A DNA stretch of 64,000 nt, taken from assembly GCA_019636695.1 (NCBI GenBank), contig JAHBXD010000001.1:117661-181660 (forward strand). Direction: 5' to 3'. The DNA is from Phycisphaeraceae bacterium. GTDB lineage: Bacteria > Planctomycetota > Phycisphaerae > Phycisphaerales > UBA1924. The position numbers and the translations under genes are program-made. Shown here in pieces: positions 1 through 64,000 of this stretch. How positions within the stretch are numbered: position 1 is the first letter of the stretch; each line of letters opens with the position of its first letter. Below the pieces are notes generated by a model. That model was not told where the DNA came from and did not search any database. It was given only the letters and a program-made list of their open reading frames with translations.

Positions 1-1158
<1,158 letters not shown>

Positions 1159-1220
1159 CATGCCGGCCGCGTCCCGGGCTTGCCGGCCGCGACGATCAGA
1201 CGAACACGCACTTCAAATGC

Positions 1221-1259
1221 CGCGCCCCGGCCCGTTGCCGGGGCGCGTTTTTTTTTTTT
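1221..1259 (+). terminator. Intrinsic terminator after rpsA
   Basis: A perfect 10-bp stem (1221-1230 with 1238-1247, CGCGCCCCGG/CCGGGGCGCG) with a 7-base loop is followed by 12 T residues. It separates rpsA from the convergent mnmG. It lacks a T-run in the minus direction, so it should act mainly on rpsA transcripts. Confidence 0.95.
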
Positions 1260-1264
1260 ACCCG

Positions 1265-3184
1265 CTACGACCGTCCGAGCAGAACGGCCAAGAGCGTCAT
1301 GTCCGAAGGCGTTACGCCCTCCAGACGCGAGGCCTGCCCGAATGTCGCTGGGCGAAACCGAAGAATCGCCTCGCGGGCTTCCGTTCGCATCACCGCCAGA
1401 CGCCCTTCGTCGATGCACTCCGGTAAACGCCGGTGCTCTGTGGCCGCCTGCCGCCGAATCTCTGCCCGCGCTCGCACGAGTAGCGGTTCATACCGCCGCT
1501 CGGCATAGGCAGTCAGCCACACGTCGTCCCGAGCACACACCCCAAGCAACACACGCTGAAGATCCTGAAGCGAAAACTCAGGGCGACGAACCACCTTTGC
1601 CAGTTCCGTTCCCTCCACGCGAGCACGGTCGATCTCAGCGCGCACGCGCTCCAACTGCTCGGTGCGTTCTCGAAACCGCGCCTCCCGCAGCGACCCGAGC
1701 ACGCCTGAAAGCAGCCCCAGTTCCGCGGCTCTTCCGGTCAATCGGTCCGCCGAATTGTCGGCCCGCAGCAGCAACCGATGCTCGGCACGGCTCGTGAACA
1801 TCCGATACGGCTCGACCGGTGTCCGCGTCACAAGGTCGTCCATCAGCACCCCGATGTACGCCTCGTCACGTCCGAAAATCACCTCGCCCGATCCCGCCGC
1901 CCGGCGTGCGGCGTTCAGCCCCGCCACGATCCCCTGCCCGGCCGCCTCTTCATATCCGCTTGTCCCGTTGATCTGCCCCGCCAGAAACAACCCTTCCACC
2001 CGCTTCGTCTCACACGTCGCCCGGATCTGGTGCGGCCGGACCATGTCATATTCCACGGCATATCCGTACCGCAGAATCTCCGCCTCTTCGCACCCAGGCA
2101 TGCTCCGCACGATCCGATCCTGCACGTCACGGGGAAGGCTCGTCGAAATTCCGTTGCAGTACACCCAGTCGGTTTCCAGGCTCTCCGGCTCCAGATACAC
2201 CCCGTGCGATGTTCGCTCGGAAAATCGCACAACCTTGTCTTCAATGCTCGGGCAATACCGCGGCCCGATGCTCTCGATCTGCCCGCTGAACATCGGCGCT
2301 CGATGCAGATTCTCCCGGATGCACCCGTGCGCATCATCCGTTGTCTGCGTCTGGCGGCAATCGACCTGCCGCATCACCGGAAACTTCTCGATGCACGGCA
2401 GATGCTCCAGGCTCATCCCCGCTGGGCCTCTCGAGTCTGCTCCCTCGGGTCCGACTCCGGAAAGATCGCTGAAAGGCACGGGTGGCTCGTCTCCCCACTG
2501 GGCCTCCAGCGCTTCCCAGCGAATCGACCCGCGCCGCAATCGAGGCGGCGTCCCCGTCTTGAGCCTGCCAAGCTCAAACCCCGCCTCCTCCAGCGCCCGA
2601 GAAATCGCCGAAGCCGCTCCTTCGCCGAATCGCCCACCCGGCGTCCGGTCCTCGCCCGTATGCATCAATCCGCGCATGAATGTCCCGGTCGTCAGCACCA
2701 CCGCCGACGCCTCCAGGTTCACCACGCCATCACCCGCGCAAACCTGTACCCCGCGGCACACTCCCCCGCGGATCACCAGTTCCCCAACGCTCCCCCTGAG
2801 CACGTCGATCCCCGGGTGCGCATCGAGCATCGCGCGCACCGTCCGCGCATACGCATGCTTGTCGCATTGCGCCCGTGGCCCGCGCACCGCCGGACCCTTG
2901 CTTGTGTTCAACACCCGAGAATGGATGCTCGTCGCGTCGGTCGCCAGGCCCATCACCCCGCCAAGCGCATCGACCTCGCGCACCAGTTGGCCTTTCGCCA
3001 GACCCCCGATCGCCGGGTTGCAGCTCATCTCCCCGATCTTCGAAGGGTCCAGCGTCACAAGCGCCACAGGCCGAGGCCCACCGCGGGAAACCCCTGGCAG
3101 CAAGACATTCGCCGCGGCCCACGCCGCTTCCACGCCCGCATGGCCCCCGCCCACCACGATGACTTCGTACCGCCGATCCACCAC
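1265..3184 (-). CDS. mnmG: tRNA uridine-5-carboxymethylaminomethyl(34) synthesis enzyme MnmG (GidA)
   Basis: FAD-dependent enzyme that, with MnmE, installs the cmnm5 group on U34 of certain tRNAs. The N-terminal dinucleotide-binding motif VVGGGHAGVEAA is at about residue 10, followed by GEMSCNPAIGGLAKG. Both family signatures are visible (GPRAQCDKHAYARTVRAML; SGYEEAAGQGIVAGLNAA), as is the C-terminal MnmE-interaction region with EPYRMFTSRAEHRLLLR. The frame stays open far upstream (to 3427), but family alignment places the start at a GTG at 3184 (or 3181), giving 639 residues, close to the usual length. No good Shine-Dalgarno sequence is visible there. A minus-strand terminator hairpin lies only about 36 bp upstream of this start, so the gene either has its own promoter in a very short space or depends on readthrough. 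Confidence 0.95.
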   Translation of the reverse strand: MVDRRYEVIVVGGGHAGVEAAWAAANVLLPGVSRGGPRPVALVTLDPSKIGEMSCNPAIGGLAKGQLVREVDALGGVMGLATDATSIHSRVLNTSKGPAVRGPRAQCDKHAYARTVRAMLDAHPGIDVLRGSVGELVIRGGVCRGVQVCAGDGVVNLEASAVVLTTGTFMRGLMHTGEDRTPGGRFGEGAASAISRALEEAGFELGRLKTGTPPRLRRGSIRWEALEAQWGDEPPVPFSDLSGVGPEGADSRGPAGMSLEHLPCIEKFPVMRQVDCRQTQTTDDAHGCIRENLHRAPMFSGQIESIGPRYCPSIEDKVVRFSERTSHGVYLEPESLETDWVYCNGISTSLPRDVQDRIVRSMPGCEEAEILRYGYAVEYDMVRPHQIRATCETKRVEGLFLAGQINGTSGYEEAAGQGIVAGLNAARRAAGSGEVIFGRDEAYIGVLMDDLVTRTPVEPYRMFTSRAEHRLLLRADNSADRLTGRAAELGLLSGVLGSLREARFRERTEQLERVRAEIDRARVEGTELAKVVRRPEFSLQDLQRVLLGVCARDDVWLTAYAERRYEPLLVRARAEIRRQAATEHRRLPECIDEGRLAVMRTEAREAILRFRPATFGQASRLEGVTPSDMTLLAVLLGRS

Positions 3185-3219
3185 CGATCGTATCGCGGCC
3201 CCGTTGTCGGTTTGCGCAC

Positions 3220-3262
3220 AAAAAAACGCCGCGGACCCGCTGTTCTCTCCGGATCCGCGGCG
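3220..3262 (-). terminator. Intrinsic terminator upstream of mnmG, after a small ORF
   Basis: Read on the minus strand, a 13-bp stem with one mismatch (3262-3250 with 3239-3227) and a 10-base loop is followed by seven U residues (3226-3220). It would stop transcription before the mnmG start codon, and it sits 23 bp after the stop of a 40-codon ORF. Confidence 0.85.
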
Positions 3263-3285
3263 CGCATAAGAGAAGGTGCAATCTC

Positions 3286-3408
3286 TTACGAACGATTGCC
3301 CCAGAACGTCTGCAAACGCCGTACCAGCCCATAACCCACACCGATTGGCCATCGACCGCCAACCATGGCCTCGCCCCCATCCTCTCGGGCCACATCTGGC
3401 CACTTCAT
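3286..3408 (-). CDS. Candidate small protein (40 aa) upstream of mnmG
   Basis: A 40-codon ORF with ATG start and TAA stop, not recognised. An AGGG-type Shine-Dalgarno sequence lies about 6 bases before the ATG, and an intrinsic terminator follows the stop closely, so it has the outline of a complete small transcription unit. The product begins MKWPDVARED and ends LVRRLQTFWGNRS, with a basic C-terminal third. The frame is distinct from the spurious upstream extension of mnmG. It could be a real small protein, a leader peptide for mnmG, or chance. Conservation across relatives would decide. Confidence 0.4.
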   Translation of the reverse strand: MKWPDVAREDGGEAMVGGRWPIGVGYGLVRRLQTFWGNRS

Positions 3409-3539
3409 CAACACCCTGGACACCCATCCGCAGAGTTCACCCCGCACCCATCGCGGCCTATTGTTCGGGTCCGTCGCCCGTCGGCCTCCCGACGGGTCTG
3501 AACCAAGCCCAAGTGTCCTCCGGATCGCGGAGAGTGAGC

Positions 3540-4913
3540 ATGTCCGATACAGCCGCCATCGAGCGCCCCAATACCGTCCGCATTGAGGACGCCGGCCCCA
3601 GCCGCAAGAAACTCTTCATCGAGATTCCCGCCGAAACCGTCGACGAGAAACTCTCCGACTCGCTCGACACCCTCGCCGTCGAAGCCCAACTCCCGGGTTT
3701 CCGCAAGGGCCGCGCCCCGCGCCAACTCATCCAGAAGCGCTTCGGCAAAGACATCCAACGCGAGGCCAAGAGCGCCATCGTCGCCACCGCCTTCCAGAAG
3801 GCCGTCGAAGACCACAAGCTCAAGGTCGTCGGCGACCCCATCGCCGAAAAACTCGGCGAAACCGAGCTGGTGCACGGCAAGCCCCTCACCATCGAAATTG
3901 ATGTCGAGGTCATGCCCGAATTTGAGCTTCCTTCGCTCGACGGCATCGCCGTTCGCAAGCCCACCTTTGAAGTCACCGACCAGATGGTCGACGACGAACT
4001 CCGCAAAATCTGCATCAACGAAGGCGAACTCGAAGAACGCCAGAACCCCGAACCGGGCGACTACCTCACCGGCCATGGCATCATGACCGGCGGCGACGAT
4101 AATAAAGAGTTCTACAACATCAACGGCGCCGTCGTCCAGGTTCCTCCCCCCGACAAAAACGGCAAGGGCATGATCCTCGGCGTCATGGTGGACGACTTCT
4201 CCTCGCAGCTGGGCCTTCCCACTCCGGGCGCCAACGTCACCATCAAGGTCAAAGGCCCCGAAAATCACGAAGTCGAAGACATCCGCGGCAAAGACCTCAC
4301 CATCACCTTCAAGGTCGATCGCGTCGATCGCATTCTCCCCGCCGACGAGCAGGCCGTCTGCGAGCGCTACGGCTACGAAAACCTCGACCAACTTAAAGAA
4401 ACCATCCGCTCGCGCCTCACCCAGCGCGCCATCATCCAGCAGCAGGTCGCTATGCGCCAGCAGATCGCCAAGCACCTGATCGACAACACCTCCTTCGAAC
4501 TCCCCGAGCGCCTCACCGACCGCCAGGCCACGCGCACCCTCGACCGCCGACGCATGGAACTCATGTACCGCGGCGTCCCCGCGATGGAGATCGAGCACCA
4601 CATGGCCGAACTCCGGGCCGCCAGCGCTGAGGCCGCTCGCTCCGAACTCAAACTCTTCTTCATCCTCAACGCCGTCGCCGATCAGCTCGATGTCAAGGTC
4701 ACCGATGCCGAGATGAACGGCCGCATCGCCCAGATGGCCATGGAGCAGGGCGTCCGCCCCGAAAAACTCCGCCAAGACATCATTTCCGGCAATCGCGCCG
4801 GCCAGGTCTACCAGCAGATCCGCGAGCACAAGGCGATGGACGCCATCCTCGCCAAAGCCCAAATCACCGACATCTCCGCCGACGAATACAACAAGACCAT
4901 CGCCAAGGCCTGA
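3540..4913 (+). CDS. tig: Trigger factor, ribosome-associated chaperone
   Basis: Trigger factor binds near the ribosomal exit tunnel and holds nascent chains. The N-terminal domain contains the ribosome-docking signature GFRKGRAP at about residues 52-59, in the context PAETVDEKLSDSL...PGFRKGRAP. The middle (about residues 170-270) corresponds in position to the FKBP-type PPIase domain but is divergent and rich in Gly/Asp, so isomerase activity is doubtful. The C-terminal part is the usual long helical substrate-cradle region. Length is 457 aa, typical for the family. The ATG at 3540 is preceded by GGAG about 10 bases upstream. The frame extends further 5' without family similarity, so that extension was discarded. 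Confidence 0.95.
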   Translation: MSDTAAIERPNTVRIEDAGPSRKKLFIEIPAETVDEKLSDSLDTLAVEAQLPGFRKGRAPRQLIQKRFGKDIQREAKSAIVATAFQKAVEDHKLKVVGDPIAEKLGETELVHGKPLTIEIDVEVMPEFELPSLDGIAVRKPTFEVTDQMVDDELRKICINEGELEERQNPEPGDYLTGHGIMTGGDDNKEFYNINGAVVQVPPPDKNGKGMILGVMVDDFSSQLGLPTPGANVTIKVKGPENHEVEDIRGKDLTITFKVDRVDRILPADEQAVCERYGYENLDQLKETIRSRLTQRAIIQQQVAMRQQIAKHLIDNTSFELPERLTDRQATRTLDRRRMELMYRGVPAMEIEHHMAELRAASAEAARSELKLFFILNAVADQLDVKVTDAEMNGRIAQMAMEQGVRPEKLRQDIISGNRAGQVYQQIREHKAMDAILAKAQITDISADEYNKTIAKA

Positions 4914-5045
4914 GCCCAAGCCCCCGTGCCGCGCTCCGCGCATCCCCATCGCGCAGCGCGTGCCCTCAGCGCTTCGCCTCCCTACGTGCTTCTACGCGCG
5001 AAATGCACGCACGATCGGGAACTCACGCCCACCCGCGGCAGCACC

Positions 5046-5876
5046 ATGCGCACCGATCGATTCCCATTCGATCACTACCTGGCGAGCGATGCGCTCGGCC
5101 TCGTCGTATGCGCCATTCCCAAGTGCGCGTGTACCACTCTCAAGCACTGGCTCGTCGCGACGACTGAAGGCGCTCCCGTCCCGCCAGATCACGCCGGGGG
5201 TATCCATCGCTACTGCACCGCGCGTTACGCCCTGGCCTCGCGCCCGCCCGCTGAGGCTCAGGCCGTGCTCGATCGTGCCTTCCGGGTTGCGATCCTCCGC
5301 GATCCCCTCGAACGCATCGCCTCGGCCTATGCCTCCAAGTTCGTCCGCATCGCTCCTCCTGAACGCTCCAGCCGGCCCGTCGTCGAAGCCGTCCAGATCG
5401 GGTCGCCGACCGATGTCTTCCACGACCGCCTCGGCCCCATTCATTTCGGCCTTCGCAGCGAAATCGGCCCGCTCTGTTCTCGCGTCGATTACAACCGCGG
5501 CATCACGTTCCGCGAATTCCTCGACTATCTCGTTCGAACTCCCGACGACGACCTCGACCCGCACTGGCGTCCTCAGGCGGCGTTCGTCCGTCCCGTCACA
5601 TTCCACATCCTCGGCTCGATCGACCACATCGACCGGGTGCTTCAAAAGGCCCTCGAACACCTCGGCATCGAACGCCCCGTCCCGGCCGCCCGCACGCCGC
5701 ACGCGCGCAAGCCGGCCCGGTCGCGAACGCTCGCCGACACACCCGCCGGCGAACTCCGCCTGCGCAGCATCAATCCCACCGCCGACGATCTCTACACACC
5801 CGAACTTCGCCTGCTCGTCCGCGCGCGCTACCAGCACGATGTCGAACTCTTCAATGCCGCCGTCGAGTACACCTGA
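5046..5876 (+). CDS. Sulfotransferase family protein (Sulfotransfer_2-like)
   Basis: Putative PAPS-dependent sulfotransferase of 276 aa. The 5'-phosphosulfate loop is visible near residue 22 (AIPKCACTTLKHW) and the 3'-phosphate-binding segment near residue 83 (AILRDPLERIASAY), the arrangement seen in carbohydrate sulfotransferases. No signal peptide or membrane segment is seen, so it is probably cytoplasmic. The acceptor cannot be inferred; surface polysaccharide or lipid are the usual substrates. It follows tig on the same strand but has a separate 130-bp gap, and it converges with the pseudopilin gene downstream. The start at 5046 was chosen because the preceding codons show no family character. 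Confidence 0.8.
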   Translation: MRTDRFPFDHYLASDALGLVVCAIPKCACTTLKHWLVATTEGAPVPPDHAGGIHRYCTARYALASRPPAEAQAVLDRAFRVAILRDPLERIASAYASKFVRIAPPERSSRPVVEAVQIGSPTDVFHDRLGPIHFGLRSEIGPLCSRVDYNRGITFREFLDYLVRTPDDDLDPHWRPQAAFVRPVTFHILGSIDHIDRVLQKALEHLGIERPVPAARTPHARKPARSRTLADTPAGELRLRSINPTADDLYTPELRLLVRARYQHDVELFNAAVEYT

Positions 5877-5955
5877 TCGTCCTCCCGCGCCCGGCCCAAC
5901 GCCCCGTGGCGCGACTGGCGCCTAAAGACATCCCGCGCAAGGTGCAAAGAGCCTC

Positions 5956-6792
5956 TTACCACCTTCTCCAGTCCGGCACATATCCGGGGCTGTTCGTCAC
6001 CGTCACCGAGCCGATCGCATCCCACCCTTCCATCAGCGCCCCCGCCCGGTGTCCCTGCACGCTCCCATCCGCCGCCGCGATCTGCGCGTGTCGCCGATGT
6101 CGGAACGCCGTCGTCGGAGAGTCATTTACCCGCCACTGCCCCCCCATATACAGCATCGGTGGGTCAAGCAGCGCCGTGTTCATCGGCAGCCCACCGCCGA
6201 AGCCTCCCAGCAACGCATCCGCGAACACGAAAAGACTTGATGGGTGCTCCACATCCGCAATCCGCCGCCACGGCCGATGCCCGATGCTCGAGGCCCACCC
6301 CGGCGTCTTGCCCGGACTCAGGTAATACCCGTTATACCCGTACGTGCTCGTGATCGAACGCGATGGCCCCTGTGGCCGATACGTCTCCCACGGCTGGTTC
6401 GGGCACTCATACACCGAAGAAGCGCTCAGCGTCGATTCCAGATACGGCGCAAGAAATCCCGCCGCGTGGTCGGGCGGGTCGGTCGCCGTGCCGTGCGACC
6501 CCCACCAGAAAATCTGCGGCCCTGAGCCGATGTCCTTCAACTCCCAGTACGCCAGCGGCATCGCCCGATCGCCGTGCTCCCCGGCATACATCATCCATCC
6601 CATCGCCATCTGGCGCAGGTTCGAAGCACACCGCACCCCCCGGGCCGACTCGCGCGCCCCCCCCAGCGCCGGCAGCACCATCGCCAGCAGCAGAGACGAA
6701 ATCGCGATCACGACCAGCAGTTCGATCAGCGACATCCCGCGCGCTTGACCGCGCTGTATGCCCCTCGATATCGTGCTGCGCACCTTCTTCAT
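5956..6792 (-). CDS. Type II secretion/type IV pilin-like protein (pseudopilin, H-X9-DG type)
   Basis: Secreted or inner-membrane pseudopilin of 278 aa. A short basic leader ends in Gly19, followed by the class III signal MSLIELLVVIAIS with Glu at position +5, which is the prepilin peptidase cleavage/methylation site. A hydrophobic helix follows, then a globular domain with SARGVRCASNLRQMAMG. Near the C-terminus is the HAQIAAADGSV stretch of the planctomycete 'H-X9-DG' family. The ATG at 6792 has GGTGAG upstream and lies only 4 bp after the stop of the PQQ/dockerin gene, so it is the third gene of the cobalamin-riboswitch operon. Proteins of this type are very numerous in planctomycetes with unknown roles; here the context suggests a part in a B12-responsive surface system. 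Confidence 0.85.
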   Translation of the reverse strand: MKKVRSTISRGIQRGQARGMSLIELLVVIAISSLLLAMVLPALGGARESARGVRCASNLRQMAMGWMMYAGEHGDRAMPLAYWELKDIGSGPQIFWWGSHGTATDPPDHAAGFLAPYLESTLSASSVYECPNQPWETYRPQGPSRSITSTYGYNGYYLSPGKTPGWASSIGHRPWRRIADVEHPSSLFVFADALLGGFGGGLPMNTALLDPPMLYMGGQWRVNDSPTTAFRHRRHAQIAAADGSVQGHRAGALMEGWDAIGSVTVTNSPGYVPDWRRW

Positions 6793-6796
6793 GTGC

Positions 6797-8365
6797 TCAC
6801 CGGCGCCGCAACTCAAAACGCTCGTTGCGCCGAAGTTCAAACTCCAGCAGTTCAACATCGCCCGCGTTCACCGCCCCCGACCGGTCCACATCCAGCGAGC
6901 CTTCGCCCCGATGCCACGAGATCAGGTCTTCCACATCGCGTCGGCCGTCCCCGTTCACATCCGGTTCACCCGGCCCCGGCCCGCGCGCGGTAAGCCCCTC
7001 AGGGCCGATGGTGTACACCCCGCGCCCCAGCACCGCGCAAGGCCCGCCTCCGCCCTCGAAGATCGTCGCAAAGCCCGCGGCATCCGGCGTTACCCCGAGG
7101 TCAAGCACCACCAGGTGCGTATACGCCGCCCCCGTCGTCGATCCCTGGCCCATCCGCCCGCTGAGCAGTCGTGCGTGCCCCCCGCTCCCCGTCACCAGCG
7201 GATGATGCGTCCACCCGCCCGCAACCATGAACTCTCCCGCATCCAGGCGCCCGTTCAGGTTCGCATCGACCCACGAATCCAGCGCGGAATCCCACACCAA
7301 CGACGCCGACAACCCATGATCGACATAACACTGCACCGAAGGCACGGTCCCGAATCCCCATAACCCCCCGCTCAGCACCACCCGGCCGTCATCCAGCACC
7401 ACAGGCGTCGAACTGGTCCGATTGCTCGGAACGCTCCACATTAATGCGCCGTCGTCCACGCGCACTTTCACCAGGTTCGCCGAAAGCACCCCCCCGGAAA
7501 ACGCGTACGACCCCGCATAGGCCGCCAGTCCCTCGGGCCGGTATGCCAGCGTCACACCGCCGTAAAAACCGTGCCACTCCGGGTTCGCTCTCCGCCAGCG
7601 TTCGACCGGCGGCTCCTCCGCCGCCGCATCGAACGCCAGCAGTTCACCGATCCCAACACCGTCCAGCCCTGTCGTCGCCACCACCACCACCCCGCCCGCC
7701 GCCGCGGGGGATGATCCCGACGCCGATCCGATCTCAACGCTCCACACCGCTTCACCCGGATCAAACGGGTTTCGTGAACCCTCTCGGGGCGAGAGATTGA
7801 TGCACCACAACCGCGAAACCGACCCGAACCCCCCGTAATCCGTCACAAACGCCCGCCGCTTGCCGCGATCTCCCGTGATCGCGGGCGAAGCATTCACCAC
7901 CGGCGCGGGCAGCACGAGTTCCCACGCCTCTTCGCCATCGTCGAGGCGATACCCGAGCATCCGCGTACCCGCCCCAACGACAAGCACGCCGCTCTCCAGG
8001 TCGATCGCCGGCGAAGCCCACGAATCCAGCACGATCGATGGTGCCGGGCGCACCCACACCACGCTCCCGTCCGACGCATCCACACAGAGCACGCGCGCGG
8101 CCCCTCCGACCCGCGCGAGCACATAAATGCGCCCTTCAGCCCCCACCGGCGCGCTCGGGCCAATGAAACTGATCGCTTCCCCGCCGGGAAGGTGACTAAG
8201 CGTCCACCGCACGGGTTCCAGTGTCAGCGCATACGGCCGCGCCCCCGACCGCGCGGCCGACCCCTGCACGCACGGCCACTCGGTAATGCCCGGAACCGGC
8301 TGCGCCGACGCTCGGCCTCCCCAGGCGAGCGCCGACGCAACCAAGACAACGCAATGCGTCCTCAT
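6797..8365 (-). CDS. Secreted PQQ-like beta-propeller protein with C-terminal dockerin-like EF-hand repeats
   Basis: 522-aa protein with a Sec signal peptide (about 1-21, ending ASAQ). The body (about 50-420) consists of repeated strands of the PQQ-like/quinoprotein propeller type, such as RVLCVDASDGSVVW and MLGYRLDDGEEAWEL, with internal EF-hand-like loops such as DANLNGRLDAGEF. The C-terminus carries a dockerin-like pair of calcium loops, DVNGDGRRDVED (about 469) and DVDRSGAVNAGD (about 492). No quinone-enzyme catalytic signature was recognised, so a binding or scaffold role is more likely than dehydrogenase activity. Its ATG overlaps the stop of the upstream PEP-CTERM gene (ATGA). It is the second gene of the cobalamin-riboswitch operon. 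The Bacteroides surface B12-binding protein BtuG is also a beta-propeller, a suggestive parallel but not evidence of homology. Confidence 0.8.
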   Translation of the reverse strand: MRTHCVVLVASALAWGGRASAQPVPGITEWPCVQGSAARSGARPYALTLEPVRWTLSHLPGGEAISFIGPSAPVGAEGRIYVLARVGGAARVLCVDASDGSVVWVRPAPSIVLDSWASPAIDLESGVLVVGAGTRMLGYRLDDGEEAWELVLPAPVVNASPAITGDRGKRRAFVTDYGGFGSVSRLWCINLSPREGSRNPFDPGEAVWSVEIGSASGSSPAAAGGVVVVATTGLDGVGIGELLAFDAAAEEPPVERWRRANPEWHGFYGGVTLAYRPEGLAAYAGSYAFSGGVLSANLVKVRVDDGALMWSVPSNRTSSTPVVLDDGRVVLSGGLWGFGTVPSVQCYVDHGLSASLVWDSALDSWVDANLNGRLDAGEFMVAGGWTHHPLVTGSGGHARLLSGRMGQGSTTGAAYTHLVVLDLGVTPDAAGFATIFEGGGGPCAVLGRGVYTIGPEGLTARGPGPGEPDVNGDGRRDVEDLISWHRGEGSLDVDRSGAVNAGDVELLEFELRRNERFELRRR

Positions 8366-9174
8366 CGCGAGCCTCTCCGGCGCCGCGATATCACCATCAC
8401 GCCCGCTCCGAGCACCAGCGCCGCCGCCGGCCCCGGCACCGGACGCACAATCGCAAACCCGTCGATCTCCACCGTAAAGGGGTTGTCCATCGGGTTGCTG
8501 ATCCGCACATACAGGATGAAATCAAACCCGACCAGGCCGATATCCACCCCCGTGCCTCCGCCCGATCCGTCATACCCCGCCACGATTTCCGCGAATGTCA
8601 ACCCTGTCGCGACAAACGAAGGATCTACCGGCTTCGTGAAATCCGTCTCGATCATCCCCCGCACCGGCGAAAATGGGTCCGTCAGATCGCGATACCCCAG
8701 CGTCGGGTGCAGCCCGTCCGCCGCCGCGTTCGGAATCGTCCTCCACTCGTCCCCGTCCTGCGATACTTCGATGATCCCTCCGTCAGCCGACAGCATCCCC
8801 GCCCGTCCGTGAGGAAAATCGTCATCAAAATAAAACGAGTTGCCGAACACCAACAGGTCGATGCCGAAAGGATTGAGCGGGTCATTCACGATCGGACGAT
8901 CGAACGCCACGATCAGGCTTCCACCGCGGCCGATCGACACAATTTCCGTCTCCATCCACGCGCTGTTGAACGGCGTGACCGCCCCCGGAAAAATCCCCTC
9001 ACCCGTAAATCGCGTCGGCTCTCCCAGCGCTGCCGTCGGGTCGTCATACCCCGGCGTCACCCCGATCCCCGCGTCATAGAACCGAACTTCGCTCGCCCAA
9101 GGGTGATCGCCGCTCGCCCCGCAACTCCCCACCGCAATCCCTACCGCAACGCAAAACGAAAAAACCCGTTCCAT
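8362..9174 (-). CDS. Secreted PEP-CTERM-like protein, first gene of cobalamin-riboswitch operon
   Basis: 270-aa exported protein. It has an N-terminal signal peptide (VFSFCVAVGIAVGS), then a conserved beta-rich region with VTPGYDDPTAALGEPTRF, GGSLIVAFDRP and FGIDLLVFGNSF. The last 25 residues form a PEP-CTERM-like sorting signal: VPGPAAA, a hydrophobic helix, then RRRR. The start at 9174 is supported by GGAG six bases upstream. The stop overlaps the ATG of the propeller gene. A cobalamin riboswitch lies about 220 bp upstream on the same strand, so expression should fall when B12 is plentiful. The domain resembles 'cell surface proteins' that I associate with B12-regulated loci, but a specific function is not established from sequence; cobalamin capture is inference. 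Confidence 0.8.
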   Translation of the reverse strand: MERVFSFCVAVGIAVGSCGASGDHPWASEVRFYDAGIGVTPGYDDPTAALGEPTRFTGEGIFPGAVTPFNSAWMETEIVSIGRGGSLIVAFDRPIVNDPLNPFGIDLLVFGNSFYFDDDFPHGRAGMLSADGGIIEVSQDGDEWRTIPNAAADGLHPTLGYRDLTDPFSPVRGMIETDFTKPVDPSFVATGLTFAEIVAGYDGSGGGTGVDIGLVGFDFILYVRISNPMDNPFTVEIDGFAIVRPVPGPAAALVLGAGVMVISRRRRGSR

Positions 9175-9360
9175 CACCACTCCGTGCCGCAGCCGCGGCA
9201 TGCACCCCGAACGCGCGGGATGGCCCCCCGACCTCGACGGTCTGGTCGCCTCGCGAACTCTCGGGTGCTTCCGGCCGGCGCGCCACGGGGAGCCTGCGGC
9301 ACGCTTCGCCGGCGCCCCTGCCCATTCGGGCCTCGCGAGGGCAACCATGCGCCGGTTCTT

Positions 9361-9380
9361 CCTTGGCCTGCTGGCCAAGG
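9361..9380 (-). promoter_or_regulatory. Hairpin between riboswitch and operon, possible expression platform
   Basis: A perfect 8-bp inverted repeat (CCTTGGCC/GGCCAAGG) with a 4-base loop lies 12 bp downstream of the riboswitch core in the direction of transcription. No U-run follows, so it is not an intrinsic terminator by itself. It could take part in an alternative pairing or Rho-linked control. Confidence 0.35.
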
Positions 9381-9392
9381 CCCGGCGTCGTC

Positions 9393-9581
9393 GGCAGGTC
9401 TTCCGGCTCGGGGCCTGCACTCTCAACCTTCCCACGGCCCGGGTCTGACCCCGGTCAACCGCAGTGGTCTTTCAGGTTCGCTTGGCGAACCCGAGAGCGC
9501 AGCACATGCCCCTTACGGCGGCGCGTCCGCGGTGGCTTTTCACCACACTTCCCTCTTGTGCCCGTCACTTACACAGGCACC
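9393..9581 (-). promoter_or_regulatory. Cobalamin (B12) riboswitch
   Basis: Read on the minus strand, the conserved cobalamin aptamer elements occur in the expected order: GGTGCC at 9581-9576, GGGAAGTG at 9553-9546, GGTGAAAAGCC at 9544-9534, a G/C-rich core, the B12-box-like GACCACTG at 9469-9462, GGGAAGG near 9434, and the terminal GCCGGAAGACCTGCC ending at 9393. Order, spacing (about 190 nt) and orientation match the class. It faces the surface-protein operon beginning at 9174. In this family ligand binding normally lowers expression of the downstream genes. Confidence 0.93.
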
Positions 9582-9593
9582 GACGATGCAGCC

Positions 9594-9622
9594 AGCATAA
9601 CCAACCGCAAGGCACCCCGCAA
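9594..9622 (-). promoter_or_regulatory. Probable sigma-70-type promoter for the cobalamin-riboswitch operon
   Basis: On the minus strand, TTGCGG (9622-9617) and TATGCT (9599-9594) are separated by exactly 17 bases and sit 13 bases before the first riboswitch element. Position and spacing fit a -35/-10 pair. Assignment is by eye. Confidence 0.5.
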
Positions 9623-9715
9623 CCGCGCATCATGCCGCACATTCACCTATGGATTCCCCTGGCGATGGTGCCGAACGTGGCAATTAAGGTGTTAAGGAAC
9701 TCCCTGAAAGAGGGG

Positions 9716-9731
9716 TGTTCCACGTGGAACG
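9716..9731. other. parS-like centromere site (ParB binding)
   Basis: TGTTCCACGTGGAACG matches the bacterial parS consensus (tGTTNCACGTGNAACa) at 15 of 16 positions, including the complete 14-bp palindrome GTTCCACGTGGAAC at 9717-9730. It is in the intergenic space between the riboswitch promoter and the end of corC. Chromosomal parS sites cluster near the replication origin. No parA/parB or dnaA was seen in this window. Confidence 0.8.
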
Positions 9732-9744
9732 GTTTTTGATAGGG

Positions 9745-11094
9745 TCACACCGGGCCATCTTCCGCGACCACCGCCCGCGTGCCCTCGCCTTCCCGATCCT
9801 GCATCCGGTGCACCTCGACACGTTTCACGCGGGTCTGCTCGGCCTCAAGCACCTTCAGAATCGCGCCGTCGATCTCCACCGTTGCGCCCGGCTCCGGGAT
9901 GAACCCCAGTTTCACGATCACCAGCCCCGCGAGTGTGTCGTAATCCTCGCTCTCCGGCAGGGTAATGCCGATCGCGTCGAGCAGGTCGTTGGCTTCGTCG
10001 ATGCGCGTGCGGGCGTCGAGTTCGGCGCGCATCTGATCCCGGTCGATGTCCACGCTCGGTCGTTCGGACGGCGCTTCGTACTCATCCTGAATTTCGCCGA
10101 AGACCTCTTCAATGATGTCTTCCATCGTCACGATGCCCGCCGTCCCGCCGTACTCATCAGCCGCGACGGCGATGTGCACACGGTGCCCCAGCAACTCCTT
10201 GAGGAGTTCCTGGACGGTTTTCGTCTCGGGCACGAACGTCGCGGGGCGCAGAATCGACGCGAGGCTGAAGGCCGCCGGGTCGACGCCCTCGGGGTTGCTC
10301 ATCCAGCGCAGCAGGTCTTTGGCATACAAAAAACCGACGACGTGGTCGAGATCGTCGCGGTAGACCGGAATGCGGCTGTGCCCGACATCGCGCACAAAAC
10401 TCTGTACGGCCGCGAGATCGTCGGTGTATTCGAGGGCGTCGACCTCGGTGCGCGGGGTCATGATTTCTTCGACGGTGCGCCAGCCGAACTGCATGACCGA
10501 TTCGATCATGTGCCTGGCCTGCTCGTCGATCTGGCCTTCGCGTTCACCTTCCTCCACGACGCTGAGCACTTCATCCTGGAGCATTTCGGCCGAGTCGCGT
10601 TCGGCGTCGCCCACGAGCCGGCGCACCACTTCGTCAAAGAAAGCCCCGACGCGCCGCAGCGGCGCCATCACGATGAACAGCAGGCGTATCAGCCCGCAGA
10701 AGCGCACGATCGTGCGCTCCGCGGCGTGTTCGGCGACGCTCACGGGCAGCGCGACGGCGAAGACCCAGGCAAGGATGCTCGACACGAGCACCCCGAGAAT
10801 CACGTCGGTCGAACTCGGGTCGCCGGCGTGGCGCACCTGCGCGATCCAGGCGACCACGCTGATCATGAAGAGAAAAGTGAAGAAGACGCGCGGAAATGCT
10901 GCCGCAAGGGCGTGACCGTCGGCATCGCGCACCAGGGCGTCGATTTTGCGGATCATCGCGGGGTTGGCACGCTCTTCGGCGAGTTCTTCGACGCGCGAGA
11001 GCGAAGCCTGCCTGATCGCCATGTGGAGCGTGGCGAAGAGGCCGGCAAGCACGAGCGCTGCCGCTGCGACGGCGAACCAGACGAGTGCACTCAC
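9745..11094 (-). CDS. HlyC/CorC-family membrane protein (DUF21-like, CBS pair, CorC-HlyC domain)
   Basis: 449-aa protein of the HlyC/CorC (CNNM-like) family, linked to divalent cation, notably Mg2+, homeostasis. The N-terminal third has several hydrophobic segments (about 1-25, 65-85, 95-120, 130-145). A CBS pair follows (about 200-325), marked by IMTPRTEVDALEY and DEYGGTAGIVTMEDIIEEVF. The C-terminal transporter-associated domain (about 350-435) ends the protein, with LPESEDYDTLAGLVI. The start overlaps the stop of ybeY (ATGA), a classic gene pair. A parS-like site lies 14 bp beyond the stop. Confidence 0.9.
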   Translation of the reverse strand: MSALVWFAVAAAALVLAGLFATLHMAIRQASLSRVEELAEERANPAMIRKIDALVRDADGHALAAAFPRVFFTFLFMISVVAWIAQVRHAGDPSSTDVILGVLVSSILAWVFAVALPVSVAEHAAERTIVRFCGLIRLLFIVMAPLRRVGAFFDEVVRRLVGDAERDSAEMLQDEVLSVVEEGEREGQIDEQARHMIESVMQFGWRTVEEIMTPRTEVDALEYTDDLAAVQSFVRDVGHSRIPVYRDDLDHVVGFLYAKDLLRWMSNPEGVDPAAFSLASILRPATFVPETKTVQELLKELLGHRVHIAVAADEYGGTAGIVTMEDIIEEVFGEIQDEYEAPSERPSVDIDRDQMRAELDARTRIDEANDLLDAIGITLPESEDYDTLAGLVIVKLGFIPEPGATVEIDGAILKVLEAEQTRVKRVEVHRMQDREGEGTRAVVAEDGPV

Positions 11095-11624
11095 GAACGA
11101 ACCTCCGCGCGCGGGGCATAGGTCGCCCCGACACCGATCAGACCGAGGACGCGGTCTTCTTCGGCGTGCATGCGTGCGGCGTCCTCGGGGGTGTGGTCGT
11201 CAAATCCGAGGCAGTGCAGAAGCGCATGGACCAGGTACAGCAGCAGTTCGCGTTCGAAGGGGTGGCCGAGTTCGTCGGCACGGCGGCGGGCTTCGTCGGC
11301 CCCGAGCAGGACATCGGCGTCGATGCATCGGGTTTCGACCGCGCCGCCGTCGACCAGATCAGAGGTCAACACGTCGGTCGGGCCGTCGATGCCGGTCCAG
11401 ACGCGGTGGGCATGCGCCATTTCGTCATCGTTCAAGATTGCCGCGCGAAGTTCGCCCCCGATGCAGAGCGTCTCGGCGACTTCGGCAAAGCGTTCATGGA
11501 GCCAGCGATCCGTCTGGGGCGTCAGGCAAGTAGCCCGGTCGGTCAACACCAGGTGGATGAGGCCGGAGCGGGGCGACATCGCAGCGGGGATCGGGCTTCG
11601 AGGTTCAGAGTCGTCGTCGTCCAT
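11091..11624 (-). CDS. ybeY: Endoribonuclease YbeY (16S rRNA 3'-end maturation)
   Basis: Metal-dependent single-strand endoribonuclease for rRNA maturation and ribosome quality control, 177 aa. The zinc-binding signature is HALLHCLGFDDH at about residues 133-144. It has one more residue between the second and third His than the classic HGxLHLxGYDH form. The upstream ILNDDEMAHAHR and PTDVLTSDL segments correspond to family blocks. It is the first gene of a two-gene minus-strand operon with corC, and a phoH-like partner is absent. It diverges from upp across about 140 bp of relatively AT-rich DNA. Confidence 0.9.
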   Translation of the reverse strand: MDDDDSEPRSPIPAAMSPRSGLIHLVLTDRATCLTPQTDRWLHERFAEVAETLCIGGELRAAILNDDEMAHAHRVWTGIDGPTDVLTSDLVDGGAVETRCIDADVLLGADEARRRADELGHPFERELLLYLVHALLHCLGFDDHTPEDAARMHAEEDRVLGLIGVGATYAPRAEVRS

Positions 11625-11762
11625 GGCCAGACCTGATCAGTTCGAACTGAGCATAGGGGGGAGGATGCGTCGCGCCAAGGGGGAACGCGGGCAGTATTGT
11701 TAGTATTGTGTTTGATATTTTGCCTGTCAGAGGGTCTGCGGCGATCGGATAGGCTGTGGGGA

Positions 11763-12410
11763 ATGTCGAGACTTCCGCATGTCATGTCGAATCTCGTGGT
11801 CTTTGACCACCCGCTGATCCAGCACAAGATGAGTTATCTCCGCGACGGCGAGACGGGGTACCGGGCTTTTCGGGCGCTCCTGGCGCAGATCGCCGGGCTG
11901 ATGGTCTATGAGGTCACCCGGTCGTTTCCGACACTTCCGGTCGAGGTGACGACCCCGATGGAGCGGACCACCTGTCGGCGGCTGAGCGCGACGATTACGC
12001 TCGTGCCGATCCTGCGGTCGGGGCTGGGAATGACCAGCGGCATTCTGGAAGTCATGCCCGAGGCGAGGGTGGGGCACCTGGGGTTGGCAAGAGATGAAGA
12101 AACGCTCAAGCCGGTGGTGTATTTGCAGAAACTGCCGCGAGACCTTGACGCGGGGCCAGTGATTCTGGTTGACCCGATGCTGGCGACGGGCGGGTCGGCG
12201 GTGCAGGCGATCTCGCTGCTTCGGAGCGCCGGGGCGACCGATCTTCGGCTGTTGTGCCTGGTTGCCGCGCCCGAGGGTGTGATGCGTGTGGGCCGCGAGC
12301 ATCCTGACGTGATGGTGTATACCGCGGCACTGGACAGGCAGTTGGATGCGCGAGGGTTCATTCTGCCGGGCCTGGGTGATGCGGGCGACCGAATGTACGG
12401 GACGGGCTGA
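11763..12410 (+). CDS. upp: Uracil phosphoribosyltransferase
   Basis: Converts uracil and PRPP to UMP in pyrimidine salvage. The protein has 215 aa, near the family's 208-210. Family blocks are clear: VFDHPLIQHKMSYLRD near the N-terminus, VPILRSGLGM, the PRPP loop VDPMLATGGSA, LVAAPEGV, and the C-terminal GFILPGLGDAGDRMYGT uracil-binding end. The ATG at 11763 is preceded at close range by GGGGA; a second ATG at 11784 (MSNLVVFDHPL) is an equally good family start. surE follows 20 bp downstream on the same strand. Confidence 0.95.
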   Translation: MSRLPHVMSNLVVFDHPLIQHKMSYLRDGETGYRAFRALLAQIAGLMVYEVTRSFPTLPVEVTTPMERTTCRRLSATITLVPILRSGLGMTSGILEVMPEARVGHLGLARDEETLKPVVYLQKLPRDLDAGPVILVDPMLATGGSAVQAISLLRSAGATDLRLLCLVAAPEGVMRVGREHPDVMVYTAALDRQLDARGFILPGLGDAGDRMYGTG

Positions 12411-12430
12411 CGGGTTCTATGCTGGTCGGC

Positions 12431-13378
12431 ATGCGCATTCTGCTGACCAACGACGACGGGATTCGGGCGCTGGGGATCGTGGCGCTCTATGACGCCTTGA
12501 TGGATACGCACAAGGGGTTCGGCTCGCCGCTGCTCGACCCGCGGGACGGGACGCCGTGCGAGGTGCTCGTGGTTGCGCCGGAGACGGTGCAAAGCGCGAC
12601 GAGCCATGGGGTGACCTTCCACGAGCCGCTGATGATCCGCGAGGTTGAGGTGAACGAGCGGATGCGCGGCATATCGGTGGCGGGGCGACCGGCCGACTGC
12701 TGCAAACTGGCGTTGACGGCGTTGTGGCCGGAGCGATTCGGCGCGGGGTCGCGGCCGGACCTGGTCATCAGCGGGATGAACGCGGGGGCGAACGTCGGGA
12801 TCAACGTGATCTATTCCGGCACCGTGGCGGCGGCGATCGAGGCGGCGTTTCTCGGTGTGCCCAGCATCGCGGTGAGCCTGCACCTGGGGATGGGCATGCC
12901 GCTGTTTGACGCGGCGGCGGGCCATGCCCGGCGCGCGATCGAGGCCATTCTGCGGACGAAATATCCGTTGGATGCCCACGAATGTCTGAACGTGAATATT
13001 CCCAGGACGGAACTTCCCGGTGAACAGGGCATGCGTGAGCGCGATTCACGGATTCGGCCCGCGCCGGAGAGTCTGCGACCGCTCGACCCGAGGGTTGATC
13101 CGCGGGCGATGTTGCCGATTCGCGTGTGCCCGATGAATACGCACGGGTTGAACGATCGCTACGAACGGCGGGAGTCGCCTTCTGGTGATGTGTATTACTG
13201 GGCGGCGGGGCACGGGATGGATTTTCACAACACCGAGCCGGGGTCGGACGTGGACCTGTTGTTTGAACGGCATATCACGGTGACACCGCTGGGGTATGAC
13301 CTGACGCGGCATGCCGATCTCGCGGCGTGGCAAGGTGTCGCGGTGGGGCGAGAGAGGGAGGGAGAGAAGGAGAGATAG
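12431..13378 (+). CDS. surE: 5'/3'-nucleotidase SurE
   Basis: Metal-dependent nucleotidase/survival protein SurE. It starts MRILLTNDDGI (metal-binding DD at residues 8-9) and carries VVAPETVQSATSHG, SGMNAGANVG and the family hallmark VIYSGTVAAAIEA. At 315 aa it is longer than the usual 250-260, with an extended middle. The last nine residues (REREGEKER) are encoded by the beginning of a purine-rich tract that runs into the GAGACGGA array, so the tail was probably added by repeat growth. It is likely co-transcribed with upp and converges with the symporter gene. Confidence 0.92.
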   Translation: MRILLTNDDGIRALGIVALYDALMDTHKGFGSPLLDPRDGTPCEVLVVAPETVQSATSHGVTFHEPLMIREVEVNERMRGISVAGRPADCCKLALTALWPERFGAGSRPDLVISGMNAGANVGINVIYSGTVAAAIEAAFLGVPSIAVSLHLGMGMPLFDAAAGHARRAIEAILRTKYPLDAHECLNVNIPRTELPGEQGMRERDSRIRPAPESLRPLDPRVDPRAMLPIRVCPMNTHGLNDRYERRESPSGDVYYWAAGHGMDFHNTEPGSDVDLLFERHITVTPLGYDLTRHADLAAWQGVAVGREREGEKER

Positions 13379-13424
13379 AGACGGAGAGAGAAGAGACGGA
13401 GAGACGGAGAGACGGAGAGACGGG
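13345..13424 (+). repeat. Purine tract with GAGACGGA tandem array, copy 1
   Basis: Degenerate GA-rich sequence from about 13349 leads into four consecutive 8-bp units (13393-13424, the last ending in G). It overlaps the 3' end of surE and stops one base before the end of the convergent symporter gene. The minus-strand transcript would be C/U-rich and unstructured. The same unit recurs at 18548-18595. Confidence 0.9.
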
Positions 13425-15092
13425 TTATTTTGAGCGGCGGGGGATGGCGCAGGTGATCGCCGCACATGCCGCGCCGATGGGCAAATGCCAGGGCCAGGCG
13501 AGTGTGCATTCCCCGAGGCGCCAGTCGTCGGGAATGTCGGGCGTGGCCGCGAGCGGGGGGATGAGGCCAGTCCACCAGACAAAGACGGGTCGTTGGAGAA
13601 GCAGAATGACCACGAAGCCGACGACCAACGCCGCAAGGGCAGATCGGGCGTTTCCGCGTTTGGTGCAGAGGGCGGTGAAAAAGACGCCGAGGATCCCGGC
13701 GTAGGCGAAGGTCATGCTGGCGAGGGCGAAATCGAGCAGCGTCTGGCGGGTGGGGTCGTACCAAGCGATGCAGAGCGTGGCGAAGAGGCCGAGCAGGGCC
13801 GCGGCGATGAGGACGGCGCATCGTCCGACGCGGAGGTAATGTCGATCGTCGCGCGCGGGGCGGAGTTTTCGGTAGGCATCGTTGACGAACGCCGCACTCA
13901 TGGCGCTGATGGAGCTGTTGACACTGGACAATCCAGCGGCGAAGAGGCCGGCGATGAGCAGGCCGGTGAGTCCGGAGGGAATTTCGTGGAGCATGAACTG
14001 GGTGAGGGCGCGCTCGCTTCCGCGTTCGGTGATGAGCGGGGTTGCGGGGGCGGCGTCGCCCATGAGATCTGGTCGAAGGTAGTAGATATGCAGGAGCAGG
14101 CCGAGCGCGAGAAAGAGCACCACGGTGGGGATGCGCACGAGGACGCCCTGCAGGACAGACAGTGCGGCCTTGCGTGATGAACGGCACGTGAGCATGCGCT
14201 GCACCATGTCGTGGTCGGCGCCGTGCGAGGCGATGGTGAGCAGCGAGAAGCAGAAGACAGCGGTGAAGAGGGTGAACGAGGCGGCGGGATCGGTGCTGAA
14301 GGAGATGAGCCGAAGTTTGCTCGGCGCATCGGGGGCCGGGGCGCTCAGGGCGGAGAGCAGTTCGCCCGTCGGCGCGGGTATGCGGGCGAGGAGGAAGCAG
14401 AGCATAGCGACCGCAGCGCCGATGTAGACGACGGCTTGGACGACATCGACCCAGATGACGCCTCGGATGCCGCCGACGAGGGTGGTGGCGGTAGAGAGGG
14501 CGACGAGAACCCAGATCGAGATCGCGATGCTGGATGGGTTGAGGTTGCCGAAGATGACAAGGCTCGTGGGGACCGCGCCGATGAAGACGCGCGCGCCCGT
14601 GCTGAAGATGCGGCCGACGAGATAGGCCCAACTCGTGCCTTGCCGAGCGCCGGAGCCGAGTCGGCGTTCGAGAAGTTCGTAGGGGGTAGCGATGCCGAGG
14701 CGGTAGTAGAGCGGGATGACAAACCAGGCGAGGAGCACGGCGGCGATGATTTCGCCGAGGTGGGTCGAGAGGTAGGTGAGGTCGCCGTCAAACGAAGCCT
14801 GGGGCAGGCCGACGAACGTCGCGGCGGATTGGCCTGTGGCGACGATGGAAATGACGACGGCCCATGCGGGCATTCGACGCGCGCCGAGGAAGAAGCCGCC
14901 GGTGTCTTTGGCGCGGCGGCCGAGGAACACGGCGGCGGCGACGATGGCGGCGAGATAGATCGCGAGGATGAGCCAGTCGAGGGTGTGCAGGGGGAGTGCT
15001 CCGCGGGAGGGGGCGTGGACTTTACCATGAGGAAGAGGGAGATGAGGAGCGCGCGATACGATGCGGGGATGTCGCCGCACAACCCCGCCCAT
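13425..15092 (-). CDS. Sodium:solute symporter family (SSS) transporter
   Basis: Integral membrane transporter with about 13 hydrophobic segments. The first is LDWLILAIYLAAIVAAAVF. The family-typical stretch ARRMPAWAVVISIVATGQSA and ATPYELLERRLG follow, and later SSVNSSISAMSAAFVNDAYRKL. The substrate cannot be read from sequence; sugars, amino acids, nucleosides or sialic acid are all known for SSS proteins. Its neighbour murQ makes an amino-sugar or sialic-acid substrate attractive but unproven. The start is uncertain: ATG 15092 is the nearest in-frame ATG but overlaps the start of divergent murQ, and the first transmembrane helix begins about 40 codons later. A GTG at 15080 is another option. 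Confidence 0.85.
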   Translation of the reverse strand: MGGVVRRHPRIVSRAPHLPLPHGKVHAPSRGALPLHTLDWLILAIYLAAIVAAAVFLGRRAKDTGGFFLGARRMPAWAVVISIVATGQSAATFVGLPQASFDGDLTYLSTHLGEIIAAVLLAWFVIPLYYRLGIATPYELLERRLGSGARQGTSWAYLVGRIFSTGARVFIGAVPTSLVIFGNLNPSSIAISIWVLVALSTATTLVGGIRGVIWVDVVQAVVYIGAAVAMLCFLLARIPAPTGELLSALSAPAPDAPSKLRLISFSTDPAASFTLFTAVFCFSLLTIASHGADHDMVQRMLTCRSSRKAALSVLQGVLVRIPTVVLFLALGLLLHIYYLRPDLMGDAAPATPLITERGSERALTQFMLHEIPSGLTGLLIAGLFAAGLSSVNSSISAMSAAFVNDAYRKLRPARDDRHYLRVGRCAVLIAAALLGLFATLCIAWYDPTRQTLLDFALASMTFAYAGILGVFFTALCTKRGNARSALAALVVGFVVILLLQRPVFVWWTGLIPPLAATPDIPDDWRLGECTLAWPWHLPIGAACAAITCAIPRRSK

Positions 15093-16118
15093 GACGAAGT
15101 AGGAGACGGATGTGCACGGGGCGGAGCGCCGGGCGCATCGAAGATTGATCGAGTTGTGGTGGAGGTTGGTGAGAGCGCGCCTGCAGGGCTGCCTCCGGAT
15201 CGGTCGTGGGTCTCTACGGAGCATCGGAACGCGCGGACGGGGGATCTGCATCGGCTGAGCGTCGGGGAACTGGTTGCGCGGATTCAGGAGGAGGATGCGC
15301 GGGTGTTGTCGGCAGTGGAGGGGGCGCGCGGGGCGATCACGGCGTTGATTGCTCGTGCGGAGCCGGGGTTTTCGGCGGGCGGGCGGTTGATTTATGTGGG
15401 TGCGGGAACTTCGGGTCGGCTGGGGGTGTTGGATGCGGCCGAAGCGCCACCGACATTTCAGACGCCGCCGGGGCGTGTGGTGGGGATTCTGGCCGGGGGT
15501 GAAGCGGCGATTCGGTCGAGCAGTGAGGGGCTGGAGGATGATCGTGAGGGCGCGCTTGAGGAACTTGCCGGGCTTGGCCTCACGGCGGACGACACGGTGA
15601 TCGGGATCGCAGCGGGGGGAACGACGCCGTATGTGCTCGGGGCGCTTTCGATCGCGAAGCGTTTATCGGCGGGGGTGCTGACGGCGCTGGTGACGTGCGC
15701 GAATGTGTGCGATGTTGCCGATGCTGACTGCGTGATCGTGCTGGAGACAGGGCCGGAGGTGATTACCGGCTCGACGCGGATGAAGGCGGGAACGGCGACG
15801 AAACTGGTGTTGAACACGATATCGACAGCACTGATGGTTCGCACGGGCAAGGTGTATGAGAACCTGATGGTCGATGTGCGCGCGACGAACGCGAAGTTGA
15901 GGGATCGGGCCGCGCGGATCGTCTCGACATTGACGGGGCTTGGGCGTGAGGAGGCTTTCGGGCTGTTGGCGCGGGCGGAGGGGTCTGCCAAGGCAGCGGT
16001 GGTGATGCACCGGCTGGGCGTGGATGTCTCGACGGCGTCAGCGTATCTTGCGCGGCACGGGGGGCGGCTTGACGGGGCGCTGGGCGAAGGCGGGAGGAAT
16101 CAGGCCGAGAGGGCCTGA
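15069..16118 (+). CDS. murQ: N-acetylmuramic acid 6-phosphate etherase
   Basis: Cleaves the lactyl ether of MurNAc-6-P to give GlcNAc-6-P and D-lactate in peptidoglycan recycling. The SIS domain is clear: TEHRNARTGDLHRLSVGELV at the N-terminus, then GGRLIYVGAGTSGRLGVLDA, AAGGTTPYVLGAL, and STRMKAGTATKLVLN, all family blocks. At about 349 aa from ATG 15069 it is slightly longer than usual, and the first 40 residues are not family-like, so a downstream GTG may be the real start. It diverges from the SSS transporter and overlaps the convergent bcp gene by 19 bp at its 3' end. Confidence 0.92.
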   Translation: MSPHNPAHDEVGDGCARGGAPGASKIDRVVVEVGESAPAGLPPDRSWVSTEHRNARTGDLHRLSVGELVARIQEEDARVLSAVEGARGAITALIARAEPGFSAGGRLIYVGAGTSGRLGVLDAAEAPPTFQTPPGRVVGILAGGEAAIRSSSEGLEDDREGALEELAGLGLTADDTVIGIAAGGTTPYVLGALSIAKRLSAGVLTALVTCANVCDVADADCVIVLETGPEVITGSTRMKAGTATKLVLNTISTALMVRTGKVYENLMVDVRATNAKLRDRAARIVSTLTGLGREEAFGLLARAEGSAKAAVVMHRLGVDVSTASAYLARHGGRLDGALGEGGRNQAERA

Positions 16119-16603
16119 CGGAGTTCGCGGACGGCATCGCGGATGCGCTGGGCGTGGGTGGGTGTCTTGACGTGGTCGAAGCGCCTGGCGATGCGGAGAT
16201 CGGGCGAGAGGATGTAGGTCGTGCGGACGATGCCGGTGACTTCGCGGCCGTACATGCTCTTGGAGCGCCAGGCGCCGTAGCGGGCGCTGACTTTCGGCGC
16301 GCCTGAGCGGTCGCGGCGGTGGTCGGCGAGCAAATGGAAGTTGAGACCATATTTTTGTGCGAAAGCGGCGTGGCGGGCGGGGTCGTCCGGGCTGATGCCG
16401 ATGACCGCGGCGCCGAGGTCGTCGAGTTCGGGGTTGATGTCGCGCATGCCGCAGGCCTGGGCGGTGCAGAGGGGTGTGTCGTCTTCCGGGTAGAAGTAGA
16501 GGACGACGATCCATCCGGCGAAGCGTCGGAGGGAGCAGGGCGTGCCCGCGGCATCGGGGAGGGTGAAGTCGGGGGCCTTGCGGCCCGGTTCGATAAGGGG
16601 CAT
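16100..16603 (-). CDS. bcp: Thioredoxin-dependent peroxiredoxin (BCP type)
   Basis: Reduces hydroperoxides using thioredoxin. 167 aa. The sequence DDTPLCTAQAC places the peroxidatic Cys at residue 46 and the resolving Cys at 51, the classic BCP spacing. APDFTLPDAAG and VVLYFYPEDDTP are the AhpC/TSA-type blocks. It is downstream of and on the same strand as the small C-terminally anchored membrane protein (gap about 42 bp). Its 3' end overlaps the end of murQ. Confidence 0.93.
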   Translation of the reverse strand: MPLIEPGRKAPDFTLPDAAGTPCSLRRFAGWIVVLYFYPEDDTPLCTAQACGMRDINPELDDLGAAVIGISPDDPARHAAFAQKYGLNFHLLADHRRDRSGAPKVSARYGAWRSKSMYGREVTGIVRTTYILSPDLRIARRFDHVKTPTHAQRIRDAVRELRQALSA

Positions 16604-16645
16604 CTGGAAGCTCCGGCGGAGTGTGCCCGAGCGTAGGGAGGCGAT

Positions 16646-17134
16646 TCAGGCGCCGAGCCAGCGGATGACGACGAGGACGATCGCGACGGCCAGGGTGATG
16701 GCGCAGCAGAGTTTCCACCAGAGCGTGCCCGGGAACGGCGTGGCGCGCTGGGCGGGGCGCACGAGGGTGAGGCGGGATTCGACTTCGGGGCTGAGGGGGC
16801 CTGAGCCGGAGCGGACGCCGTCTTGCACGATGGCGATGACGAGGTTGGCATCGAACTCGCGCAGGCCCATGCCGACGGCGAGGCGGACGATGCGCCGGCG
16901 GGCATCGGGGGTGAGGACGGCTGCGTGACCCCCTTCGAGCGCGCGGCTGGTATGCACGGCGAGGGCCCAGCGTGCATCGGCGGGGGGAAGGGCGGCGGCG
17001 AGGCGGTTTTCGGCGGCGACGCTGAGGAGCGCTTTGCGGTAGTCGGCGTTGCGTGGCGTCAACGGATGATGCTGTGGGGCATCATCGTTGCCTGCGAGGC
17101 GCAGGATGGAAGGGCCTGCGGAGGCTTCGGCCAT
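16646..17134 (-). CDS. Hypothetical protein with C-terminal membrane anchor
   Basis: Not recognised. 162 aa from ATG 17134; the frame is open further upstream, but that part would run into the divergent neighbour's promoter space. The body is soluble and alpha-helical (for example DARRRIVRLAVGMGLREFD). The last 25 residues form one transmembrane helix (CCAITLAVAIVLVVIRWL), so it is probably tail-anchored in the inner membrane. It lies directly upstream of bcp on the same strand, which may mean co-transcription. Confidence 0.6.
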   Translation of the reverse strand: MAEASAGPSILRLAGNDDAPQHHPLTPRNADYRKALLSVAAENRLAAALPPADARWALAVHTSRALEGGHAAVLTPDARRRIVRLAVGMGLREFDANLVIAIVQDGVRSGSGPLSPEVESRLTLVRPAQRATPFPGTLWWKLCCAITLAVAIVLVVIRWLGA

Positions 17135-17206
17135 GACGAGAAGAGTATGTGCAAGCGGGATGCCGGGTGGATTGCGGGGGGTGGTGTTCCGATACACTGT
17201 GTCAGC

Positions 17207-17737
17207 GTGGAAGCATCGATCCAACCCGTGCAGGAGCCTTCGGCAGCCTCGGCTTCGGAGGGACCGGGATTACCGGACGTTCTTGCCCCCATGACGACGC
17301 CGCTGGGGAAAGACGAGGTGTGTTCGCGTCTGGATGCGCTCTGTCGGCGAGGGAAACTGCCGGGTTTCCGCCGCACGGAAGACGGGTTCGTGGTGGATGC
17401 ATTCGGTGCGCCGTTTGATGCGGACCTTGTAGGGCATGTGGAGGGAACGGAGGGTGGATCGCGGGTGACGTTTCGGCTGGTGCGTCGGCTTCAGACCCCG
17501 TTGATTTTCGTGATCGTGATGGCGCTGACGGTCGAGCCTGGGCGGTATTTCATGGATCAGTTGATTCCCGGGGAGTGGGGTTGGATTGATACGCGGTGGT
17601 GGTATTACCCGTTGACGATTCTTCCTTTGCCGTGGATCTGGAGGAAGTTGTCGCGGGCGTCTCGAGCGGCGACGCTGGATCATGCTTCGGAGCAGGTGGA
17701 GCGGATAGGCGGGGCGATCGGCGCTTCGCGGGGATAA
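17207..17737 (+). CDS. Hypothetical membrane protein
   Basis: Not recognised. 176 aa if the GTG at 17207 is used; ATG 17291 (MTTPLGKDEV) would give 148 aa and is a reasonable alternative. The N-terminal half is soluble (CSRLDALCRRGKLPGFRRTEDGF). The second half has two hydrophobic segments, LIFVIVMALTVEP and WWYYPLTILPLPWIW, then a basic helix on the cytoplasmic side. It diverges from the hypothetical/bcp pair. Confidence 0.55.
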   Translation: MEASIQPVQEPSAASASEGPGLPDVLAPMTTPLGKDEVCSRLDALCRRGKLPGFRRTEDGFVVDAFGAPFDADLVGHVEGTEGGSRVTFRLVRRLQTPLIFVIVMALTVEPGRYFMDQLIPGEWGWIDTRWWYYPLTILPLPWIWRKLSRASRAATLDHASEQVERIGGAIGASRG

Positions 17738-17838
17738 AGCGCAAGTTGAAGAGGATGGGGCAGGCAGGGCTGGTTGTTGATCCGCCCTGGGGGTGACCGT
17801 GTTTTTGTGCGCGTCTCGGCCGGGCCGTATGGTTGGGT

Positions 17839-18534
17839 ATGTGGTCGACGGTCGAACTGCTGGAAGCGATCGCGGCGGGTTTAGGCGAGCATGAGCGTGC
17901 GCTTGCGCGCGAGCAGGCGGTGTATGGGCTTGATGCGTTGAGTGAGGTGGAACTGCATCCGTTGATCGCTTCAAGCCTTGAGCGAAGCGGGTGGCAGGTT
18001 GTGCGTGAGTGCGTCTATCCGGGTGATGCGGAAGTGAAGCGGTCGGCGAGGGATCGGTGCGATCTTGTGCTTGCGCCTGAGGGTGCGAGCGGGGTGCGCG
18101 ACCCGGTGCGGGAGCGTCAGTTGAGCGAGGGGACGTTGTTTGCCGAGTGCCCGATCCGGGGCGAAGAGGCCGATGCGGAAGATGCATACTGGCTTGAAGT
18201 GAAGACCGTGGGGCAATGGGGGCTGACGCACGGTGTGTGTTGCGCGAATGCGGGGTATGCCGCGGAGTTGCGCGGATTGGTTGAGGATCTGGGGAAACTC
18301 GGGCGAGATCCGGTGATTCGATTCGGTGGGGTGCTGGTGGTGTTGTTTACGGAGACGGAGGCGGCAGGGGCGCACGATCTGGATGTGGTGGTGCATCAGG
18401 CGCTGGATCGCGGACTTCCGGCGGGTGTGCCGGAGCGGTCGGGATTTGCGATGACGGATCGATTGGGCAACGCCTGGTGCACGGTGGCGATTGTGCCGGC
18501 ACGATGCACGCGATGGATGGAGCGGCTGGGGTGA
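17839..18534 (+). CDS. Hypothetical protein with PD-(D/E)XK nuclease-like motif
   Basis: Family not recognised. 231 aa from ATG 17839. An N-terminal helix region contains ELHPLIASSLERSGWQVVRE, followed by CDLVLAPEG and, after a variable stretch, YWLEVKTVGQW. The order Glu-helix, D-x-V-L, then E-x-K on a hydrophobic strand is the layout of PD-(D/E)XK endonuclease-like folds. It could be a DNA repair or defence nuclease, or a nuclease-fold protein of other use. It stands alone between a hypothetical membrane protein and the convergent lpxB. Its 3' end is next to the GAGACGGA array copy 2. Confidence 0.6.
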   Translation: MWSTVELLEAIAAGLGEHERALAREQAVYGLDALSEVELHPLIASSLERSGWQVVRECVYPGDAEVKRSARDRCDLVLAPEGASGVRDPVRERQLSEGTLFAECPIRGEEADAEDAYWLEVKTVGQWGLTHGVCCANAGYAAELRGLVEDLGKLGRDPVIRFGGVLVVLFTETEAAGAHDLDVVVHQALDRGLPAGVPERSGFAMTDRLGNAWCTVAIVPARCTRWMERLG

Positions 18535-18547
18535 GGGGGGAGGGGAA

Positions 18548-18595
18548 GAGACGGAGAGACGGAGAGACGGAGAGACGGAGAGACGGAGAGACGGA
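18548..18595 (+). repeat. GAGACGGA tandem array, copy 2
   Basis: Six perfect consecutive copies of the 8-bp unit GAGACGGA between the ends of the nuclease-like gene and convergent lpxB, 10 bp after the lpxB stop. Same unit and same orientation as the array at 13393-13424. Confidence 0.95.
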
Positions 18596-18605
18596 GAGAA
18601 GTGGC

Positions 18606-19796
18606 TCAGGCTTCGGGGGATGGGGGTTGGAGGCCGCAGACGCGGGCGATGGCGTCGGCGGCGGACTCGGCGGCATTGCGGCCCAGGAACATTTCGGTCA
18701 CGCGCTGCAGTTCCTGACGTTGGGCATCGGCCTTCGCGGGGTCGTTAAGGAGTGTCCGAGCGGCTTCGACGATGGGGTGGTGGTCACCGAAATGGGGGAT
18801 GAGTTCGGTGGCGATTTCGCGACCGGCGATGAGGTTGGGCAGGGCAAAGAACTCGGTGTCGATGACCCACCAGCCGACAAGCCCATAGGCGACGGGGTTC
18901 GACTTGTACACGATGACCATGGGCTTGTGCTGCTTGGCGACCTGAAGCGTGACGGTGCCGCTGACCACGAGGGCGAGATCGCACCAGGCGATGGCGGCGT
19001 CGGTCGAGCCGGAGACGACGCTGAGGCGGTCGGGCCAGGCGCCTGCGTGCTCGGCGGCGAGTTCGCGGATGCGGGCTTCGACCTGGGGTGAGGTGACCGC
19101 GATGAGGCCCTGAGCCTGCGGGTGTTCGCGGGCGAGTTCAACAAAGGCATCGAGCAGCAGAGGGAAATTCTTGCCGATCTCGGCCGGGCGCGAGCCGGGC
19201 AAGAGGAGCAGGCGCGGAGAACCCTCGGGAATGTGTGCCGTCTCGGCGGCGAGCGCTTCGGCATCGACGGGGTGGTCAAAGAGCGGATGACCGACAAACT
19301 CGGCGGGAATGTCACGAGCGCGGAACCAGGCTTCTTCGAACGGCAGAAGGCACAGAACGCGGTCGGTCAAACGACGAAGCTTGCGGGCGCGCCACGAGCC
19401 CCAGGCCCAGAGTTGCGGCGCCACGAGGTGCACGATGCGCGCGCCGCGGGCACGCGTGAGGCGGCAGACGGGGAAGTTCGCGGCGGGTGAATCGACGGGA
19501 ATGTGCACCGTGATACGGTGGGTGGTGAGCCACTGGCGGATACGGGCGTTGATGGCGCGGTGCTCATGGATTTTTTTGAGTCCGGGGACACCCATGACGG
19601 CGTCATCGCCGGTTTTTTCGACGAGTTCGGCTCCGGCGGCCTGCATCTTGGGGCCGCCCCAGGCATAGATGGCGAGGTCGGGGTAGCGGGCGCGCAGGGC
19701 GGCGATGACCGCGGAGGCGTGGTCGTCGCCGCTGGGTTCGAAGGCCGTGAAGAGAAGGGCCGGTTCGGGGGTCAGGATGGAACGGTGCTCGGCCAC
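18606..19796 (-). CDS. lpxB: Lipid-A-disaccharide synthase
   Basis: GT19 glycosyltransferase joining UDP-diacylglucosamine and lipid X in lipid A synthesis, acting at the inner membrane. 396 aa, usual length. Recognisable blocks are FEPSGDDHA (family GEASGD region), WGGPKMQAAGAELVE, APQLWAWGSWRARKL, CLLPFEEAWF, EFVGHPLFD, LLLPGSRPAEIGKNFPLLL and ALVVSGTVTLQVA. It shows that the organism has a lipid A outer membrane, consistent with planctomycetes. It lies 69 bp downstream of the response-regulator gene on the same strand and could share its transcript. Confidence 0.92.
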   Translation of the reverse strand: MAEHRSILTPEPALLFTAFEPSGDDHASAVIAALRARYPDLAIYAWGGPKMQAAGAELVEKTGDDAVMGVPGLKKIHEHRAINARIRQWLTTHRITVHIPVDSPAANFPVCRLTRARGARIVHLVAPQLWAWGSWRARKLRRLTDRVLCLLPFEEAWFRARDIPAEFVGHPLFDHPVDAEALAAETAHIPEGSPRLLLLPGSRPAEIGKNFPLLLDAFVELAREHPQAQGLIAVTSPQVEARIRELAAEHAGAWPDRLSVVSGSTDAAIAWCDLALVVSGTVTLQVAKQHKPMVIVYKSNPVAYGLVGWWVIDTEFFALPNLIAGREIATELIPHFGDHHPIVEAARTLLNDPAKADAQRQELQRVTEMFLGRNAAESAADAIARVCGLQPPSPEA

Positions 19797-19865
19797 GGGC
19801 TGAGAGTCAAGGGGAGCGGGGGCGTGCAGTCAACCCTGCGATGATTTCGGGGTATCGGCGGAAGG

Positions 19866-20507
19866 TCAGAAGCCGGCGGCATCGAGCCAGGTTGAGGGTT
19901 TTTGGTCGAGGGCGAGTGCGATGGAAACAAGGGATTCGAGGCTGGGCAGGTGGGCCCCGCGTTCGATGCTGGAGAGTTGGCTCACGCTGACGTCGGAGCG
20001 TTCGGAGAGGTCTTTGAGCGTCCAGCCGCGTTCAGTGCGTGCGAGGCGAATGTGACGGCCGAGGTCGACGCGAAGGCGGTCTTGCGGCCGGGCGCCGAGG
20101 CCGAAGGCTTCGGAGGCCTGGGCGAGTGAGCGTCGGAGTTCATCGACGGAAAAGGGTTTGGCGAGGTAGTCGAAGACATCTTTCTTGAAGGTCTGGCGCA
20201 TCGAGTCGAGCGAGGGATAGCCGGTGACGACGATGACGCACATTCTGGGCCAGCGAAGGCGGATTTGTTCAAGCACGGCCTCGCCGGAATGCCGACCCAT
20301 TTTGATATCGAGCAGAACAACATCGGGGGGATGGTCAAGCACGGCCTGAAAAAACTCGTCCGGGTCGGCGACGGTGCGGACCTCGTGCCCCTCGTGTTCG
20401 AGGGTTTCGCGGATGTACTCGCGGAAATCGGGGTCATCATCGAGGGCGATGATGGAGAGGGGCGGTGCGGGCGTTTGGGTGGGTTCAGGCATCCGTGGCG
20501 TGTCCAT
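19866..20507 (-). CDS. Response regulator with receiver domain and XRE-type helix-turn-helix
   Basis: 213 aa. The receiver domain (about 17-135) has the acidic pocket LDDDPDF, the phospho-acceptor Asp67 in VVLLDIKMG, Thr in VTGYP, and Lys in YLAKPFS. The C-terminus (about 150-210) is a Cro/C1-type HTH: IRLARTERGWTLKDLSERSDVSVSQLSSIERG. This pairing is less common than OmpR, NarL or NtrC outputs. It overlaps the end of the histidine kinase gene by about 23 bp (ATG 20507; alternative 20492), so the two form a two-component operon. Target genes are unknown. Confidence 0.88.
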   Translation of the reverse strand: MDTPRMPEPTQTPAPPLSIIALDDDPDFREYIRETLEHEGHEVRTVADPDEFFQAVLDHPPDVVLLDIKMGRHSGEAVLEQIRLRWPRMCVIVVTGYPSLDSMRQTFKKDVFDYLAKPFSVDELRRSLAQASEAFGLGARPQDRLRVDLGRHIRLARTERGWTLKDLSERSDVSVSQLSSIERGAHLPSLESLVSIALALDQKPSTWLDAAGF

Positions 20508-22053
20508 CGCGCTGGGGGTGCGGCTGGGGGATGAGGGTGTCGGCCGGCAGGAGTATTTCGAAGGTCGCCCCCTGTCGGTCGGCGTGGTTATGCGCCAGCA
20601 TAACGCCGCCGTGCTCGCGGACGATGCCCTCGGCGACGGCGAGGCCGAGGCCTGTGCCTCGGGCGTCAAGGCGGGTGCTGACGAAGGGTTCAAAGAGACG
20701 GGCAAGGACCTCGGGCGCAAGGCCGGGGCCGTTGTCGGTGATTGTGATCTGAAGCCAGGCTTCGCCATCGCGCTCAATAGAGGCGGCACGGACCTCGACC
20801 AGCCCTTGGGGTGCATTGGGGGAATGGGGGCGTTCGTCGATGGCATCGACGGCGTTGCGGATGAGATTGACAAGCACCTGGACCATACGGTCGCCGTCGC
20901 ACAGGGCGGTGAGATCGACCGGGACAAGATTGACGATGCGCGTATCGCGGGCTTCGCGGTCGAGCCTGACAAGGGTGACGGCTTCTTCAACGAGGGAGTG
21001 CAGTGCGGTCTGTCGGCATGTTGGGGGGCGGGCGCGGGCAAAATCGAGCAGGCCTTCACTGAGTCGTTCGAGCCGGGCGACGACGCGGAGCATGAGGGCG
21101 GCCTGTTCCGGTGAGAGACCAGCGCGCGGATCGGCATTGAGGCGTTCTGCAAGCCCCTTGATGACGGCCAGGGGCGTATTGAGTTCGTGGGCCAGGCCCG
21201 CGGACATCATGCCGAGGCTGACGAGGCGGTCGGCATCGGCAAGGTTCTGGCGGGCGCGCTCGAGCACGTTGTTCTTGACGGCGAGGTCACTCGCGGCGGC
21301 TTCGAGGCGTTCGAGGGCGTCGGCAAGTGCTTTGCCCTGGCCGCGGAGCTTGGTGATCGATTCGTTGCGGGAGCGCATGATTTCACCGAGTTCGTCGGCG
21401 GGCATGGCGCGGTCAGGGATAAGTTCTTCGTCGGAGCGTCCTTGTTGGACGGCTTGATCGGCAAGGAGAATCTGCCTGATCGGCCGGTAGACGTGGCGCG
21501 GGAGGACGAGTGCTTCAAGCGCGAGGGCGACAAGGGCATAGACCCCCAGGAGCGCGGCGACGAGCAGGGCATACAGCCGCCAGACTGCTTTGCGGGCTTC
21601 CGGAATGGTGGCTTCGGCGAGGGCGAAGATTTCGGGACGGGACTCATCAGGGGGGAGGTAGATGGCGGCCCGACCGGAGGAGGGGGTTCGGGCGATCTCG
21701 AGCGGGCGAGAAGGAAGTGCGCGGAGCCGTTTTTCGTCGGCGGGGGTCAGGCCGAGGGATTCAGGATCGCCATGGCGTACGGCGGCGCCCTCGGGTGGGC
21801 GCCAGGGATAGGCGCTGGCGTTCTCCGCCGCAGTGGCGTTGGCGAAGATTTCGAGAAGGAGAATGGCTTCAGTGGCTTCGGCTCGCGCGACGACATGGCC
21901 GATCGCGGGTCGAAGGATGACCCAGAGCATGCAGGCAAGGACGAGGGAGAAGGCCGTATGGAGGACGATGAGTTTCTTGCGGATGCGAAGACGAGCGAGC
22001 AGGCCGCGTGCGCGGTCGGCGTGCGGTTGTCGGGCATTTGGGGTAGTGGCCAC
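20485..22053 (-). CDS. Membrane-bound sensor histidine kinase
   Basis: About 522 aa from the GTG at 22053. Two transmembrane segments (KLIVLHTAFSLVLACMLWVI and WRLYALLVAALLGVYALVAL) flank a periplasmic sensor of about 130 residues. A HAMP-like linker, a coiled coil and the dimerisation box SAGLAHELNTPLAVIKG (phospho-His) follow. The ATPase domain shows the N-box LVNLIRNAVDAI, the G1 box DNGPGLAP and GTGLGLAVAEGI. This is an NtrB-like class. An in-frame ATG at 22110 exists but would leave only 2 bp to the divergent DUF433 gene, so the GTG start is preferred. It is partnered with the overlapping response-regulator gene. Confidence 0.88.
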   Translation of the reverse strand: MATTPNARQPHADRARGLLARLRIRKKLIVLHTAFSLVLACMLWVILRPAIGHVVARAEATEAILLLEIFANATAAENASAYPWRPPEGAAVRHGDPESLGLTPADEKRLRALPSRPLEIARTPSSGRAAIYLPPDESRPEIFALAEATIPEARKAVWRLYALLVAALLGVYALVALALEALVLPRHVYRPIRQILLADQAVQQGRSDEELIPDRAMPADELGEIMRSRNESITKLRGQGKALADALERLEAAASDLAVKNNVLERARQNLADADRLVSLGMMSAGLAHELNTPLAVIKGLAERLNADPRAGLSPEQAALMLRVVARLERLSEGLLDFARARPPTCRQTALHSLVEEAVTLVRLDREARDTRIVNLVPVDLTALCDGDRMVQVLVNLIRNAVDAIDERPHSPNAPQGLVEVRAASIERDGEAWLQITITDNGPGLAPEVLARLFEPFVSTRLDARGTGLGLAVAEGIVREHGGVMLAHNHADRQGATFEILLPADTLIPQPHPQRDGHATDA

Positions 22054-22112
22054 GTGGGTGTTCCGGATGCACGAAGGCGGGCCGCAATAACCGCAGACGA
22101 TATACTTCAACC

Positions 22113-22337
22113 ATGGACTACACGAAGATCATCACCATGGAGCCGGATAAGCGGGGCGGCAAGCCATGCATCCGCGGGCTACGGATCGCCGTGTACGATG
22201 TGCTCGATTATCTTGCTTCGGGCATGAGCATCGCCGAAATCCTTGCGGATTTTCCGGAACTTACGGACGAAGACATTCGCGCATGCCTGGCTTTCGCGGC
22301 CGACCGTGAGCGCCGGCTGATGAGCCGGTCGGCGTGA
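22113..22337 (+). CDS. DUF433-family antitoxin-like protein
   Basis: 74 aa. It is a clear DUF433 protein: MEPDKRGGKPCIRGLRIAVY, then LASGMSIAEILADFPELTDEDIRA. The family has a winged-helix/HTH-like fold and is usually the antitoxin partner of a PIN-like protein. The stop overlaps the GTG start of the following DUF5615-type gene (GTGA), giving translational coupling. Autoregulation is expected for such modules but no operator was identified. Confidence 0.88.
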   Translation: MDYTKIITMEPDKRGGKPCIRGLRIAVYDVLDYLASGMSIAEILADFPELTDEDIRACLAFAADRERRLMSRSA

Positions 22338-22666
22338 GCTTGCTCTTCGACCAGAACCTGTCGCGGCGACTGCCCTCCATGCTGGGCGACATCTACCCAG
22401 CATCTCGGCATGTCAGCGAATTCGGTTTGGATGCGGCCGATGACACGGCGATCTGGATTTTTGCGCGTCGGGAAGCACTTGCGATTCTTTCGAAGGACGA
22501 CGATTTCCGTCAGCGGAGCCTTTTGTACGGTCAACCACCCAAAGCCATCGGCGTTCGACTGGGGAATTGCTCGACTGCGGAAATCGCTCGGCTGCTTCGC
22601 TCTGAATGTGAGGCCGTTCGACGATTTCTACGTGATGACACCGTTTCTTTTCTCGCGTTGCCGTAG
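22334..22666 (+). CDS. DUF5615-like PIN-related toxin candidate
   Basis: 110 aa beginning with GTG (22334). It carries the DUF5615/Mut7-C-like blocks LLFDQNLSRRLP, SRHVSEFGLDAADDTAIWIFARRE and ILSKDDDFRQRS. The acidic residues (Asp6 and the DDD) are the probable metal-binding nuclease site. It is coupled to the DUF433 gene and makes a type II toxin-antitoxin-like module. RNase activity is inferred from family fold, not shown. Confidence 0.85.
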   Translation: MSLLFDQNLSRRLPSMLGDIYPASRHVSEFGLDAADDTAIWIFARREALAILSKDDDFRQRSLLYGQPPKAIGVRLGNCSTAEIARLLRSECEAVRRFLRDDTVSFLALP

Positions 22667-22681
22667 GAGTCGCTCGTACTC

Positions 22682-23170
22682 ATGGCCAGGAGTGATCGAA
22701 CACGATCGCAAACTCCAGAACCACACTACTGGATCGCCTTCCTGCTGCTTCTGTGCTTCGGAATCGCATCCGCGCTGATCTACGGTATTGGTGATGCCAT
22801 TGCCCTCCAGATCGGCGGATTGCTCTTTGTCTGCCTGGGAACACCGATGGCCGCTCTCTTGGCGTTCGCGTTCAAGCGATGCACCCGCGTGCTTGCGATC
22901 ACCTTGATGGCGGGCGGCGCAATATTGACAGGATTGCGGCAAGTGGACAGTCTGCCCAATCCGGTGGTCTATTTACCGATGGTGATGCTCGGCTTGGGTG
23001 CTGTTGCGTTGGCAGCAGCCTGTCTGCGTTGGGAAACCGCCCGCACGCGGCCTGTCTGCCTCAGGTGTGGATATTCAAAAGAGGGGCTTGAAGGCATCGA
23101 GAGCTGTCCGGAATGCGGCGAGCGTCTGCCTTGGAACCTGTACAGGCCGATTCGGGATGACGCAGACTGA
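22682..23170 (+). CDS. Four-helix membrane protein with C-terminal zinc ribbon
   Basis: 162 aa. Four hydrophobic segments (about 17-37, 42-64, 69-88, 95-118) are followed by a cytoplasmic zinc ribbon: VCLRCGYSKEGLEG...CPECGERLP, with four Cys in two CxxC pairs. This architecture is frequent in Phycisphaerae and other planctomycetes and has no assigned function. It starts 15 bp after the toxin-like gene, with AGGAG about 14 bases before the ATG. Confidence 0.75.
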   Translation: MARSDRTRSQTPEPHYWIAFLLLLCFGIASALIYGIGDAIALQIGGLLFVCLGTPMAALLAFAFKRCTRVLAITLMAGGAILTGLRQVDSLPNPVVYLPMVMLGLGAVALAAACLRWETARTRPVCLRCGYSKEGLEGIESCPECGERLPWNLYRPIRDDAD

Positions 23171-23252
23171 GTTCCCAGTCCGGGAAAGTCCTTCGTACAT
23201 CCACGTCTCCTTGCTCCGTGACATTGGTGCACGCGCCGAGATGCGCTCACGG

Positions 23253-24302
23253 TCATCTTGCGGCCCGAGCACTGACCGTCAGCGGTACGGCCCCGTACAT
23301 CTCCGCCGTGATGACCGGTGCACTCACGCGGATCCGCCGCGATTCGGGGTCGATCCCCTGTCCGCGCATCACCTTGCGAAGTTCACCCGGCAGGTTGAAC
23401 TCGACATCTTCCTCAAAGACGTTTCGGGTTTCGAGCGTGCCCCCGAAGCGATCGAGCAGCGTGCGGCAGACCGCGGCGACGAGGTCTTCGGGGGCGCTTG
23501 CGCCTGCGGTCACCATGACGGTTTCACGCCCATCGGGGGTGAACCAGGCCCAATCGAGATCGTGGGCGTCGTCGATGAGGCGTGCCTGCGTGCCCACGTT
23601 GCGGGCGATTTCGGTCAGGCGGACGCTGTTGCTTGAGTTCCGCGAGCCGACGACGAGGACAAGATCGCATTCGGGGGCGACCTGCCGCACGGCGTGCTGG
23701 CGGTTGGTGGTGGCGTAGCAGATGTCTTCAGTCGGAGGGGCCTTGATGGCGGGGAAGGCCCGGCGCAGGGCCTGGATGATGATGTCGGCGTCGTCGGTGC
23801 TCAGGGTGGTCTGGGTGAGGTAGACCAGGCGGTGGGGGTCGCGGATGCTGAGGGCGGGGATGTCATCAGGTGATTCGACGACCTGCACGGCGTCGGGGGC
23901 TTCGCCCCGGGTGCCGATGACTTCCTGATGGTCGGCATGGCCGACAAGCAGGATCTGGTATCCCTGACGTGCGTAGCGGATGCACTCGGAGTGGACCTTG
24001 GTGACCAGGGGGCAGGTGGCGTCTATGGCGAGCAGGTCGCGGCGGCGGGCCTGTTCGCGAACAGCAGGGCTGACGCCGTGGGCGCTGAAGATCACGATGC
24101 CTCGGGCGGGAACGTCGTCGAGATTTTCGACAAAGGTCACGCCGCGGTCGCGAAAACGGCCGACGACGTGCTTGTTATGCACGATTTCGTGGTAGACGTA
24201 GATGGTCTCGTCGGGAAACAGGCGAAGCACCTGATCGACGACGTCAATCGCCATGCGGACGCCGGCGCAGAAGCCTCTCGGATTGGCCAGGAGGAGTCGC
24301 AC
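23253..24302 (-). CDS. ispH: 4-hydroxy-3-methylbut-2-enyl diphosphate reductase
   Basis: Last step of the MEP isoprenoid pathway: a 4Fe-4S enzyme making IPP and DMAPP from HMBPP. 349 aa. The three cluster cysteines are visible at NPRGFCAGVRMA (Cys12), DATCPLVTKVH (about Cys95) and APECDLVLVVGSRNSSNS (about Cys195). HNKHVV, the EIVH region and FSAHGV are other family blocks. It is a single minus-strand gene between convergent and divergent neighbours. Confidence 0.96.
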   Translation of the reverse strand: MRLLLANPRGFCAGVRMAIDVVDQVLRLFPDETIYVYHEIVHNKHVVGRFRDRGVTFVENLDDVPARGIVIFSAHGVSPAVREQARRRDLLAIDATCPLVTKVHSECIRYARQGYQILLVGHADHQEVIGTRGEAPDAVQVVESPDDIPALSIRDPHRLVYLTQTTLSTDDADIIIQALRRAFPAIKAPPTEDICYATTNRQHAVRQVAPECDLVLVVGSRNSSNSVRLTEIARNVGTQARLIDDAHDLDWAWFTPDGRETVMVTAGASAPEDLVAAVCRTLLDRFGGTLETRNVFEEDVEFNLPGELRKVMRGQGIDPESRRIRVSAPVITAEMYGAVPLTVSARAAR

Positions 24303-24368
24303 TGGGGGATGGTAGGGCGGCCGCGGGGCGAGTTTGCCTACGCTCAGGCAAGTGTGCGGAGGTGCGGC

Positions 24369-25433
24369 ATGCGTGTACTCCTAGTGTTGTGGCTGGTGAT
24401 GTTCGTGTCGGTGCGGTCGGTCGGGCAGCCCCCGGCGCCGGCGGTGCTCAGCGAGCTGGAACTCAAGTATTTCATGCGGTTCGGTGAGCGCGAAGCGCGG
24501 CCGAAAGCACCCGACGTGGTGCGGATCGCGACATATAACCTCGAGAACCTGTTCGATGACGTGGATGACCCGGCGTTGACGGGTCGATTCGAGGACGCGG
24601 AGATGGCCACGCCGCCGGAGCGCCTGGTTGAACTGGCCAAGGCGATCAGGATGGTCGATGCGGACATTCTGGCGGTGCAGGAGATCGAGAATCTCGAAGT
24701 GCTGACGTGGTTCCGCGACACCTATCTTGAGGGGTTGGGTTATGACCATATCGCCTCGATCGACGCGGGGGATGCCCGGGGAATCGAGCAGTCGGTGCTC
24801 AGCCGCTTTCCGATCGTGCACGTGCAGAACTGGGTGAAAGAGCCGCTGGGAGGCGTGCACCCGGAGAAATGGGGCCGGTCGGACAACTGGTACGCCGGAC
24901 AGCCGATCACGTTCCACCGATCGCCGCTGCGTGTCGATGTGCGTGTGCCGGCAGGAGCACGCGGCAACGATGCGCCCTATGCGTTGACGTTGTTCGTGGT
25001 GCACCAGAAATCCGGACGCGAGGGCGATTACTGGCGCGAGGCGGAAGCGCGCGGGCTGGTCAAGATTCTTGAAGAACTGGCCGCGAAGGAGCCGGAGCGG
25101 AACATTCTCATCTTGGGCGATTTCAACGCCGAGCGCGACGCCCGAAGCGTGCAGATGTATTTTGCCGCGGGGTATACCGATCTCTTCGAAGGCGTGCCTT
25201 CGTCGAGCCGGATCATGTCGCACGAGTCGGATCGGCGGATCGACATGATTCTGTTCAATAAGGCGATTCGGCCGGAACTGGTGCTCGAATCGCGGTTCGT
25301 GCTCGGCACCCCCGCACGGTTGCGCGAAATGTCGTGGCGAGATCCGCCTCCGCCGGGATATGCCTCGGACCATTATCCCGTGGTGGTTGACCTGCGACCG
25401 GTCGAGGGTGGGGGCGCGCCGACGGCGAAGTGA
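24369..25433 (+). CDS. Secreted endonuclease/exonuclease/phosphatase-family protein
   Basis: 354 aa with an N-terminal signal peptide (LLVLWLVMFVSVRSVGQ). EEP fold blocks are VRIATYNLENLFDD, ILAVQEIENLEVL (metal Glu), LTLFVVHQKS, ILILGDFNAERD (catalytic DxN) and YASDHYPVVVDL (final Asp-His). Substrates could be extracellular DNA/RNA or phosphoesters. It diverges from ispH with a 66-bp gap. A second EEP protein, a lipoprotein, is present at 58883. Confidence 0.85.
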   Translation: MRVLLVLWLVMFVSVRSVGQPPAPAVLSELELKYFMRFGEREARPKAPDVVRIATYNLENLFDDVDDPALTGRFEDAEMATPPERLVELAKAIRMVDADILAVQEIENLEVLTWFRDTYLEGLGYDHIASIDAGDARGIEQSVLSRFPIVHVQNWVKEPLGGVHPEKWGRSDNWYAGQPITFHRSPLRVDVRVPAGARGNDAPYALTLFVVHQKSGREGDYWREAEARGLVKILEELAAKEPERNILILGDFNAERDARSVQMYFAAGYTDLFEGVPSSSRIMSHESDRRIDMILFNKAIRPELVLESRFVLGTPARLREMSWRDPPPPGYASDHYPVVVDLRPVEGGGAPTAK

Positions 25434-25520
25434 TGGGAAGTTCGTGCGGCGGCGGGTATGACGGGCCGAGCCGGTCGCTGTCGTGGCGCGTCGAGTGCAT
25501 CCGAGCAGCAGATACCACAC

Positions 25521-25558
25521 AAAAAGGGCAACGGCCGACCCGATGGGCCGACCGTTGC
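25521..25558 (-). terminator. Intrinsic terminator after PEP-CTERM gene
   Basis: A 14-bp stem (25558-25545 with 25541-25528), including two wobble-type positions, with a 3-base loop is followed on the minus strand by CC and five U residues (25525-25521). It lies 27 bp after the stop of the PEP-CTERM gene at 25585. Confidence 0.85.
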
Positions 25559-25584
25559 GGAATTGGGTCAGGAACTGGGAGCGA

Positions 25585-26397
25585 TCAGGCGCGACGCCGG
25601 CGCGAGGCCGCCAGCCCGGCAAAGCCGAGCAGGGCGACAGCGCCCGGAGCGGGCACGATCAGCTTGTCTTTCGAGATGAGGTAGGAGCCGCCCGGCACGA
25701 GCGTGAAGTTCCACTGGAAGGCCCAGGCGACATCCCCGAAGACCGGACCCGGGTCATCGCTGAGGGTTGTGGGCAGCCCATCGAAGAAGAGGGAGATGAT
25801 GTCGGGCCAATTCTTGATGTCGAAGTGCGAGGGCGCGGGAGTGACGACAGTCTCGGTGACGGTTACGCCCGAGGTCGTGTCGCTCTGCTGCGCGACGCGG
25901 CCGTTGAGGATTTCGCCGAAATCGCTTCCGGCGGTGCCAGCAAGGTCAAAGTCGACATACTGGAAGAACGAGACGTCGATCGCCTGCTGCCCGCGATTGC
26001 GGATGGTGATCTGCTCGGCGAGGTCGGCCGTGCGAGAGCCGGGTGTGCCTCCGGAAAGGCCGTAGCGGAACTCGAACTCAAGGCCGGTAGCGGCGTCAAA
26101 GTAGAGCGTGGTGAGCACATCGGGCCGCGGGTCGGAGAAGGGGTTGGTGTCGACGACGTGATGGCCCATCAGCGCGGTCGTGGTCACGCTGCGCTCGTCC
26201 ATCATGCCGCCGGCGCGGAAGTAAAAGTCTTGATTGAAGAGATGGTCGACGCCGTCGACGAACCAGTTGTACTGGCCGCCGCCGGAGAGGTCGAAATCGG
26301 CCTCACTGTTGCCATCGGCGAGTGTGACTAACGGTTGTGCCGTCGCCATGCCGGTAAAGAGCGCTCCGGCTGCGCTTGCCAACAGGAATTTTCGCAT
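25585..26397 (-). CDS. PEP-CTERM sorting domain protein
   Basis: 270-aa exported protein. It has a signal peptide (LLASAAGALFTGMATAQ), a beta-rich domain with FDLSGGGQYNWFVDGVDHL and LAEQITIRNRGQQAIDVSF, and the C-terminal sorting tail VPAPGAVALLGFAGLAASRRRRA. The tail should be recognised by an exosortase-like system in the inner membrane. AGGAG lies about 10 bases before the ATG, and the gene has its own intrinsic terminator, so it is monocistronic. The passenger domain is not recognised beyond the sorting tail. Confidence 0.85.
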   Translation of the reverse strand: MRKFLLASAAGALFTGMATAQPLVTLADGNSEADFDLSGGGQYNWFVDGVDHLFNQDFYFRAGGMMDERSVTTTALMGHHVVDTNPFSDPRPDVLTTLYFDAATGLEFEFRYGLSGGTPGSRTADLAEQITIRNRGQQAIDVSFFQYVDFDLAGTAGSDFGEILNGRVAQQSDTTSGVTVTETVVTPAPSHFDIKNWPDIISLFFDGLPTTLSDDPGPVFGDVAWAFQWNFTLVPGGSYLISKDKLIVPAPGAVALLGFAGLAASRRRRA

Positions 26398-26656
26398 ACA
26401 TGTCTCTCCTCATGGCCGGCGACGCGCCGGTCGTGCGTTCAGTTCGCCGTCAAGCGAACGACTGATAAGTCGTAAGGTAAACAGCCTAGATTCAGACTGC
26501 AAGTAATTTCTGGATTATCTTGTCAAGAAATATATTTGTAGTTTGTTCGTATTGGTTGGATGGTGCAAATGACAGGTCATGCGCAGGCTCAGAAAGCTCG
26601 CGTGTGCGAGGTTGCGGCGGTACCATGGCTGCGGAGGAAGCGCGTAGACCCTCGAG

Positions 26657-29600
26657 ATGATGGGGGGGCATGCTGCTGAAACACAAGCCATGGTAGAGAA
26701 GGCACTTACGACACATGATCTCGGCGGCTTCGTGCATCTGCACCTGCACAGCGAGTATTCGTTGCTCGACGGCGGCAACCGCATCGATCGGCTGGTCAGA
26801 CGGGTGAAAGAACTGGGGATGGGCGCCGTCGCCGTGACGGACCACGGCAATATCCACGGAGCGGTCCAGTTTTATCAAGAGGCCAGGGCGCAGGGGATCA
26901 AGCCGATCCTGGGGGTCGAGGCGTACGTTGCGCACGGAGATCGAAAAGACAGAACGCACACGGGCGTTTCGGATGGGGGATACCACCTCGTTCTTTTGGC
27001 TGAGAACACGGAAGGGTGGAAAAACCTGTTGTATCTCTGCTCAGAAGCATACCTGACGGGGTTTTACTACAAGCCGCGGATCGACCGGAAATTGCTCGAA
27101 ACGCACAATGCCGGGTTGATCGCGATCAACGGCCACCTGGGGAGCGAGATCGGCGAGCACCTGCTGGCATTTTCACGATCAGAAGATCGAAAACACTGGG
27201 AAGCCGCCGTTGCGAGTGCGCGGTGGCACGCCGAGGTGTTCGCTGCGGCAGCGGGAGCAGACGGAGAGGTCAATCCGCGTTTTTACATCGAGATGCAGCA
27301 CCATATCCAGGAACAGAACGGCATCAATCGGTACCTGATTCACCTGGCGAAAGAGCTTGGGCTGCCCCTGGTGTGCGACAACGATGCCCATTTTCTTCGA
27401 GCGGAAGATCATGATGCCCACGACACACTGATCTGCATCAGCATGGGCAAGAGCAAGGCGGAGACGGATCGGCTGCATTACCCTCGGGAGTTGTACGTCA
27501 AAAGCCCGGAGCAGATGCGGTCGCTCTTCGAGCAGTATGGTGAGGCGGGTCGCGAGGCGATTGAGAATTCGGTCAAGATCGCGCGGCGGTGTCATGTCGA
27601 GGTTTCCCTGGGCGAGAATCATGCGCCGGTGGTGCGTGTCCGGATGCCGCGAGCGGACGAATTGCCACGCGCCGATGATGCGCGGTTCGAGGGAGATCTG
27701 ACGGCGTGGTACAAGGCGTATTGTGCCGCGTTCGATCTGGAAGCGGCGGGCGGGGAAGCCGGTGACGAGGCCCTGACGCAGGAGGAATTGAAGGAAGGGT
27801 GCGATCGTGCCCTTCGGCTGCTGGCCGAGGCGGGGATGGTGTGGCGATACGGCGTGGAGATCGTCGCGCACCGGCATGATCGGATCGAAGGGACCGAGGA
27901 AGCCCAGTCCGCCCGAGCGCGGGCCGAGGATGCCGCGGCGTTTGACAAGTGGGCGCGGTTGAACCGCGAGTTGAAGATCCTGGCGGATAAGCAGATCAGC
28001 GCGTATTTCCTGATCGTGTGGGATTTTGTGAACTGGGGTCGACAGCAGGGGATTCCGGCGCTGGCGAGGGGTTCGGGCGTGGGGACCATGGCGGGGTATG
28101 TGCTCGGGCTGAGCAATGCCTGTCCGGTGCGATACGGCCTGCTGTTCGAGCGGTTCACCGACCCGGATCGGAGCGAATACCCGGACATCGACATCGATCT
28201 CTGCCAGGACGGCAGGGCGCGGGTGATCGAATATGTGCGGATGAAGTATCGGCACGTTGCGCAGATCATCACGTTCGGAACCATGAAGGCGCGTGCGGCG
28301 ATTCGCGATGTGGGCCGGGTGCTCGAGATTCCGCTGAGCCAGACGGACAGAATCGCCAAGATGATTCCTGAAGCCCTGGGGATGACGCTCGAAAAAGCGC
28401 TGCAGGAAGAACCGGACCTTCAGAAACTCTACGAGTCGGACTTCCAGGTCACGCGGCTGATCGACACCGCAAAAGTGCTCGAGGGGCAGGTCCGCCACTG
28501 CGGTGTGCACGCCGCGGGCGTGGTGATCGCGAATCGGCCGTTGCACGAGATCGTGCCTTTGTACAAGCAGTCCGGGGCGGGCGAGCACGAAATCGTTACG
28601 CAGTGGGACGGCCCCACCTGCGAAAAACTGGGCCTCCTGAAGATGGATTTTCTCGGGTTGCGCACGCTCAGCGTGATCGAGCGCGCCAAGGCCCTTATCC
28701 GCGAAAGCCTGAGTGAAGAGGCCATCTGGGAGGCGGTGGGGAGGGAAGCCCCCGGCCCGGCGAGTCTGGCTGCCGCCGGCCCGTATCCGCTCGACCTTGA
28801 TCGCCTCACCTTCGACGACCCGCGGGTGTTCGCGATGTTCCAGCGCGGCGACACCACGGGTGTCTTTCAGTTTGAATCAGGAGGCATGCGGCGGCTGCTG
28901 GTGGATATGAAGCCCGACAGGCTGGAGGATCTGATCGCGGCCAACGCCCTTTTCCGCCCGGGGCCGATGGACCTGATCCCGGAGTACAACCGTCGCAAGC
29001 ACGGTCAGGAGGCCGTGCCCGATGTACATGAAATCGTCAATCGCTTCACGGCCGAGACTTACGGCGTGATGGTGTACCAGGAACAGGTCATGCAGATCGT
29101 GCATGAACTTGGCGGCATTCCGCTGCGATCGGCCTATTCGTTGATCAAGGCGATCAGCAAGAAGAAAGAAAAGGAGATCAGCAAGCAGCGGCCGGTGTTC
29201 ATCGAGGGGGCCGAGGCCAAGGGGTTGACGAGACAAAAAGCCCAAGAACTCTTCGAGATGATCTTGAAGTTCGCCGGGTACGGCTTCAACAAGAGCCACT
29301 CGACGGGCTACGCGATCGTGGCCTACCAGACGGCCTACCTCAAGACCTATTTCCCCAAGCATTACATGGCCGCGTTTCTGAGTTATGAGAGCCAGGCGCA
29401 AAAGGCCAGCGAGTGGATTCCGTATCTTGAAGACGCCCGCAAGACGCCGGCGATTGATCCGCGAACGGGCGATGTGCTGAGCGAGGGCATCGAGGTCAAG
29501 CCTCCGGATATCAACCTATCGCAGGCAGACTTTGCAGTGGTCTATGCCCCGGGCGAAGCGCGCAAGGCCTATACCGGGCACATCCGTTTCGGCCTGAAAG

Positions 29601-30772
29601 CGATCAAAGGCGCTGGGGAAAAAGCCATCGAGGGCATTCTGAAGGAGCGAAGCGCGGGTGTTCAGGAGGGCGCAGGAACGGCGTCGAGGAGGAAAACCGG
29701 CGGAGAAGCAGATCCAGGCCCTGCCGCGCTCCCGCAGTTTTCTTCGCTCTTTGATTTCTGCGAGCGTGTGCCGATGGCGAGCGTCAACAAGGCGACGATC
29801 GAGGCCCTGATCAAGTGCGGGGCATTCGATTCCCTGCACGGGCGCAATGCCCGGGCCGCGATGGTCGCGACCATCGAGCAGGCGGTGGCGGCGGGTCAGC
29901 GTGCCGCGGCCGATCGCGCTGCGGGTCAGGCGGGGCTGTTCGGCATGGGTGGTGCGGTTGAGGTGGTTCGGCAAGAGCCGCCGCTCGCCCGGGCGACGCC
30001 ATGGACCGAGGCCGAGACGCTGAGGCAGGAGAAGGAAACGCTCGGGTTCTATGTCTCCAGCCATCCGCTTGAAGAATGGGCGGTATGGGCCGATGCCTTT
30101 GTCACTTCACGCGTGGGCAACCTGCGGAACGAGCCGAAGGACAAGCGCGTGGTTCTGGCAACCCTGGTGCACGTATCGCGCACGCTTATCGTCAAGCAGG
30201 GGCGCAGCGCAGGACAGAAAATGGCCGTGCTCGGTCTTGAAGACCTCACGGGTACATGTGAGGCCGTGCTCTTCGCCGATGCCTACCTGCGATACGGACA
30301 CCTGCTGGAGGATGAATCTCCCAAGTTCGTGCTCGGCAGGGTCGATCATTCCCGCGGTGATCCGCAGGTAATCGTTGAGCAGATCGTGCCGATCGATGGT
30401 GTACCGCTTGAACGCGGGCGCCTTCGGCTGACCGTGCGCGATAAGAAGCTCAACGGACATCGGGTCGAAGCCCTCACGGAACTCAAGCGGGTGTTGGGCG
30501 AGCGTGCGGCATCACCCGCGCCGGGGACATCGCGCGTCGTGGGGGGGGTGCCTTTTGACCTTGTGCTCGAAACTTCCAAGGCGGTCGTGATGCTGCAACC
30601 CGTGCAAGAGGTTCGTGTCATGCTCGACCCTGGGCTGGCGCGGGCCGTCACAGGGTTGCTGGGCGAAGGGGCCATGCATCTCGTCGGGGGGGTGGCGATC
30701 GAGATCGATGACGGCCGGCGCAAATGGGAGAAGAAAGACAAACGCTCCATCCGAGACGATGACGACGTCTGA
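26657..30772 (+). CDS. dnaE: DNA polymerase III alpha subunit
   Basis: Replicative polymerase, DnaE type, 1371 aa, longer than E. coli DnaE (1160). The PHP domain begins FVHLHLHSEYSLLDG (about residue 25). The C-family palm contains PDIDIDLCQDGRARVIEY with the catalytic Asp pair, and GTMKARAAIRDVGRVLE. FRPGPMDLIPEYNRRKHG and GYGFNKSHSTGYA are also visible. Near the C-terminus an OB-fold segment reads VVLATLVHVSRTLIVKQG. The usual GPGRGSAAGS loop is replaced by LARGSGVGTMAG, a marked divergence in a normally conserved site. Extra length sits between the PHP domain and the palm (about 330-420). The start could be ATG 26657 or ATG 26690. Confidence 0.95.
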   Translation: MMGGHAAETQAMVEKALTTHDLGGFVHLHLHSEYSLLDGGNRIDRLVRRVKELGMGAVAVTDHGNIHGAVQFYQEARAQGIKPILGVEAYVAHGDRKDRTHTGVSDGGYHLVLLAENTEGWKNLLYLCSEAYLTGFYYKPRIDRKLLETHNAGLIAINGHLGSEIGEHLLAFSRSEDRKHWEAAVASARWHAEVFAAAAGADGEVNPRFYIEMQHHIQEQNGINRYLIHLAKELGLPLVCDNDAHFLRAEDHDAHDTLICISMGKSKAETDRLHYPRELYVKSPEQMRSLFEQYGEAGREAIENSVKIARRCHVEVSLGENHAPVVRVRMPRADELPRADDARFEGDLTAWYKAYCAAFDLEAAGGEAGDEALTQEELKEGCDRALRLLAEAGMVWRYGVEIVAHRHDRIEGTEEAQSARARAEDAAAFDKWARLNRELKILADKQISAYFLIVWDFVNWGRQQGIPALARGSGVGTMAGYVLGLSNACPVRYGLLFERFTDPDRSEYPDIDIDLCQDGRARVIEYVRMKYRHVAQIITFGTMKARAAIRDVGRVLEIPLSQTDRIAKMIPEALGMTLEKALQEEPDLQKLYESDFQVTRLIDTAKVLEGQVRHCGVHAAGVVIANRPLHEIVPLYKQSGAGEHEIVTQWDGPTCEKLGLLKMDFLGLRTLSVIERAKALIRESLSEEAIWEAVGREAPGPASLAAAGPYPLDLDRLTFDDPRVFAMFQRGDTTGVFQFESGGMRRLLVDMKPDRLEDLIAANALFRPGPMDLIPEYNRRKHGQEAVPDVHEIVNRFTAETYGVMVYQEQVMQIVHELGGIPLRSAYSLIKAISKKKEKEISKQRPVFIEGAEAKGLTRQKAQELFEMILKFAGYGFNKSHSTGYAIVAYQTAYLKTYFPKHYMAAFLSYESQAQKASEWIPYLEDARKTPAIDPRTGDVLSEGIEVKPPDINLSQADFAVVYAPGEARKAYTGHIRFGLKAIKGAGEKAIEGILKERSAGVQEGAGTASRRKTGGEADPGPAALPQFSSLFDFCERVPMASVNKATIEALIKCGAFDSLHGRNARAAMVATIEQAVAAGQRAAADRAAGQAGLFGMGGAVEVVRQEPPLARATPWTEAETLRQEKETLGFYVSSHPLEEWAVWADAFVTSRVGNLRNEPKDKRVVLATLVHVSRTLIVKQGRSAGQKMAVLGLEDLTGTCEAVLFADAYLRYGHLLEDESPKFVLGRVDHSRGDPQVIVEQIVPIDGVPLERGRLRLTVRDKKLNGHRVEALTELKRVLGERAASPAPGTSRVVGGVPFDLVLETSKAVVMLQPVQEVRVMLDPGLARAVTGLLGEGAMHLVGGVAIEIDDGRRKWEKKDKRSIRDDDDV

Positions 30773-30951
30773 TTTATGCTCCTGTGCGGAGCGGGCAGGT
30801 CGTTGCCTGACGTCCGAGAATGTACCGGGGCACGCATTTTCGGCGCGAGCGTGCTTCCGCATGCCGCCTTCGGGCATTTGCCACGGGCGACCCCCCGCAT
30901 CTTGTTTCCTGGCGCATCGTCATAGGCGATGGGTGTGCAGGGCAGGTTGGG

Positions 30952-30979
30952 TCAAGCCCGGGATGGCAAGGGCCGATAT
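30952..30979 (+). promoter_or_regulatory. Possible flagellar sigma-28-type promoter before flbD
   Basis: GCCGATAT at 30972-30979 matches the sigma-28 -10 consensus GCCGATAA at 7 of 8 positions. A weak TCAA element lies 16 bases upstream (consensus distance 15). It is 44 bp before the flbD start, which fits its position, but the -35 match is poor. Confidence 0.35.
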
Positions 30980-31010
30980 TTCCGTAGTCACCGGCCCGTA
31001 CGGATCGGTA

Positions 31011-31016
31011 GGGAGG
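31011..31016 (+). promoter_or_regulatory. Shine-Dalgarno sequence that sets the flbD start
   Basis: GGGAGG with a 6-base spacer precedes the GTG at 31023. The frame is open well upstream, so this site decides the start. Confidence 0.8.
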
Positions 31017-31022
31017 CCAGGC

Positions 31023-31232
31023 GTGATCGCCCTGACGCGGTTGAACGGCAGCAGATTCGTGCTCAACGCGGAACTTATCCGCACGATCGAAGAACGTCCG
31101 GATACGGTCATCATGTTGATCAACGGCGACCATATTGTGGTGCGCGAGTCGCTCAATGAAGTGGTTGCGCGTTCCATTGATTATCGGAGGCACCTGCACA
31201 CCTTTCTCGGTGCGGAGCCCAACGTGAAGTGA
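31023..31232 (+). CDS. flbD: FlbD-family flagellar protein
   Basis: 69 aa from GTG 31023. It matches the small FlbD family seen in flagellar operons: VIALTRLNGSRFVLNAELI, RPDTVIMLINGD, VVRESLNEVV. Its exact role is unsettled; family members are linked to flagellar regulation or assembly, commonly directly before motA as here (25 bp gap). The strong GGGAGG ribosome site fixes the start and excludes the longer upstream reading. Confidence 0.85.
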   Translation: MIALTRLNGSRFVLNAELIRTIEERPDTVIMLINGDHIVVRESLNEVVARSIDYRRHLHTFLGAEPNVK

Positions 31233-31257
31233 CGGGCGGGGTGATCCGATAGGAAGC

Positions 31258-32094
31258 ATGGCTGTTTCCGGAGGGAAATCGCCGCAACCTCGAGCGGAGG
31301 CCCAGGGCGTGGATATCGGCACCATCGTGGGACTGATCGTCGCGATCACTGCGATGGTGGTCGGCGCGCTGCTCGGCGGGGGAAACCTGGTCGCGCTCGT
31401 CGATGTGCCTTCGCTCGTGATCGTGTTCGGTGGGACGATCGGCGCTGTGGCGGTGTCGTTCCCTGTGGCGGCGCTGCTGAAGGTGCACAAGGTCTTCCTC
31501 AAGGCGTTCTTCGCCAAGTCAACTTCGTCTGCAGCGTTGATCAAGGATCTCGTCAGGTTCGCCGAGGTGGCCCGGCGCGAGGGCATTCTCGCGCTTGAGA
31601 ACCACATCAAGGACATGAAAGAGGCGTTCCTCGTCCGCGGGATCAAGATGGCCGTGGACGGCACCGACCCGGAACTCATCAAGACGATCATGGATATCGA
31701 GCTTGAGGCCAGCATGGAGCGGCACGCCGCCGCCAAAAAGATTCTTGACACGATCGGGCGCATGGCCCCGGCCTTCGGCATGATCGGCACGCTGATGGGC
31801 CTGGTCTTCATGCTGATGTCGATGGACGATCCGAGCAAGATCGGCCCGGGCATGGCGGTGGCGCTGCTCACGACGATGTACGGCGCGCTGATCGCCAACG
31901 TCTGCACCGGCCCGCTGAGCGAAAAACTCGCCTCTCGCGACAGCGAGGAAATGCTGACCAAGAACATCATCATCGCCGGTGTGATGTCGATCCAGTCGGG
32001 CGATAACCCGCGCGTCGTCGAAAGCAAACTGCTGACCTACCTCCCGCCGAGCCAGCGCATGGCCTTCGAAACCAAGGCCGATCAGGCCGCCTGA
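31258..32094 (+). CDS. motA: Flagellar motor stator protein MotA
   Basis: MotA forms the proton or sodium channel of the flagellar stator with MotB. 278 aa. Four hydrophobic helices: TIVGLIVAITAMVVGALLGG, VPSLVIVFGGTIGAVAV, PAFGMIGTLMGLVFML and GPGMAVALLTTMYGALIANV. The large cytoplasmic loop between helices 2 and 3 carries charged residues (RFAEVARREGILALE) that contact FliG. Family-typical TPELIKTIMDIEL-like and GDNPRVVESKL segments follow. motB starts 15 bp downstream. Confidence 0.93.
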   Translation: MAVSGGKSPQPRAEAQGVDIGTIVGLIVAITAMVVGALLGGGNLVALVDVPSLVIVFGGTIGAVAVSFPVAALLKVHKVFLKAFFAKSTSSAALIKDLVRFAEVARREGILALENHIKDMKEAFLVRGIKMAVDGTDPELIKTIMDIELEASMERHAAAKKILDTIGRMAPAFGMIGTLMGLVFMLMSMDDPSKIGPGMAVALLTTMYGALIANVCTGPLSEKLASRDSEEMLTKNIIIAGVMSIQSGDNPRVVESKLLTYLPPSQRMAFETKADQAA

Positions 32095-32109
32095 GCATAA
32101 GGGGCCGCG

Positions 32110-32841
32110 ATGTCCACTCGTCGCAAGCGCAATGAGCCGGGCATTCCCGAGTGGGTGCTGACCTACGGCGACCTGATGTCGCTCTTGCTCTGCTTCTTCA
32201 TCCTGCTCGCCGCATTCAGCGAAATCAAGAAGCCCAGGGAATATGCCGCCGCCGCGGCGTCGATGCGCCACGCCGTGCAATCGACGGGTGGGCGCGGGTT
32301 GATTCTCGGTGGGCAGACGCATCGGGCGCGTCCGGAATCACGCCGCACGCAGACCGGCTCGGGCGACCGCATCGCGCGGTCTGATCTTGACCAGTCGCCG
32401 ATGACCGGCCCCGAGGCGACGGTACGCAAGGTGCACGAGGGCAAACTGTTTGTCATCGGCGGCAGCGTGGGGTTCGAGGCCGCCGACTGGTCGCTTTCGG
32501 AAGACGCCAAGGCGAACCTGCGCGAAATCGCGGAGCGCATCAAGCAGGCCGAGTTCAAAGTCCTGATCCGCGGGCATGCTTGGGGCGTCGAAGACCGCTC
32601 CGGCGGGTTGGATTACGTCGAGGTCTCTTTCCGGCGAGCGCGCGAAGTCATGGATTTCCTGGTCCGAGAATGCGGCGTCCGGAGTGAACTTCTGATGCCC
32701 GTGGCGGTCGGGATAGCCGAGCCGCAGGTCGCTCAACGAGTCGGGACTGAAGGCGTGGGCGTCAATCGCCGAGTCGAAGTGTTGTTGACCGAAGTCGCGC
32801 TCGGGGAACTTCACCCCGATCCGAACTGGCAAGGACGCTGA
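32110..32841 (+). CDS. motB: Flagellar motor stator protein MotB
   Basis: 243 aa. A short basic N-terminus is followed by one transmembrane helix, EWVLTYGDLMSLLLCFFILL, whose Asp (in YGD) is the ion-binding residue of the stator. The C-terminal OmpA-like peptidoglycan-binding domain (about 110-235) reads WSLSEDAKANLREIAERIK and VLIRGHAWG, with ..GVNRRVEVLL near the end, anchoring the stator to the cell wall. It is translated with motA and followed 22 bp later by the FliL-like gene. Confidence 0.92.
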   Translation: MSTRRKRNEPGIPEWVLTYGDLMSLLLCFFILLAAFSEIKKPREYAAAAASMRHAVQSTGGRGLILGGQTHRARPESRRTQTGSGDRIARSDLDQSPMTGPEATVRKVHEGKLFVIGGSVGFEAADWSLSEDAKANLREIAERIKQAEFKVLIRGHAWGVEDRSGGLDYVEVSFRRAREVMDFLVRECGVRSELLMPVAVGIAEPQVAQRVGTEGVGVNRRVEVLLTEVALGELHPDPNWQGR

Positions 32842-32863
32842 CGGCGAATCGCGGGAGAGAGCG

Positions 32864-33379
32864 ATGCAGGACGAAACCTCCGGCCCGGCCCCCGGCAAGA
32901 GCCGCAAGCCCCTTGTTATCGGGGCTGTCGCCGCGATCATGGTGATCGAAGCGGTCGCAGTGGTGCTGCTGGTATCGCTGACCTCGGGGGGCAGCCGGGC
33001 CGCGGCTGCGCAGCTCGATGGGGCGGCCGAGGCCGCGGGCGAGGCATCAACCGAGATCCAGGTCGTACAGACACGGTTCCAGAATCTCTCTTCCGGGCGT
33101 GTCTGGGACTGGGAAACCGAGATCTACCTGAAGGTCAAGAATAAGCACGCCGAGCAAGTGCGCTCGCAGTTAGAGCGTCGCAAGGCCGAGATCGCCGACG
33201 GGATCTCCAAGATCTTCCGCCAGGCGCAGCACAGTCAGCTTCGTGAGCCGGGCCTCCAGACCGTGACCCGTCAGGTCACGGCATATCTGGAGAAGGCCAT
33301 CGGCGTGGATGCCGAGGGCAATCCCTACATCGAACGCGTGCTGATCCCCAAGTGCGATGGCTATCCCGCCGACTTCTGA
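32864..33379 (+). CDS. fliL: FliL-like flagellar basal-body-associated protein
   Basis: 171 aa. A cytoplasmic N-terminus is followed by one membrane helix (VIGAVAAIMVIEAVAVVLLV), then a periplasmic domain with the FliL-like outline: EIQVVQTRFQNLSSGRVWDW, ..LERRKAEIADGISKIF, LREPGLQTVTRQVTAYLEKA, and a final strand with IERVLIPKC. FliL surrounds the MotB linker and modulates stator output. Its place directly after motB supports the call. Sequence similarity is weak enough that it was recognised partly by context. Confidence 0.78.
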   Translation: MQDETSGPAPGKSRKPLVIGAVAAIMVIEAVAVVLLVSLTSGGSRAAAAQLDGAAEAAGEASTEIQVVQTRFQNLSSGRVWDWETEIYLKVKNKHAEQVRSQLERRKAEIADGISKIFRQAQHSQLREPGLQTVTRQVTAYLEKAIGVDAEGNPYIERVLIPKCDGYPADF

Positions 33380-33423
33380 TCCTCTATGCGCGGTGGGCAA
33401 CCCACCCGGTCGTACGATGCGCT

Positions 33424-34107
33424 GTGGCCGAGCACCCTCCGATTACCCCGCTCAACCTCCCCGCCGATGTCCGGGCGATCCTGATCTACGGAGGGTCGTT
33501 CGACCCGATCACGAGTGCCCACGTGCGTGTCGCCGTCGAGGCCCGCGCTTCCTGGCGCAAGGATGCATGGCTCGTCTTCGTGCCTGCTGCGCGCTCGCCT
33601 CATCGCGACATGCCGAGCGCTTCGGCTGAGCATCGATCGGCCATGGTCCGGCTCGCGATCACCGACATCGACGCGGCGACGATCTGGACTGATGAGATCG
33701 ACCGATCATCGTGGCGCCTCGCCCGCGGGCTTGATCTTCCCAGTTACATGAGTGAAACCCTCGAACGTCTCGACAGGGTCGTTCATCCCGATGTCATCCG
33801 TCGCCTGCTGATGGGGTCTGATCAGGCGATTGCGTTTCATCGATGGCATGAGCATCGTCGGGTGCTCGCGCTCGCAGAGCCGGTTGTTTTTGTCCGCGCG
33901 CCGCACCGCGATCCGCACACCGTCGTGGCAGCGTTGCGCGCAACCGGGGCGTGGACTGAGCCGGAACTCGCCCAATGGGGTATGCGCATCGTGCCGTGCA
34001 CCCCGGTCGAAGGGTCGGCGACCGAAGTACGCTCGGGGAAGCGAGAACTCCTCACCGAAGCGGTCGCCGAATACATCCGACGCCACGGGCTGTATGCAGG
34101 GGGCTGA
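33424..34107 (+). CDS. nadD: Nicotinate-nucleotide adenylyltransferase
   Basis: NAD synthesis enzyme that adenylates nicotinate mononucleotide. The nucleotidyltransferase fold is clear: YGGSFDPITSAHVRVA is the (H/T)xGH-type motif (here T-S-A-H), RSPHRD is the family KP/SP-type segment, LLMGSDQAIAFHRWHE, and the closing ATEVRSGKRELLTEAVAEYI is the usual STxxR region. 227 aa from GTG 33424; an ATG at 33352 would overlap fliL by 28 bp and adds no family sequence. It follows the flagellar genes on the same strand. Confidence 0.9.
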   Translation: MAEHPPITPLNLPADVRAILIYGGSFDPITSAHVRVAVEARASWRKDAWLVFVPAARSPHRDMPSASAEHRSAMVRLAITDIDAATIWTDEIDRSSWRLARGLDLPSYMSETLERLDRVVHPDVIRRLLMGSDQAIAFHRWHEHRRVLALAEPVVFVRAPHRDPHTVVAALRATGAWTEPELAQWGMRIVPCTPVEGSATEVRSGKRELLTEAVAEYIRRHGLYAGG

Positions 34108-34128
34108 CGCGGCAGGCTGCGCCGGGGC

Positions 34129-34842
34129 CTAGCCCAGTTCCACCGACCAGTACGCATCGTCGAGAAACGCCTTCCACGATTCGTACTTTTTTTGCCCGAG
34201 GCGAAGGGTGATCATCGGGTTCCGCCGGGGCGCGACAGGCCGACGAACCAGTTTCATGTTGGCCTGTTCCGGGGTGCGCCCGCCCTTGCGCGCGTTGCAG
34301 CGCACGCACGCGCAGACCAGGTTAATCCACGAATCACCGCCGCCGAGCCGCCGGGGCACAACGTGGTCGATCGAGAGTTCGTTCGTCGGGAAGTGCCGAC
34401 CGCAGTATTGGCACTGATTGCGATCACGCGCAAAGAGATTGCGGCGGTTGAGCTTGACTTCCTGTCTCGGCAGACGGTCATACCCAAGCAGCCGAATGAC
34501 GCGAGGCACCGGAATATCAAACCGCACGCCCCGAATCCAGTCATGCCCGTCCGGAAGAAACTGCTCGCGCAGCGCGGCAAGCTCGGTCCACGACTCAAAG
34601 TCGATGTTGCTGTATTGCCCCGAATCCACGTGGATCACTTCGGCGATATTCCGGCTCAGCAGGCAGAACGCCCGCTTGGCGTTGATCACACGCACCGCAA
34701 CATACAGCTTGTTCAACACCAGCACTATCGCGTCAAGCCCTTCGTTTCGGCTGACGTCGAGTTCCGATGCGGCGTGAACGATACCCACCGCGGCCGATGC
34801 GCGGTTGCCGGGATTCACGAGCGACGCGGGGCGGTGCTTCAT
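34129..34842 (-). CDS. HNH endonuclease-domain protein
   Basis: 237 aa. The C-terminal half holds a zinc-finger-associated HNH site: CQYCGRHFPTNELSIDHVVP then NLVCACVRCNARKGGRTPEQ, with two CxxC pairs and the His-Asn-His elements. The N-terminal half (VLVLNKLYVAVRVINAKRAF...) is typical of HNH proteins widespread in planctomycetes and other bacteria, function unknown. It is a stand-alone gene. The start at 34842 (MKHRPASL) was chosen because the open frame further 5' overlaps the promoter region of the TPR-sulfotransferase. Confidence 0.85.
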   Translation of the reverse strand: MKHRPASLVNPGNRASAAVGIVHAASELDVSRNEGLDAIVLVLNKLYVAVRVINAKRAFCLLSRNIAEVIHVDSGQYSNIDFESWTELAALREQFLPDGHDWIRGVRFDIPVPRVIRLLGYDRLPRQEVKLNRRNLFARDRNQCQYCGRHFPTNELSIDHVVPRRLGGGDSWINLVCACVRCNARKGGRTPEQANMKLVRRPVAPRRNPMITLRLGQKKYESWKAFLDDAYWSVELG

Positions 34843-35003
34843 GATCGACAACCTGAGGGAGGCAGTTCCCCTGGGCAGGACATTGTTAGTCGCTCGCGCC
34901 GTCGGGTTCCACTCACCGGGGGAGCGTCCGAAAACCCAGCGCATTCTTCAAGGACGATCATGCTGGGGTTGCCTGTGTGCGTCTGGTGCGCAACGCTCTA
35001 GGC

Positions 35004-36833
35004 ATGCACCCCTGGCAGGAAGTCCCCTCGCAGGCCGTTGCGCTGGTTCGACAGGGCCGGCTCGAGGATGCCCAGTCACTCTGCGAGCAGACCCTGCGCA
35101 GGCATCCCGAGGCTGATCCGGTCGCCTGCGTGCTCGGTCAGGTGTTGCTCCAGCGCGGTCGGACGGCCTCGGCCGTCGAACTGCTCGGCACCATCGTCGC
35201 CGAGAAGCCCGATTCCGCCCCCTATCGCGTCGCCTTGGCACGTGCCTTGGTTGCGCATGGACGACATTGGCAGGCCGTGGAACACTTGCGCGAGGCCGAA
35301 CGTCTCGCCCCGCAAAGCCCGCAGGTCCGTTCGAGCCTTGCCGAAGCCCTCCTCGCGTGCGGCGATCGGGAAGGTTCGCACGACAAACTCCTGGAAGCTC
35401 TTGACAGGGTGCCTGCACAGGCTGAACCCCTGGCCCAGTTTGCCGATTTTGCCCGGCGCCTCGGTTCGTGGCAAGCCATGCACGCCGCCGCCGAACGCTG
35501 GTCTCGCGCGGTGCCCGCCGACCCAGCCGCGTGGAGCGCCTTGGGCGAGGCCCTGGGGCATCTGCACCGCCTGACCGACGCGATCGTCGCATTTGAAAAG
35601 GCGATGGCGCTCGGAGCGCCCGCCGCGCTCTATCACGCCCGAATTGCCGAACTCGCAGAACATGCCAACGATCTGCCCCTGGCGCAGGAACGGGCCGAGC
35701 GTGCGCTGAAGCTCGATCCGGATCTCTTCGATGCCGCCGCGGTATTCGCACGCGTGCTTCGGCGTCGAGGCAGCGCTGCCGAAGCCCGCGATGTGTTGCG
35801 TGCGACCATCCGGCGGGCTGAATCGATCAAGAAACAACTCCCCGCGGCCCATGTCGGGCTTGCCCAGGCGCTCGATGCACTCGGGGAGTACGACGAAGCC
35901 TTCAAGGAAATGACGACAGGGCAGGACGCGTGGAGCCGCACTCCGCTCGCCAAAGCGGTTTCACGTGAGTTTTTCCCGAGGCTCATCCGCGAATACCGCA
36001 CGCTCGTGGCCTCGGGCGCTTGCGATGCCTGGGGCCGCCGACGTGCCGAGGGTGCTCGCCCCGCGCCGGTGTTCTTCGTCGGCTTTCCGCGTTCAGGCAC
36101 AACCCTGACCGAGCAGGTGCTCGGTGCCCACCCGGCCCTCGCGCCGACAGACGAGCGCCCCTTCGTGCGATCGATGGCCGATCGGCTTCGCGGCATGTTT
36201 CCCGATCGGCACGATCAGGGCGAAGCGCTGCGCTGCCTCGATGAGGCAGGTCGCGAAGCCCTCGAAGCCGTCTACTGGCGCGGCGTCGAGCGGCATTTCG
36301 GCCCCGGTGTCGTCGGCTCGCGCAGGGTCTTCGACAAACTCCCCATGAACACCTGCTGGCTTCCGCTCATCCGCCGTGTCTTCCCCGATGCCAAGGTGCT
36401 TTTTGCGGTTCGCGACCCGCGCGATGTCGTCCTGAGTTGTTTCTTCCAGGAGTTCGCCGTCAACGAGGCCAACGTGCATTTCATGCACCTTCGCAGCACG
36501 GCCGAGCTGTACGCCCAGGTCATGGGCCTGTGGATGATCTGCCGCGACCGACTCGCGCTTGACTGGCGCATCACCCGGTACGAGGAGTTTGTGAACGATG
36601 TTGAAGGTTCGGCCCGCGCGCTACTGGAGTGGCTGGGCCTGGAGTGGAATGACGACGTGCTGCGATTCGCCGATCCGCAGCGAGCCCGCCTCGTCCGGAC
36701 GGCTTCGTACGCCCAGGTCGCCAGGCCTGTGCATCGTGAGGCCGTCGCCCGCTGGAAACGCTACGCCCGACACCTCGAACCCGTCCTCCCGCTGCTCGCT
36801 CCGTTCGTTTCATCGTTCGGCTATGCGCCCTGA
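35004..36833 (+). CDS. TPR-repeat sulfotransferase
   Basis: 609 aa, cytoplasmic. The first about 330 residues are tetratricopeptide repeats (for example AVALVRQGRLEDAQSLCEQT, then HVGLAQALDALGEYDEAFKE). The C-terminal 270 residues are a Sulfotransfer_3-like domain with the PAPS loop GFPRSGTTLTEQ (about residue 360), FDKLPMNTCWL, and the 3'-phosphate segment VRDPRDVVLSCFFQEF. TPR-sulfotransferase fusions are common in environmental bacteria; the acceptor could be a protein or glycan. A start at 35004 (MHPWQEVPSQ) is preferred over 34977; neither has a clear Shine-Dalgarno. Confidence 0.85.
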   Translation: MHPWQEVPSQAVALVRQGRLEDAQSLCEQTLRRHPEADPVACVLGQVLLQRGRTASAVELLGTIVAEKPDSAPYRVALARALVAHGRHWQAVEHLREAERLAPQSPQVRSSLAEALLACGDREGSHDKLLEALDRVPAQAEPLAQFADFARRLGSWQAMHAAAERWSRAVPADPAAWSALGEALGHLHRLTDAIVAFEKAMALGAPAALYHARIAELAEHANDLPLAQERAERALKLDPDLFDAAAVFARVLRRRGSAAEARDVLRATIRRAESIKKQLPAAHVGLAQALDALGEYDEAFKEMTTGQDAWSRTPLAKAVSREFFPRLIREYRTLVASGACDAWGRRRAEGARPAPVFFVGFPRSGTTLTEQVLGAHPALAPTDERPFVRSMADRLRGMFPDRHDQGEALRCLDEAGREALEAVYWRGVERHFGPGVVGSRRVFDKLPMNTCWLPLIRRVFPDAKVLFAVRDPRDVVLSCFFQEFAVNEANVHFMHLRSTAELYAQVMGLWMICRDRLALDWRITRYEEFVNDVEGSARALLEWLGLEWNDDVLRFADPQRARLVRTASYAQVARPVHREAVARWKRYARHLEPVLPLLAPFVSSFGYAP

Positions 36834-36864
36834 CCCTCGCTCCAGGGGCTTCTACACTTCGCCC

Positions 36865-37248
36865 ATGCCCGACCCCGGATTGCTTGAAGCCTTTCCCACC
36901 CCCGGAGACACGCCGTTTGTCATCGAGCACGTCTCCGTAGAGTTCACGAGCGTCTGTCCGAAGACCGGCCATCCCGATTTCGGCGATGTCACCCTTCGCT
37001 ATCAACCCGCCTCAAAGCGTGCCGGCGGCAAGTGCGTCGAACTCAAGAGCCTGAAGCTCTATTACCAGAGTTTCAGAAACGAGGGCATCTTCTACGAGGC
37101 CGTTACCAACCGCATCCGCGATGACCTTGTTGCGCTCCTCAACCCCGCCTGGCTCCAGATACGCACCGATTGGCGCGGTCGAGGCGGCATCAAGAGCGTC
37201 ATCCGAGCCGACTGGGGCGAGGTGCCCGGGCATTTCAGGGGCGTTTAA
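36865..37248 (+). CDS. queF: NADPH-dependent preQ0 reductase (QueF)
   Basis: Reduces the nitrile of 7-cyano-7-deazaguanine to preQ1 in queuosine synthesis. 127 aa, the short unimodular form. The catalytic Cys is in FTSVCPKTGHPDFG (Cys about 31, Asp about 38). The NADPH and substrate segment VELKSLKLYYQSFRNEG and the downstream motif FYEAVTNRI are intact. It is preceded by a 31-bp gap after the TPR-sulfotransferase. The remaining que genes are not in this window. Confidence 0.95.
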   Translation: MPDPGLLEAFPTPGDTPFVIEHVSVEFTSVCPKTGHPDFGDVTLRYQPASKRAGGKCVELKSLKLYYQSFRNEGIFYEAVTNRIRDDLVALLNPAWLQIRTDWRGRGGIKSVIRADWGEVPGHFRGV

Positions 37249-37317
37249 CCGATTCCGAGCATGATTCCCCTTTGATCCGTTGGGTTCCCGCGGCGGCTCT
37301 CCCTAGACTCCTCTCCT

Positions 37318-38313
37318 ATGTCCGACCGCCGCCTCATCCGTGACTGGACTCCCTCCGAACGCGTCGAGGGTGTCTTCGCCATCGCCAATGCCCAACTCGG
37401 CAAAACCCGAAACGACAAGCCGTACCTCCGCTGCCTCATCCGCGACAAATCGGGCGAAGTCCCCGGGCGCATGTGGTCCATCGAAGAAGGGTTCTTCCGG
37501 CGCCTTCCTACCGACGGTTTCGTGCATATCGAGGGTGAAACCCAGAAATTCCAGGGCGACCTGCAACTCATCATCCACACCATCCAGCCCTACGACCCCG
37601 CGCCCGAAGAAATCCGCGACCTCCTTCCCACGACCAAGTACGACATCAACACGATGTTCGACGAGGTCCGCGCACTCCTCGCCACCCTGCGCCACCCCGC
37701 CATGAAGGCCCTCGCCGACGAATATCTCGCCGACGACCGCCTCATGGAGGCCTTCCGGCAGGCCCCCGCCGCCAAGAGCATGCACCACGCCTACCTCGGC
37801 GGTCTGCTCGAGCACACCCTCAGCCTCCTCCGGCTCGCCGAAGCCATCTGCCCGCTCTATCCCAAGATCAATCGCGATCTGGTCCTCCTCGGCCTTTTCC
37901 TTCACGACCTCGGAAAAACCCGCGAACTTTCCTACGAAGGCCCATTCGGATACACCGATCGAGGCGAACTCGTCGGTCACATCGTCGAAGGGGCCATCAT
38001 GCTCCACGACAAGGCCCAGCAGGTGATGCACTCAAGCGGTATGCGCCTGCCGCCCGGTGCGCTGACGGTGCTTCAGCACATTATCCTCAGTCACCACGGC
38101 ATTCCCGAATACGGCGCGGCCAAGGTTCCGATGACGCCCGAGGCCATCCTCGTCTCCATCCTTGACAATCTCGATGCCAAGATTGCCATCGCCCTCACCG
38201 CTGCAAGGCCCGACCACCTCCGAGCAATCGACCTTGGCGGCAACTTCACCGAAAACCAGTGGGCCTTGGGCGCCAAGCTCTATCGCCCGGATCCTCTGGC
38301 CGACGCAACCTGA
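37318..38313 (+). CDS. YhaM-type 3'-5' exoribonuclease (OB-fold plus HD domain)
   Basis: 331 aa. An N-terminal OB-fold (about 15-95) reads VFAIANAQLGKTRNDKPYLR and VEGETQKFQG-like strands. The HD phosphohydrolase domain (about 150-300) reads SMHHAYLGGLLEHTLSLLRL, LLGLFLHDLGKTRELSY and LQHIILSHHGIPEYGA, holding the His/Asp metal ligands. The same layout defines the Bacillus YhaM/CbfI exonuclease group. It is likely cytoplasmic in RNA turnover. A single gene, convergent with proC. Confidence 0.85.
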   Translation: MSDRRLIRDWTPSERVEGVFAIANAQLGKTRNDKPYLRCLIRDKSGEVPGRMWSIEEGFFRRLPTDGFVHIEGETQKFQGDLQLIIHTIQPYDPAPEEIRDLLPTTKYDINTMFDEVRALLATLRHPAMKALADEYLADDRLMEAFRQAPAAKSMHHAYLGGLLEHTLSLLRLAEAICPLYPKINRDLVLLGLFLHDLGKTRELSYEGPFGYTDRGELVGHIVEGAIMLHDKAQQVMHSSGMRLPPGALTVLQHIILSHHGIPEYGAAKVPMTPEAILVSILDNLDAKIAIALTAARPDHLRAIDLGGNFTENQWALGAKLYRPDPLADAT

Positions 38314-38326
38314 GGTGTGAACTCGT

Positions 38327-39148
38327 TCACCCCGCCGGCGTTCGCCCGAGCATTGCCCCGCGATCTCGTGCCGCGATCACTGCTTTTTCAAGCGCCTGCA
38401 TCACGCCCGAGTCATTGAGCACACCGATCGCAGCTTCTGTGGTGCCGCCTCGGCTGGTGACATCCGCCCTCAGTTTCGAGGCTTCTTCCGTTACCCCCGC
38501 ATACAGCAACGCTGCCCCGGCCAGCGTCTCGCGCACAATTCGCGCCGAAGTGGCGCTGTCAAACCCCATCGACTCCCCCGCACGCACCATCGCTTCAGCA
38601 AGATAGAACAGATACGCCGGGCCGGAACCGGCCAGCGCCGTGTACGCATCCATCAACGCTTCCTCGATGTCCACGACACGCCCGATCCCCGAAAAAAGCG
38701 CAACTGCAAACTTCTCATCCCCATCCCGCGCACCCGCCGAAAGCGAAACCGCCGTCATCCCGCGACCGATCCGCGCGGGGGTGTTCGGCATCGCCCGCAC
38801 CACCCTCACACCCGGTCCCACTGCTTCCCGCACCCGCTCGCCCGGCGTGCCCGCCAGAATGCTGATAACAACCCGCCCTCGGCACCGCCCCCTCAGTTCC
38901 GCCCCGACGCCCGCGAGCGATTGCGGCTTGACCGCCAGCAGCACCTGCCCGTCGGCGTGCTGCTCGTCGAGCCAGGCGATGGCCTCGCGCGCGCTGGCAA
39001 CCCCAAGAGCAAATGCGCTCCGTCGTGAGGGGTCCGGCTCGGCGACGACCACCCGATCGGCATCAAGCACCCCCGCACCGATCGCCCCCTCCACGATCGC
39101 GTGCGCCATGTTCCCGCCGCCGATCACCGCGATGGATGGACCTTGCAT
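38327..39148 (-). CDS. proC: Pyrroline-5-carboxylate reductase
   Basis: Final step of proline synthesis. 273 aa, normal length. The N-terminal NAD(P)-binding site is IAVIGGGNMAHAIVEGAI. VLLAVKPQSLAGVGAEL and RVVRAMPNTPARIGRGMTAV are family blocks. The C-terminal signature DAYTALAGSGPAYLFYLAEA and the ProC pattern region ending SRGGTTEAAI complete the match. It stands alone, 13 bp from the end of the convergent YhaM gene. Confidence 0.96.
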   Translation of the reverse strand: MQGPSIAVIGGGNMAHAIVEGAIGAGVLDADRVVVAEPDPSRRSAFALGVASAREAIAWLDEQHADGQVLLAVKPQSLAGVGAELRGRCRGRVVISILAGTPGERVREAVGPGVRVVRAMPNTPARIGRGMTAVSLSAGARDGDEKFAVALFSGIGRVVDIEEALMDAYTALAGSGPAYLFYLAEAMVRAGESMGFDSATSARIVRETLAGAALLYAGVTEEASKLRADVTSRGGTTEAAIGVLNDSGVMQALEKAVIAARDRGAMLGRTPAG

Positions 39149-39315
39149 CTCAGAAGCCTATCGCCCCGCGGCGAGGCCGACAGGCGTGCAATCAAGGGCG
39201 TTTATCCTATCAAAGTCCTATCATAATTGGTGCTTATCGGAGGTTTGCGCATTTCCAGCACTGTTTCCGAAACAATTGCTGGCACACGTCCGAAATCGGC
39301 GCACCTTACACCCTG

Positions 39316-40521
39316 ATGCCAGGCACGCTCCAAGATGACCTCGCCCAGCGCCTGCCCCTCATCCAGGATGCCTTTGCCGCCGTCCTCGAAACCTACTGCG
39401 AACCTGGCGCAGGCATCACCGCCATCTGCGAAAACCTGGGTATCCACCGCAAACTGGCTTGGCAGGTTCGGGGTGTCGCGTTCGGGTCCGACCCTTTCAA
39501 GACCATCCGGATGATGCCCTCGCGCGCTGGCATCCAGACACTCGCCGAGGCGCTCGCGATTCGCGCTGGGGGTGATGCGCTCGCCGCCCGCGTCAGGCAC
39601 GCCGCGGCGACCTTCGAAGCCATCGTGAACGAACACGCCGAAGATCGTGCCTCGCTCGAGATGCTCGCCGAGGCGAGCGAGGGCGACGATCAGTCTGAAG
39701 TGCGCTGGCGCGAGCAGGCGTTTCGAGGCAACAGTTTCATTTTCGGGGTGCAGGCTCGGGTGCTCGTCACGGTGCTCGCCCTGCACCCTTCGTCGCGGCG
39801 AAACGGCTGGTTCGATCTGATGCAGGTTCGCGGGCTGGTGGGCCTGACTCGTGTTCGCCCCGACATTCGCTGGCTGGTGGGCCAGTCGGTCATCATGGAC
39901 GATCATGCCGTGGCGCGTCAGCCCGTTCGGGAGGCGCTTGATCCTGCCGCAACCGCCGTGATGAACGGCGTTCCCGTGCTCTCCGAGTTCAGTTCGACCC
40001 CGGCGCCGCGTCTCGCGCGTACGCCGGCTCCCGGCGGCATGATGCACGACGAACTTCTGCCCGCGCCCGTCGGGCAGGCGGGCCAGCAGACTATCTACAT
40101 GGGCGAGGTGATCCGCGATCTCGGCCAGGCCTTCGCCACCGCCGATGACCGCGTCGCGCATTTCGGTTGCGCGGTGCGCACGCCCGCGCAACTCCTGGTC
40201 TACGACCACCTCGTGCATCGCGAACTCTTCCGGGGTGTCGAGCGCGAGCTTTGCGTCTTCGGCGAACTGCACTCACCCGCAACCTTTGATGACAGCGACC
40301 TGCTCTCGACACGCGAGCGCCTGGTGCGTCTCGGCCCCGGGTTATCGCGAGCGCGATGCGCCGAACTGCCCGGACACCACGACATGCTGCGCACGCTGCT
40401 TGCGCGCCTCGGGTGGAACGCGGACGACTTCGAACACTTTCGCGTGCGGATGCCGTATCCGCCGCTGCCGTCATCGGTCATGATCCGGCACGATCTGCCG
40501 GAGCCCCGGCCGGGGGGCTGA
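39316..40521 (+). CDS. Hypothetical protein with N-terminal HTH-like segment
   Basis: Not recognised. 401 aa, no signal peptide or membrane helix. Near the N-terminus GAGITAICENLGIHRKLAWQ looks like a helix-turn-helix, which would make it a DNA-binding regulator; the rest is a mixed alpha/beta region with no familiar motif. A Gly/Met-rich segment (APGGMMHDELLPAPVG) may be a linker. The gene is flanked by proC and a PEP-CTERM gene with independent signals. The 166-bp upstream gap is AT-richer than average and may hold its promoter. Confidence 0.6.
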   Translation: MPGTLQDDLAQRLPLIQDAFAAVLETYCEPGAGITAICENLGIHRKLAWQVRGVAFGSDPFKTIRMMPSRAGIQTLAEALAIRAGGDALAARVRHAAATFEAIVNEHAEDRASLEMLAEASEGDDQSEVRWREQAFRGNSFIFGVQARVLVTVLALHPSSRRNGWFDLMQVRGLVGLTRVRPDIRWLVGQSVIMDDHAVARQPVREALDPAATAVMNGVPVLSEFSSTPAPRLARTPAPGGMMHDELLPAPVGQAGQQTIYMGEVIRDLGQAFATADDRVAHFGCAVRTPAQLLVYDHLVHRELFRGVERELCVFGELHSPATFDDSDLLSTRERLVRLGPGLSRARCAELPGHHDMLRTLLARLGWNADDFEHFRVRMPYPPLPSSVMIRHDLPEPRPGG

Positions 40522-40572
40522 ACCGCCCGGTCGCGCGCGACATCGCGTGCAGAGAAACGGAGGATTGAAGTG

Positions 40573-41262
40573 ATGCATCGTCATATCCTGACAATTTGTG
40601 GAATCGCCGCGGGGCTGGTCGCCGGGGCCTCGGCACAGGTGCGGGTGATCGACTACGAAGACCTTGAAGAAGGGTTCTACGGCCAGAATTTCACGCATAT
40701 GGGCGTGACCTACCACACCATCAACCAGGTATCGGGCCGCTTCCCCGACGGCGATACCTTCGGCCCGCAGCCCGATGACCGTGTCATCATCGAGAATGCG
40801 CAGTTCGCCTACGACGCGTTCCCGGGCTGGGGAAGCGCCAACATGGCCATGACGTTCGGCAATGCCTACGTCAACGGTCCCAACCTCAGCATCGGCCGCG
40901 TGTCGAGCGTCACCATGGACCTCGACGAAATCGCTTCGTTCGCGTCCATCAACATGATGTATTACGAGAACGGCCCTTGGGGCGGCATCAGCTGGCACTT
41001 TGATGCGCTCTACAACGGCATCGTCGTCGCCAGTGACAGTTTCGTCATCGCCGACGGCGGCGGGCGCGACAATCCCGCCCCGGGGTTCATGTCGGTCGAA
41101 GCCCCAGCCTTCAACCAACTGCACCTCTATGCACGCTACGGCGACGACTACTCGCTGCCTCGCACCCTCATCGACGACCTGACGCTCCACATCGTGCCGA
41201 CCCCGGGCACCCTGGCCGTCGCGGGGCTGCTCAGCCTTGCCGGCCTTCGTCGCAGGCGATAA
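40573..41262 (+). CDS. PEP-CTERM-like secreted protein
   Basis: 229 aa. It has a signal peptide (ILTICGIAAGLVAGASAQ), a beta-sandwich-like domain (VIDYEDLEEGFYGQNFTHMG, then ISWHFDALYNGIVVASDSF), and a C-terminal sorting tail beginning VPTPGTLAVAGLLSLAGL and ending RRRR. GGAGG lies 9 bases before ATG 40573; a GTG at 40570 with 6-base spacing is equally possible. The gene is monocistronic. The domain was not assigned to a known binding function. Confidence 0.8.
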   Translation: MHRHILTICGIAAGLVAGASAQVRVIDYEDLEEGFYGQNFTHMGVTYHTINQVSGRFPDGDTFGPQPDDRVIIENAQFAYDAFPGWGSANMAMTFGNAYVNGPNLSIGRVSSVTMDLDEIASFASINMMYYENGPWGGISWHFDALYNGIVVASDSFVIADGGGRDNPAPGFMSVEAPAFNQLHLYARYGDDYSLPRTLIDDLTLHIVPTPGTLAVAGLLSLAGLRRRR

Positions 41263-41390
41263 CAAGCATCGAGCACCCCCGCCTGATGGCCTTTCCTGGG
41301 TGCTCCCTGTCTGCCGGCTTTGCGCCGCGACTGGTGCGGAACAACACTCCGCACAACGCGCTCAATCAGGCGCATCTCTATCTCGCGGCA

Positions 41391-41421
41391 CGGCCCCGTC
41401 GGTTCATCCGGCGGGGCCGTC
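41391..41421. terminator. Hairpin between convergent genes, possible bidirectional terminator
   Basis: A perfect 9-bp stem (41391-41399, ACGGCCCCG, with 41413-41421) and a 13-base loop in the 195-bp space between the PEP-CTERM gene and convergent DUF1501 gene. No T-run on either side, so function is uncertain. Confidence 0.35.
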
Positions 41422-41457
41422 TGCATGCAGGAACGCATGGCCTGTTCGAGGGGGCGA

Positions 41458-42780
41458 TCAGGCGTTGCGGATGACCCGCATCGGTCGATACGTCCCCTTC
41501 AGAATCGCCTTACTGTCAGCCTTGAGCCAGTGCTCAAGCACGGCGGCATACACCGTCCGGAAGTCCGTGCTGTAGCGAAGATCGCCGTTATCGAGGTTTT
41601 TCATCGAGGGGTGCTCGTTGGCAAGCCCCGCGCGCACCATCGGGCCGGCGAGAAACACCGGTGCGGCCGTGCCGTGGTCGGTCCCGCCGCTGGCGTTCTG
41701 CCCTACCCGTCGCCCGAACTCGCTGAAGGTCATGGTCAGCACGCGGCCGTGGTTCTCTTGTGCCGCGAGATCGCGATAGAAAGCGCGCAGTGCCTGGGCA
41801 TACGTCTCCAGCAGGCGGGCGTGCGAGCCTTGCGCGCCGCCCTGGCCGGCGTGCGTGTCAAAACCGCCGTGACTGGCGTAATACACGCGTGTCTTCAGCC
41901 CCGCGCGAATCATGCTCGCAATCATCGCCAACTGCTGGCCGAGCTGGGTGCGCGGATACTCGACGAGGGGGCGCTGCGCCACCGCCTTGCGGATCAGGTC
42001 GCTATTGATCTGGGCGTCTAACGCCGTCCGCATCAGGAACGATGCGTTGTTCTCGGGGGCGACCCCCGCCGCTTCGGTTCGCATCGTCACCTCGCGGTAG
42101 GGGGCAAGCAGCGATTCGTGGACATCCTGTCCCGTCCAGCGGAAAAGATCGGGCGTCTCGAATGCCACAGGCTTGGTCTTGCGGCCTTCCATCGCAAGCG
42201 GCGCTGTTCTTCCGATCGCGATCCCCGGCTGCGAGGCAGGGTTGGTGCTGTCGGAAGTTCCGCTTTCTCCCTTGCCGTATCCGCAGCATTGCGAATCGAA
42301 ATAGCGCCCCAGCCACCCTTCGCCCGTGGCGTTGGTGTCGGCCGTGTGCCAGATGTCCATCGAGACAAAGTGCGATCGATTCGGGTTGGGATAGCCCACC
42401 CCCTGCACGATGGTCAACATCCCTTCGTCATACAGGTCTTTCAGTCCGCCGAGCGCAGGGTGCAGCCCGACGCCCTGCTGACGTTGCAGCGCCAGCGCCT
42501 GCTCCTGGCGAATGGCGATCCCCGGCCGCGCGCGGTAATACGCGTCTTCGCCGAAGGGCACCACCGTGTTCAGCCCGTCGTTCCCGCCCGAAAGCTGGAT
42601 CACCACGAGCACGTGATCTTCAGGCACACCGGGAATCGCGCTCGCCCCGGCGACAGGCATCGGCAGCCCGAGCGCCGACGACTGCAGGAATGCCGGCACC
42701 GCCGCAGTCGCGGAGGCGAGCGTAAGACCCTGCCAGAGAAACTGACGTCGCGTAAAGGCGCTTGGCTCAAACTGACGCAT
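41458..42780 (-). CDS. DUF1501 protein, Tat-exported
   Basis: 440 aa. The N-terminus carries a twin-arginine-type signal (TRRQFLWQGLTLASATAAV). The DUF1501 domain, an alkaline-phosphatase-like fold, follows with LVVIQLSGGNDGLNTVVPF, YPNPNRSHFVSMDIWH and a metal-site segment TFSEFGRRVGQNASGGTDHG. It is the second gene of a pair with DUF1800, an association very common in planctomycetes. The biological substrate is unknown. The start at 42780 is set by the Tat signal. Confidence 0.9.
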   Translation of the reverse strand: MRQFEPSAFTRRQFLWQGLTLASATAAVPAFLQSSALGLPMPVAGASAIPGVPEDHVLVVIQLSGGNDGLNTVVPFGEDAYYRARPGIAIRQEQALALQRQQGVGLHPALGGLKDLYDEGMLTIVQGVGYPNPNRSHFVSMDIWHTADTNATGEGWLGRYFDSQCCGYGKGESGTSDSTNPASQPGIAIGRTAPLAMEGRKTKPVAFETPDLFRWTGQDVHESLLAPYREVTMRTEAAGVAPENNASFLMRTALDAQINSDLIRKAVAQRPLVEYPRTQLGQQLAMIASMIRAGLKTRVYYASHGGFDTHAGQGGAQGSHARLLETYAQALRAFYRDLAAQENHGRVLTMTFSEFGRRVGQNASGGTDHGTAAPVFLAGPMVRAGLANEHPSMKNLDNGDLRYSTDFRTVYAAVLEHWLKADSKAILKGTYRPMRVIRNA

Positions 42781-42961
42781 GGGAGGTTCCAGGTCGCAAG
42801 GGGCGGTCGGTGGGGCAAAACATCCGCTCAAAAACGTCGGGCAGGCAGGTCGACAGGATGTACGGCTCGCAGCGGGCGAGGGGCGGCATATGCAGGCTGC
42901 GGGTTTCGGGGCATGGTGTTCAACGTGTCACGGCCTCCATCGAGGGATGAGCCTCTGGTGT

Positions 42962-44494
42962 TCAGCACAACTGATACTCCGGCATGGCCGTCACCAGCAT
43001 CAGCGCGCCGGTGATGATGTCTCCGGTGATGCGGCCTCCGTGCCCGGTAATGAAACCCTGCAATGTCTCGCGCGCATCGGTCGGCATCCGCCCCAGCGTG
43101 AAGCGAAGCAGGTAATCAACGACTTTCCCGGGGTCGCGCATCGCCGCGGGATCGGCCTTGGCCAGTTCGGCCAGCAGCGGCTCGCTGTCATACCGCTGCG
43201 TTTCGGCCGAGCGGGCGTACCCCTGGGGCAGCCGCCCGGTCAGGAGGTAGGCCATGATGTTCTGGCGGACAAAGAGCGTGCTGGTGTTGATCCACGACCG
43301 GCCGCCGTCCCACCCCTTGACGCTGGGGGGCATGAACAGGCTTTGCCCCATCAGATCAAGCGCGTCGTTGAGGATCGCCAGATCCCGCACCGGCGTCAGC
43401 AGGCTGCGCACCGACCCGACCACGAGCTGCACGGGGCTTTTAATCTGTTCGAGCATGTTGGAAGGGTGATAGAAATGCTCGCTGAGCAGGAGCCGGCGAA
43501 GCACCGGACGCAGTTCATACCGGCTTTCGAGCATCGTCGCGGCGAGGCGGTTGATGAACGTTCGCCGGTCGGCGGGCACGGCGTCGTAGGCCAGAGGCAC
43601 ATCGCTGACGAAATGGCGATAAAGTTTGAGCGCGATGAAGCGCGAGCATGCGCGAGATTCGAGGATCGCCCGGACGAAGTCGTCGCCGTCGAGGTTTCCG
43701 CTCTTCCCGAGGATCGACTTGGACCCCTTGTCATGGTTGCGATCGACAAAGACAAAGTCATTACCTTCGAATGAGTACCCGGTCAGGGCGCGAGCGCCCT
43801 CTTTGATATCGCGTTCGGTGTAATTGCCCTCGCCGAGGCTGAACAGTTCCATCAGTTCGCGGGCGAGGTTTTCGTTGGGTTGGCGCGCTGTGGAACGCTG
43901 GTTGTCGAGGTAAGCCAGCATCGCCGGATCACGGATGATGCCGAACAGCAGGTCACCGAAGTTCCCCAGGGCATGCTCGCGGAAGAACTCGTTCTGCCTC
44001 AGCATGTGATAACTGTTTTCGACCTTGCGGAAACTCGTCGCAAAGTGTCCGTGCCAGAAAAGCGTCATGCGCTCTTCGAGCGGGCGGGGGGTTTCGATCA
44101 TCCGCCCGAGCCACCACTTCTGCACCTCGCGCATCTGCTCGCGGTCGCTCCGCTCGCGACGCTGGCGTTCGAGCCGCAGCCTCGCCAGCGTGTCTTCATC
44201 ACGCTCCTGCAGCGCGCGCCGATAAGCCTGCCGCTCGGCCTCGGTGGCTTCGCGGTAAATCGAAGAGGAGAACTTTCCGGTGCGGGCGTCGTCAAACGGC
44301 ACCCGCGAGGGGTTCACCAGGTAATCCACCGAGCGTTCAAGGCCCCACCCCACCAGTGTCTGGATCTGCTCGGGCGTCCCGCCGAAGCCCGCCCGCCAGA
44401 GCAGGTGCCGGGCTTGGTCATAGCCGAACTGGTCGTCACGAAGGCGCCCGATCGAGTTCGGGAGCCGCGTCGCAGGCTGGGCAAGGCTGGCCAT
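42962..44494 (-). CDS. DUF1800 protein
   Basis: 510 aa. It is a DUF1800 family protein: ARHLLWRAGFGGTPEQIQ, MTLFWHGHFATSF, NENLARELMELFSLGEGNYT, ALTGYSF, VKGWDGGRSWINTSTL and LLRFTLGRMPTDA. It is helical and probably periplasmic, although no classic signal peptide is evident at the chosen start. It is upstream of the DUF1501 gene (gap about 180 bp), the usual partner. Function of the pair is not established. Confidence 0.9.
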   Translation of the reverse strand: MASLAQPATRLPNSIGRLRDDQFGYDQARHLLWRAGFGGTPEQIQTLVGWGLERSVDYLVNPSRVPFDDARTGKFSSSIYREATEAERQAYRRALQERDEDTLARLRLERQRRERSDREQMREVQKWWLGRMIETPRPLEERMTLFWHGHFATSFRKVENSYHMLRQNEFFREHALGNFGDLLFGIIRDPAMLAYLDNQRSTARQPNENLARELMELFSLGEGNYTERDIKEGARALTGYSFEGNDFVFVDRNHDKGSKSILGKSGNLDGDDFVRAILESRACSRFIALKLYRHFVSDVPLAYDAVPADRRTFINRLAATMLESRYELRPVLRRLLLSEHFYHPSNMLEQIKSPVQLVVGSVRSLLTPVRDLAILNDALDLMGQSLFMPPSVKGWDGGRSWINTSTLFVRQNIMAYLLTGRLPQGYARSAETQRYDSEPLLAELAKADPAAMRDPGKVVDYLLRFTLGRMPTDARETLQGFITGHGGRITGDIITGALMLVTAMPEYQLC

Positions 44495-44716
44495 GCTCGA
44501 TGCACCCCTTTCACACAGCGCCGAAATTGCTCGACCGCCAAACGCCTACCGCGCCAAACGATTGCCTCGCCGCAGGATCTGTCTTCAAGTATCGTTCCTA
44601 AAGCCCAAGCGCCAAGGGTTTTCTTCCACGTTCGTGCCCGGCATGGCCCAGGCCCCAAACACACGGCAAATAGTCTCAGGCGAGTTCCCCACACGCTTCG
44701 CAGAAGCACGAGCACA

Positions 44717-44745
44717 CAACCGCCCCTGCGTGGCAGGGGCGGTTG
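44717..44745. terminator. Strong hairpin downstream of the DUF1579 gene
   Basis: A perfect 12-bp stem (CAACCGCCCCTG 44717-44728 with 44734-44745) and a 5-base loop, 39 bp after the stop of the minus-strand DUF1579 gene. It has no T-run in either direction. It may end that transcript or protect its 3' end. The rest of the 290-bp gap to DUF1800 shows no gene. Confidence 0.45.
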
Positions 44746-44784
44746 CAGCCCGGATTGATCGGGCAGGCGGGGTTCGCACCGCGG

Positions 44785-45438
44785 TCAGCGGGTGCCGGCC
44801 CCGGCCTGTTCGGCACCAACGCGGCGGGTGAAGGCGATTTCCATCATCTTGTACTCGACGCCGGTGAGGGGATCGACGCCGTACATCTCGAGCGTGCGGG
44901 TGTTCTTGCCGGTGATCGTCTCGATCTCGCGCACGACACAGGGCTTGCTGGTTACCGGGCAGGTGTAGTTGGACTTCCACGTCAGTTTTTTATTGTCGGA
45001 GGAAAGCCGGCCTGTTCCGCGCATGATGCCGGTCGAGCAGTTGTCGATCCAGGTGGATTCGAACTCGCCGGTGACGTTGTTGTAGCCGTAAAAGCCCGAG
45101 CCGACGAAGGCGCCCATGCCGGGCATTTCGCCGACGATGTCGCACTTGACGAACCGGCCGTCCATGATGACGGTGACGGTCGAGACGCACGTGCTCTCGA
45201 TGGGGGCGCTGTCGGGCATCATCCACATCTTCGTCCGGCCGTCCCACACGCCGGCCCCTTCGGCGAGGAAGGCGTGCATCTTGCCGGGCTGAGCCGCGAG
45301 CATGCACTTCTCCATCATCGCGGCGCGCTCTGGGGTCATGCCCGGAGGCATTTCGGGCTGGTCGCCGCGGGTGAAAGCGATGGCCATCGCGGCGAGGGTT
45401 GCACAGCCGATCACGGCGATTTTGCTTGCGCGCTTCAT
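44785..45438 (-). CDS. DUF1579-domain secreted protein
   Basis: 217 aa with a membrane-spanning or signal segment (IAVIGCATLAAMAIAF). The DUF1579 domain (about 60-200) reads LAEGAGVWDGRTKMWM, STVTVIMDGRFVKCDIVGEM, GFYGYNNVTGEFESTWIDN and GTGRLSSDNKKLTW. The fold is a lipocalin-like beta-barrel of unknown ligand. A clean AAGGAG (45450-45445) lies six bases before the ATG 45438, and an AT-rich upstream region likely holds its promoter. Confidence 0.85.
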   Translation of the reverse strand: MKRASKIAVIGCATLAAMAIAFTRGDQPEMPPGMTPERAAMMEKCMLAAQPGKMHAFLAEGAGVWDGRTKMWMMPDSAPIESTCVSTVTVIMDGRFVKCDIVGEMPGMGAFVGSGFYGYNNVTGEFESTWIDNCSTGIMRGTGRLSSDNKKLTWKSNYTCPVTSKPCVVREIETITGKNTRTLEMYGVDPLTGVEYKMMEIAFTRRVGAEQAGAGTR

Positions 45439-45771
45439 CTGTTTCTCCTTCGAGGTTGATCTGTGATCCGGCGACGCCGAGGTGCGTCGGTGTTCCGGAA
45501 GCGTAATCCTAGAAGATGATTGAACCAAACAAAATCAAATCAAGGTGTAATATCGAAAAAAACCCAAAAACACTTTTGCTGCACCACCTGTTCAGGGGGG
45601 CAATCGGATTGAATTTGGGGATTACCGGATTGAAATGTCCGGAATTTGCCCGGGTGGGCAATCACCAGGGATTTCACTGGTACGAAAATTTGAGCGAGCG
45701 CATGAGCATTGTGGTGGTGCCGCTCGGCACTATTCGCACGCACAAAAACGCTGCCGCGGCGGGGACCGCAC
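45439..45771. other. AT-rich intergenic region, no supported gene
   Basis: This 333-bp gap between two minus-strand genes is much more AT-rich than its surroundings (about 45505-45720). It contains two near copies of CGGATTGAA (about 45604 and 45628) and poly-A stretches at 45556-45562. A + strand ORF crossing it has no ribosome site and no coding character. The part next to 45438 likely holds the DUF1579 promoter. Confidence 0.5.
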
Positions 45772-46356
45772 TTAATTTGTGGGCGATGGCTCGTTGCCCG
45801 GCTTCCACTTGATGCCGCAGCCGATGCTCGGGTGTTGCTCTTGGGTGGGTGAAGCGCCGGAGAGCACGGCATCGAGCGCGTTGCGGAGGTCGCGGCCGGT
45901 GACAGGGGTGCCCGAGTTGGGGCGGCTGTCATCGAGTTGGCCTCGGTAGGCGAGTTTCCAAGGTTTGCCCGGTGCGAAGAGGAAGAAGTCTGGCGTGCAG
46001 GCGGCGGCGTAGGCCTTGGCGACCTGCTGTGTTTCGTCGAAGAGATAGGGGAAGGTGTAGCCGGCGAGGCGTGCTTCGGCGGCCATTTTGTCGGGTGCGT
46101 CATCGGGATAGCGTGCGATGTCATTGCTGTTGACGGCGACGATCGCGACGCCTTGAGGGAGGTAGTCGCGTCCGAGGCGGGCAAGTTCGTCACGAATGTG
46201 CTTGACGAAAGGACAGTGGTTGCAGATGAACATGACCAGCAGGGCTTTGGCCTCGGTGAAGTCGGCCAGGGCGACTGTTCTGCCGCTGACCACATCGAGC
46301 AGTCGGAAATCGGGGGCTGGTGTGCCCAGAGGAAGCATGTTCGAGGCCATGGCCAT
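45772..46356 (-). CDS. Thioredoxin-like redoxin (AhpC/TSA-type)
   Basis: 194 aa. Peroxiredoxin-like fold: LGTPAPDFRLLDVVSGRTV, then MFICNHCPFVKHIRDEL with a CNHC motif in place of the usual thioredoxin CGPC, and YAAACTPDFFLF with the cis-Pro region. Proteins with this CNHCPF motif are common in marine bacteria and are annotated as thioredoxin family. No export signal is visible. The start is uncertain by a few residues (MAMASN or MLPLGTP). Confidence 0.85.
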   Translation of the reverse strand: MAMASNMLPLGTPAPDFRLLDVVSGRTVALADFTEAKALLVMFICNHCPFVKHIRDELARLGRDYLPQGVAIVAVNSNDIARYPDDAPDKMAAEARLAGYTFPYLFDETQQVAKAYAAACTPDFFLFAPGKPWKLAYRGQLDDSRPNSGTPVTGRDLRNALDAVLSGASPTQEQHPSIGCGIKWKPGNEPSPTN

Positions 46357-46457
46357 GGGGTTGCTCCGTGAGTTGATGCCGTCGTCAGGATCAAAGCGGG
46401 GGCGTGGGGGTTTCGCCGGGGATAGGGCGAAGTGCGTGGTGTAGTCCGAGAACGAAG

Positions 46458-46483
46458 CGGCCCCGGATTTTTATCCGGGGCCG
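46458..46483 (-). terminator. Hairpin terminator after tRNA-Ser
   Basis: A perfect 11-bp stem (CGGCCCCGGAT 46458-46468 with 46473-46483) and a TTTT loop, starting 7 bp beyond the 3' end of the tRNA. Downstream bases on the minus strand (CTTCGTT) are only mildly U-rich. Confidence 0.6.
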
Positions 46484-46490
46484 AGGAAAG

Positions 46491-46581
46491 CGGAGCAGGA
46501 GGGATTCGAACCCTCGGTACAGGCGATTACCCGTACACCGGTTTAGCAAACCGGCCCCTTAAGCCGCTCGGGCACCGCTCC
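46491..46581 (-). tRNA. tRNA-Ser (GCU anticodon)
   Basis: 91-nt class II tRNA. The acceptor stem GGAGCGG pairs with CTGCTCC, with one G-U pair. The anticodon loop TTGCTAA is closed by CCGGT/ACCGG and reads anticodon GCU (serine AGC/AGU). A long variable arm (GTACGGG with CCTGTAC) marks it as a serine tRNA, and the T arm is GAGGG-TTCGAAT-CCCTC. The 3' CCA is not encoded. A hairpin follows. Confidence 0.97.
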
Positions 46582-46731
46582 GTCCGGCGTGCGGCGTCGC
46601 CGCACGGGTCGTGCAAGCCTAGCACGCTGAAGGGGGAGGAACAATCGGGGGGCGATCGGGCGGGCGGGGTGAAAACGGAGAAGGGGAGAATTGGCGGCAA
46701 CCGTTGCGTATGGGGTGGGTATATTCGTCGC

Positions 46732-47325
46732 ATGGCCGCATTTTCACGGACGGAAGAATTGCGACTGATCGAACGTGCCGCGGCGGGTGATCGCGAGGCG
46801 GCCGGGGCGTTTATTTCGGCGCACCAGCACTCGCTGTATGCGTACCTGCTTCGGATGTCGGGCCGTCCTGAGGTTGCGGAAGATGTAGCGCAGGAAGCGT
46901 TCGTGCGTGTGCTGACGAACCTTGATCGCTTCGATCCGCGGTTTCGGTTTTCGACGTGGTTATTCACGATCGCGCGACGGCTGTACATCAACACCTCGCA
47001 GAAGCTGCGACCGGTGTGCGACACGGACGGGTTGAGTTATCGCGCGGGCGAGGACGAAGCGCCGGGTCTGCCCGCGGCGCAGCGTGAGCGTCGCGAGGTT
47101 CAGCGGACGAGTCTTCAATCGGCGTTGATGGAGTTGTCGATCGAACAGCGCGAGGTGCTGGTGTTGTTTCACCAGCTTGACTGGCCGATCTGCGTGATCG
47201 CACAGCACATGAGCATGCCGGAAGGGACGGTCAAGAGCCACTTGCATCGCGGGCGTCGGCGACTGCGCGACCTGCTGGCGGGTGACGAGCGGTTCTGCGC
47301 GATGGAAAGCGAGGTGGAGTCGTGA
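46732..47325 (+). CDS. ECF-type RNA polymerase sigma factor
   Basis: 197 aa. Sigma region 2 (about 20-90) carries YLLRMSGRPEVAEDVAQEAF and FRFSTWLFTIARRLYIN. Region 4 (about 130-180) carries SIEQREVLVLFHQLDWPICV and the HTH with MSMPEGTVKSHLHRGRRRLR. The stop overlaps the start of the next gene (TGATG), whose product is a single-pass membrane protein with an anti-sigma layout. The target promoter is not identified; the third gene of the run may be part of the regulon. Confidence 0.92.
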   Translation: MAAFSRTEELRLIERAAAGDREAAGAFISAHQHSLYAYLLRMSGRPEVAEDVAQEAFVRVLTNLDRFDPRFRFSTWLFTIARRLYINTSQKLRPVCDTDGLSYRAGEDEAPGLPAAQRERREVQRTSLQSALMELSIEQREVLVLFHQLDWPICVIAQHMSMPEGTVKSHLHRGRRRLRDLLAGDERFCAMESEVES

Positions 47326-48146
47326 TGCTGCTCCACCCTGATCCGGTTGAAGGCCCGGGCGCGAGCCGGATAGCGCGCGAGGATGTCGATCGGTTTTTCG
47401 ACGGCGAGATGTCGCGTGAAGAGCGAGAGAAGTTTTTCAAGGCGATGTTGAAGGACGCGGCGACAGCGCGCGAGGTGGTCGCGACGAGGCAGGCGCTTTC
47501 GTCGCTGGATGAGCCGGTGTTCGCGCCTGATCTTTCCGGTGCGGTGCTATCGCGTGTGCATCGTCGGCGCGGATTCCTGAGTCGGCCGCAGCGTCGGCTT
47601 GTGACGGCAGGCCGCGTGACCGGTGCGTTGTCGTTGCTGGCGGTGATCGGCCTGGCGACGGTCGTGCAGCGCGAGCATCCGGAGGTGGTGCTGCCGATGC
47701 GACCGACGCCGTTGACGAGCGTCGTCGAGCATGGGCAGAGCGATCTGACGCAGGCTTGGCGCAATGTCGCGAATGCGGCAGAGACGCTTGCGTATGTCGT
47801 CGAGCCTTCGCGGCGCAGGGCGAACGTGGGGGAGATCGGCCTGGCCGACATGCGTGTGAGCGTGCATCCGGCGTTGAGTTGGGATGTTTCGTTTGAGGGG
47901 TCGCTTGAGCATGGTTCAGGGGGTGGGGCGGTTTTCCGCGTGGTTTCGCTGACGTTTGACAGCCAGCCGCTGGAGATTCCTGCGATCGGGGTGTCGCGTG
48001 TGCGATTGACGAACACGTCAGGAGCGGTCTGGGCGCCGGCGCCGGTCGATCCGTTGCTTCGTTTCGGTGAAGACGCGGGCATTCCTCAGTGGCGATTGCC
48101 CGGGAATGTCATCGTGCAGAGTGAAGAACCAGCGCGCAGGCCGTAG
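47325..48146 (+). CDS. Putative anti-sigma factor, single-pass membrane protein
   Basis: 273 aa. The N-terminal cytoplasmic part (about 1-90) with REDVDRFFDGEMSREEREKF resembles the helical sigma-binding region of zinc-less anti-sigma proteins. One membrane helix follows (VTGALSLLAVIGLATVV, about 105), then a periplasmic domain of about 150 residues with a beta-rich end. It is coupled to the sigma gene by a TGATG overlap, the strongest argument for its role. Direct family recognition is weak. Confidence 0.65.
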   Translation: MLLHPDPVEGPGASRIAREDVDRFFDGEMSREEREKFFKAMLKDAATAREVVATRQALSSLDEPVFAPDLSGAVLSRVHRRRGFLSRPQRRLVTAGRVTGALSLLAVIGLATVVQREHPEVVLPMRPTPLTSVVEHGQSDLTQAWRNVANAAETLAYVVEPSRRRANVGEIGLADMRVSVHPALSWDVSFEGSLEHGSGGGAVFRVVSLTFDSQPLEIPAIGVSRVRLTNTSGAVWAPAPVDPLLRFGEDAGIPQWRLPGNVIVQSEEPARRP

Positions 48147-48237
48147 ACTCAGCACGAGGGTGCATCCGGTCCGCGGGCGTGTGCGCGCTGCGGGGGTGTT
48201 TTGATGCGCATGATCGGTGCGTGCTCATGAGGATGCG

Positions 48238-49770
48238 ATGATCCTACGGGTTGTGCTGCTGACGTTGGTTCTGCTGTGCCGGCCGGCTGCCCTGGCCGAT
48301 GTGTGCAGGGCGGATGCGTTTTCGCTGCTTGCCGGTCTGCCGGGTGCTGCGCGGTTTGTGCTCTTGGTTGATGACGGCGCTCTGCAGCATCGAAACCCAG
48401 CGGGTGTTTCGTTTGAGCGGGCGATCGGTGAACTGGGAGATTTCGCCGGCACGGCGGCGGCCTGGCGCGAAATGGCCGACGTGCTCGAACTGACGCCGGA
48501 AGCGGCGTTTGATGCCTTGCTTGGGCGTCGTTTCGTGCTGGTGTTCGCTGATGGGAAGGATGGTTCAGGCGAGTGGGCGTTGTTGACCGAGGTGACCACT
48601 TCGGTCGAGCGGAGGCTGCTGCGCAGGCTGCGGCCATCGCCTCGGCAGATCAAGGGCGGGCTGCCGATTCTGGCGGTCGAGAACGGCCGGTTTGAGCTGA
48701 CCAGCAGCCCGCGCGGGATCGTGCATCAAGGTGCGGGCGGCGTGGCGACGCTGCTGATGGCCCCGGCGTCGGCGCGCGGGCTGTTTGACTCGATGCTACC
48801 TCTGCTCTCCGCACGGCGTGCGGAAGATGCCCTGGGCGAGCGGGTGTGGTTCGGCAAGGCGCGTGAGGTCGGCGCGGGCGGGGTTGTCGTGCTGTGGCAG
48901 GGGCGGAATGCTCCGGGCGAGTTTGTGGCGGCGTCATTCAGCATGGTCGAGGGCGGATGGGACGGCGTGATTCAGGCTTCGCCGTCGTTTCTGCTTCCGT
49001 GGGTCGATGCCGGGCGAGCCGGCCGGGCTTCGGGACTGCCAGCGTTTGCCGGGCTTGGGAACTCGGTGGTCGCGGGAATGATCGGGACGAGCGACCGGCT
49101 GACCACGCTGTTGCTTTCGATGGTGGAAGGGGGCGATGCCCTCATGTCGATTCCGCCGGCATCTTCGGGTGCTGGGGTGCGATCGGGGGTTGTGGTGCGG
49201 GCCGAGCGGGGCGCGGCACGCGGGCGTGCACGATCATCGGTGACGATGTTCAGGGAAACCGGAGACCCGAGTCGGATGATTGCGTACGCGGATCGTGTTT
49301 TGTCGGATCAGGCGCAGCGCACTGGCGCATCACCGGGACGACCCGGGCCGACGTTTCGCGGTTTGCCGGGTGATGTCGTGCGGACGGTTCCTGCGGGCGA
49401 AACGGGCAGATCGCTCAGTTGGTGTGTTACAGCGTGCGACGACGCATCAGGATGGTGGATCGCCGAAGATGCGCATGTGGTCCCGGGCGGCATGCACGGG
49501 CCGACATGGTTGCGGATGTTCAGTGACGTGCTGAACGCGAGCGAGCGGGGCGAGCGGCCGGCCGCGTTGCTGTCGGCGGGGGTGCTTCGACCAGCGGGGC
49601 TGATCGATGTACTGGCGAAAGATGTTCGCGAGCGCACGGAAGAGATGGAAGTGCTGCGTGCCGCGCAGTGGGTTCGTGAGGTGACGTGGCTGGCGCAGAT
49701 CGGTTCGGAGGGGGTGGCGCAGGGAGCGGTGGGCATTCGGATGCGAATGCCGTCGCCGCGAGGGCGGTAG
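48238..49770 (+). CDS. Hypothetical secreted protein
   Basis: Not recognised. 510 aa with a signal peptide (ILRVVLLTLVLLCRPAALA). A repeated alpha/beta organisation includes FVLVFADGKDGSGEWALLTE and AVENGRFELTSSPRG. GAGG lies 5 bases before ATG 48238. It follows the sigma/anti-sigma pair by 91 bp in the same direction and may be co-transcribed or controlled by it. A periplasmic or surface location is expected; no catalytic motif was found. Confidence 0.65.
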   Translation: MILRVVLLTLVLLCRPAALADVCRADAFSLLAGLPGAARFVLLVDDGALQHRNPAGVSFERAIGELGDFAGTAAAWREMADVLELTPEAAFDALLGRRFVLVFADGKDGSGEWALLTEVTTSVERRLLRRLRPSPRQIKGGLPILAVENGRFELTSSPRGIVHQGAGGVATLLMAPASARGLFDSMLPLLSARRAEDALGERVWFGKAREVGAGGVVVLWQGRNAPGEFVAASFSMVEGGWDGVIQASPSFLLPWVDAGRAGRASGLPAFAGLGNSVVAGMIGTSDRLTTLLLSMVEGGDALMSIPPASSGAGVRSGVVVRAERGAARGRARSSVTMFRETGDPSRMIAYADRVLSDQAQRTGASPGRPGPTFRGLPGDVVRTVPAGETGRSLSWCVTACDDASGWWIAEDAHVVPGGMHGPTWLRMFSDVLNASERGERPAALLSAGVLRPAGLIDVLAKDVRERTEEMEVLRAAQWVREVTWLAQIGSEGVAQGAVGIRMRMPSPRGR

Positions 49771-49780
49771 GGGCGCAGGT

Positions 49781-51418
49781 TCAGGCGGCCTCGCGTACGC
49801 GCGAGGAGAAAGCGCCTTGCGGCGCGGCCGAGGCGACCATTTCGTCATAGACATCAAGTTCGAGGCCGAGAAAGAGCGGAACGAGGGCCGGGTCGAACTG
49901 CGAACCGGCACACCGCTGGATTTCGGCGAGCACCTGGTCGCGCGACATGGCCGGGCGATAGCTTCGGGTGCTGCTCATGGCGTCGAAAGTATCGACAAGC
50001 CCGATGATGCGGGCGGAAAGGGGGATCTGTTCGCCGGCGAGTCCGTGCGGATACCCGCGGCCGTCCCAGCGTTCGTGGTGGTGGAGCACACCGGGGAGCA
50101 CATCCTGAAGCGAGGGGATATCGCGGAGGATGCGGTGCCCGATTTCGGGGTGAAGCTTGATGGCGTCGAACTCTTCGTCAGTCAGGCGTCCGGCTTTGCC
50201 GAGCACTTCTTCGGGGACACCGATTTTGCCGACATCGTGGACCAGCCCGGCAATGTGGATGCGCTCGACTTGTTCTCGCGGCAGGCCGTGGGCCTCGGCG
50301 AGACGTCCCGCGAGATAGGCGACGCGTTCGCTGTGGCCGCAGGTGTATTTGTCTTTGGCGTCGATGGCGGAGGTCAGGGCCTTGAGCGTGCCCATGAACA
50401 TCGCCTGTTGCTCGACATAGAGGGCGGCGTTTTCGAGGAACGGCCCGAGGCAGCCTGCCGCGGCTTCGAGGGCGTGCGTGTCGTAAGAACTGACCTGGGG
50501 GTCGATGCCGCCTTTTTCGCCCGCGAGGAGGAAGCCGGCGGGCACGGCATCGCGCAGGACAGGCTGGACGACGATCTGCGGGCCGCCGTCGGGTTCGAAG
50601 CCCGTGGCGTCGCTGATGATGTGCCTGATGTTGGGTTCTTCCATGCGGCCGATCAGGTTGCGGATGGCGCACTCAAGTTCGAGCGGACTCATCGTCGGCT
50701 GTCCGTAGAGGAACATCCGCGAGTTGACGACCGGCGCGAGGCGGGGGTCGTCGACAAAGATTGCGGCGACCCAGGCGAAATCCAGGCTTTCGTGGAGGCG
50801 GTGGATGGCGCGTTGGACGAACTGCTCCGGTTCGTTCGGTTCGTTCATTTCACGGCCGAGGGAATAGAGCAGGTCGATGGTCTCGTAGGCGCTGCTGAGT
50901 TGGCCGGTGAACTCGCCGATGGTGTCGGCGTCTTCGGCAAGGCGTCGGAGGTCGGTGAGCATCCAGCGCAAAAGTTGCGCGGTATGGCGAACGCTTCCGG
51001 GTTCGAGCTTGGCGATGGCGCGCATCGTGCGGCGGGTGGCGGCCGGGTCGAGCTGGCCGGTGCGGCAGATGGCCTCAAAGTCGGGCGTGGAGAGCGCCTG
51101 CGGGCCGAGGACCATGGCAACGGTGTATCCCTGGACGCGACGTCGGCGTGTTTCGGCGAGGGAGATCAGCCAGCAGCCATCGAAGAGTTCGGAGGGGGGT
51201 GGATCGATCTGGCCGTCAAAGTCGGCGATCGCACGCGAAACGCGAAGGGCGAGGCCGCCGGAACGAAGCCACAGCCCGACCAGCCCGGCATCGGCGGGTT
51301 CTTCGATGAGCATACCGGCGGCGTTGGCTCGCCAGACGGGCAGGCCGAGCGCCCGGCAGCGTTCGCGTGCAAGGCGGTAGGGGTCGGCCCGTGAATCGCT
51401 GGAGCAGTTGTTGGTCAC
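49781..51418 (-). CDS. GAF-like/HD-GYP cyclic-di-GMP phosphodiesterase
   Basis: 545 aa, GTG start overlapping the receiver gene's stop (GTGA). An N-terminal ligand-type region is followed by a GAF-like domain (about 190-330) with RAIHRLHESLDFAWVAAIF. The HD-GYP domain (about 350-510) carries GHSERVAYLAGRLA, the HD site IAGLVHDVGKIGVPEEVL, HHHERWDGRGYPHGL (GYP signature) and FDAMSSTRSYRPA. It hydrolyses c-di-GMP if active; all expected His/Asp ligands appear present. The receiver gene upstream is the likely input partner. Confidence 0.9.
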   Translation of the reverse strand: MTNNCSSDSRADPYRLARERCRALGLPVWRANAAGMLIEEPADAGLVGLWLRSGGLALRVSRAIADFDGQIDPPPSELFDGCWLISLAETRRRRVQGYTVAMVLGPQALSTPDFEAICRTGQLDPAATRRTMRAIAKLEPGSVRHTAQLLRWMLTDLRRLAEDADTIGEFTGQLSSAYETIDLLYSLGREMNEPNEPEQFVQRAIHRLHESLDFAWVAAIFVDDPRLAPVVNSRMFLYGQPTMSPLELECAIRNLIGRMEEPNIRHIISDATGFEPDGGPQIVVQPVLRDAVPAGFLLAGEKGGIDPQVSSYDTHALEAAAGCLGPFLENAALYVEQQAMFMGTLKALTSAIDAKDKYTCGHSERVAYLAGRLAEAHGLPREQVERIHIAGLVHDVGKIGVPEEVLGKAGRLTDEEFDAIKLHPEIGHRILRDIPSLQDVLPGVLHHHERWDGRGYPHGLAGEQIPLSARIIGLVDTFDAMSSTRSYRPAMSRDQVLAEIQRCAGSQFDPALVPLFLGLELDVYDEMVASAAPQGAFSSRVREAA

Positions 51419-51840
51419 GCGGCCTCCGCGATATCAGGGAATTCATGGATGGGCTTCGGCACGACGGGTTCGCGGCCGTGGAGGAGTGCAGCGACACGGT
51501 CGAGGAGGCGGCGAAGTCCGAAGGGCTTGGCGTGCAGTTCGGTGATTTTGGCTGATGCGACGACTTGGGGGTCAAGGACGTAGCCTCGTGCCGTGAGCAT
51601 GATGAGGGGGATATCGGCGGTGGGCGGGTGCTCGCGGAGGACGTGGGCGAGGTCAAGCCCGCTCATGAAGGGCATTTGAAGGTCGGTAATCACGAGATCG
51701 GGGGTACGTTCCTGGGCAAGTTCCCAGGCTTCTTCGCCATCTTGCGCGACAAGGACGTCGTATCCTGCGTGCAGGAGGCGTTCGCGCAGCAGGTGGCTGA
51801 TCGGAGCTTCGTCGTCGGCGATCAGAATGCAGTAGGGCAC
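51415..51840 (-). CDS. Stand-alone receiver-domain response regulator
   Basis: 141 aa from GTG 51840 with AGG seven bases upstream. The receiver domain has LIADDEAPIS, the phospho-acceptor Asp in DLVITDLQMPFMSG, and the Lys in ELHAKPFGLRRLL. No output domain is present. The stop overlaps the start of the HD-GYP gene, so it probably passes a signal to that enzyme directly. The kinase is not in this operon; it could be the orphan-like kinase at 20485 or another elsewhere. Confidence 0.85.
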   Translation of the reverse strand: MPYCILIADDEAPISHLLRERLLHAGYDVLVAQDGEEAWELAQERTPDLVITDLQMPFMSGLDLAHVLREHPPTADIPLIMLTARGYVLDPQVVASAKITELHAKPFGLRRLLDRVAALLHGREPVVPKPIHEFPDIAEAA

Positions 51841-51993
51841 GGGTATCCTCACGGTCGCTGGATGGACAGATGGTCGTCTTGCTTGGTGTCCATCGTCGCG
51901 GTCCGGGAGGTTCTTGAGTGCAACCCCGGTGGTTCCTTGGGTAGAATGCCCTATTCTGATCTGAGATACGTCTGTTTGTGCGGGGTCATCCTT

Positions 51994-52623
51994 ATGCATG
52001 AGTCTGAGTTTGAAGAATTTCTGGGACGTGCACGGGGAGGAGATCGGGCTTCGTTGATGCGCCTGCTGGAGGTCTTCGGGGCTGTGGTGCGCGAGCGCAT
52101 CAGCCAGAAGATCGCGCCTTGGATGCGAACCACGCTCGATGAAGACGATGTGATGCAGGTGACCTATGTCGAGGCGGTGACACGTCTTGGGCGGTTTGAA
52201 GGCGGGGGTGTGAAAGGATTTACAGCCTGGTTGCATCGGCTGGCCGAAAATAATCTGATCGATGCCGTACGCGCGATGGAGGCCGCGAAGCGGCCCAATC
52301 CGCGCAAAAAGGTCTCGCCCGCTGCCCATGCGGATGAGAGCCACCTCGGCTTGGTGGAATTGCTGGGCGCGACGTTCACGACACCGAGCCGCGACGCGGC
52401 GAAGCGTGAGGCGAAAGGGTTTCTGGATGCAGCGCTCTCGCGGTTGCCGCCGGACTATCAGCGCGTGATTCGTCTGTATGACCTGCAGGGGCGTTCGATC
52501 GAGGAAGTCTGTACGGAGATGGGGCGTTCACAGGGTGCGGTTTTCATGCTTCGCGCGAGGGCGCACGATCGGTTGAAGGAAACCCTCGGGTCGGAGAGTC
52601 GTTTTTTTTCGATTCCGTCGTGA
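51994..52623 (+). CDS. RNA polymerase sigma factor, ECF/sigma-70-like (planctomycete type)
   Basis: 209 aa. Region 2 contains TTLDEDDVMQVTYVEAVTRLGRFE and FTAWLHRLAENNLIDAVR. Region 4 contains LSRLPPDYQRVIRLYDLQGRSIEEV and MGRSQGAVFMLRARAHDRL. The spacing, with a long middle, is like the ECF groups expanded in planctomycetes. No anti-sigma neighbour is visible; it diverges from the receiver/HD-GYP operon. The start at ATG 51994 (MHESEF) is most likely. Confidence 0.88.
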   Translation: MHESEFEEFLGRARGGDRASLMRLLEVFGAVVRERISQKIAPWMRTTLDEDDVMQVTYVEAVTRLGRFEGGGVKGFTAWLHRLAENNLIDAVRAMEAAKRPNPRKKVSPAAHADESHLGLVELLGATFTTPSRDAAKREAKGFLDAALSRLPPDYQRVIRLYDLQGRSIEEVCTEMGRSQGAVFMLRARAHDRLKETLGSESRFFSIPS

Positions 52624-52749
52624 GGGTGCGTGGCGCGAAGGGCCACGGGTTGCCTGATCTCAGAAACGCAAGTGCTGATCCGCGCGAGAGATGTGATTGG
52701 CGAGTTCAGATTGGCTTGTCCGGACGCGCAAGAGTCTTAGAATCGCGCC

Positions 52750-54186
52750 ATGCCCAAGACCTCATCCGCAGCCGGGCGAACGGGGCGCGCCCGAGAAGCG
52801 GTTACCACGGCGTTGGTTGCCCCACGTCGTCTTTCGGATTTGACTTCCGCGCTGGAGTATCTCTCTTCGCGAACCAATTTTGAGCGTGCCAACCCAGCGC
52901 ACCTCGGCGCCGATGCCTTTCGCCTCGAGCGCATGCACGGGTTGCTCGAGCGGCTGGGTCAGCCGCACCGAGACAGTCGTTTCGTGCATGTTGCCGGTAG
53001 CAAGGGCAAAGGAAGCACGGTGGAAATGGTGGCATCATGCCTCTCGGCATGCGGCTACACCGTGGGGGTGTATACCAGCCCACACCTGATCGACGTGCGC
53101 GAGCGCATCCGGCTCGGCTCGTCATGGATTGCCGAGGCCGATTTCGTGCGCCTGATGCGTGATGTGGCTGAGGCCGCGGCGGATGTCGTCAAGCGTCTCG
53201 GCGAAGCGACCTATTTCGAGGTGCTGACGGCGCTTGCCCTGAAGTATTTCGCAGAGCAGGCGGTGGATGTGGCCGTGATAGAAGTGGGGTTGGGCGGCAG
53301 GCTCGACTCGACAAACGTGATCACACCCGAGGTGTGCGCGATCACCGCCATTCAACTTGAGCACACACAGATTCTGGGGGAAACACTGGATCTGATCGCG
53401 CGCGAGAAGGCGGGCATCATGAAACCGGGTGTGCCGTGCGTCACGATCGAACAACCGCCCGAGGTGCTTGGCGTTTTTCGCGAGCGTGCGGCGGAGTTGA
53501 ACACACCGTTGCTCGTGCTGGGGCAGGATATCGATTTCAGTTATCGGTTTGAAGCCTCTCCGGAGCTGGGGCCGCACGTGCGGGTGTGCGTGCAGACGTC
53601 TCGTTCAAACTTCGAGCATCTGCCGGTGCCGCTTCGGGGGCATCATCAGGCGGCCAACTGCGGGATTGCGCTGGGTGTGCTCGACCGTCTGCGCGAGCGC
53701 GGGTTCGACACACCGGAGCGCGACGTTGCCGCGGGCCTTGCGCGCACACCCAGCGAAGGGCGCATGGAGCTTGTGTGGGAGCGTCCGCGGATATTGATCG
53801 ACGGCGCACACACGGCGGAGAGCATCGAAGCGTTCATGAAAGCGGTCGGGGCGCACATGCGCTACGACAGCATGGTGGCGATTTTCGGGTGTGCGGCCGA
53901 CAAATCCGTGGATGGGCTGCTACAGAAACTCGCGCTGGGCGCAGACAAGGTGATTTTTACGCAGGCGGCGGGTAATCCGCGCGCAGCCAAGCCGGCGGAT
54001 CTTGCGCGGCGATTCAGCGAACTCTGCGGCAAGATGTCTCAGGTAGAGCCATCGGTCAAGGATGCGATCAACACGGCCTATCGCAGCGTGGGGCATGAAG
54101 ACCTGATCTGTGTCACCGGTTCGTTCTATGTCGCGGGCGAGGCGAAACAACTGCTGACCGAGGCCAAATCGAAGCGCAGCGCATGA
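52750..54186 (+). CDS. folC: Folylpolyglutamate synthase / dihydrofolate synthase
   Basis: Mur-ligase-family enzyme that adds glutamate to folates. 478 aa. The P-loop is HVAGSKGKGSTVEM (about 75). YTSPHLIDVRERI, YFEVLTALALKYFAEQ, VIEVGLGGRLDSTN, LEHTQILGETLDLIAREKAGI and the C-terminal ligase segment ILIDGAHTAESIEAF are all family blocks. It is a single gene; its 3' end is 48 bp from the convergent UPF0316-like gene. Whether it also acts as dihydrofolate synthase cannot be settled by eye. Confidence 0.93.
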   Translation: MPKTSSAAGRTGRAREAVTTALVAPRRLSDLTSALEYLSSRTNFERANPAHLGADAFRLERMHGLLERLGQPHRDSRFVHVAGSKGKGSTVEMVASCLSACGYTVGVYTSPHLIDVRERIRLGSSWIAEADFVRLMRDVAEAAADVVKRLGEATYFEVLTALALKYFAEQAVDVAVIEVGLGGRLDSTNVITPEVCAITAIQLEHTQILGETLDLIAREKAGIMKPGVPCVTIEQPPEVLGVFRERAAELNTPLLVLGQDIDFSYRFEASPELGPHVRVCVQTSRSNFEHLPVPLRGHHQAANCGIALGVLDRLRERGFDTPERDVAAGLARTPSEGRMELVWERPRILIDGAHTAESIEAFMKAVGAHMRYDSMVAIFGCAADKSVDGLLQKLALGADKVIFTQAAGNPRAAKPADLARRFSELCGKMSQVEPSVKDAINTAYRSVGHEDLICVTGSFYVAGEAKQLLTEAKSKRSA

Positions 54187-54233
54187 CAGACGAAGCAAGC
54201 GACGGGCGCGGCAAGCCACATCGACACCCGGAG

Positions 54234-54788
54234 TTACTTGACCATCTGGCTGCGCCGAAAACCCGGACGCAGGCTGAAGGTGCTCTCTCGGAAGTTCGCC
54301 CCTGTAGGGCGTTCGACCCGCTCGATAGTGACAAAGGCATCGGGCGCGATCTCATGCAGAACCTGCATCAGTTCGGAAACCTGCCGACGTTTGATGACCA
54401 GAAACGCGATCTCGACCGGCCCATCGCGCCCGGATCCGTCAACACGGGTCACGCGCCATTCGCGATTGCGCAACGCCCCGCAGAGATTGCCGTTGTTGCG
54501 GATGGAGATCACCCGGACGACGCGATACCCCATCGCGATGCGCTGCTCGATTGTCATGCCCACCAGCACGCCGCACGAGAACCCTCCGGCGTAGGCGACG
54601 ATGGCGAGCGGCTTGAGGGGGTGTGCAATCGCCCCGCCCACGGCGAGCACCCAGATCATGACCTCGCAGAAGCCCAGCCCCGCGGCGAGGTATTTGTGCC
54701 CCTGGTTGACCAGGATCATGCGAAACGTGCCGAGAGAGACGTCGCAGACGCGGGCGAGAAAGATCAGCAGGGGCACATACCAAGCCAT
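54234..54788 (-). CDS. UPF0316-type membrane protein (DUF5698/DUF2179)
   Basis: 184 aa. Three hydrophobic N-terminal segments (WYVPLLIFLARVCDVSLG, GFCEVMIWVLAVGGAIAHP and LAIVAYAGGFSCGVLVGMTI) form the DUF5698 unit, with GTFRMILVNQG. The C-terminal soluble part has DUF2179 features (VEIAFLVIKRRQVSELMQVL, then PDAFVTIERVE). Function is unknown; related DUF2179 proteins occur in small membrane families. The start at 54788 (MAWYVPLL) is placed at the first membrane helix. Confidence 0.85.
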   Translation of the reverse strand: MAWYVPLLIFLARVCDVSLGTFRMILVNQGHKYLAAGLGFCEVMIWVLAVGGAIAHPLKPLAIVAYAGGFSCGVLVGMTIEQRIAMGYRVVRVISIRNNGNLCGALRNREWRVTRVDGSGRDGPVEIAFLVIKRRQVSELMQVLHEIAPDAFVTIERVERPTGANFRESTFSLRPGFRRSQMVK

Positions 54789-54874
54789 GGTGCAGTCCGG
54801 TGGGGGGCCAGATGCTACGCCCGTCGGAGCCGACAACGCGTCGAGGGGGTGTTCGGCATTCCTACACTGCCCTT

Positions 54875-56095
54875 GTGCAGCACCCCAGTTCGCTTTCAGC
54901 CGTCGAAGAACGCTTGTGTCGCGAGGTCGCCCGACGTGGGGCGTTGATGGTCGAAGACCTTGAGCGGTATGTCCACATTCCGACCAAGACGGGATATGTC
55001 ACGGGTCTGGAGACCTTTCGCGGGCTTGTGTGCGAGCGGCTTGCATCGGCGGGCGCAACGGTTGAGCTGGTGCCGGGGCAGCTCGCGCCCGATTGGCTTT
55101 ACGGCAGCCCGGCGCAGGGCGAGGTTCCACCGTCGGCGGTGTGTCGCCGCACGTCCGGGCGTGACGGGGTGCGTGTGCTTCTCAGCGGACATCTCGACAC
55201 GGTGCACCCTCCCGAGAGTGCTTTCAGGTCTTTCGACTTCGGGCCGGGGGATGAACGGGCGACCGGGCCGGGCTGCGTCGATATGAAGGGCGGGCTGGTG
55301 ATCGCCCTGCACGCGCTGGAAGCACTGGAAGAGATCGGTGTGGCGCCGGCGTGGTCGTTCATCTTCAACAGCGACGAAGAGACGGGTTCATACCACTCTG
55401 AAGAAGCCCTGCGTGCGGAGGCCGGGAAGCACGACATCGGCCTGGTGTTTGAGCCGGCGATGCCCGGCGGCGAGCTGGTCGTCGAGCGGATGGGTTCGGG
55501 GCAGTTCATGCTCGAAGCCCGGGGCCGATCGGCCCACGTCGGGCGCGACTTTTTCAACGGGGGGGTCTCGGCGGTCACGGCGCTTGCCGAGCGGCTGGTC
55601 GCCCTCGGGCGGATGCCCGATGCCGCGGCAGGGCGGATCGTCAATATCGGACCCATCGAGGGGGGGAGTGCGACGAATGTCGTGCCCGATCTGGCCCGTG
55701 CCTGGGGCAACGTACGGTTTCCGACGCCGCAAGAGGCCGATGTACTAGCCCGCATGATCGATGCGCTCGCGACAGACCCTGGGGCGATGCCGAGTGTGAC
55801 GGTTCGGCGGAGTTTCAACCGTCCGGCGAAGCCGTTGACGCCCGCGACCGAACGGTTGGCGCGCGAGGCTCAGCGTGCGGCCGAGGATCTCGGGCAGAGG
55901 CTGCCCTTCGGCAAGACCGGGGGGGTGTGCGACGGCAACATTCTTCACGACGCCGGGTTGACGACGATAGACACGCTCGGAGCACGAGGCGGCGGGCTGC
56001 ACACCACTCAGGAGTGGATCGAGATCGCCAGCCTTGTCGAGCGGGCGCAACTGACGGCTGTGCTGATTTCGCGGCTCGCGGCGGACGGAAGATAA
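54875..56095 (+). CDS. M20-family metallopeptidase/deacylase
   Basis: 406 aa from GTG 54875. The M20 zinc site is clear: LLSGHLDTVHPP (His, Asp), GPGCVDMKGGLVIALHALE (bridging Asp), FNSDEETGS (catalytic Glu) and a C-terminal His in GGLHTTQEW. The lid domain has ARGRSAHVGRDFFNG. The family includes ArgE, DapE and carboxypeptidase G2; the exact amide substrate is open. It is followed 35 bp later by a class III aminotransferase and then an AstA-like gene, which suggests an N-acyl amino acid as substrate. Confidence 0.88.
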   Translation: MQHPSSLSAVEERLCREVARRGALMVEDLERYVHIPTKTGYVTGLETFRGLVCERLASAGATVELVPGQLAPDWLYGSPAQGEVPPSAVCRRTSGRDGVRVLLSGHLDTVHPPESAFRSFDFGPGDERATGPGCVDMKGGLVIALHALEALEEIGVAPAWSFIFNSDEETGSYHSEEALRAEAGKHDIGLVFEPAMPGGELVVERMGSGQFMLEARGRSAHVGRDFFNGGVSAVTALAERLVALGRMPDAAAGRIVNIGPIEGGSATNVVPDLARAWGNVRFPTPQEADVLARMIDALATDPGAMPSVTVRRSFNRPAKPLTPATERLAREAQRAAEDLGQRLPFGKTGGVCDGNILHDAGLTTIDTLGARGGGLHTTQEWIEIASLVERAQLTAVLISRLAADGR

Positions 56096-56130
56096 CATCA
56101 GGGGTTTGCATCGAATCGGAAAGGAACCCG

Positions 56131-57576
56131 ATGTCCACGATCACGGAGACAGCGCAGACGGTCGGCCAGAGCCTCAAGCACAGCCCGGCGATTCGGGCCG
56201 CGGTCGATGCGATCGTTCGCGAGGTGCAGGCTCACAGCGCACGGATCGTGGATGTGCGCCCGCCGGTATCGGGTGCGATTGCCGACTATGCCGCCATGAT
56301 GCAACGCGCGGCCGATGTACGCGGCCGGGCGCTGCTGTATCCGTATCTTTCGTCCGGGGTGGGCAACGGCGCGCTGATTGAACTCGCTGACGGCAGCGTC
56401 AAGTGGGACATGATCTGCGGCATCGGGGTGCATTTTTTCGGGCATTCCGATGCTGACCTGGTGGCCGCGGCGGTCGAGGCGGGCATCGACGACACGGTCA
56501 AGCAGGGCAATCTTCAGTCGAACTTCGAGGCGTATGAGTTTGCCGAAACGCTGCTGAACGAGGCGAAGAAACAGAGCCGTCTGAAATATTGCTTCCCGTG
56601 CACTTCGGGCGCGATGGCCAACGAGAATGCGTTGAAAGTGTGTTACCAGAAGCACATGCCGGCGTCTCGTGTGCTTGCATTCAAAGACTGTTTCATGGGG
56701 CGGAGCGTGACGATGGCCCAGATCGGCGACGCCGCGGCCTATCGGGTGGGCGTGCCGCTGACGGTGGGGGTGGATTACATGCCCTTCTGGGATCAGGAGG
56801 CGGCGGACCGCCACGGCCACACCCGATATATCGACATGGTGATCGAGCATGCGCAGATGTATGTCGATCGTTATCCGGGTCAGCACGCGTGTTTCATCTT
56901 TGAACTGGTGCAGGGTGAGGGCGGCTTCAACACGGCTCCGCGAGAGTATTTCAAGGCGCTGATGGAGTTCTGCAAGGCCAACGGCATCGCCGTGTGGGAT
57001 GACGAAATCCAGACGTTCGGCCGGCTGCCGCGCATGTTCGCCTATGAGTGGCTTGATCTCGGCGAGTATGTCGACGTGCTCTGCGTGGGCAAGCTGACGC
57101 ACGCCTGCGCGACGCTGTATACCGAAGCGTATAACCCCAAGCCCGGCCTGCTGAGCGGCACGTTCACGGGCGAGACGGTGAGTTTTCGCGTGGGGCAGCG
57201 CATCATCGAACGGTTGCGCGAGGGTGATTTTTACGGAGACGACGGCCGGTTCGCCCGGCATCATCGGGCATTCAGCGAACAGGTCAGGGCGCTGGCCGCG
57301 CGTCATCCCGACTGGTTCCCCAAGCCCGCGGGAGCACCCGACATCGTGGGCGGCGCGGGCGGCATGATGCGTTTCACCCCGTTCGGGGGTGATAAGACGC
57401 TGATTCCCAAGGCGTGCAAGCACGTCTTTGAGGAGGGCGCGGTGATTTTCTATTGCGGCCACGGGCCATACCACCTGCGCATGCTGCCGCCGTTGCCGGT
57501 GTTCGATGAGGCCGATTGGCCGCGCGTCTTTCAGTGCATCGAGCGCGGGCTGGCCAAGACCGCCGCGGCGATGTAG
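56131..57576 (+). CDS. Class III aminotransferase (PLP-dependent)
   Basis: 481 aa. PLP-fold blocks are CFPCTSGAMANENALKVCYQ, FELVQGEGGFN, WDDEIQTFGRLPRMFAYEW (PLP-binding Asp) and the Schiff-base Lys in CVGKLTHACATLY. The ATG 56131 has AAGGAA seven bases upstream. It is larger than AstC/ArgD (about 400-410) through an extra N-terminal region and an elongated C-terminus. The context between an M20 deacylase and an AstA-like enzyme points to ornithine/arginine metabolism, by inference. Confidence 0.88.
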   Translation: MSTITETAQTVGQSLKHSPAIRAAVDAIVREVQAHSARIVDVRPPVSGAIADYAAMMQRAADVRGRALLYPYLSSGVGNGALIELADGSVKWDMICGIGVHFFGHSDADLVAAAVEAGIDDTVKQGNLQSNFEAYEFAETLLNEAKKQSRLKYCFPCTSGAMANENALKVCYQKHMPASRVLAFKDCFMGRSVTMAQIGDAAAYRVGVPLTVGVDYMPFWDQEAADRHGHTRYIDMVIEHAQMYVDRYPGQHACFIFELVQGEGGFNTAPREYFKALMEFCKANGIAVWDDEIQTFGRLPRMFAYEWLDLGEYVDVLCVGKLTHACATLYTEAYNPKPGLLSGTFTGETVSFRVGQRIIERLREGDFYGDDGRFARHHRAFSEQVRALAARHPDWFPKPAGAPDIVGGAGGMMRFTPFGGDKTLIPKACKHVFEEGAVIFYCGHGPYHLRMLPPLPVFDEADWPRVFQCIERGLAKTAAAM

Positions 57577-57612
57577 TTTTCACGCGACGTTTACGCCCGC
57601 CCCGGCTCATGC

Positions 57613-57618
57613 AAGGAG
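57613..57618 (+). promoter_or_regulatory. Shine-Dalgarno sequence that sets the astA start
   Basis: AAGGAG with a 5-base spacer precedes the GTG at 57624 and selects it over the ATG at 57609, which would put the Shine-Dalgarno inside the coding sequence. Confidence 0.8.
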
Positions 57619-57623
57619 CATCC

Positions 57624-58796
57624 GTGTACCTGATCCGCCGGTCCACGATGGAGGATGTCCCGACGCTGCTGAAACTCGCGCGGATGGTCTATTTCATCAA
57701 TCTTCCGCCCGACCGCGATGTCATCAGCCAGAAAGTGATCCACAGCCGCAACTGTTTTCTGCGGGTCAGCGGGTCGAAGCGAGAGCCTGCGCAAGTGCCT
57801 TCCGATACCGGCGCGCCCCCGGGGGTTTCGGGGGGCTATGCCAACAAAGGCACCGATTTGTTCATGTTCACGATCGAAGATGCCACATCGCGCACCTGCC
57901 TGGGCACCAGTCAGCTCATTGCGCGCATGGGTGGCCCGGGCAACCCCAACACCAGCCTGAAGCTTGAAAAACGAGAGAAGTTCAGCACCGTGCTGCAAAC
58001 GGGCACCAGCCACATGGTTGCCCGGTTGCATCTTGATGAATCAGGTCCGACGGAGATCGGCGGATTGATTCTTCAGCCCTCGGCTCGCGGCCACCGGCAC
58101 CGTCTCGGGCAGTTTCTGTCGTTCGTTCGCTTTCACTTCATCGGCCTGCATCGTCCGCTCTTTGCCGATCGGGTGCTCGCCGAGATGATGGCGCGCATTT
58201 CACCCGATGGCGTCAGCATGCTCTGGGAGTATCTCGGCCGCCGCTTCGTGCCGCTGAGTTACACCGAGGCTGACCGATTCTGCCAGTTTTCGAGAGAGTT
58301 CATTGTCAGCCTCTTTCCGCATGAAGATATTTATCTTTCGCTCCTGCCTCCCGAGGCTCGAAGCGTCGTCGCCGAGGTCGGGCCTGAAACGGTGCCCGCC
58401 CGCCGAATGCTCGAGAAACTCGGGTTCAGCCATAAGGGCTTCATCGATCCGTTTGATGGCGGCCCATATCTCGACGCTGTGACCGACGAGATCACCATCG
58501 TGCGCCAGACGCGATGGGCCGTCTTCGCGGGCACGGCCCGAGCGGCGGATTGCCGCGAGCCGGCGCTCGTCAGCTCGATGGACGCGGACGGCGAGTTCCG
58601 GGCAGTGCTTTCCGGCGCACGCTGCTCGGGCGACGAGGTCCGCCTACCTCGAGATGCGGTCCGAGCGCTCAACCTCGAACCCGGCGAGCGACTGGGCATC
58701 ACCGTTTCTGAACACTTCGCCCCGCGTTCGCCGTCGAAACCCCGGGCCTCGGGCGTTTCGCCTGCACGTCAAACACGCGGTCGGCGAACACCTTGA
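57624..58796 (+). CDS. astA: Arginine N-succinyltransferase (AstA)-family protein
   Basis: 390 aa from GTG 57624. It begins VYLIRRSTMEDVPTLLKLAR as AstA does, then contains a GNAT-like acyl-CoA site (LGTSQLIARMGGPGNPNTSL) and IGGLILQPSARGHRHRLGQF, FADRVLAEMMA and the terminal blocks AEVGPETVPARRMLEKLGF, all AstA family. It is longer than E. coli AstA (344), with a Ser/Arg/Pro-rich tail of about 50 residues. AstA succinylates arginine or ornithine for degradation. The other ast genes (astB, astD) are not near, so the pathway here is either incomplete locally or different. Confidence 0.88.
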   Translation: MYLIRRSTMEDVPTLLKLARMVYFINLPPDRDVISQKVIHSRNCFLRVSGSKREPAQVPSDTGAPPGVSGGYANKGTDLFMFTIEDATSRTCLGTSQLIARMGGPGNPNTSLKLEKREKFSTVLQTGTSHMVARLHLDESGPTEIGGLILQPSARGHRHRLGQFLSFVRFHFIGLHRPLFADRVLAEMMARISPDGVSMLWEYLGRRFVPLSYTEADRFCQFSREFIVSLFPHEDIYLSLLPPEARSVVAEVGPETVPARRMLEKLGFSHKGFIDPFDGGPYLDAVTDEITIVRQTRWAVFAGTARAADCREPALVSSMDADGEFRAVLSGARCSGDEVRLPRDAVRALNLEPGERLGITVSEHFAPRSPSKPRASGVSPARQTRGRRTP

Positions 58797-58882
58797 CCGT
58801 GCGCGCCGCCGCCCGTTCGGATCGACCGAACACACCCCGCCGCAGGTTGCCTCGAAGGCGGTCTTCGGCTATACCTCCGCCC

Positions 58883-60442
58883 ATGAACACGACTCTTTCC
58901 ATCGCCCGCTGCGGCGGGCTTGCGCTCATTGCCGGCCTGGCGCTGGCCAGCGGCTGCCGTTCGGCCCGCCCGGTCGATACGAACCTCGCCTCCGATCGCG
59001 ATGCGCGGTACGCAGCCGCCTATCCGATCCGCGAGCCGTCTCGTCGCATCCTGATTGACGGCAAGATGGACGACTGGGCCCGCGATGTGATCGCCGTCGC
59101 CGATGCCGACTACGTCTATGTGCGCTTCATGGTTGTCAACGCCGTCCCGACGGTGCTTCAGCACGGCGGAGACACGCTGCACCTCATGCTCGATATCGAC
59201 GGCAACGCCCTGACCGGCCAGTCGCGCATGTCACCTACGGCCGCCCAGGGCATGGGCATAGACCTCGAGATTCAGTTCTCACCCCCTTCGGGCGACGGCA
59301 AGACCGTTCGGCCGGGAGTGGCCGTCTACGTCCTCGGCAACGACGGCTCGCGCAAGCGTGTGAGCCATGCGGCGGTCGATTTTCACTTCCTGCCCACCCA
59401 CGCTTCAGAGTGGTATGAAACCCGCATCAGCCGCCACGCCCTGACCGCGCTTATGCCCGCGCCAGACGTTGAGGCCGACGCATCCGCGGTGGAAATCGTT
59501 TCCACAGCCCCGATGCGGGCCTTCGGCGGCGGCATTTTCATGATTTCCGATCCCGCCGGAGAGATCATCGGCGGGTCCGATCCTTTCACGTTCGGGCTTC
59601 CACCGATCGCCTCCGGTCCGCCCGTCAGCAACCTCGTCATTCCGCCGCGTCGGGGTGATGTCATCCGCGCGATGACCTATAACGTCGAGCGCAGTGCCCA
59701 CCTGACCAACCCCGAGCCATTTGTTCGCGTGCTCTCGGCACTTGAACCCGACATCATCCTTTTCCAGGAATGGGACGGGGCGACACGCGAAGACATCACG
59801 CAGTGGCTCACGACGCATCTCGGGGGAACGTGGTACGCGGTCAGCATGCCGCGTCAGGGCGTCGCCATCGCTTCGCCGCATGAGATCATCGAAACCGACA
59901 CCCAGCCGTTGGAAGCCGTTGGGCAGACATCTCCGGTGCGTTATGTCGGCGCGGTGATCCGTACGCCCATCCGCGACACCGTCGCAGCGACGGTGCACCT
60001 GAAGTGCTGCGGTTTCCCTGGAAGCACAGAAGACCACCGGCGCATGGCCGAAGCCGCCGCCGTCCGTGACCGCATGGCGACGATCATGCCCACCTGGCCG
60101 ACGGTGCGTCTGCTGGCGGGTGATATGAATCTTGTGGGCACGCCCGATCCGCTGCACATCATTCGCCAGGGGCTTGACGGCGACGGCTCGGCCCTGGCGG
60201 TCTCGATGCCGATCGTTCTCGGTGATGCCGCGATGTACACCTGGAACGACGACGACAACAACTTCTCGCCGGGGCGGCTCGATTATGCCCTGTATGGTGA
60301 TTCGAACACCGATGTCATCAACGCCTTCGTGCTCGATACCCGCCGCCTGAGCGATGCTTCGCTCCGCTGGTCCGGCCTTGAGCGGGGAGACACCGCCGCG
60401 AGCGATCACCTTCCGATCGTGATAGATCTCCGTCCGAGATAA
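58883..60442 (+). CDS. Lipoprotein with C-terminal endonuclease/exonuclease/phosphatase domain
   Basis: 519 aa. The signal peptide ends in a lipobox, LALASGC (Cys about 25). Residues about 55-210 form a carbohydrate-binding-like beta domain (RILIDGKMDDWARDVI, VRFMVVNAVPTVLQ). The EEP domain (about 260-515) has IRAMTYNVERSAHL, DIILFQEWDGAT (metal Glu), RLLAGDMNLVGTPD (DxN) and AASDHLPIVIDL (Asp-His). It may act on extracellular phosphoesters at the cell surface. It follows astA by 86 bp, perhaps with its own promoter. Confidence 0.85.
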   Translation: MNTTLSIARCGGLALIAGLALASGCRSARPVDTNLASDRDARYAAAYPIREPSRRILIDGKMDDWARDVIAVADADYVYVRFMVVNAVPTVLQHGGDTLHLMLDIDGNALTGQSRMSPTAAQGMGIDLEIQFSPPSGDGKTVRPGVAVYVLGNDGSRKRVSHAAVDFHFLPTHASEWYETRISRHALTALMPAPDVEADASAVEIVSTAPMRAFGGGIFMISDPAGEIIGGSDPFTFGLPPIASGPPVSNLVIPPRRGDVIRAMTYNVERSAHLTNPEPFVRVLSALEPDIILFQEWDGATREDITQWLTTHLGGTWYAVSMPRQGVAIASPHEIIETDTQPLEAVGQTSPVRYVGAVIRTPIRDTVAATVHLKCCGFPGSTEDHRRMAEAAAVRDRMATIMPTWPTVRLLAGDMNLVGTPDPLHIIRQGLDGDGSALAVSMPIVLGDAAMYTWNDDDNNFSPGRLDYALYGDSNTDVINAFVLDTRRLSDASLRWSGLERGDTAASDHLPIVIDLRPR

Positions 60443-60468
60443 GTCTCGCCTCCGGATACACTGCTCGA

Positions 60469-61929
60469 GTGCCGTGGATACCTGACTGGCTCGCGCCTGT
60501 CTTGTTCATCACCGACTGGGTGCTTCGGCTCGGTCTGTCGGTGCACATCATCATGCGCCGTCGGCCGCTCGCCGTGCTCCTCTCGTGGATCACGCTTGTC
60601 ATGGTTGCACCCTTTGTCGGTGTGATCGCCTACCTCCTCTTCGGCGAGTTGCGGCTCGGTCCGGATCGTGTCGTGTGGAAGAAACGCTTCACGCGAGAAC
60701 TCTTCGAGCGTGCGGTGGTTCGACTCGGCGTGCAGGGGCACCTTCAGGCGCCGACGGTCTACACCGGCATCGCCGCGTATAACACGCAGGCGGGCGGGCT
60801 GCCGCCGGTTCGCGGCAACAAGGTGGCCATCATCACCCAACCCTCGCGTTTCATCGATCGCATCATCGCCGATATTGATGCATCGCAGCGTCGGGCGTGC
60901 GTGCAGACCTACATCTGGCAGCTCGGCTCGAAGGCCGATGGCATCGGCGAGGCCCTTGTGCGCGCGGCAGGTCGCGGCGTGGAATGCCGCGTGCTCCTCG
61001 ATGACATCGGTTCGAGGTCGGTCCTGCGGAGCCCCCTTGCGCGACGCATGAGCAATGCCGGCGTGTCTGTCGCCCCCATGCTCCCCGTTCGCATCTGGAA
61101 ACTCCCCTTCCGACGCCTCGACGTGCGCAATCACCGCAAAATCGTTGTCATCGACGATCAGGTTGCCTATTGCGGCAGTCACAACCTCGCTGACGAGACC
61201 TTCGGCACATCCGGCAGGAACCCCGTCGGGCCGTGGATTGACGCCAGCCTGCGCATCGAGGGGCCGGCAGCGCAGATGCTCCAGCTCGTTTTTCTTCGAG
61301 ATTGGGAGTTCGACGCCGGCGAGCGCATTGAACACCTCGAACCTTTCATGCCTCCGATCGCTTCGGTCGCCGATGATGACGGCGTCGTGCTGCAAGTGCT
61401 TCCGAGCGGTCCCGGCATTGCCTCCAGGGCTTTCGAGCAGGCGCTGCTTACCGCCCTCTATACCGCGCAGCGCGAAGTAGCGATGTGCACGCCGTATTTC
61501 GTCCCTGAAGATGCCATGCTCAGCGCCATGGGCGCCGCGGCCAGGCGCGGGGTGGATATCCGCCTGACCCTTCCGCGCCGGGGCGATAGCCTGATCGTCG
61601 CAGCTGCGGCCCGCAGTTGTTTCGACGAACTGCTCGAAGCCGGTGTGCGGCTCTTTGAATATCGCCCCTGCATGCTCCACAGCAAAATCATCGTCGCCGA
61701 CGGCGAAGTCGCCTTTACCGGAAGCTCAAATCTCGACATGCGCAGTTTCCAGATCAACTACGAAGTCATGCTGACGATCTTTGATCGTGAAACGTGCAAC
61801 AGCCTCGCCCGGCTCGTGCGCACCTACGAAGCCGATTCGCGAGAACTCACCCCGGAACTCTGGAGCATGCGTCCTTTGCTGCACCGTCTCGGGCACAATC
61901 TCGCCAATCTGGCCGGGCACGTGCTCTAA
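60469..61929 (+). CDS. cls: Cardiolipin synthase (phospholipase D family)
   Basis: 486 aa from GTG 60469. Two N-terminal membrane helices (APVLFITDWVLRLGLSVHII and LLSWITLVMVAPFVGVIAYL) anchor it. Two HKD-type catalytic motifs follow: VRNHRKIVVIDDQVAYCGSH (about 220) and MLHSKIIVADGEVAFTGSSN (about 400), as in bacterial Cls. It makes cardiolipin from two phosphatidylglycerols at the inner membrane. It starts 26 bp after the EEP lipoprotein gene on the same strand. Confidence 0.93.
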   Translation: MPWIPDWLAPVLFITDWVLRLGLSVHIIMRRRPLAVLLSWITLVMVAPFVGVIAYLLFGELRLGPDRVVWKKRFTRELFERAVVRLGVQGHLQAPTVYTGIAAYNTQAGGLPPVRGNKVAIITQPSRFIDRIIADIDASQRRACVQTYIWQLGSKADGIGEALVRAAGRGVECRVLLDDIGSRSVLRSPLARRMSNAGVSVAPMLPVRIWKLPFRRLDVRNHRKIVVIDDQVAYCGSHNLADETFGTSGRNPVGPWIDASLRIEGPAAQMLQLVFLRDWEFDAGERIEHLEPFMPPIASVADDDGVVLQVLPSGPGIASRAFEQALLTALYTAQREVAMCTPYFVPEDAMLSAMGAAARRGVDIRLTLPRRGDSLIVAAAARSCFDELLEAGVRLFEYRPCMLHSKIIVADGEVAFTGSSNLDMRSFQINYEVMLTIFDRETCNSLARLVRTYEADSRELTPELWSMRPLLHRLGHNLANLAGHVL

Positions 61930-62160
61930 GAGACGATCTCCCTGTCAAGCGATATTTGCAAGTTTGGTTTTCTCGCCCATGATGCCCATGGACCGGGCAA
62001 TCTGCGAATACGGTGCTCTCGGAGCGCACTCTGCACAATCTTCTGCGCGGATGCAGCCATCCGCCGGCATTGCGGTGTGAGGAGTGCGGAACGACATTCC
62101 GAAGAATGCCGAAACCGCGCTCTTCAAAAACCGGCACGACAGACAAACCCGGATGCCGCA

Positions 62161-63078
62161 TCACTCGCCCAGTGCGCAGTGCATGCACCACGTCGAAGGG
62201 CGCATGAGTGCAAAACCGTCGATGTCGGGCGATGGAGGAAGTTCAGCGAGATAACGCAGAAACTGCCGCTGATAACGATCGGCGAACCGACCGTAATTCG
62301 GATTATTCTGCGTATGGGCATACTCGTTCGCCAGAAGGCGGTTGCCCTGCGAAATGCGCGTTTCCGGATACGGATGCGTTGAAAGAAACTCAGGCTGGCG
62401 CTGCCCCGAACTCGCTTCAGCCAGAATGCGCATCACATCGCGAATCGCTGAAGGGTCATACCCCTCCATCACCATATAGCGCATGCCCAGGCGGTCGGCC
62501 TCCGACTCCTGATCCCGATTGAACTTGAGCAGATACGCCCCGGCGCCCTGGCCGACCACATACGCCGTCAGTTCACCCCACCCCCCCTGACCGCTCAGCA
62601 CCGACCCTGCCAATTCCGCCCCCAACTGGGCGACCAGCGTCTGGCTCAAACGCTCGGCCCCGTGCCGCGCAGTGACATGGCCGATCTCGTGCCCGAGCAC
62701 CAGCGCCATCTGCGCTTCGTCTGTCAGGCGTGCGGCAAGCCCTCGGCTGAAAAACACTTTGCCTCCGGGCAACGCAAACGCATTGATCACATCCGAGTCC
62801 AGCAGCGTGAACTCCCACGGCAGGTTCGGCACCTCATTGACCGTGTGTCGCGCCAGTCGATGCCCGATGTCGTTCACATAGGCCACCAGCCGCGGATCCT
62901 GCACCGAACCGCCGTATTCCCGGGCAAGTTCCGGCTGCGCCTCAGCCCCCAAGGCGATCTCCCAGTCCCAACCCAACGGAACAAACTGGCTCCGCCCGGT
63001 CGCCTTGTTCACCTCGCACCCTGCAAGACCCAGGATCAGGACGCTCACCGTCAGGACCAGGAAAAAGTACTGCCTCAT
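62161..63078 (-). CDS. M48-family metalloprotease, lipoprotein
   Basis: 305 aa. The lipobox is in VLILGLAGCEV. The zinc site is VLGHEIGHVTARHGAERLSQ, with the third ligand Glu in NRDQESEADRLGMRYM. LSTHPYPETRISQ is the family's C-terminal motif. It belongs to the BepA/LoiP-type periplasmic proteases involved in outer-membrane quality control. GGAGG five bases upstream sets ATG 63078. It is divergent from ubiE with only about 30 bp between starts. Confidence 0.9.
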   Translation of the reverse strand: MRQYFFLVLTVSVLILGLAGCEVNKATGRSQFVPLGWDWEIALGAEAQPELAREYGGSVQDPRLVAYVNDIGHRLARHTVNEVPNLPWEFTLLDSDVINAFALPGGKVFFSRGLAARLTDEAQMALVLGHEIGHVTARHGAERLSQTLVAQLGAELAGSVLSGQGGWGELTAYVVGQGAGAYLLKFNRDQESEADRLGMRYMVMEGYDPSAIRDVMRILAEASSGQRQPEFLSTHPYPETRISQGNRLLANEYAHTQNNPNYGRFADRYQRQFLRYLAELPPSPDIDGFALMRPSTWCMHCALGE

Positions 63079-63109
63079 GATCGCCTCCACGCTTCGCTAC
63101 AGTCTCTCC

Positions 63110-63889
63110 GTGCCGAAGACTCCCCGACAGGGTACCCCCCCCGCCTGGACGAGTGCGGATCTCACGGATCCGCATGCCCGCGATGACAAGGCTCGCCGCG
63201 TGCAGCGCATGTTCGCCTCCATCGCACGCTCCTACGACCTGAATAACCGTCTCCATTCTTTCGGGCGTGACCAGGCGTGGCGGCGTGCTGCGGTCCGCGC
63301 TGCTCGTCCGCAACCGAATGACCACGTCCTTGATGTGGCCTGCGGCACAGGCGACCTTACGCATGCCTTTGCTCGTGCCGGGGTCGCGCGTGTCGTCGGA
63401 GCCGATTTCACCCCTGAAATGCTCCAACTCGCCGAAGTCAAACGTGCCAAGCTGCCCCCCAAAACAGGGGGTCTGGTGTCCTACGTCACGGGTGACGCCC
63501 AGGCCCTTGATTTCCCTGATGCTTCGTTTGACATTCTCTCGATTGCCTTCGGCATACGCAATGTTGCTGATGTCGATCGCGCGTTGCGCGAGTTTCGCCG
63601 CGTGCTCCGTCCTGGTGGTCGCGTGGTCATTCTGGAATTCGACCGCCCGCGATTTGCGCCGATCCGTTGGGCGAACTCTTTTTACAGCGGCTGGGTCATG
63701 CCGCGCACGGCCGCCCTTATCGCCCGCGACCGCGAGGGGGCATATCGATACCTCCCTCGCTCTGTGCAGACGTTCATGTCGCGAAAAGAGATGATCCATC
63801 GACTCGAAAGCGCAGGCTTTGCGCACATCTGCGTTCGCAGCCTGACCTTCGGCGTCGTGGCGTGTTATCGGGGCATGGTTCCTGGGTGA
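63110..63889 (+). CDS. ubiE: Ubiquinone/menaquinone methyltransferase (UbiE/MenG)
   Basis: SAM-dependent C-methyltransferase of quinone synthesis. 259 aa from GTG 63110. MFASIARSYDLNNRLHSFGRD is the family's N-terminal block; motif I is VLDVACGTGDLTHAFA. GADFTPEMLQLAEVK, FDILSIAFGIRNVADVDRAL and VLRPGGRVVILEFDRP follow, the last a UbiE hallmark. The final residues end with SLTFGVVACYRG. A longer start at 63077 (MIASTLRY) is possible but overlaps the divergent protease start. The quinone type is not resolved. Confidence 0.92.
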   Translation: MPKTPRQGTPPAWTSADLTDPHARDDKARRVQRMFASIARSYDLNNRLHSFGRDQAWRRAAVRAARPQPNDHVLDVACGTGDLTHAFARAGVARVVGADFTPEMLQLAEVKRAKLPPKTGGLVSYVTGDAQALDFPDASFDILSIAFGIRNVADVDRALREFRRVLRPGGRVVILEFDRPRFAPIRWANSFYSGWVMPRTAALIARDREGAYRYLPRSVQTFMSRKEMIHRLESAGFAHICVRSLTFGVVACYRGMVPG

Positions 63890-64000
63890 GCCGTTCCGGC
63901 GTTATCGGTCGGCCCTTCTATGCGCTTCCGGGCGTTTTCCGTGGCCACCCCCAACTTCAGGTTTGTCAAGTCGTCTTGACCCGATGCTCCACCCGCTCGA
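63890..64000. other. Window end, no gene resolved
   Basis: The last 111 bases after ubiE contain no supported start codon with a ribosome site and no full ORF. A following gene may begin outside the window. Confidence 0.6.

Follow-up and report, generated by a model that had tools for sequence, protein, structure and literature searches.

What does a cobalamin riboswitch control when the genes behind it encode surface proteins? Ordinary porins are too narrow to admit B12, and riboswitches of the RF00174 class usually let their operon be expressed when internal B12 is low. In the window, the 64,000-nucleotide stretch of a Phycisphaeraceae genome analyzed here, such a riboswitch stands at the head of a three-gene operon, all on the minus strand (Table 1). 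The tight linkage that an earlier note on this DNA had described is real: genes 1 and 2 overlap in an ATGA at 8362-8365, and genes 2 and 3 are separated by 4 bp (6793-6796). The operon contains no btuB, btuF or cob/cbi gene, and control of a B12-independent isozyme was rejected since none is encoded there. We propose, with a probability of about 0.78, that the operon is a cobalamin-riboswitch-controlled corrinoid capture system, in which B12 binding is predicted.

Table 1. Positions in the window of the riboswitch, the leader and the three genes of the operon
Feature	Position	Strand	Description
Cobalamin riboswitch aptamer (RF00174), operon leader	9376..9599	minus	cmscan, full-length match
Leader between aptamer and gene 1	9175..9375	minus	Strong hairpins; GGAG motif 5′ of the gene 1 ATG
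Gene 1 (P0001, 270 aa)	8362..9174	minus	Signal peptide; BtuH-like B12-binding-type domain (about 24-244); C-terminal PEP-CTERM-type helix 249-267
Gene 2 (P0002, 522 aa)	6797..8365	minus	Secreted PQQ/BamB-type propeller, weak dockerin-like tail; subclade only
Gene 3 (P0003, 278 aa)	5956..6792	minus	Type II secretion/type IV-like pseudopilin, large head (H-X9-DG/DUF1559 type)

The identity of the aptamer, placed by the earlier note at 9393-9581, is secure: the RF00174 covariance model matches 9599-9376 on the minus strand over positions 1-189 of 189, with 85.6 bits (E = 1.1e-19) against a gathering cut-off of 31.5 bits, and this is the only match in the 3.1-Mb assembly of the window's genome. 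Its surroundings are less distinct, and a chance juxtaposition, or a decayed riboswitch left beside unrelated surface genes, could draw on three observations. The expression platform was not identified, a scan of the leader (fold z-score, −1.9) finding no terminator-like site on the operon strand; gene 2 is not universal; and the promoter that had been called well placed at 9594-9622 is not reported by a consensus scan, the candidate (TTGCGG, 17 nt, TATGCT) retaining about 7/12 consensus bases by eye. The recurrence in relatives that had been proposed as a test is nevertheless pronounced. A gene 1 homologue lies at most 2 kb downstream of a B12 riboswitch in 109 of the 116 relatives that have a homologue and follows one in 13/13 named loci, while a pseudopilin, the commonest riboswitch-linked partner, accompanies 38/41 riboswitch loci, compared with 0 and 1 in the controls. 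The operon also extends beyond the Phycisphaerales to Lacipirellula limnantheis, a named strain whose genome is complete. On these linkage counts we reject chance juxtaposition, to which we leave only a very slim probability.

Gene 1 is the element that ties the operon to B12. Its product matches no Pfam family, DUF4465 included, and has no direct sequence match in the PDB; plain Foldseek returned weak matches only, none of them strong. When Foldseek's own candidates for the AlphaFold2 model (pLDDT, 89.8) were re-examined with VIA-align, the top match was BtuH2 of Bacteroides thetaiotaomicron (BT_1956, 7biz_B; Z 13.5, rmsd 2.8, 144 residues), and the second was the BtuH domain of BtuG1/BtuGH from the same organism (BT_1490, 8blw_B; Z 13.0). 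The modeled gene 1 protein thus shares its fold with the B12-binding domain of BtuH2. The profile of its own clade (A3) does not reach BtuH by sequence, but a riboswitch-linked homologue in a close relative (L079, genome G010) matches 8blw at 4.8e-17 and 7biz at 5.2e-13; blastp joins P0001 to the L079 class, and a joint profile (A4) matches 8blw at 2e-13 and 7biz at 9.6e-9. Homology to BtuH accordingly rests on intermediates and structure, and gene 1 is a BtuH relative by structure and, through those intermediates, by sequence. The description of the operon as lacking any known B12 gene therefore holds for btuB, btuF and cob/cbi and fails for gene 1.

The binding site of BtuH2 includes Asn399 and Phe401 (PMC8941943). 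Within the contact set that we compared (Gln333, Asn399, Phe401, His476, Tyr510, Trp511, Trp577 and Leu578), these two alone align and match, corresponding to N112, which is at least 90% conserved, and F114 of P0001; Gln333 is not kept in P0001 but is kept in the sister class, and the remaining contacts sit in loops that cannot be aligned. The structural matches that follow BtuH are carbohydrate-binding domains (CBM32, fucolectin and PAPP-A), and adhesion often involves surface anchors, propellers and pilin-like proteins, so that the locus could instead serve B12-responsive attachment, a starved cell displaying lectin-like proteins and a pseudopilus to hold on to B12 producers or algae, with no B12 binding involved. 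We consider this improbable: the lectins score Z 10.4 and less, clearly below BtuH, the sequence relationship reaches BtuH through intermediates, and relatives at the order level encode BtuB, TonB/ExbB or a BtuF-like protein beside these genes, under the same riboswitch.

Returning to corrinoid capture, gene 1 would act at the cell surface. The PEP-CTERM anchor that had been assigned to it does not stand on the motif score (TIGR02595, 13.5 bits, under the cut-off of 16), whereas the C-terminal helix, an operon-mate in a relative that passes the cut-off with 21.4 bits, and an exosortase in 31/31 genomes, the window's included, favor a tail of this type. BtuH proteins, in contrast, are lipoproteins (PMC12751083). 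Gene 1 further differs from them in lacking Gln333 and any recognized PKD or fused propeller domain, and in having a propeller and a pseudopilin as partners instead of BtuB, in another phylum; it resembles them in lying under a cobalamin riboswitch and in the retained Asn399/Phe401 positions. The BtuJ/DUF4465 proteins invite a similar comparison: these B12-binding β-jellyroll surface proteins are encoded in riboswitch-controlled B12 loci, and DUF4465 has been reported in the PVC group (PMC13398666, PMC12751083). Gene 1 likewise encodes a predicted β-jellyroll surface protein in a locus of this kind, yet P0001 has no DUF4465 match, and its best structural matches are to BtuH, not BtuJ.

The contribution of gene 2 is more restricted, as it occurs in 27/80 named loci. 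Its product matches PF13360 (PQQ_2) at 2e-13, and the best structural matches of its model (pLDDT, 89.4) are YxaL, Rv3035 and BamB, in keeping with a BamB/YxaL-type 8-bladed propeller. Dockerin-like calcium loops had been ascribed to it, but the dockerin match is subthreshold (17.7 versus 22.9 bits). Nor is the supposed parallel to BtuG supported: BtuG is a 7-bladed YncE-type surface propeller that works with BtuB, P0002 resembles the 8-bladed PQQ/BamB type, the structural matches listed for P0002 do not include BtuG, and no sequence link to it was found. The proposed structural comparison with BtuG and BtuH thus bore out its BtuH half, in gene 1, and among the matches listed gave no support for its BtuG half. 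The propellers of sister operons also have no BtuG match and no convincing PDB relative. What the locus does share with BtuGH is the combination of a propeller and a BtuH-type domain under one B12 riboswitch.

Why would these bacteria need such a system? CbiC was found in 0 of 61 host genomes, which probably means no de novo B12 synthesis, and the window's genome (G000) encodes the B12-dependent MetH. These inventories rest on domain searches, and absences in MAGs can stem from incompleteness. By the same approach, with positive controls detected and a genome 94% complete, no TonB-receptor plug domain (PF07715) was found in G000; the plug is likewise absent from 32/37 genomes of the window's family and from 6 further genomes. 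TonB receptors are present in the other 5 of the 37 and in most of four other families of the order, so the operon does not simply take the place of BtuB. In a 2012 survey, only four of the planctomycete genomes studied had TonB and its receptors (PMC3422733). Relatives that need B12, apparently cannot synthesize it and in most cases have no standard outer-membrane importer appear to have a different way of taking it up. The earlier suggestion of an unrecognized cobalamin capture system at the planctomycete surface is well supported by the BtuH kinship, the riboswitch linkage, and the absence of CbiC together with the presence of MetH.

We posit the following sequence of events. When internal B12 falls, the riboswitch, if it behaves as its class usually does, would permit expression of the operon, and the BtuH-domain protein, presumably held at the surface by its PEP-CTERM-type tail, would bind corrinoids outside the cell. 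The propeller and the pseudopilin could then help to display the captured corrinoid and carry it through the outer membrane, probably in concert with the secretin and type II ATPase of the cell; we propose this because domain searches detect no TonB-dependent receptor in the genome. Import would be completed by a BtuC-like permease and a BtuF-like binding protein whose genes lie elsewhere, and the B12 would supply MetH and other B12-binding proteins. Competence pseudopili, which import DNA, provide a model for a pseudopilus that carries corrinoids. Capture thus probably feeds a BtuB-free uptake route involving the pseudopilus; that the pseudopilus acts in uptake, and not in display alone, we hold somewhat short of even odds. 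The fullest version, a BtuB/TonB-independent outer-membrane route in which the BtuH-like protein would hand its corrinoid to the riboswitch-regulated pseudopilus and on through a type II secretion-like secretin, is an analogy that we regard as unlikely to be right in every step.

That gene 3 encodes a pseudopilin, as the earlier note had recognized, is clear from its prepilin cleavage/methylation motif (PF07963, 27.7 bits, cut-off 21.2; TIGR02532, 24.5 bits, cut-off 16.3); its role in B12 uptake is what we infer. Type II secretion pseudopili are built from pseudopilins, the window's genome encodes GspD and GspE, and the products of gene 1 and, in a subclade, gene 2 are secreted cargo from the same operon. 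Gene 1 could therefore capture B12 while gene 3 supplies a cargo-specific minor pseudopilin for export or display by the T2SS, B12 entering by a porin-like route; we treat this as a serious contender, if one that we would not bet on. A general secretion system, however, should work without having its own subunit under B12 regulation. Moreover, the pseudopilin persists while the accompanying secreted proteins vary or drop out, and in two loci (L090 and L092) it directly follows the riboswitch, together with TonB-system genes and with no BtuH-like gene recognized in the operon.

In our search of the open-access literature, no paper described a system of this kind, with a B12 riboswitch ahead of genes for PEP-CTERM proteins, pseudopilins or planctomycete surface proteins. 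For planctomycetes that appear to have neither a receptor nor B12 synthesis, the riboswitch points to a small conserved gene set, which pairs a pseudopilin with a putative capture protein related to BtuH and would extend BtuH-type capture from the Bacteroidetes to another phylum. If the proposal is true, a BtuB/TonB-independent route would be at work in a large group of planctomycetes that require B12. It would also offer a candidate role for one member of the DUF1559/H-X9-DG pseudopilins, a large paralogous family with 68 members in Planctopirus limnophila (PMC10632474). Pseudopilin-like genes are numerous in the host genomes as well, which weakens the case for a B12 role of P0003 in particular. 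P0003 shares with the planctomycete family the prepilin N terminus and a head with the FRH...DG signature. It differs in sitting under a cobalamin riboswitch and in belonging to a distinct orthologous set in the genomes of the gene 1 class (best matches at E 1e-65 or better), the best match to gene 3 in a genome being riboswitch linked in 38/51 genomes.

Behind a cobalamin riboswitch, three tightly packed genes complete a minus-strand unit spanning 5956-9599, which we read, with a probability of about 0.78, as a riboswitch-controlled corrinoid capture system. Its anatomy, a riboswitch followed by three linked genes, is as the earlier note had drawn it: the riboswitch clears the 31.5-bit cut-off, RF00174 has no other match anywhere in the 3.1-Mb assembly, and the genes overlap or nearly touch. 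The promoter proposed in that note is absent from the consensus-scan output, and the same scan reported no terminator-like site in the 200-nt leader. The leader RNA fold is strong (z -1.9) and a GGAG motif lies upstream of the gene 1 ATG, so translational control is possible. We posit that the operon would be expressed when B12 is low, that gene 1 would bind corrinoid, that the capture protein would be anchored at the surface, and that the pseudopilin might be involved in the passage of corrinoid through the outer membrane.

Features of the window, of its genome (G000) and of loci from relatives (L numbers)
Feature	Position	Strand	Remarks
Cobalamin riboswitch (RF00174)	9376-9599	minus	85.6 bits, E 1.1e-19
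Gene 1 (P0001)	8362-9174	minus	270 aa
Gene 2 (P0002)	6797-8365	minus	522 aa; ATGA overlap with P0001
Gene 3 (P0003)	5956-6792	minus	278 aa; 4-bp gap to P0002
tRNA-Ser	46490-46581	minus	gct anticodon, long variable arm; ordinary; sole tRNA found in window
BtuF-like Peripla_BP_2 gene, gspD, gspE	L123:1075-6638 = G000:C1:748074-753637
Cysteine-rich ORF	L076:6435-6677, L077:6774-7022, L079:4461-4778, L098:8038-8346
Cysteine-rich ORF	L081		about 3.3 kb past riboswitch
GSGxN..A.VIDW...WGYRWDG proteins	L086:9123-9824, L094:9352-10134, L097:4291-4875, L099:3113-3952, L202:3703-4668, L184:4100-4975

Gene 1 is a relative of BtuH, as its best structural matches and a transitive sequence link indicate. 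P0001 has no Pfam match. Its model, built from 29 sequences (clade alignment A3; pLDDT 89.8), comprises a beta-rich domain and a C-terminal helix (249-267); the best VIA-align chains are BtuH2 of Bacteroides thetaiotaomicron (7biz_B; Z 13.5, 31% identity, rmsd 2.8, 144 residues) and, at Z 13.0, residues 388-660 of 8blw_B, which form the BtuH domain of BtuG1, followed by PAPP-A and CBM32-like lectin domains at Z of 10.4 or less, a ranking in keeping with the cobalamin capture that the earlier note had suggested. By sequence, the clade profile alone finds no match to the BtuH structures, and the link is therefore transitive: a riboswitch-linked homologue of the same family (L079:2502-3689) matches 8blw (4.8e-17) and 7biz (5.2e-13), blastp ties P0001 to the class of this homologue (most members at E ~4e-7 to 5e-15), and the joint profile A4 matches both structures. 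BtuH2 contacts B12 through Gln333, Asn399, Phe401, His476, Tyr510, Trp511, Trp577 and Leu578 (PMC8941943). Asn399 and Phe401 align with P0001 N112 (at least 90% conserved in A3) and F114, Gln333, which most of the sister class retain within PAPGQ, is not conserved in P0001, and the remaining contacts fall in loops that would not align; P0001 is accordingly predicted to be a likely B12 binder.

Gene 2 is by domain match a PQQ_2/BamB-type propeller, and the top structural matches of its model (pLDDT 89.4) are YxaL (Z 37.8), Rv3035 (36.2) and BamB (about 33). The parallel with BtuG suggested earlier concerns propeller shape; BtuG is not among the matches listed. Rv3035 has a solved complex (9p3f) with FecB, which belongs with BtuF in one broad class of substrate-binding proteins; this is at most a lead.

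Gene 3 encodes a pseudopilin with a large head (PF07963 and TIGR02532 both exceed cut-off), and the FRH...DG signature known from H-X9-DG prepilins of planctomycetes is found in its family. A first look gave 17 to 147 candidates per genome; the riboswitch-linked copy is the genome-wide best match to P0003 in 38 of 51 genomes. Among 150 relatives, 138 have the riboswitch and 116 a P0001 homologue, which in 109 of the 116 follows the riboswitch on the same strand within 2 kb; 66 of these lie no more than 900 nt away (median 203 nt) and the other 43 farther (median 1.35 kb), behind a different secreted protein that is in part propeller-like. Of 41 riboswitch loci examined in detail, 38 are followed within 4 kb by a pseudopilin in the same orientation, against none on the opposite strand and one in the 3 kb upstream. 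All 13 named loci tested have the riboswitch; P0001 and pseudopilin occur together in 71 of 80 named loci and all three genes in 27, which makes gene 1 plus pseudopilin the core, with gene 2 added in a subclade. The chief rival reading, in which the pseudopilin merely helps display capture proteins and has no part in outer-membrane crossing, has against it that the pseudopilin persists where the secreted proteins beside it differ; that a pseudopilus truly acts in import we rate less likely than not. Operon-bearing loci come mostly from Phycisphaerales MAGs. The complete chromosome of Lacipirellula limnantheis has riboswitch, pseudopilin, second secreted protein and P0001 homologue, and records titled Pirellula and Pirellulales share this order, with the P0001 homologue last. 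Some operon-bearing records, among L127 (JABWBC010000191.1), L133, L143, L166 and L199, carry the titles Leptolyngbya, Limnohabitans, Omnitrophota or Caulobacteraceae; they look like mislabelled or mixed MAGs, not transfers.

Gene context in order-level relatives ties the surface proteins and the pseudopilin to corrinoid uptake: this riboswitch class precedes pseudopilin, RraB-like gene, TonB-dependent receptor, ExbB and TonB in L090 (G114); PEP-CTERM protein, pseudopilin, Diphthami_syn_2 (DUF71) protein and BtuF-like binding protein in L085 (G137); and a receptor, DUF71-like protein and DUF6580 in L093 (G101), the receptor's best NCBIfam model being the TonB-dependent B12 receptor TIGR01779 (270 bits, under the equivalog cut-off). 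CbiC (precorrin-8X methylmutase), required by both B12 pathways, was found in none of 61 genomes, and seven of the control genomes did give a match. G000 has a B12-dependent MetH complete in its domains, a B12-binding/MeaB protein, another B12-binding protein, BtuF-like proteins, a BtuC-like FecCD permease outside any btuCDF cluster, and an exosortase. Its secretin (GspD) and type II ATPase (GspE) genes lie side by side, divergent from a BtuF-like gene, an arrangement that may be chance, though with a pseudopilin under the B12 riboswitch it is suggestive. No TonB plug domain was detected in G000, nor in 32 of the 37 family genomes or any of six further ones, L. limnantheis included, in agreement with the report of TonB and its receptors from only four planctomycete genomes (PMC3422733). 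The Bacteroides capture proteins BtuH, BtuG and BtuJ are described alongside BtuB (PMC8941943, PMC6143338, PMC10404256, PMC12751083), and DUF4465 proteins are more widespread, PVC group included (PMC13398666). In contrast to Bacteroides BtuH, the operon has its BtuH-type capture domain in the company of a pseudopilin and not of BtuB, a setting new for such a domain; we found no description of such a planctomycete B12-riboswitch operon, or of a pseudopilin under B12 control, in the open-access literature.

A second riboswitch-linked secreted family (GSGxN..A.VIDW...WGYRWDG), often adjoining the pseudopilin, recurs in the order's other families as well as in Pirellulales; a B12-related family match was sought for it and none found. 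Behind the riboswitch-linked pseudopilin, several relatives, and not the window, have a small cysteine-rich ORF (80-105 aa, CxC...CxxC) that by eye resembles a BFD-type 2Fe-2S protein and is possibly a further operon member. A thioredoxin-reductase-like gene, so assigned by eye, follows the operon 2.5-7.4 kb past the riboswitch in L085, L089, L090 and L097.

Follow-up and report, generated by a model that had tools for sequence, protein, structure and literature searches.

The window, a 64,000-nucleotide stretch of the genome of a Phycisphaeraceae bacterium, carries on its minus strand a cobalamin riboswitch followed by three closely packed genes, the last of which encodes a type IV pilin-like protein of the H-X9-DG class. 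Pseudopilins are known components of the T2SS, and the locus raises the question of what such a protein does behind a B12-responsive element, and whether it is there by chance or as a regular member of a B12 operon.

Layout of the operon and its third gene

The cobalamin riboswitch aptamer (RF00174; 9376..9599, minus strand) was detected by cmscan with a score of 85.6 bits, against a gathering threshold of 31.5, and was the sole RF00174 found in the organism's 3.11-Mb genome. Gene 1 (8362..9174, minus strand), whose start codon at 9174 was our choice, encodes a predicted secreted protein of 270 residues with a BtuH-like B12-binding domain and a PEP-CTERM-like C-terminal helix, an assignment based on an AF2 model and its structural matches. 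Gene 2 (6797..8365, minus strand), which overlaps gene 1 by 4 nt, encodes a 522-residue PQQ/BamB-type β-propeller (PF13360, 2e-13) with a C-terminal dockerin-like repeat (Dockerin_1, sub-threshold), and its profile matched BamB structures. Gene 3 (5956..6792, minus strand) encodes the pilin-like protein of 278 residues, and its ATG lies 4 nt past the gene 2 stop codon. The preliminary description had named a pseudopilin as the third gene, 4 bp behind the propeller gene; the open reading frame, the spacing and the riboswitch score all agree with that layout. Beyond gene 3 a sulfotransferase gene (PF03567; 4926-5876) runs in the opposite orientation on the plus strand, so that the unit stops at gene 3. 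A scan of positions 5700-9900 gave 6 matches to a terminator-like consensus, compared with 3.2 ± 1.9 in shuffled sequences; two overlapping matches (8369-8350 and 8360-8348) fell at the gene 1/2 junction and none was found at the gene 2/3 junction. The three genes are predicted, from their arrangement in the sequence, to form an operon behind the riboswitch.

The N-terminus of the gene 3 product (...RG|MSLIELLVVIAIS) is a prepilin site, with cleavage predicted between G19 and M20, which would make E24 the fifth residue (E5) of the mature protein; E24 was invariant in an alignment of 37 operon pilins. The protein matched PF07963 with 27.7 bits (curated cut-off, 21.2; E = 1.8e-6) and TIGR02532 with an E-value of 1.6e-5, and the Pfam family DUF1559/SBP_bac_10 (PF07596) reached 20.3 bits against a cut-off of 23.3, over the N-terminal stretch only. 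Its earlier assignment to the H-X9-DG class was borne out, as the motif H232-x9-D242G243 can be read from the sequence and its three residues were kept in at least 90% of alignment A1. The prepilin N-terminus and the H-X9-DG motif are shared with the H-X9-DG/DUF1559 (SBP_bac_10) pilins of planctomycetes, as set out in the available parts of PMC8567305 and PMC10632474, which give 91 proteins with both domains in T. immobilis and 68 paralogs in P. limnophila, respectively. Unlike these other pilins, which have no assigned ligand in the same parts of the two papers, the subfamily of the operon has a fixed riboswitch context.

Conservation of the pilin behind the riboswitch

RF00174 was found in 139 of 150 Phycisphaerae genomes. 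The final census comprised 142 riboswitch sites with known coordinates in 128 genomes, and 123 of the sites had at least 3.5 kb of downstream sequence. Pilins were sought by HMM on stop-to-stop frames, a crude gene caller having missed some of them, and were called when the HMM score exceeded 140 bits on the same strand within 6 kb of the riboswitch. A pilin of the operon subfamily was present at 105 of the 123 sites, and lay behind a riboswitch in 105 of the 110 evaluable genomes; it was still visible at 9 of the 19 sites with shorter downstream sequence. The HMM was seeded by 59 loci of the same set, and at sites outside the seeds the pilin was found in 52 of 69. The organism itself has 45 N_methyl proteins (44 besides gene 3), from which the chance of meeting any pilin on the same strand within 6 kb is about 4.2% per site. 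In the first 80 loci, a strong pilin match (175-312 bits) lay on the riboswitch strand in 76, as it did in the window; of the other four, one reached a contig end (L071), one had BtuB instead (L079), and in the genomes of two (L082 and L094) the pilin stood behind another riboswitch. One genome scored as lacking the pilin (G099) and another (G110) each had a DUF4465-binder-pilin cluster on another contig. The class-wide presence of the pilin refuted both a chance neighbour and a single-genome oddity. Neighbourhood conservation across Phycisphaerae, which had been proposed as a check, thus showed that the gene is not peculiar to its own genome, and the view that a regulated context offers a rare clue to this class of pilins holds across the class.

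Eighteen full-length sites were without a pilin. Four of these had a BtuB-like receptor (L079, L308, L310 and the second riboswitch of L077), while nine others, at which ten proteins were scanned, held anaerobic or ATP-cone ribonucleotide reductases, DBI_PRT, a histidine phosphatase and radical-SAM/SPASM proteins; at these sites DBI_PRT and the histidine phosphatase represent cobamide-salvage enzymes. B12 regulons typically include ribonucleotide reductases and salvage genes, so the riboswitches of the pilin-free sites look like ordinary B12 sensors.

Second riboswitches were seen ahead of anaerobic or ATP-cone ribonucleotide reductases (L317, L423 and L400) and of cobamide-salvage genes (L321, L391 and L411). 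At one position (L082/L424, G001:C44:40508-40993) two divergent riboswitches stand back to back, one leading to a BtuH-like gene and a propeller and the other to the pilin. A conserved fourth gene was considered and rejected: the genes behind the pilin, of which 31 of 38 were scanned, varied from locus to locus (MutS-type, CinA, BFD-like, phosphoribosyltransferase and others), and the operon therefore ends in most cases with the pilin.

The association was also found when the search began from the pilin. A contig scan with 12 close operon pilins (A2) matched 88 loci, the best 80 of which were nearly all from Planctomycetota; among these 80, the 62 with more than 3.6 kb of upstream sequence were evaluable, and all 62 had a cobalamin riboswitch upstream. 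A B12 box was present in 48 of the 62, and RF00174 was detected in all of the remaining 14 as well as in all 24 of the B12-box loci that were retested. Rfam thus confirmed 38 of the 62 (38/38 tested), and the other 24 depend on the B12-box rule, which had a sensitivity of 94/114 and gave 9 matches in 2.3 Mb of background.

The phylogeny of the pilins had been suggested as a further check. In a tree of 65 rows (33 operon pilins of the class, 7 from other classes, 21 paralogs from the organism's own genome and 4 others, with the shorter own-genome pilins excluded), the label "operon" required 5 changes versus 22.0 in shuffles, and none of 500 shuffles was as low. When 39 operon pilins were constrained to group together (L201 excluded), the log-likelihood was 14.35 above that of the free tree, with a p-AU of 0.731. 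The operon pilins cluster apart from the paralogs, so that the second refuting condition of the preliminary description, a fall into clades with unrelated neighbours, failed as well. The data fit a single clade without proving it, because the deep branches are weak and the paralogs come from one genome only.

In a family of another planctomycete class (f47), five of six fetched loci (L175, L178, L191, L200 and L207) had the pilin next to the riboswitch, ahead of any other gene, and profile searches found no gene-1-like binder in these five; the sixth, L197, had no such pilin. It is very improbable that the pilin is a passenger of an ancient linkage, with no function related to B12. Vertical inheritance does contribute to all of the counts above, but the pilin stays when its partner genes change from one part of the class to another, it takes the first place after the riboswitch in a different class, and its position has been kept while the sequences diverged to identities as low as 23%. 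These data largely refute the passenger reading.

Partners of the pilin and their predicted binding of B12

The preliminary description had tied the pilin to a B12-regulated propeller. The tie to the riboswitch stood, while the propeller failed as a conserved partner: it was present at 15 of 114 pilin sites, almost all of them with pilins of a single subgroup, and was therefore ruled out as a core component. The constant partner of the operon pilin is instead a group of putative surface proteins of the BtuH/BtuJ type that are predicted to bind B12.

Gene 1 matched no Pfam family. Its AF2 model (pLDDT 92.0) was most similar, in a second structural comparison (VIA), to 7biz_B (BtuH2; Z 13.4, rmsd 2.8 Å over 144 residues, 31% identity) and to 8blw_B (BtuG1 with a fused BtuH domain; Z 13.4), compared with a Z of 9.6 for the third-best row; Foldseek alone did not place BtuH among its top 50 matches for this model. 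The top PDB match of a gene 1 sequence profile was also 8blw (E = 0.013, residues 416-499), a match that the single sequence did not give. The accessible portion of PMC10404256 describes a C-terminal BtuH extension of BtuG1, and residues 416-499 of 8blw fall, by position, within it. The best match for gene 1 is thus a BtuH-like protein with a predicted B12-binding domain, as far as modelling can indicate. At its C-terminus there was a sub-threshold PEP-CTERM match. Gene 1 also carries a weak lipobox-like VGSC, and its family overlaps NCBIfam NF033170 (Leptospira LIC_13355 family lipoprotein), which matched 12 of 60 operon proteins and did not match the gene 1 protein of the window; the Leptospira family may merit attention for B12 binding.

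Profiles detected a BtuH-like or DUF4465 protein at 83 of the 105 pilin sites and neither at the other 22. DUF4465 was present at 18 of the 105 according to a mini-HMM, four of whose ten seeds were antisense, the figure counting sense frames only. Per-genome counts, taken from Pfam, placed DUF4465 in 21 of the 150 class genomes, close behind a riboswitch in 19 of the 21. A sample of the order had it in 9 of 251; eight of these loci were inspected, all eight with RF00174 upstream, and the pilin followed DUF4465 directly in seven, the sequence of the eighth (L340) ending at that point. The DUF4465 proteins of Mucisphaera calidilacus Pan265 (L336) and Poriferisphaera corsica KS4 (L337) scored 111.8 and 187.3 bits, respectively, with PF14717 (cut-off 25). 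In M. calidilacus, which has a single DUF4465 match in its genome, the order was riboswitch, BtuH-like gene, DUF4465 gene and, after 7 nt, pilin. According to the available part of PMC13398666, the DUF4465 protein A0A518BTS0 of M. calidilacus retains B12 through purification, and we infer that it is the product of the gene 7 nt ahead of the pilin. A tested member of the B12-binding family DUF4465 (IPR027828) would thus belong to an operon of the window's kind, although the words pilin and operon are absent from the text of that paper, in the part available, and Pfam PF14717 found no DUF4465 in the window's own genome.

Proteins with PEP-CTERM or dockerin features and no named family stood in or beside the place of the binder at five loci (L138, L139, L118, L126 and L128) and may be further families of B12 binders; the pilins of these loci form a distinct subgroup with a GFVG..NxPHY tail.

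Pilin, riboswitch and binder are thus linked in Phycisphaerae. Adhesion is a common role of pilins and PEP-CTERM proteins often belong to the matrix, which would suit a response to B12 scarcity that has nothing to do with transporting the vitamin, such as attachment to a partner that makes B12, the pilin acting as adhesin. We regard such a response as quite improbable, since the partners of the pilin are homologues of proteins proven to bind B12 in the accessible text of PMC13398666.

BtuB and a possible route of B12 uptake

The operon resembles the BtuB-BtuG-BtuH-BtuJ loci of Bacteroides (PMC6143338, PMC8941943, PMC10404256 and PMC12751083) in its cobalamin riboswitch, its BtuH-type and DUF4465/BtuJ-type binders and, in some loci, a propeller. 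Three differences were apparent: 1) the Phycisphaerae operon has a pilin instead of BtuB, 2) its anchors look like PEP-CTERM or dockerin elements, whereas the proteins of the Bacteroides loci are mainly lipoproteins and 3) the propeller of the window is of the PQQ/BamB type, with BtuG at most a putative relative. B12-binding surface proteins behind a riboswitch were already known in Bacteroidota; no description of a pilin as the most constant companion of riboswitch-linked B12 binders was found in the open-licence PMC literature, a scope in which subscription papers could be missed.

A strong, near full-length match to a BtuB-like receptor was obtained in only five of the 150 class genomes (G008, G021, G143, G066 and G075), any BtuB-like match in 52, and a TBDT plug in 58, the other 92 being without one at E 0.001. 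The window's own genome had no match to TIGR01779 or to PF07715, that is, no TonB-dependent receptor was found in the operon or the genome. At 40 loci from other planctomycete classes, the riboswitch was followed by a BtuB-like gene in 15, by a pilin in 7 (one weakly) and by both in none. When the sites were pooled, the pilin occurred in the same unit at 0 of 19 BtuB sites (Fisher p = 1.6e-11, a value that is too small because the tested sites are phylogenetically related); the G143 locus was scored as two units, with a second riboswitch in between, and tblastn matches to BtuB in L088, L311 and L313 were dropped as antisense or derived from an antisense query. Both pilin and BtuB are present in G008 and G143, in separate riboswitch units, so a strict one-for-one replacement of BtuB by the pilin was ruled out. 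A conserved pilin in the usual place of the B12 import pore points to an unrecognised route of B12 uptake.

The competence pseudopilus offers a parallel. The two would work alike if the operon pilin and a secretin carry a ligand inwards, although the ligand, the regulation and the pilin family differ. Our evenly balanced judgement is that the unit is a cobamide-acquisition operon whose dedicated pilin takes on a task that falls to BtuB elsewhere, probably the passage of B12, or of the protein that binds it, through a secretin. The operon would be repressed by B12, as the class of riboswitch suggests, and switched on when B12 is scarce. The BtuH/BtuJ-type binders would then be exported, held outside the cell by their PEP-CTERM-like or dockerin-like tails, and catch B12, while the pilin would be processed and enter the general T4P/T2SS machine as a dedicated minor pilin or pseudopilin. 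Its head would meet the loaded binder or B12 itself, and inward passage through the secretin would bring B12 into the periplasm, which is the weakest step; B12 is small, so that pilus-driven uptake is not obviously needed. A FecCD/BtuCD-type ABC importer would complete the import from the periplasm.

The machinery for such a route is widespread in the class. PilT-family ATPases and secretins were found in all 150 genomes and FecCD permeases in 149, in at least 14 of which a FecCD gene lay within 8 kb of the riboswitch, versus about 1.2 expected. These components are a prerequisite and not proof, since the PilT-family matches (about 12 per genome) include the related PilB/GspE ATPases and FecCD serves iron uptake as well. 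In many class genomes the secretin domain PF00263 was located in giant open frames of approximately 4000-6000 residues, such as those of 4648 residues in the window's own genome (G000:C1:713066-713560, plus strand, outside the window) and 6169 residues in G044; the giant secretins are candidates worth considering as the channel.

The principal competing explanation, which is possible and appreciably less likely than the acquisition operon, is that the T2SS exports the PEP-CTERM/dockerin B12 binders, or mounts them on the surface, with the help of the pilin as a pseudopilin specific to these substrates, while B12 crosses the outer membrane by another route. Either proposal of the preliminary description, an assembly at the surface or across the periplasm or a dedicated secretion step, may thus still hold. 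The pilin closely follows secreted binders in most loci, T2SS/T4P machinery is universal in the class, and pseudopilins are established parts of the T2SS. However, a generic pattern of a secreted protein followed by a pilin was not seen in the genome: by a crude rule (a PEP-CTERM or dockerin gene no more than 150 nt ahead), none of 29 other pilins examined, of the 44 others, followed such a gene, which argues that export of PEP-CTERM/dockerin proteins does not generally need a neighbouring pilin. Moreover, in f47 the pilin comes first behind the riboswitch in five of six loci, and dedicated secretion leaves the missing outer-membrane step unexplained.

A filament may not be involved at all. 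In the AF2 model of the pilin (pLDDT 87.9), an N-terminal helix (residues 22-72) is followed by a large β-rich head of about 200 residues that was modelled with confidence, and FecCD genes are close to the operon in some genomes, which would suit an inner-membrane scaffold whose periplasmic head is a binding site for B12 or a docking site for the ABC importer, with no assembly or movement. Such a scaffold appears unlikely, as a Foldseek search with the model returned pilin helices and noise only, with no PDB match suggesting B12 binding, and the conserved head residues of the operon pilins (C55, C130, YGYN and H-X9-DG) are presumably general features of the H-X9-DG class.

If the acquisition reading is carried further, Phycisphaerae may take up B12 by a pilin system devoted to this ligand, in place of a displaced TonB-dependent BtuB, and the H-X9-DG pilins of the huge planctomycete expansion may each serve as the moving part of an uptake device for one substrate, this operon being the first case in which the ligand is known; this broader proposal is tentative and is put forward with less confidence than the acquisition operon itself. 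One subfamily of the H-X9-DG/DUF1559 pilins, of which there are dozens per planctomycete genome, is now tied to a single vitamin, and since the riboswitch can be worked by adding B12, the role of the pilin is directly testable in cultured strains. A pilin as a part of the transport system would be categorically new and, if true, would explain how a large vitamin passes the outer membrane in bacteria without BtuB. The available part of PMC5394234 describes dextran-binding pili-like fibres and crateriform structures in planctomycetes, with a proposed role in macromolecule uptake; the fibre protein is not named in that part, and the likeness to the operon pilin is one of function, through the shared proposal of uptake. 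The finding may bear on this unexplained, fibre-linked uptake of macromolecules by planctomycetes.
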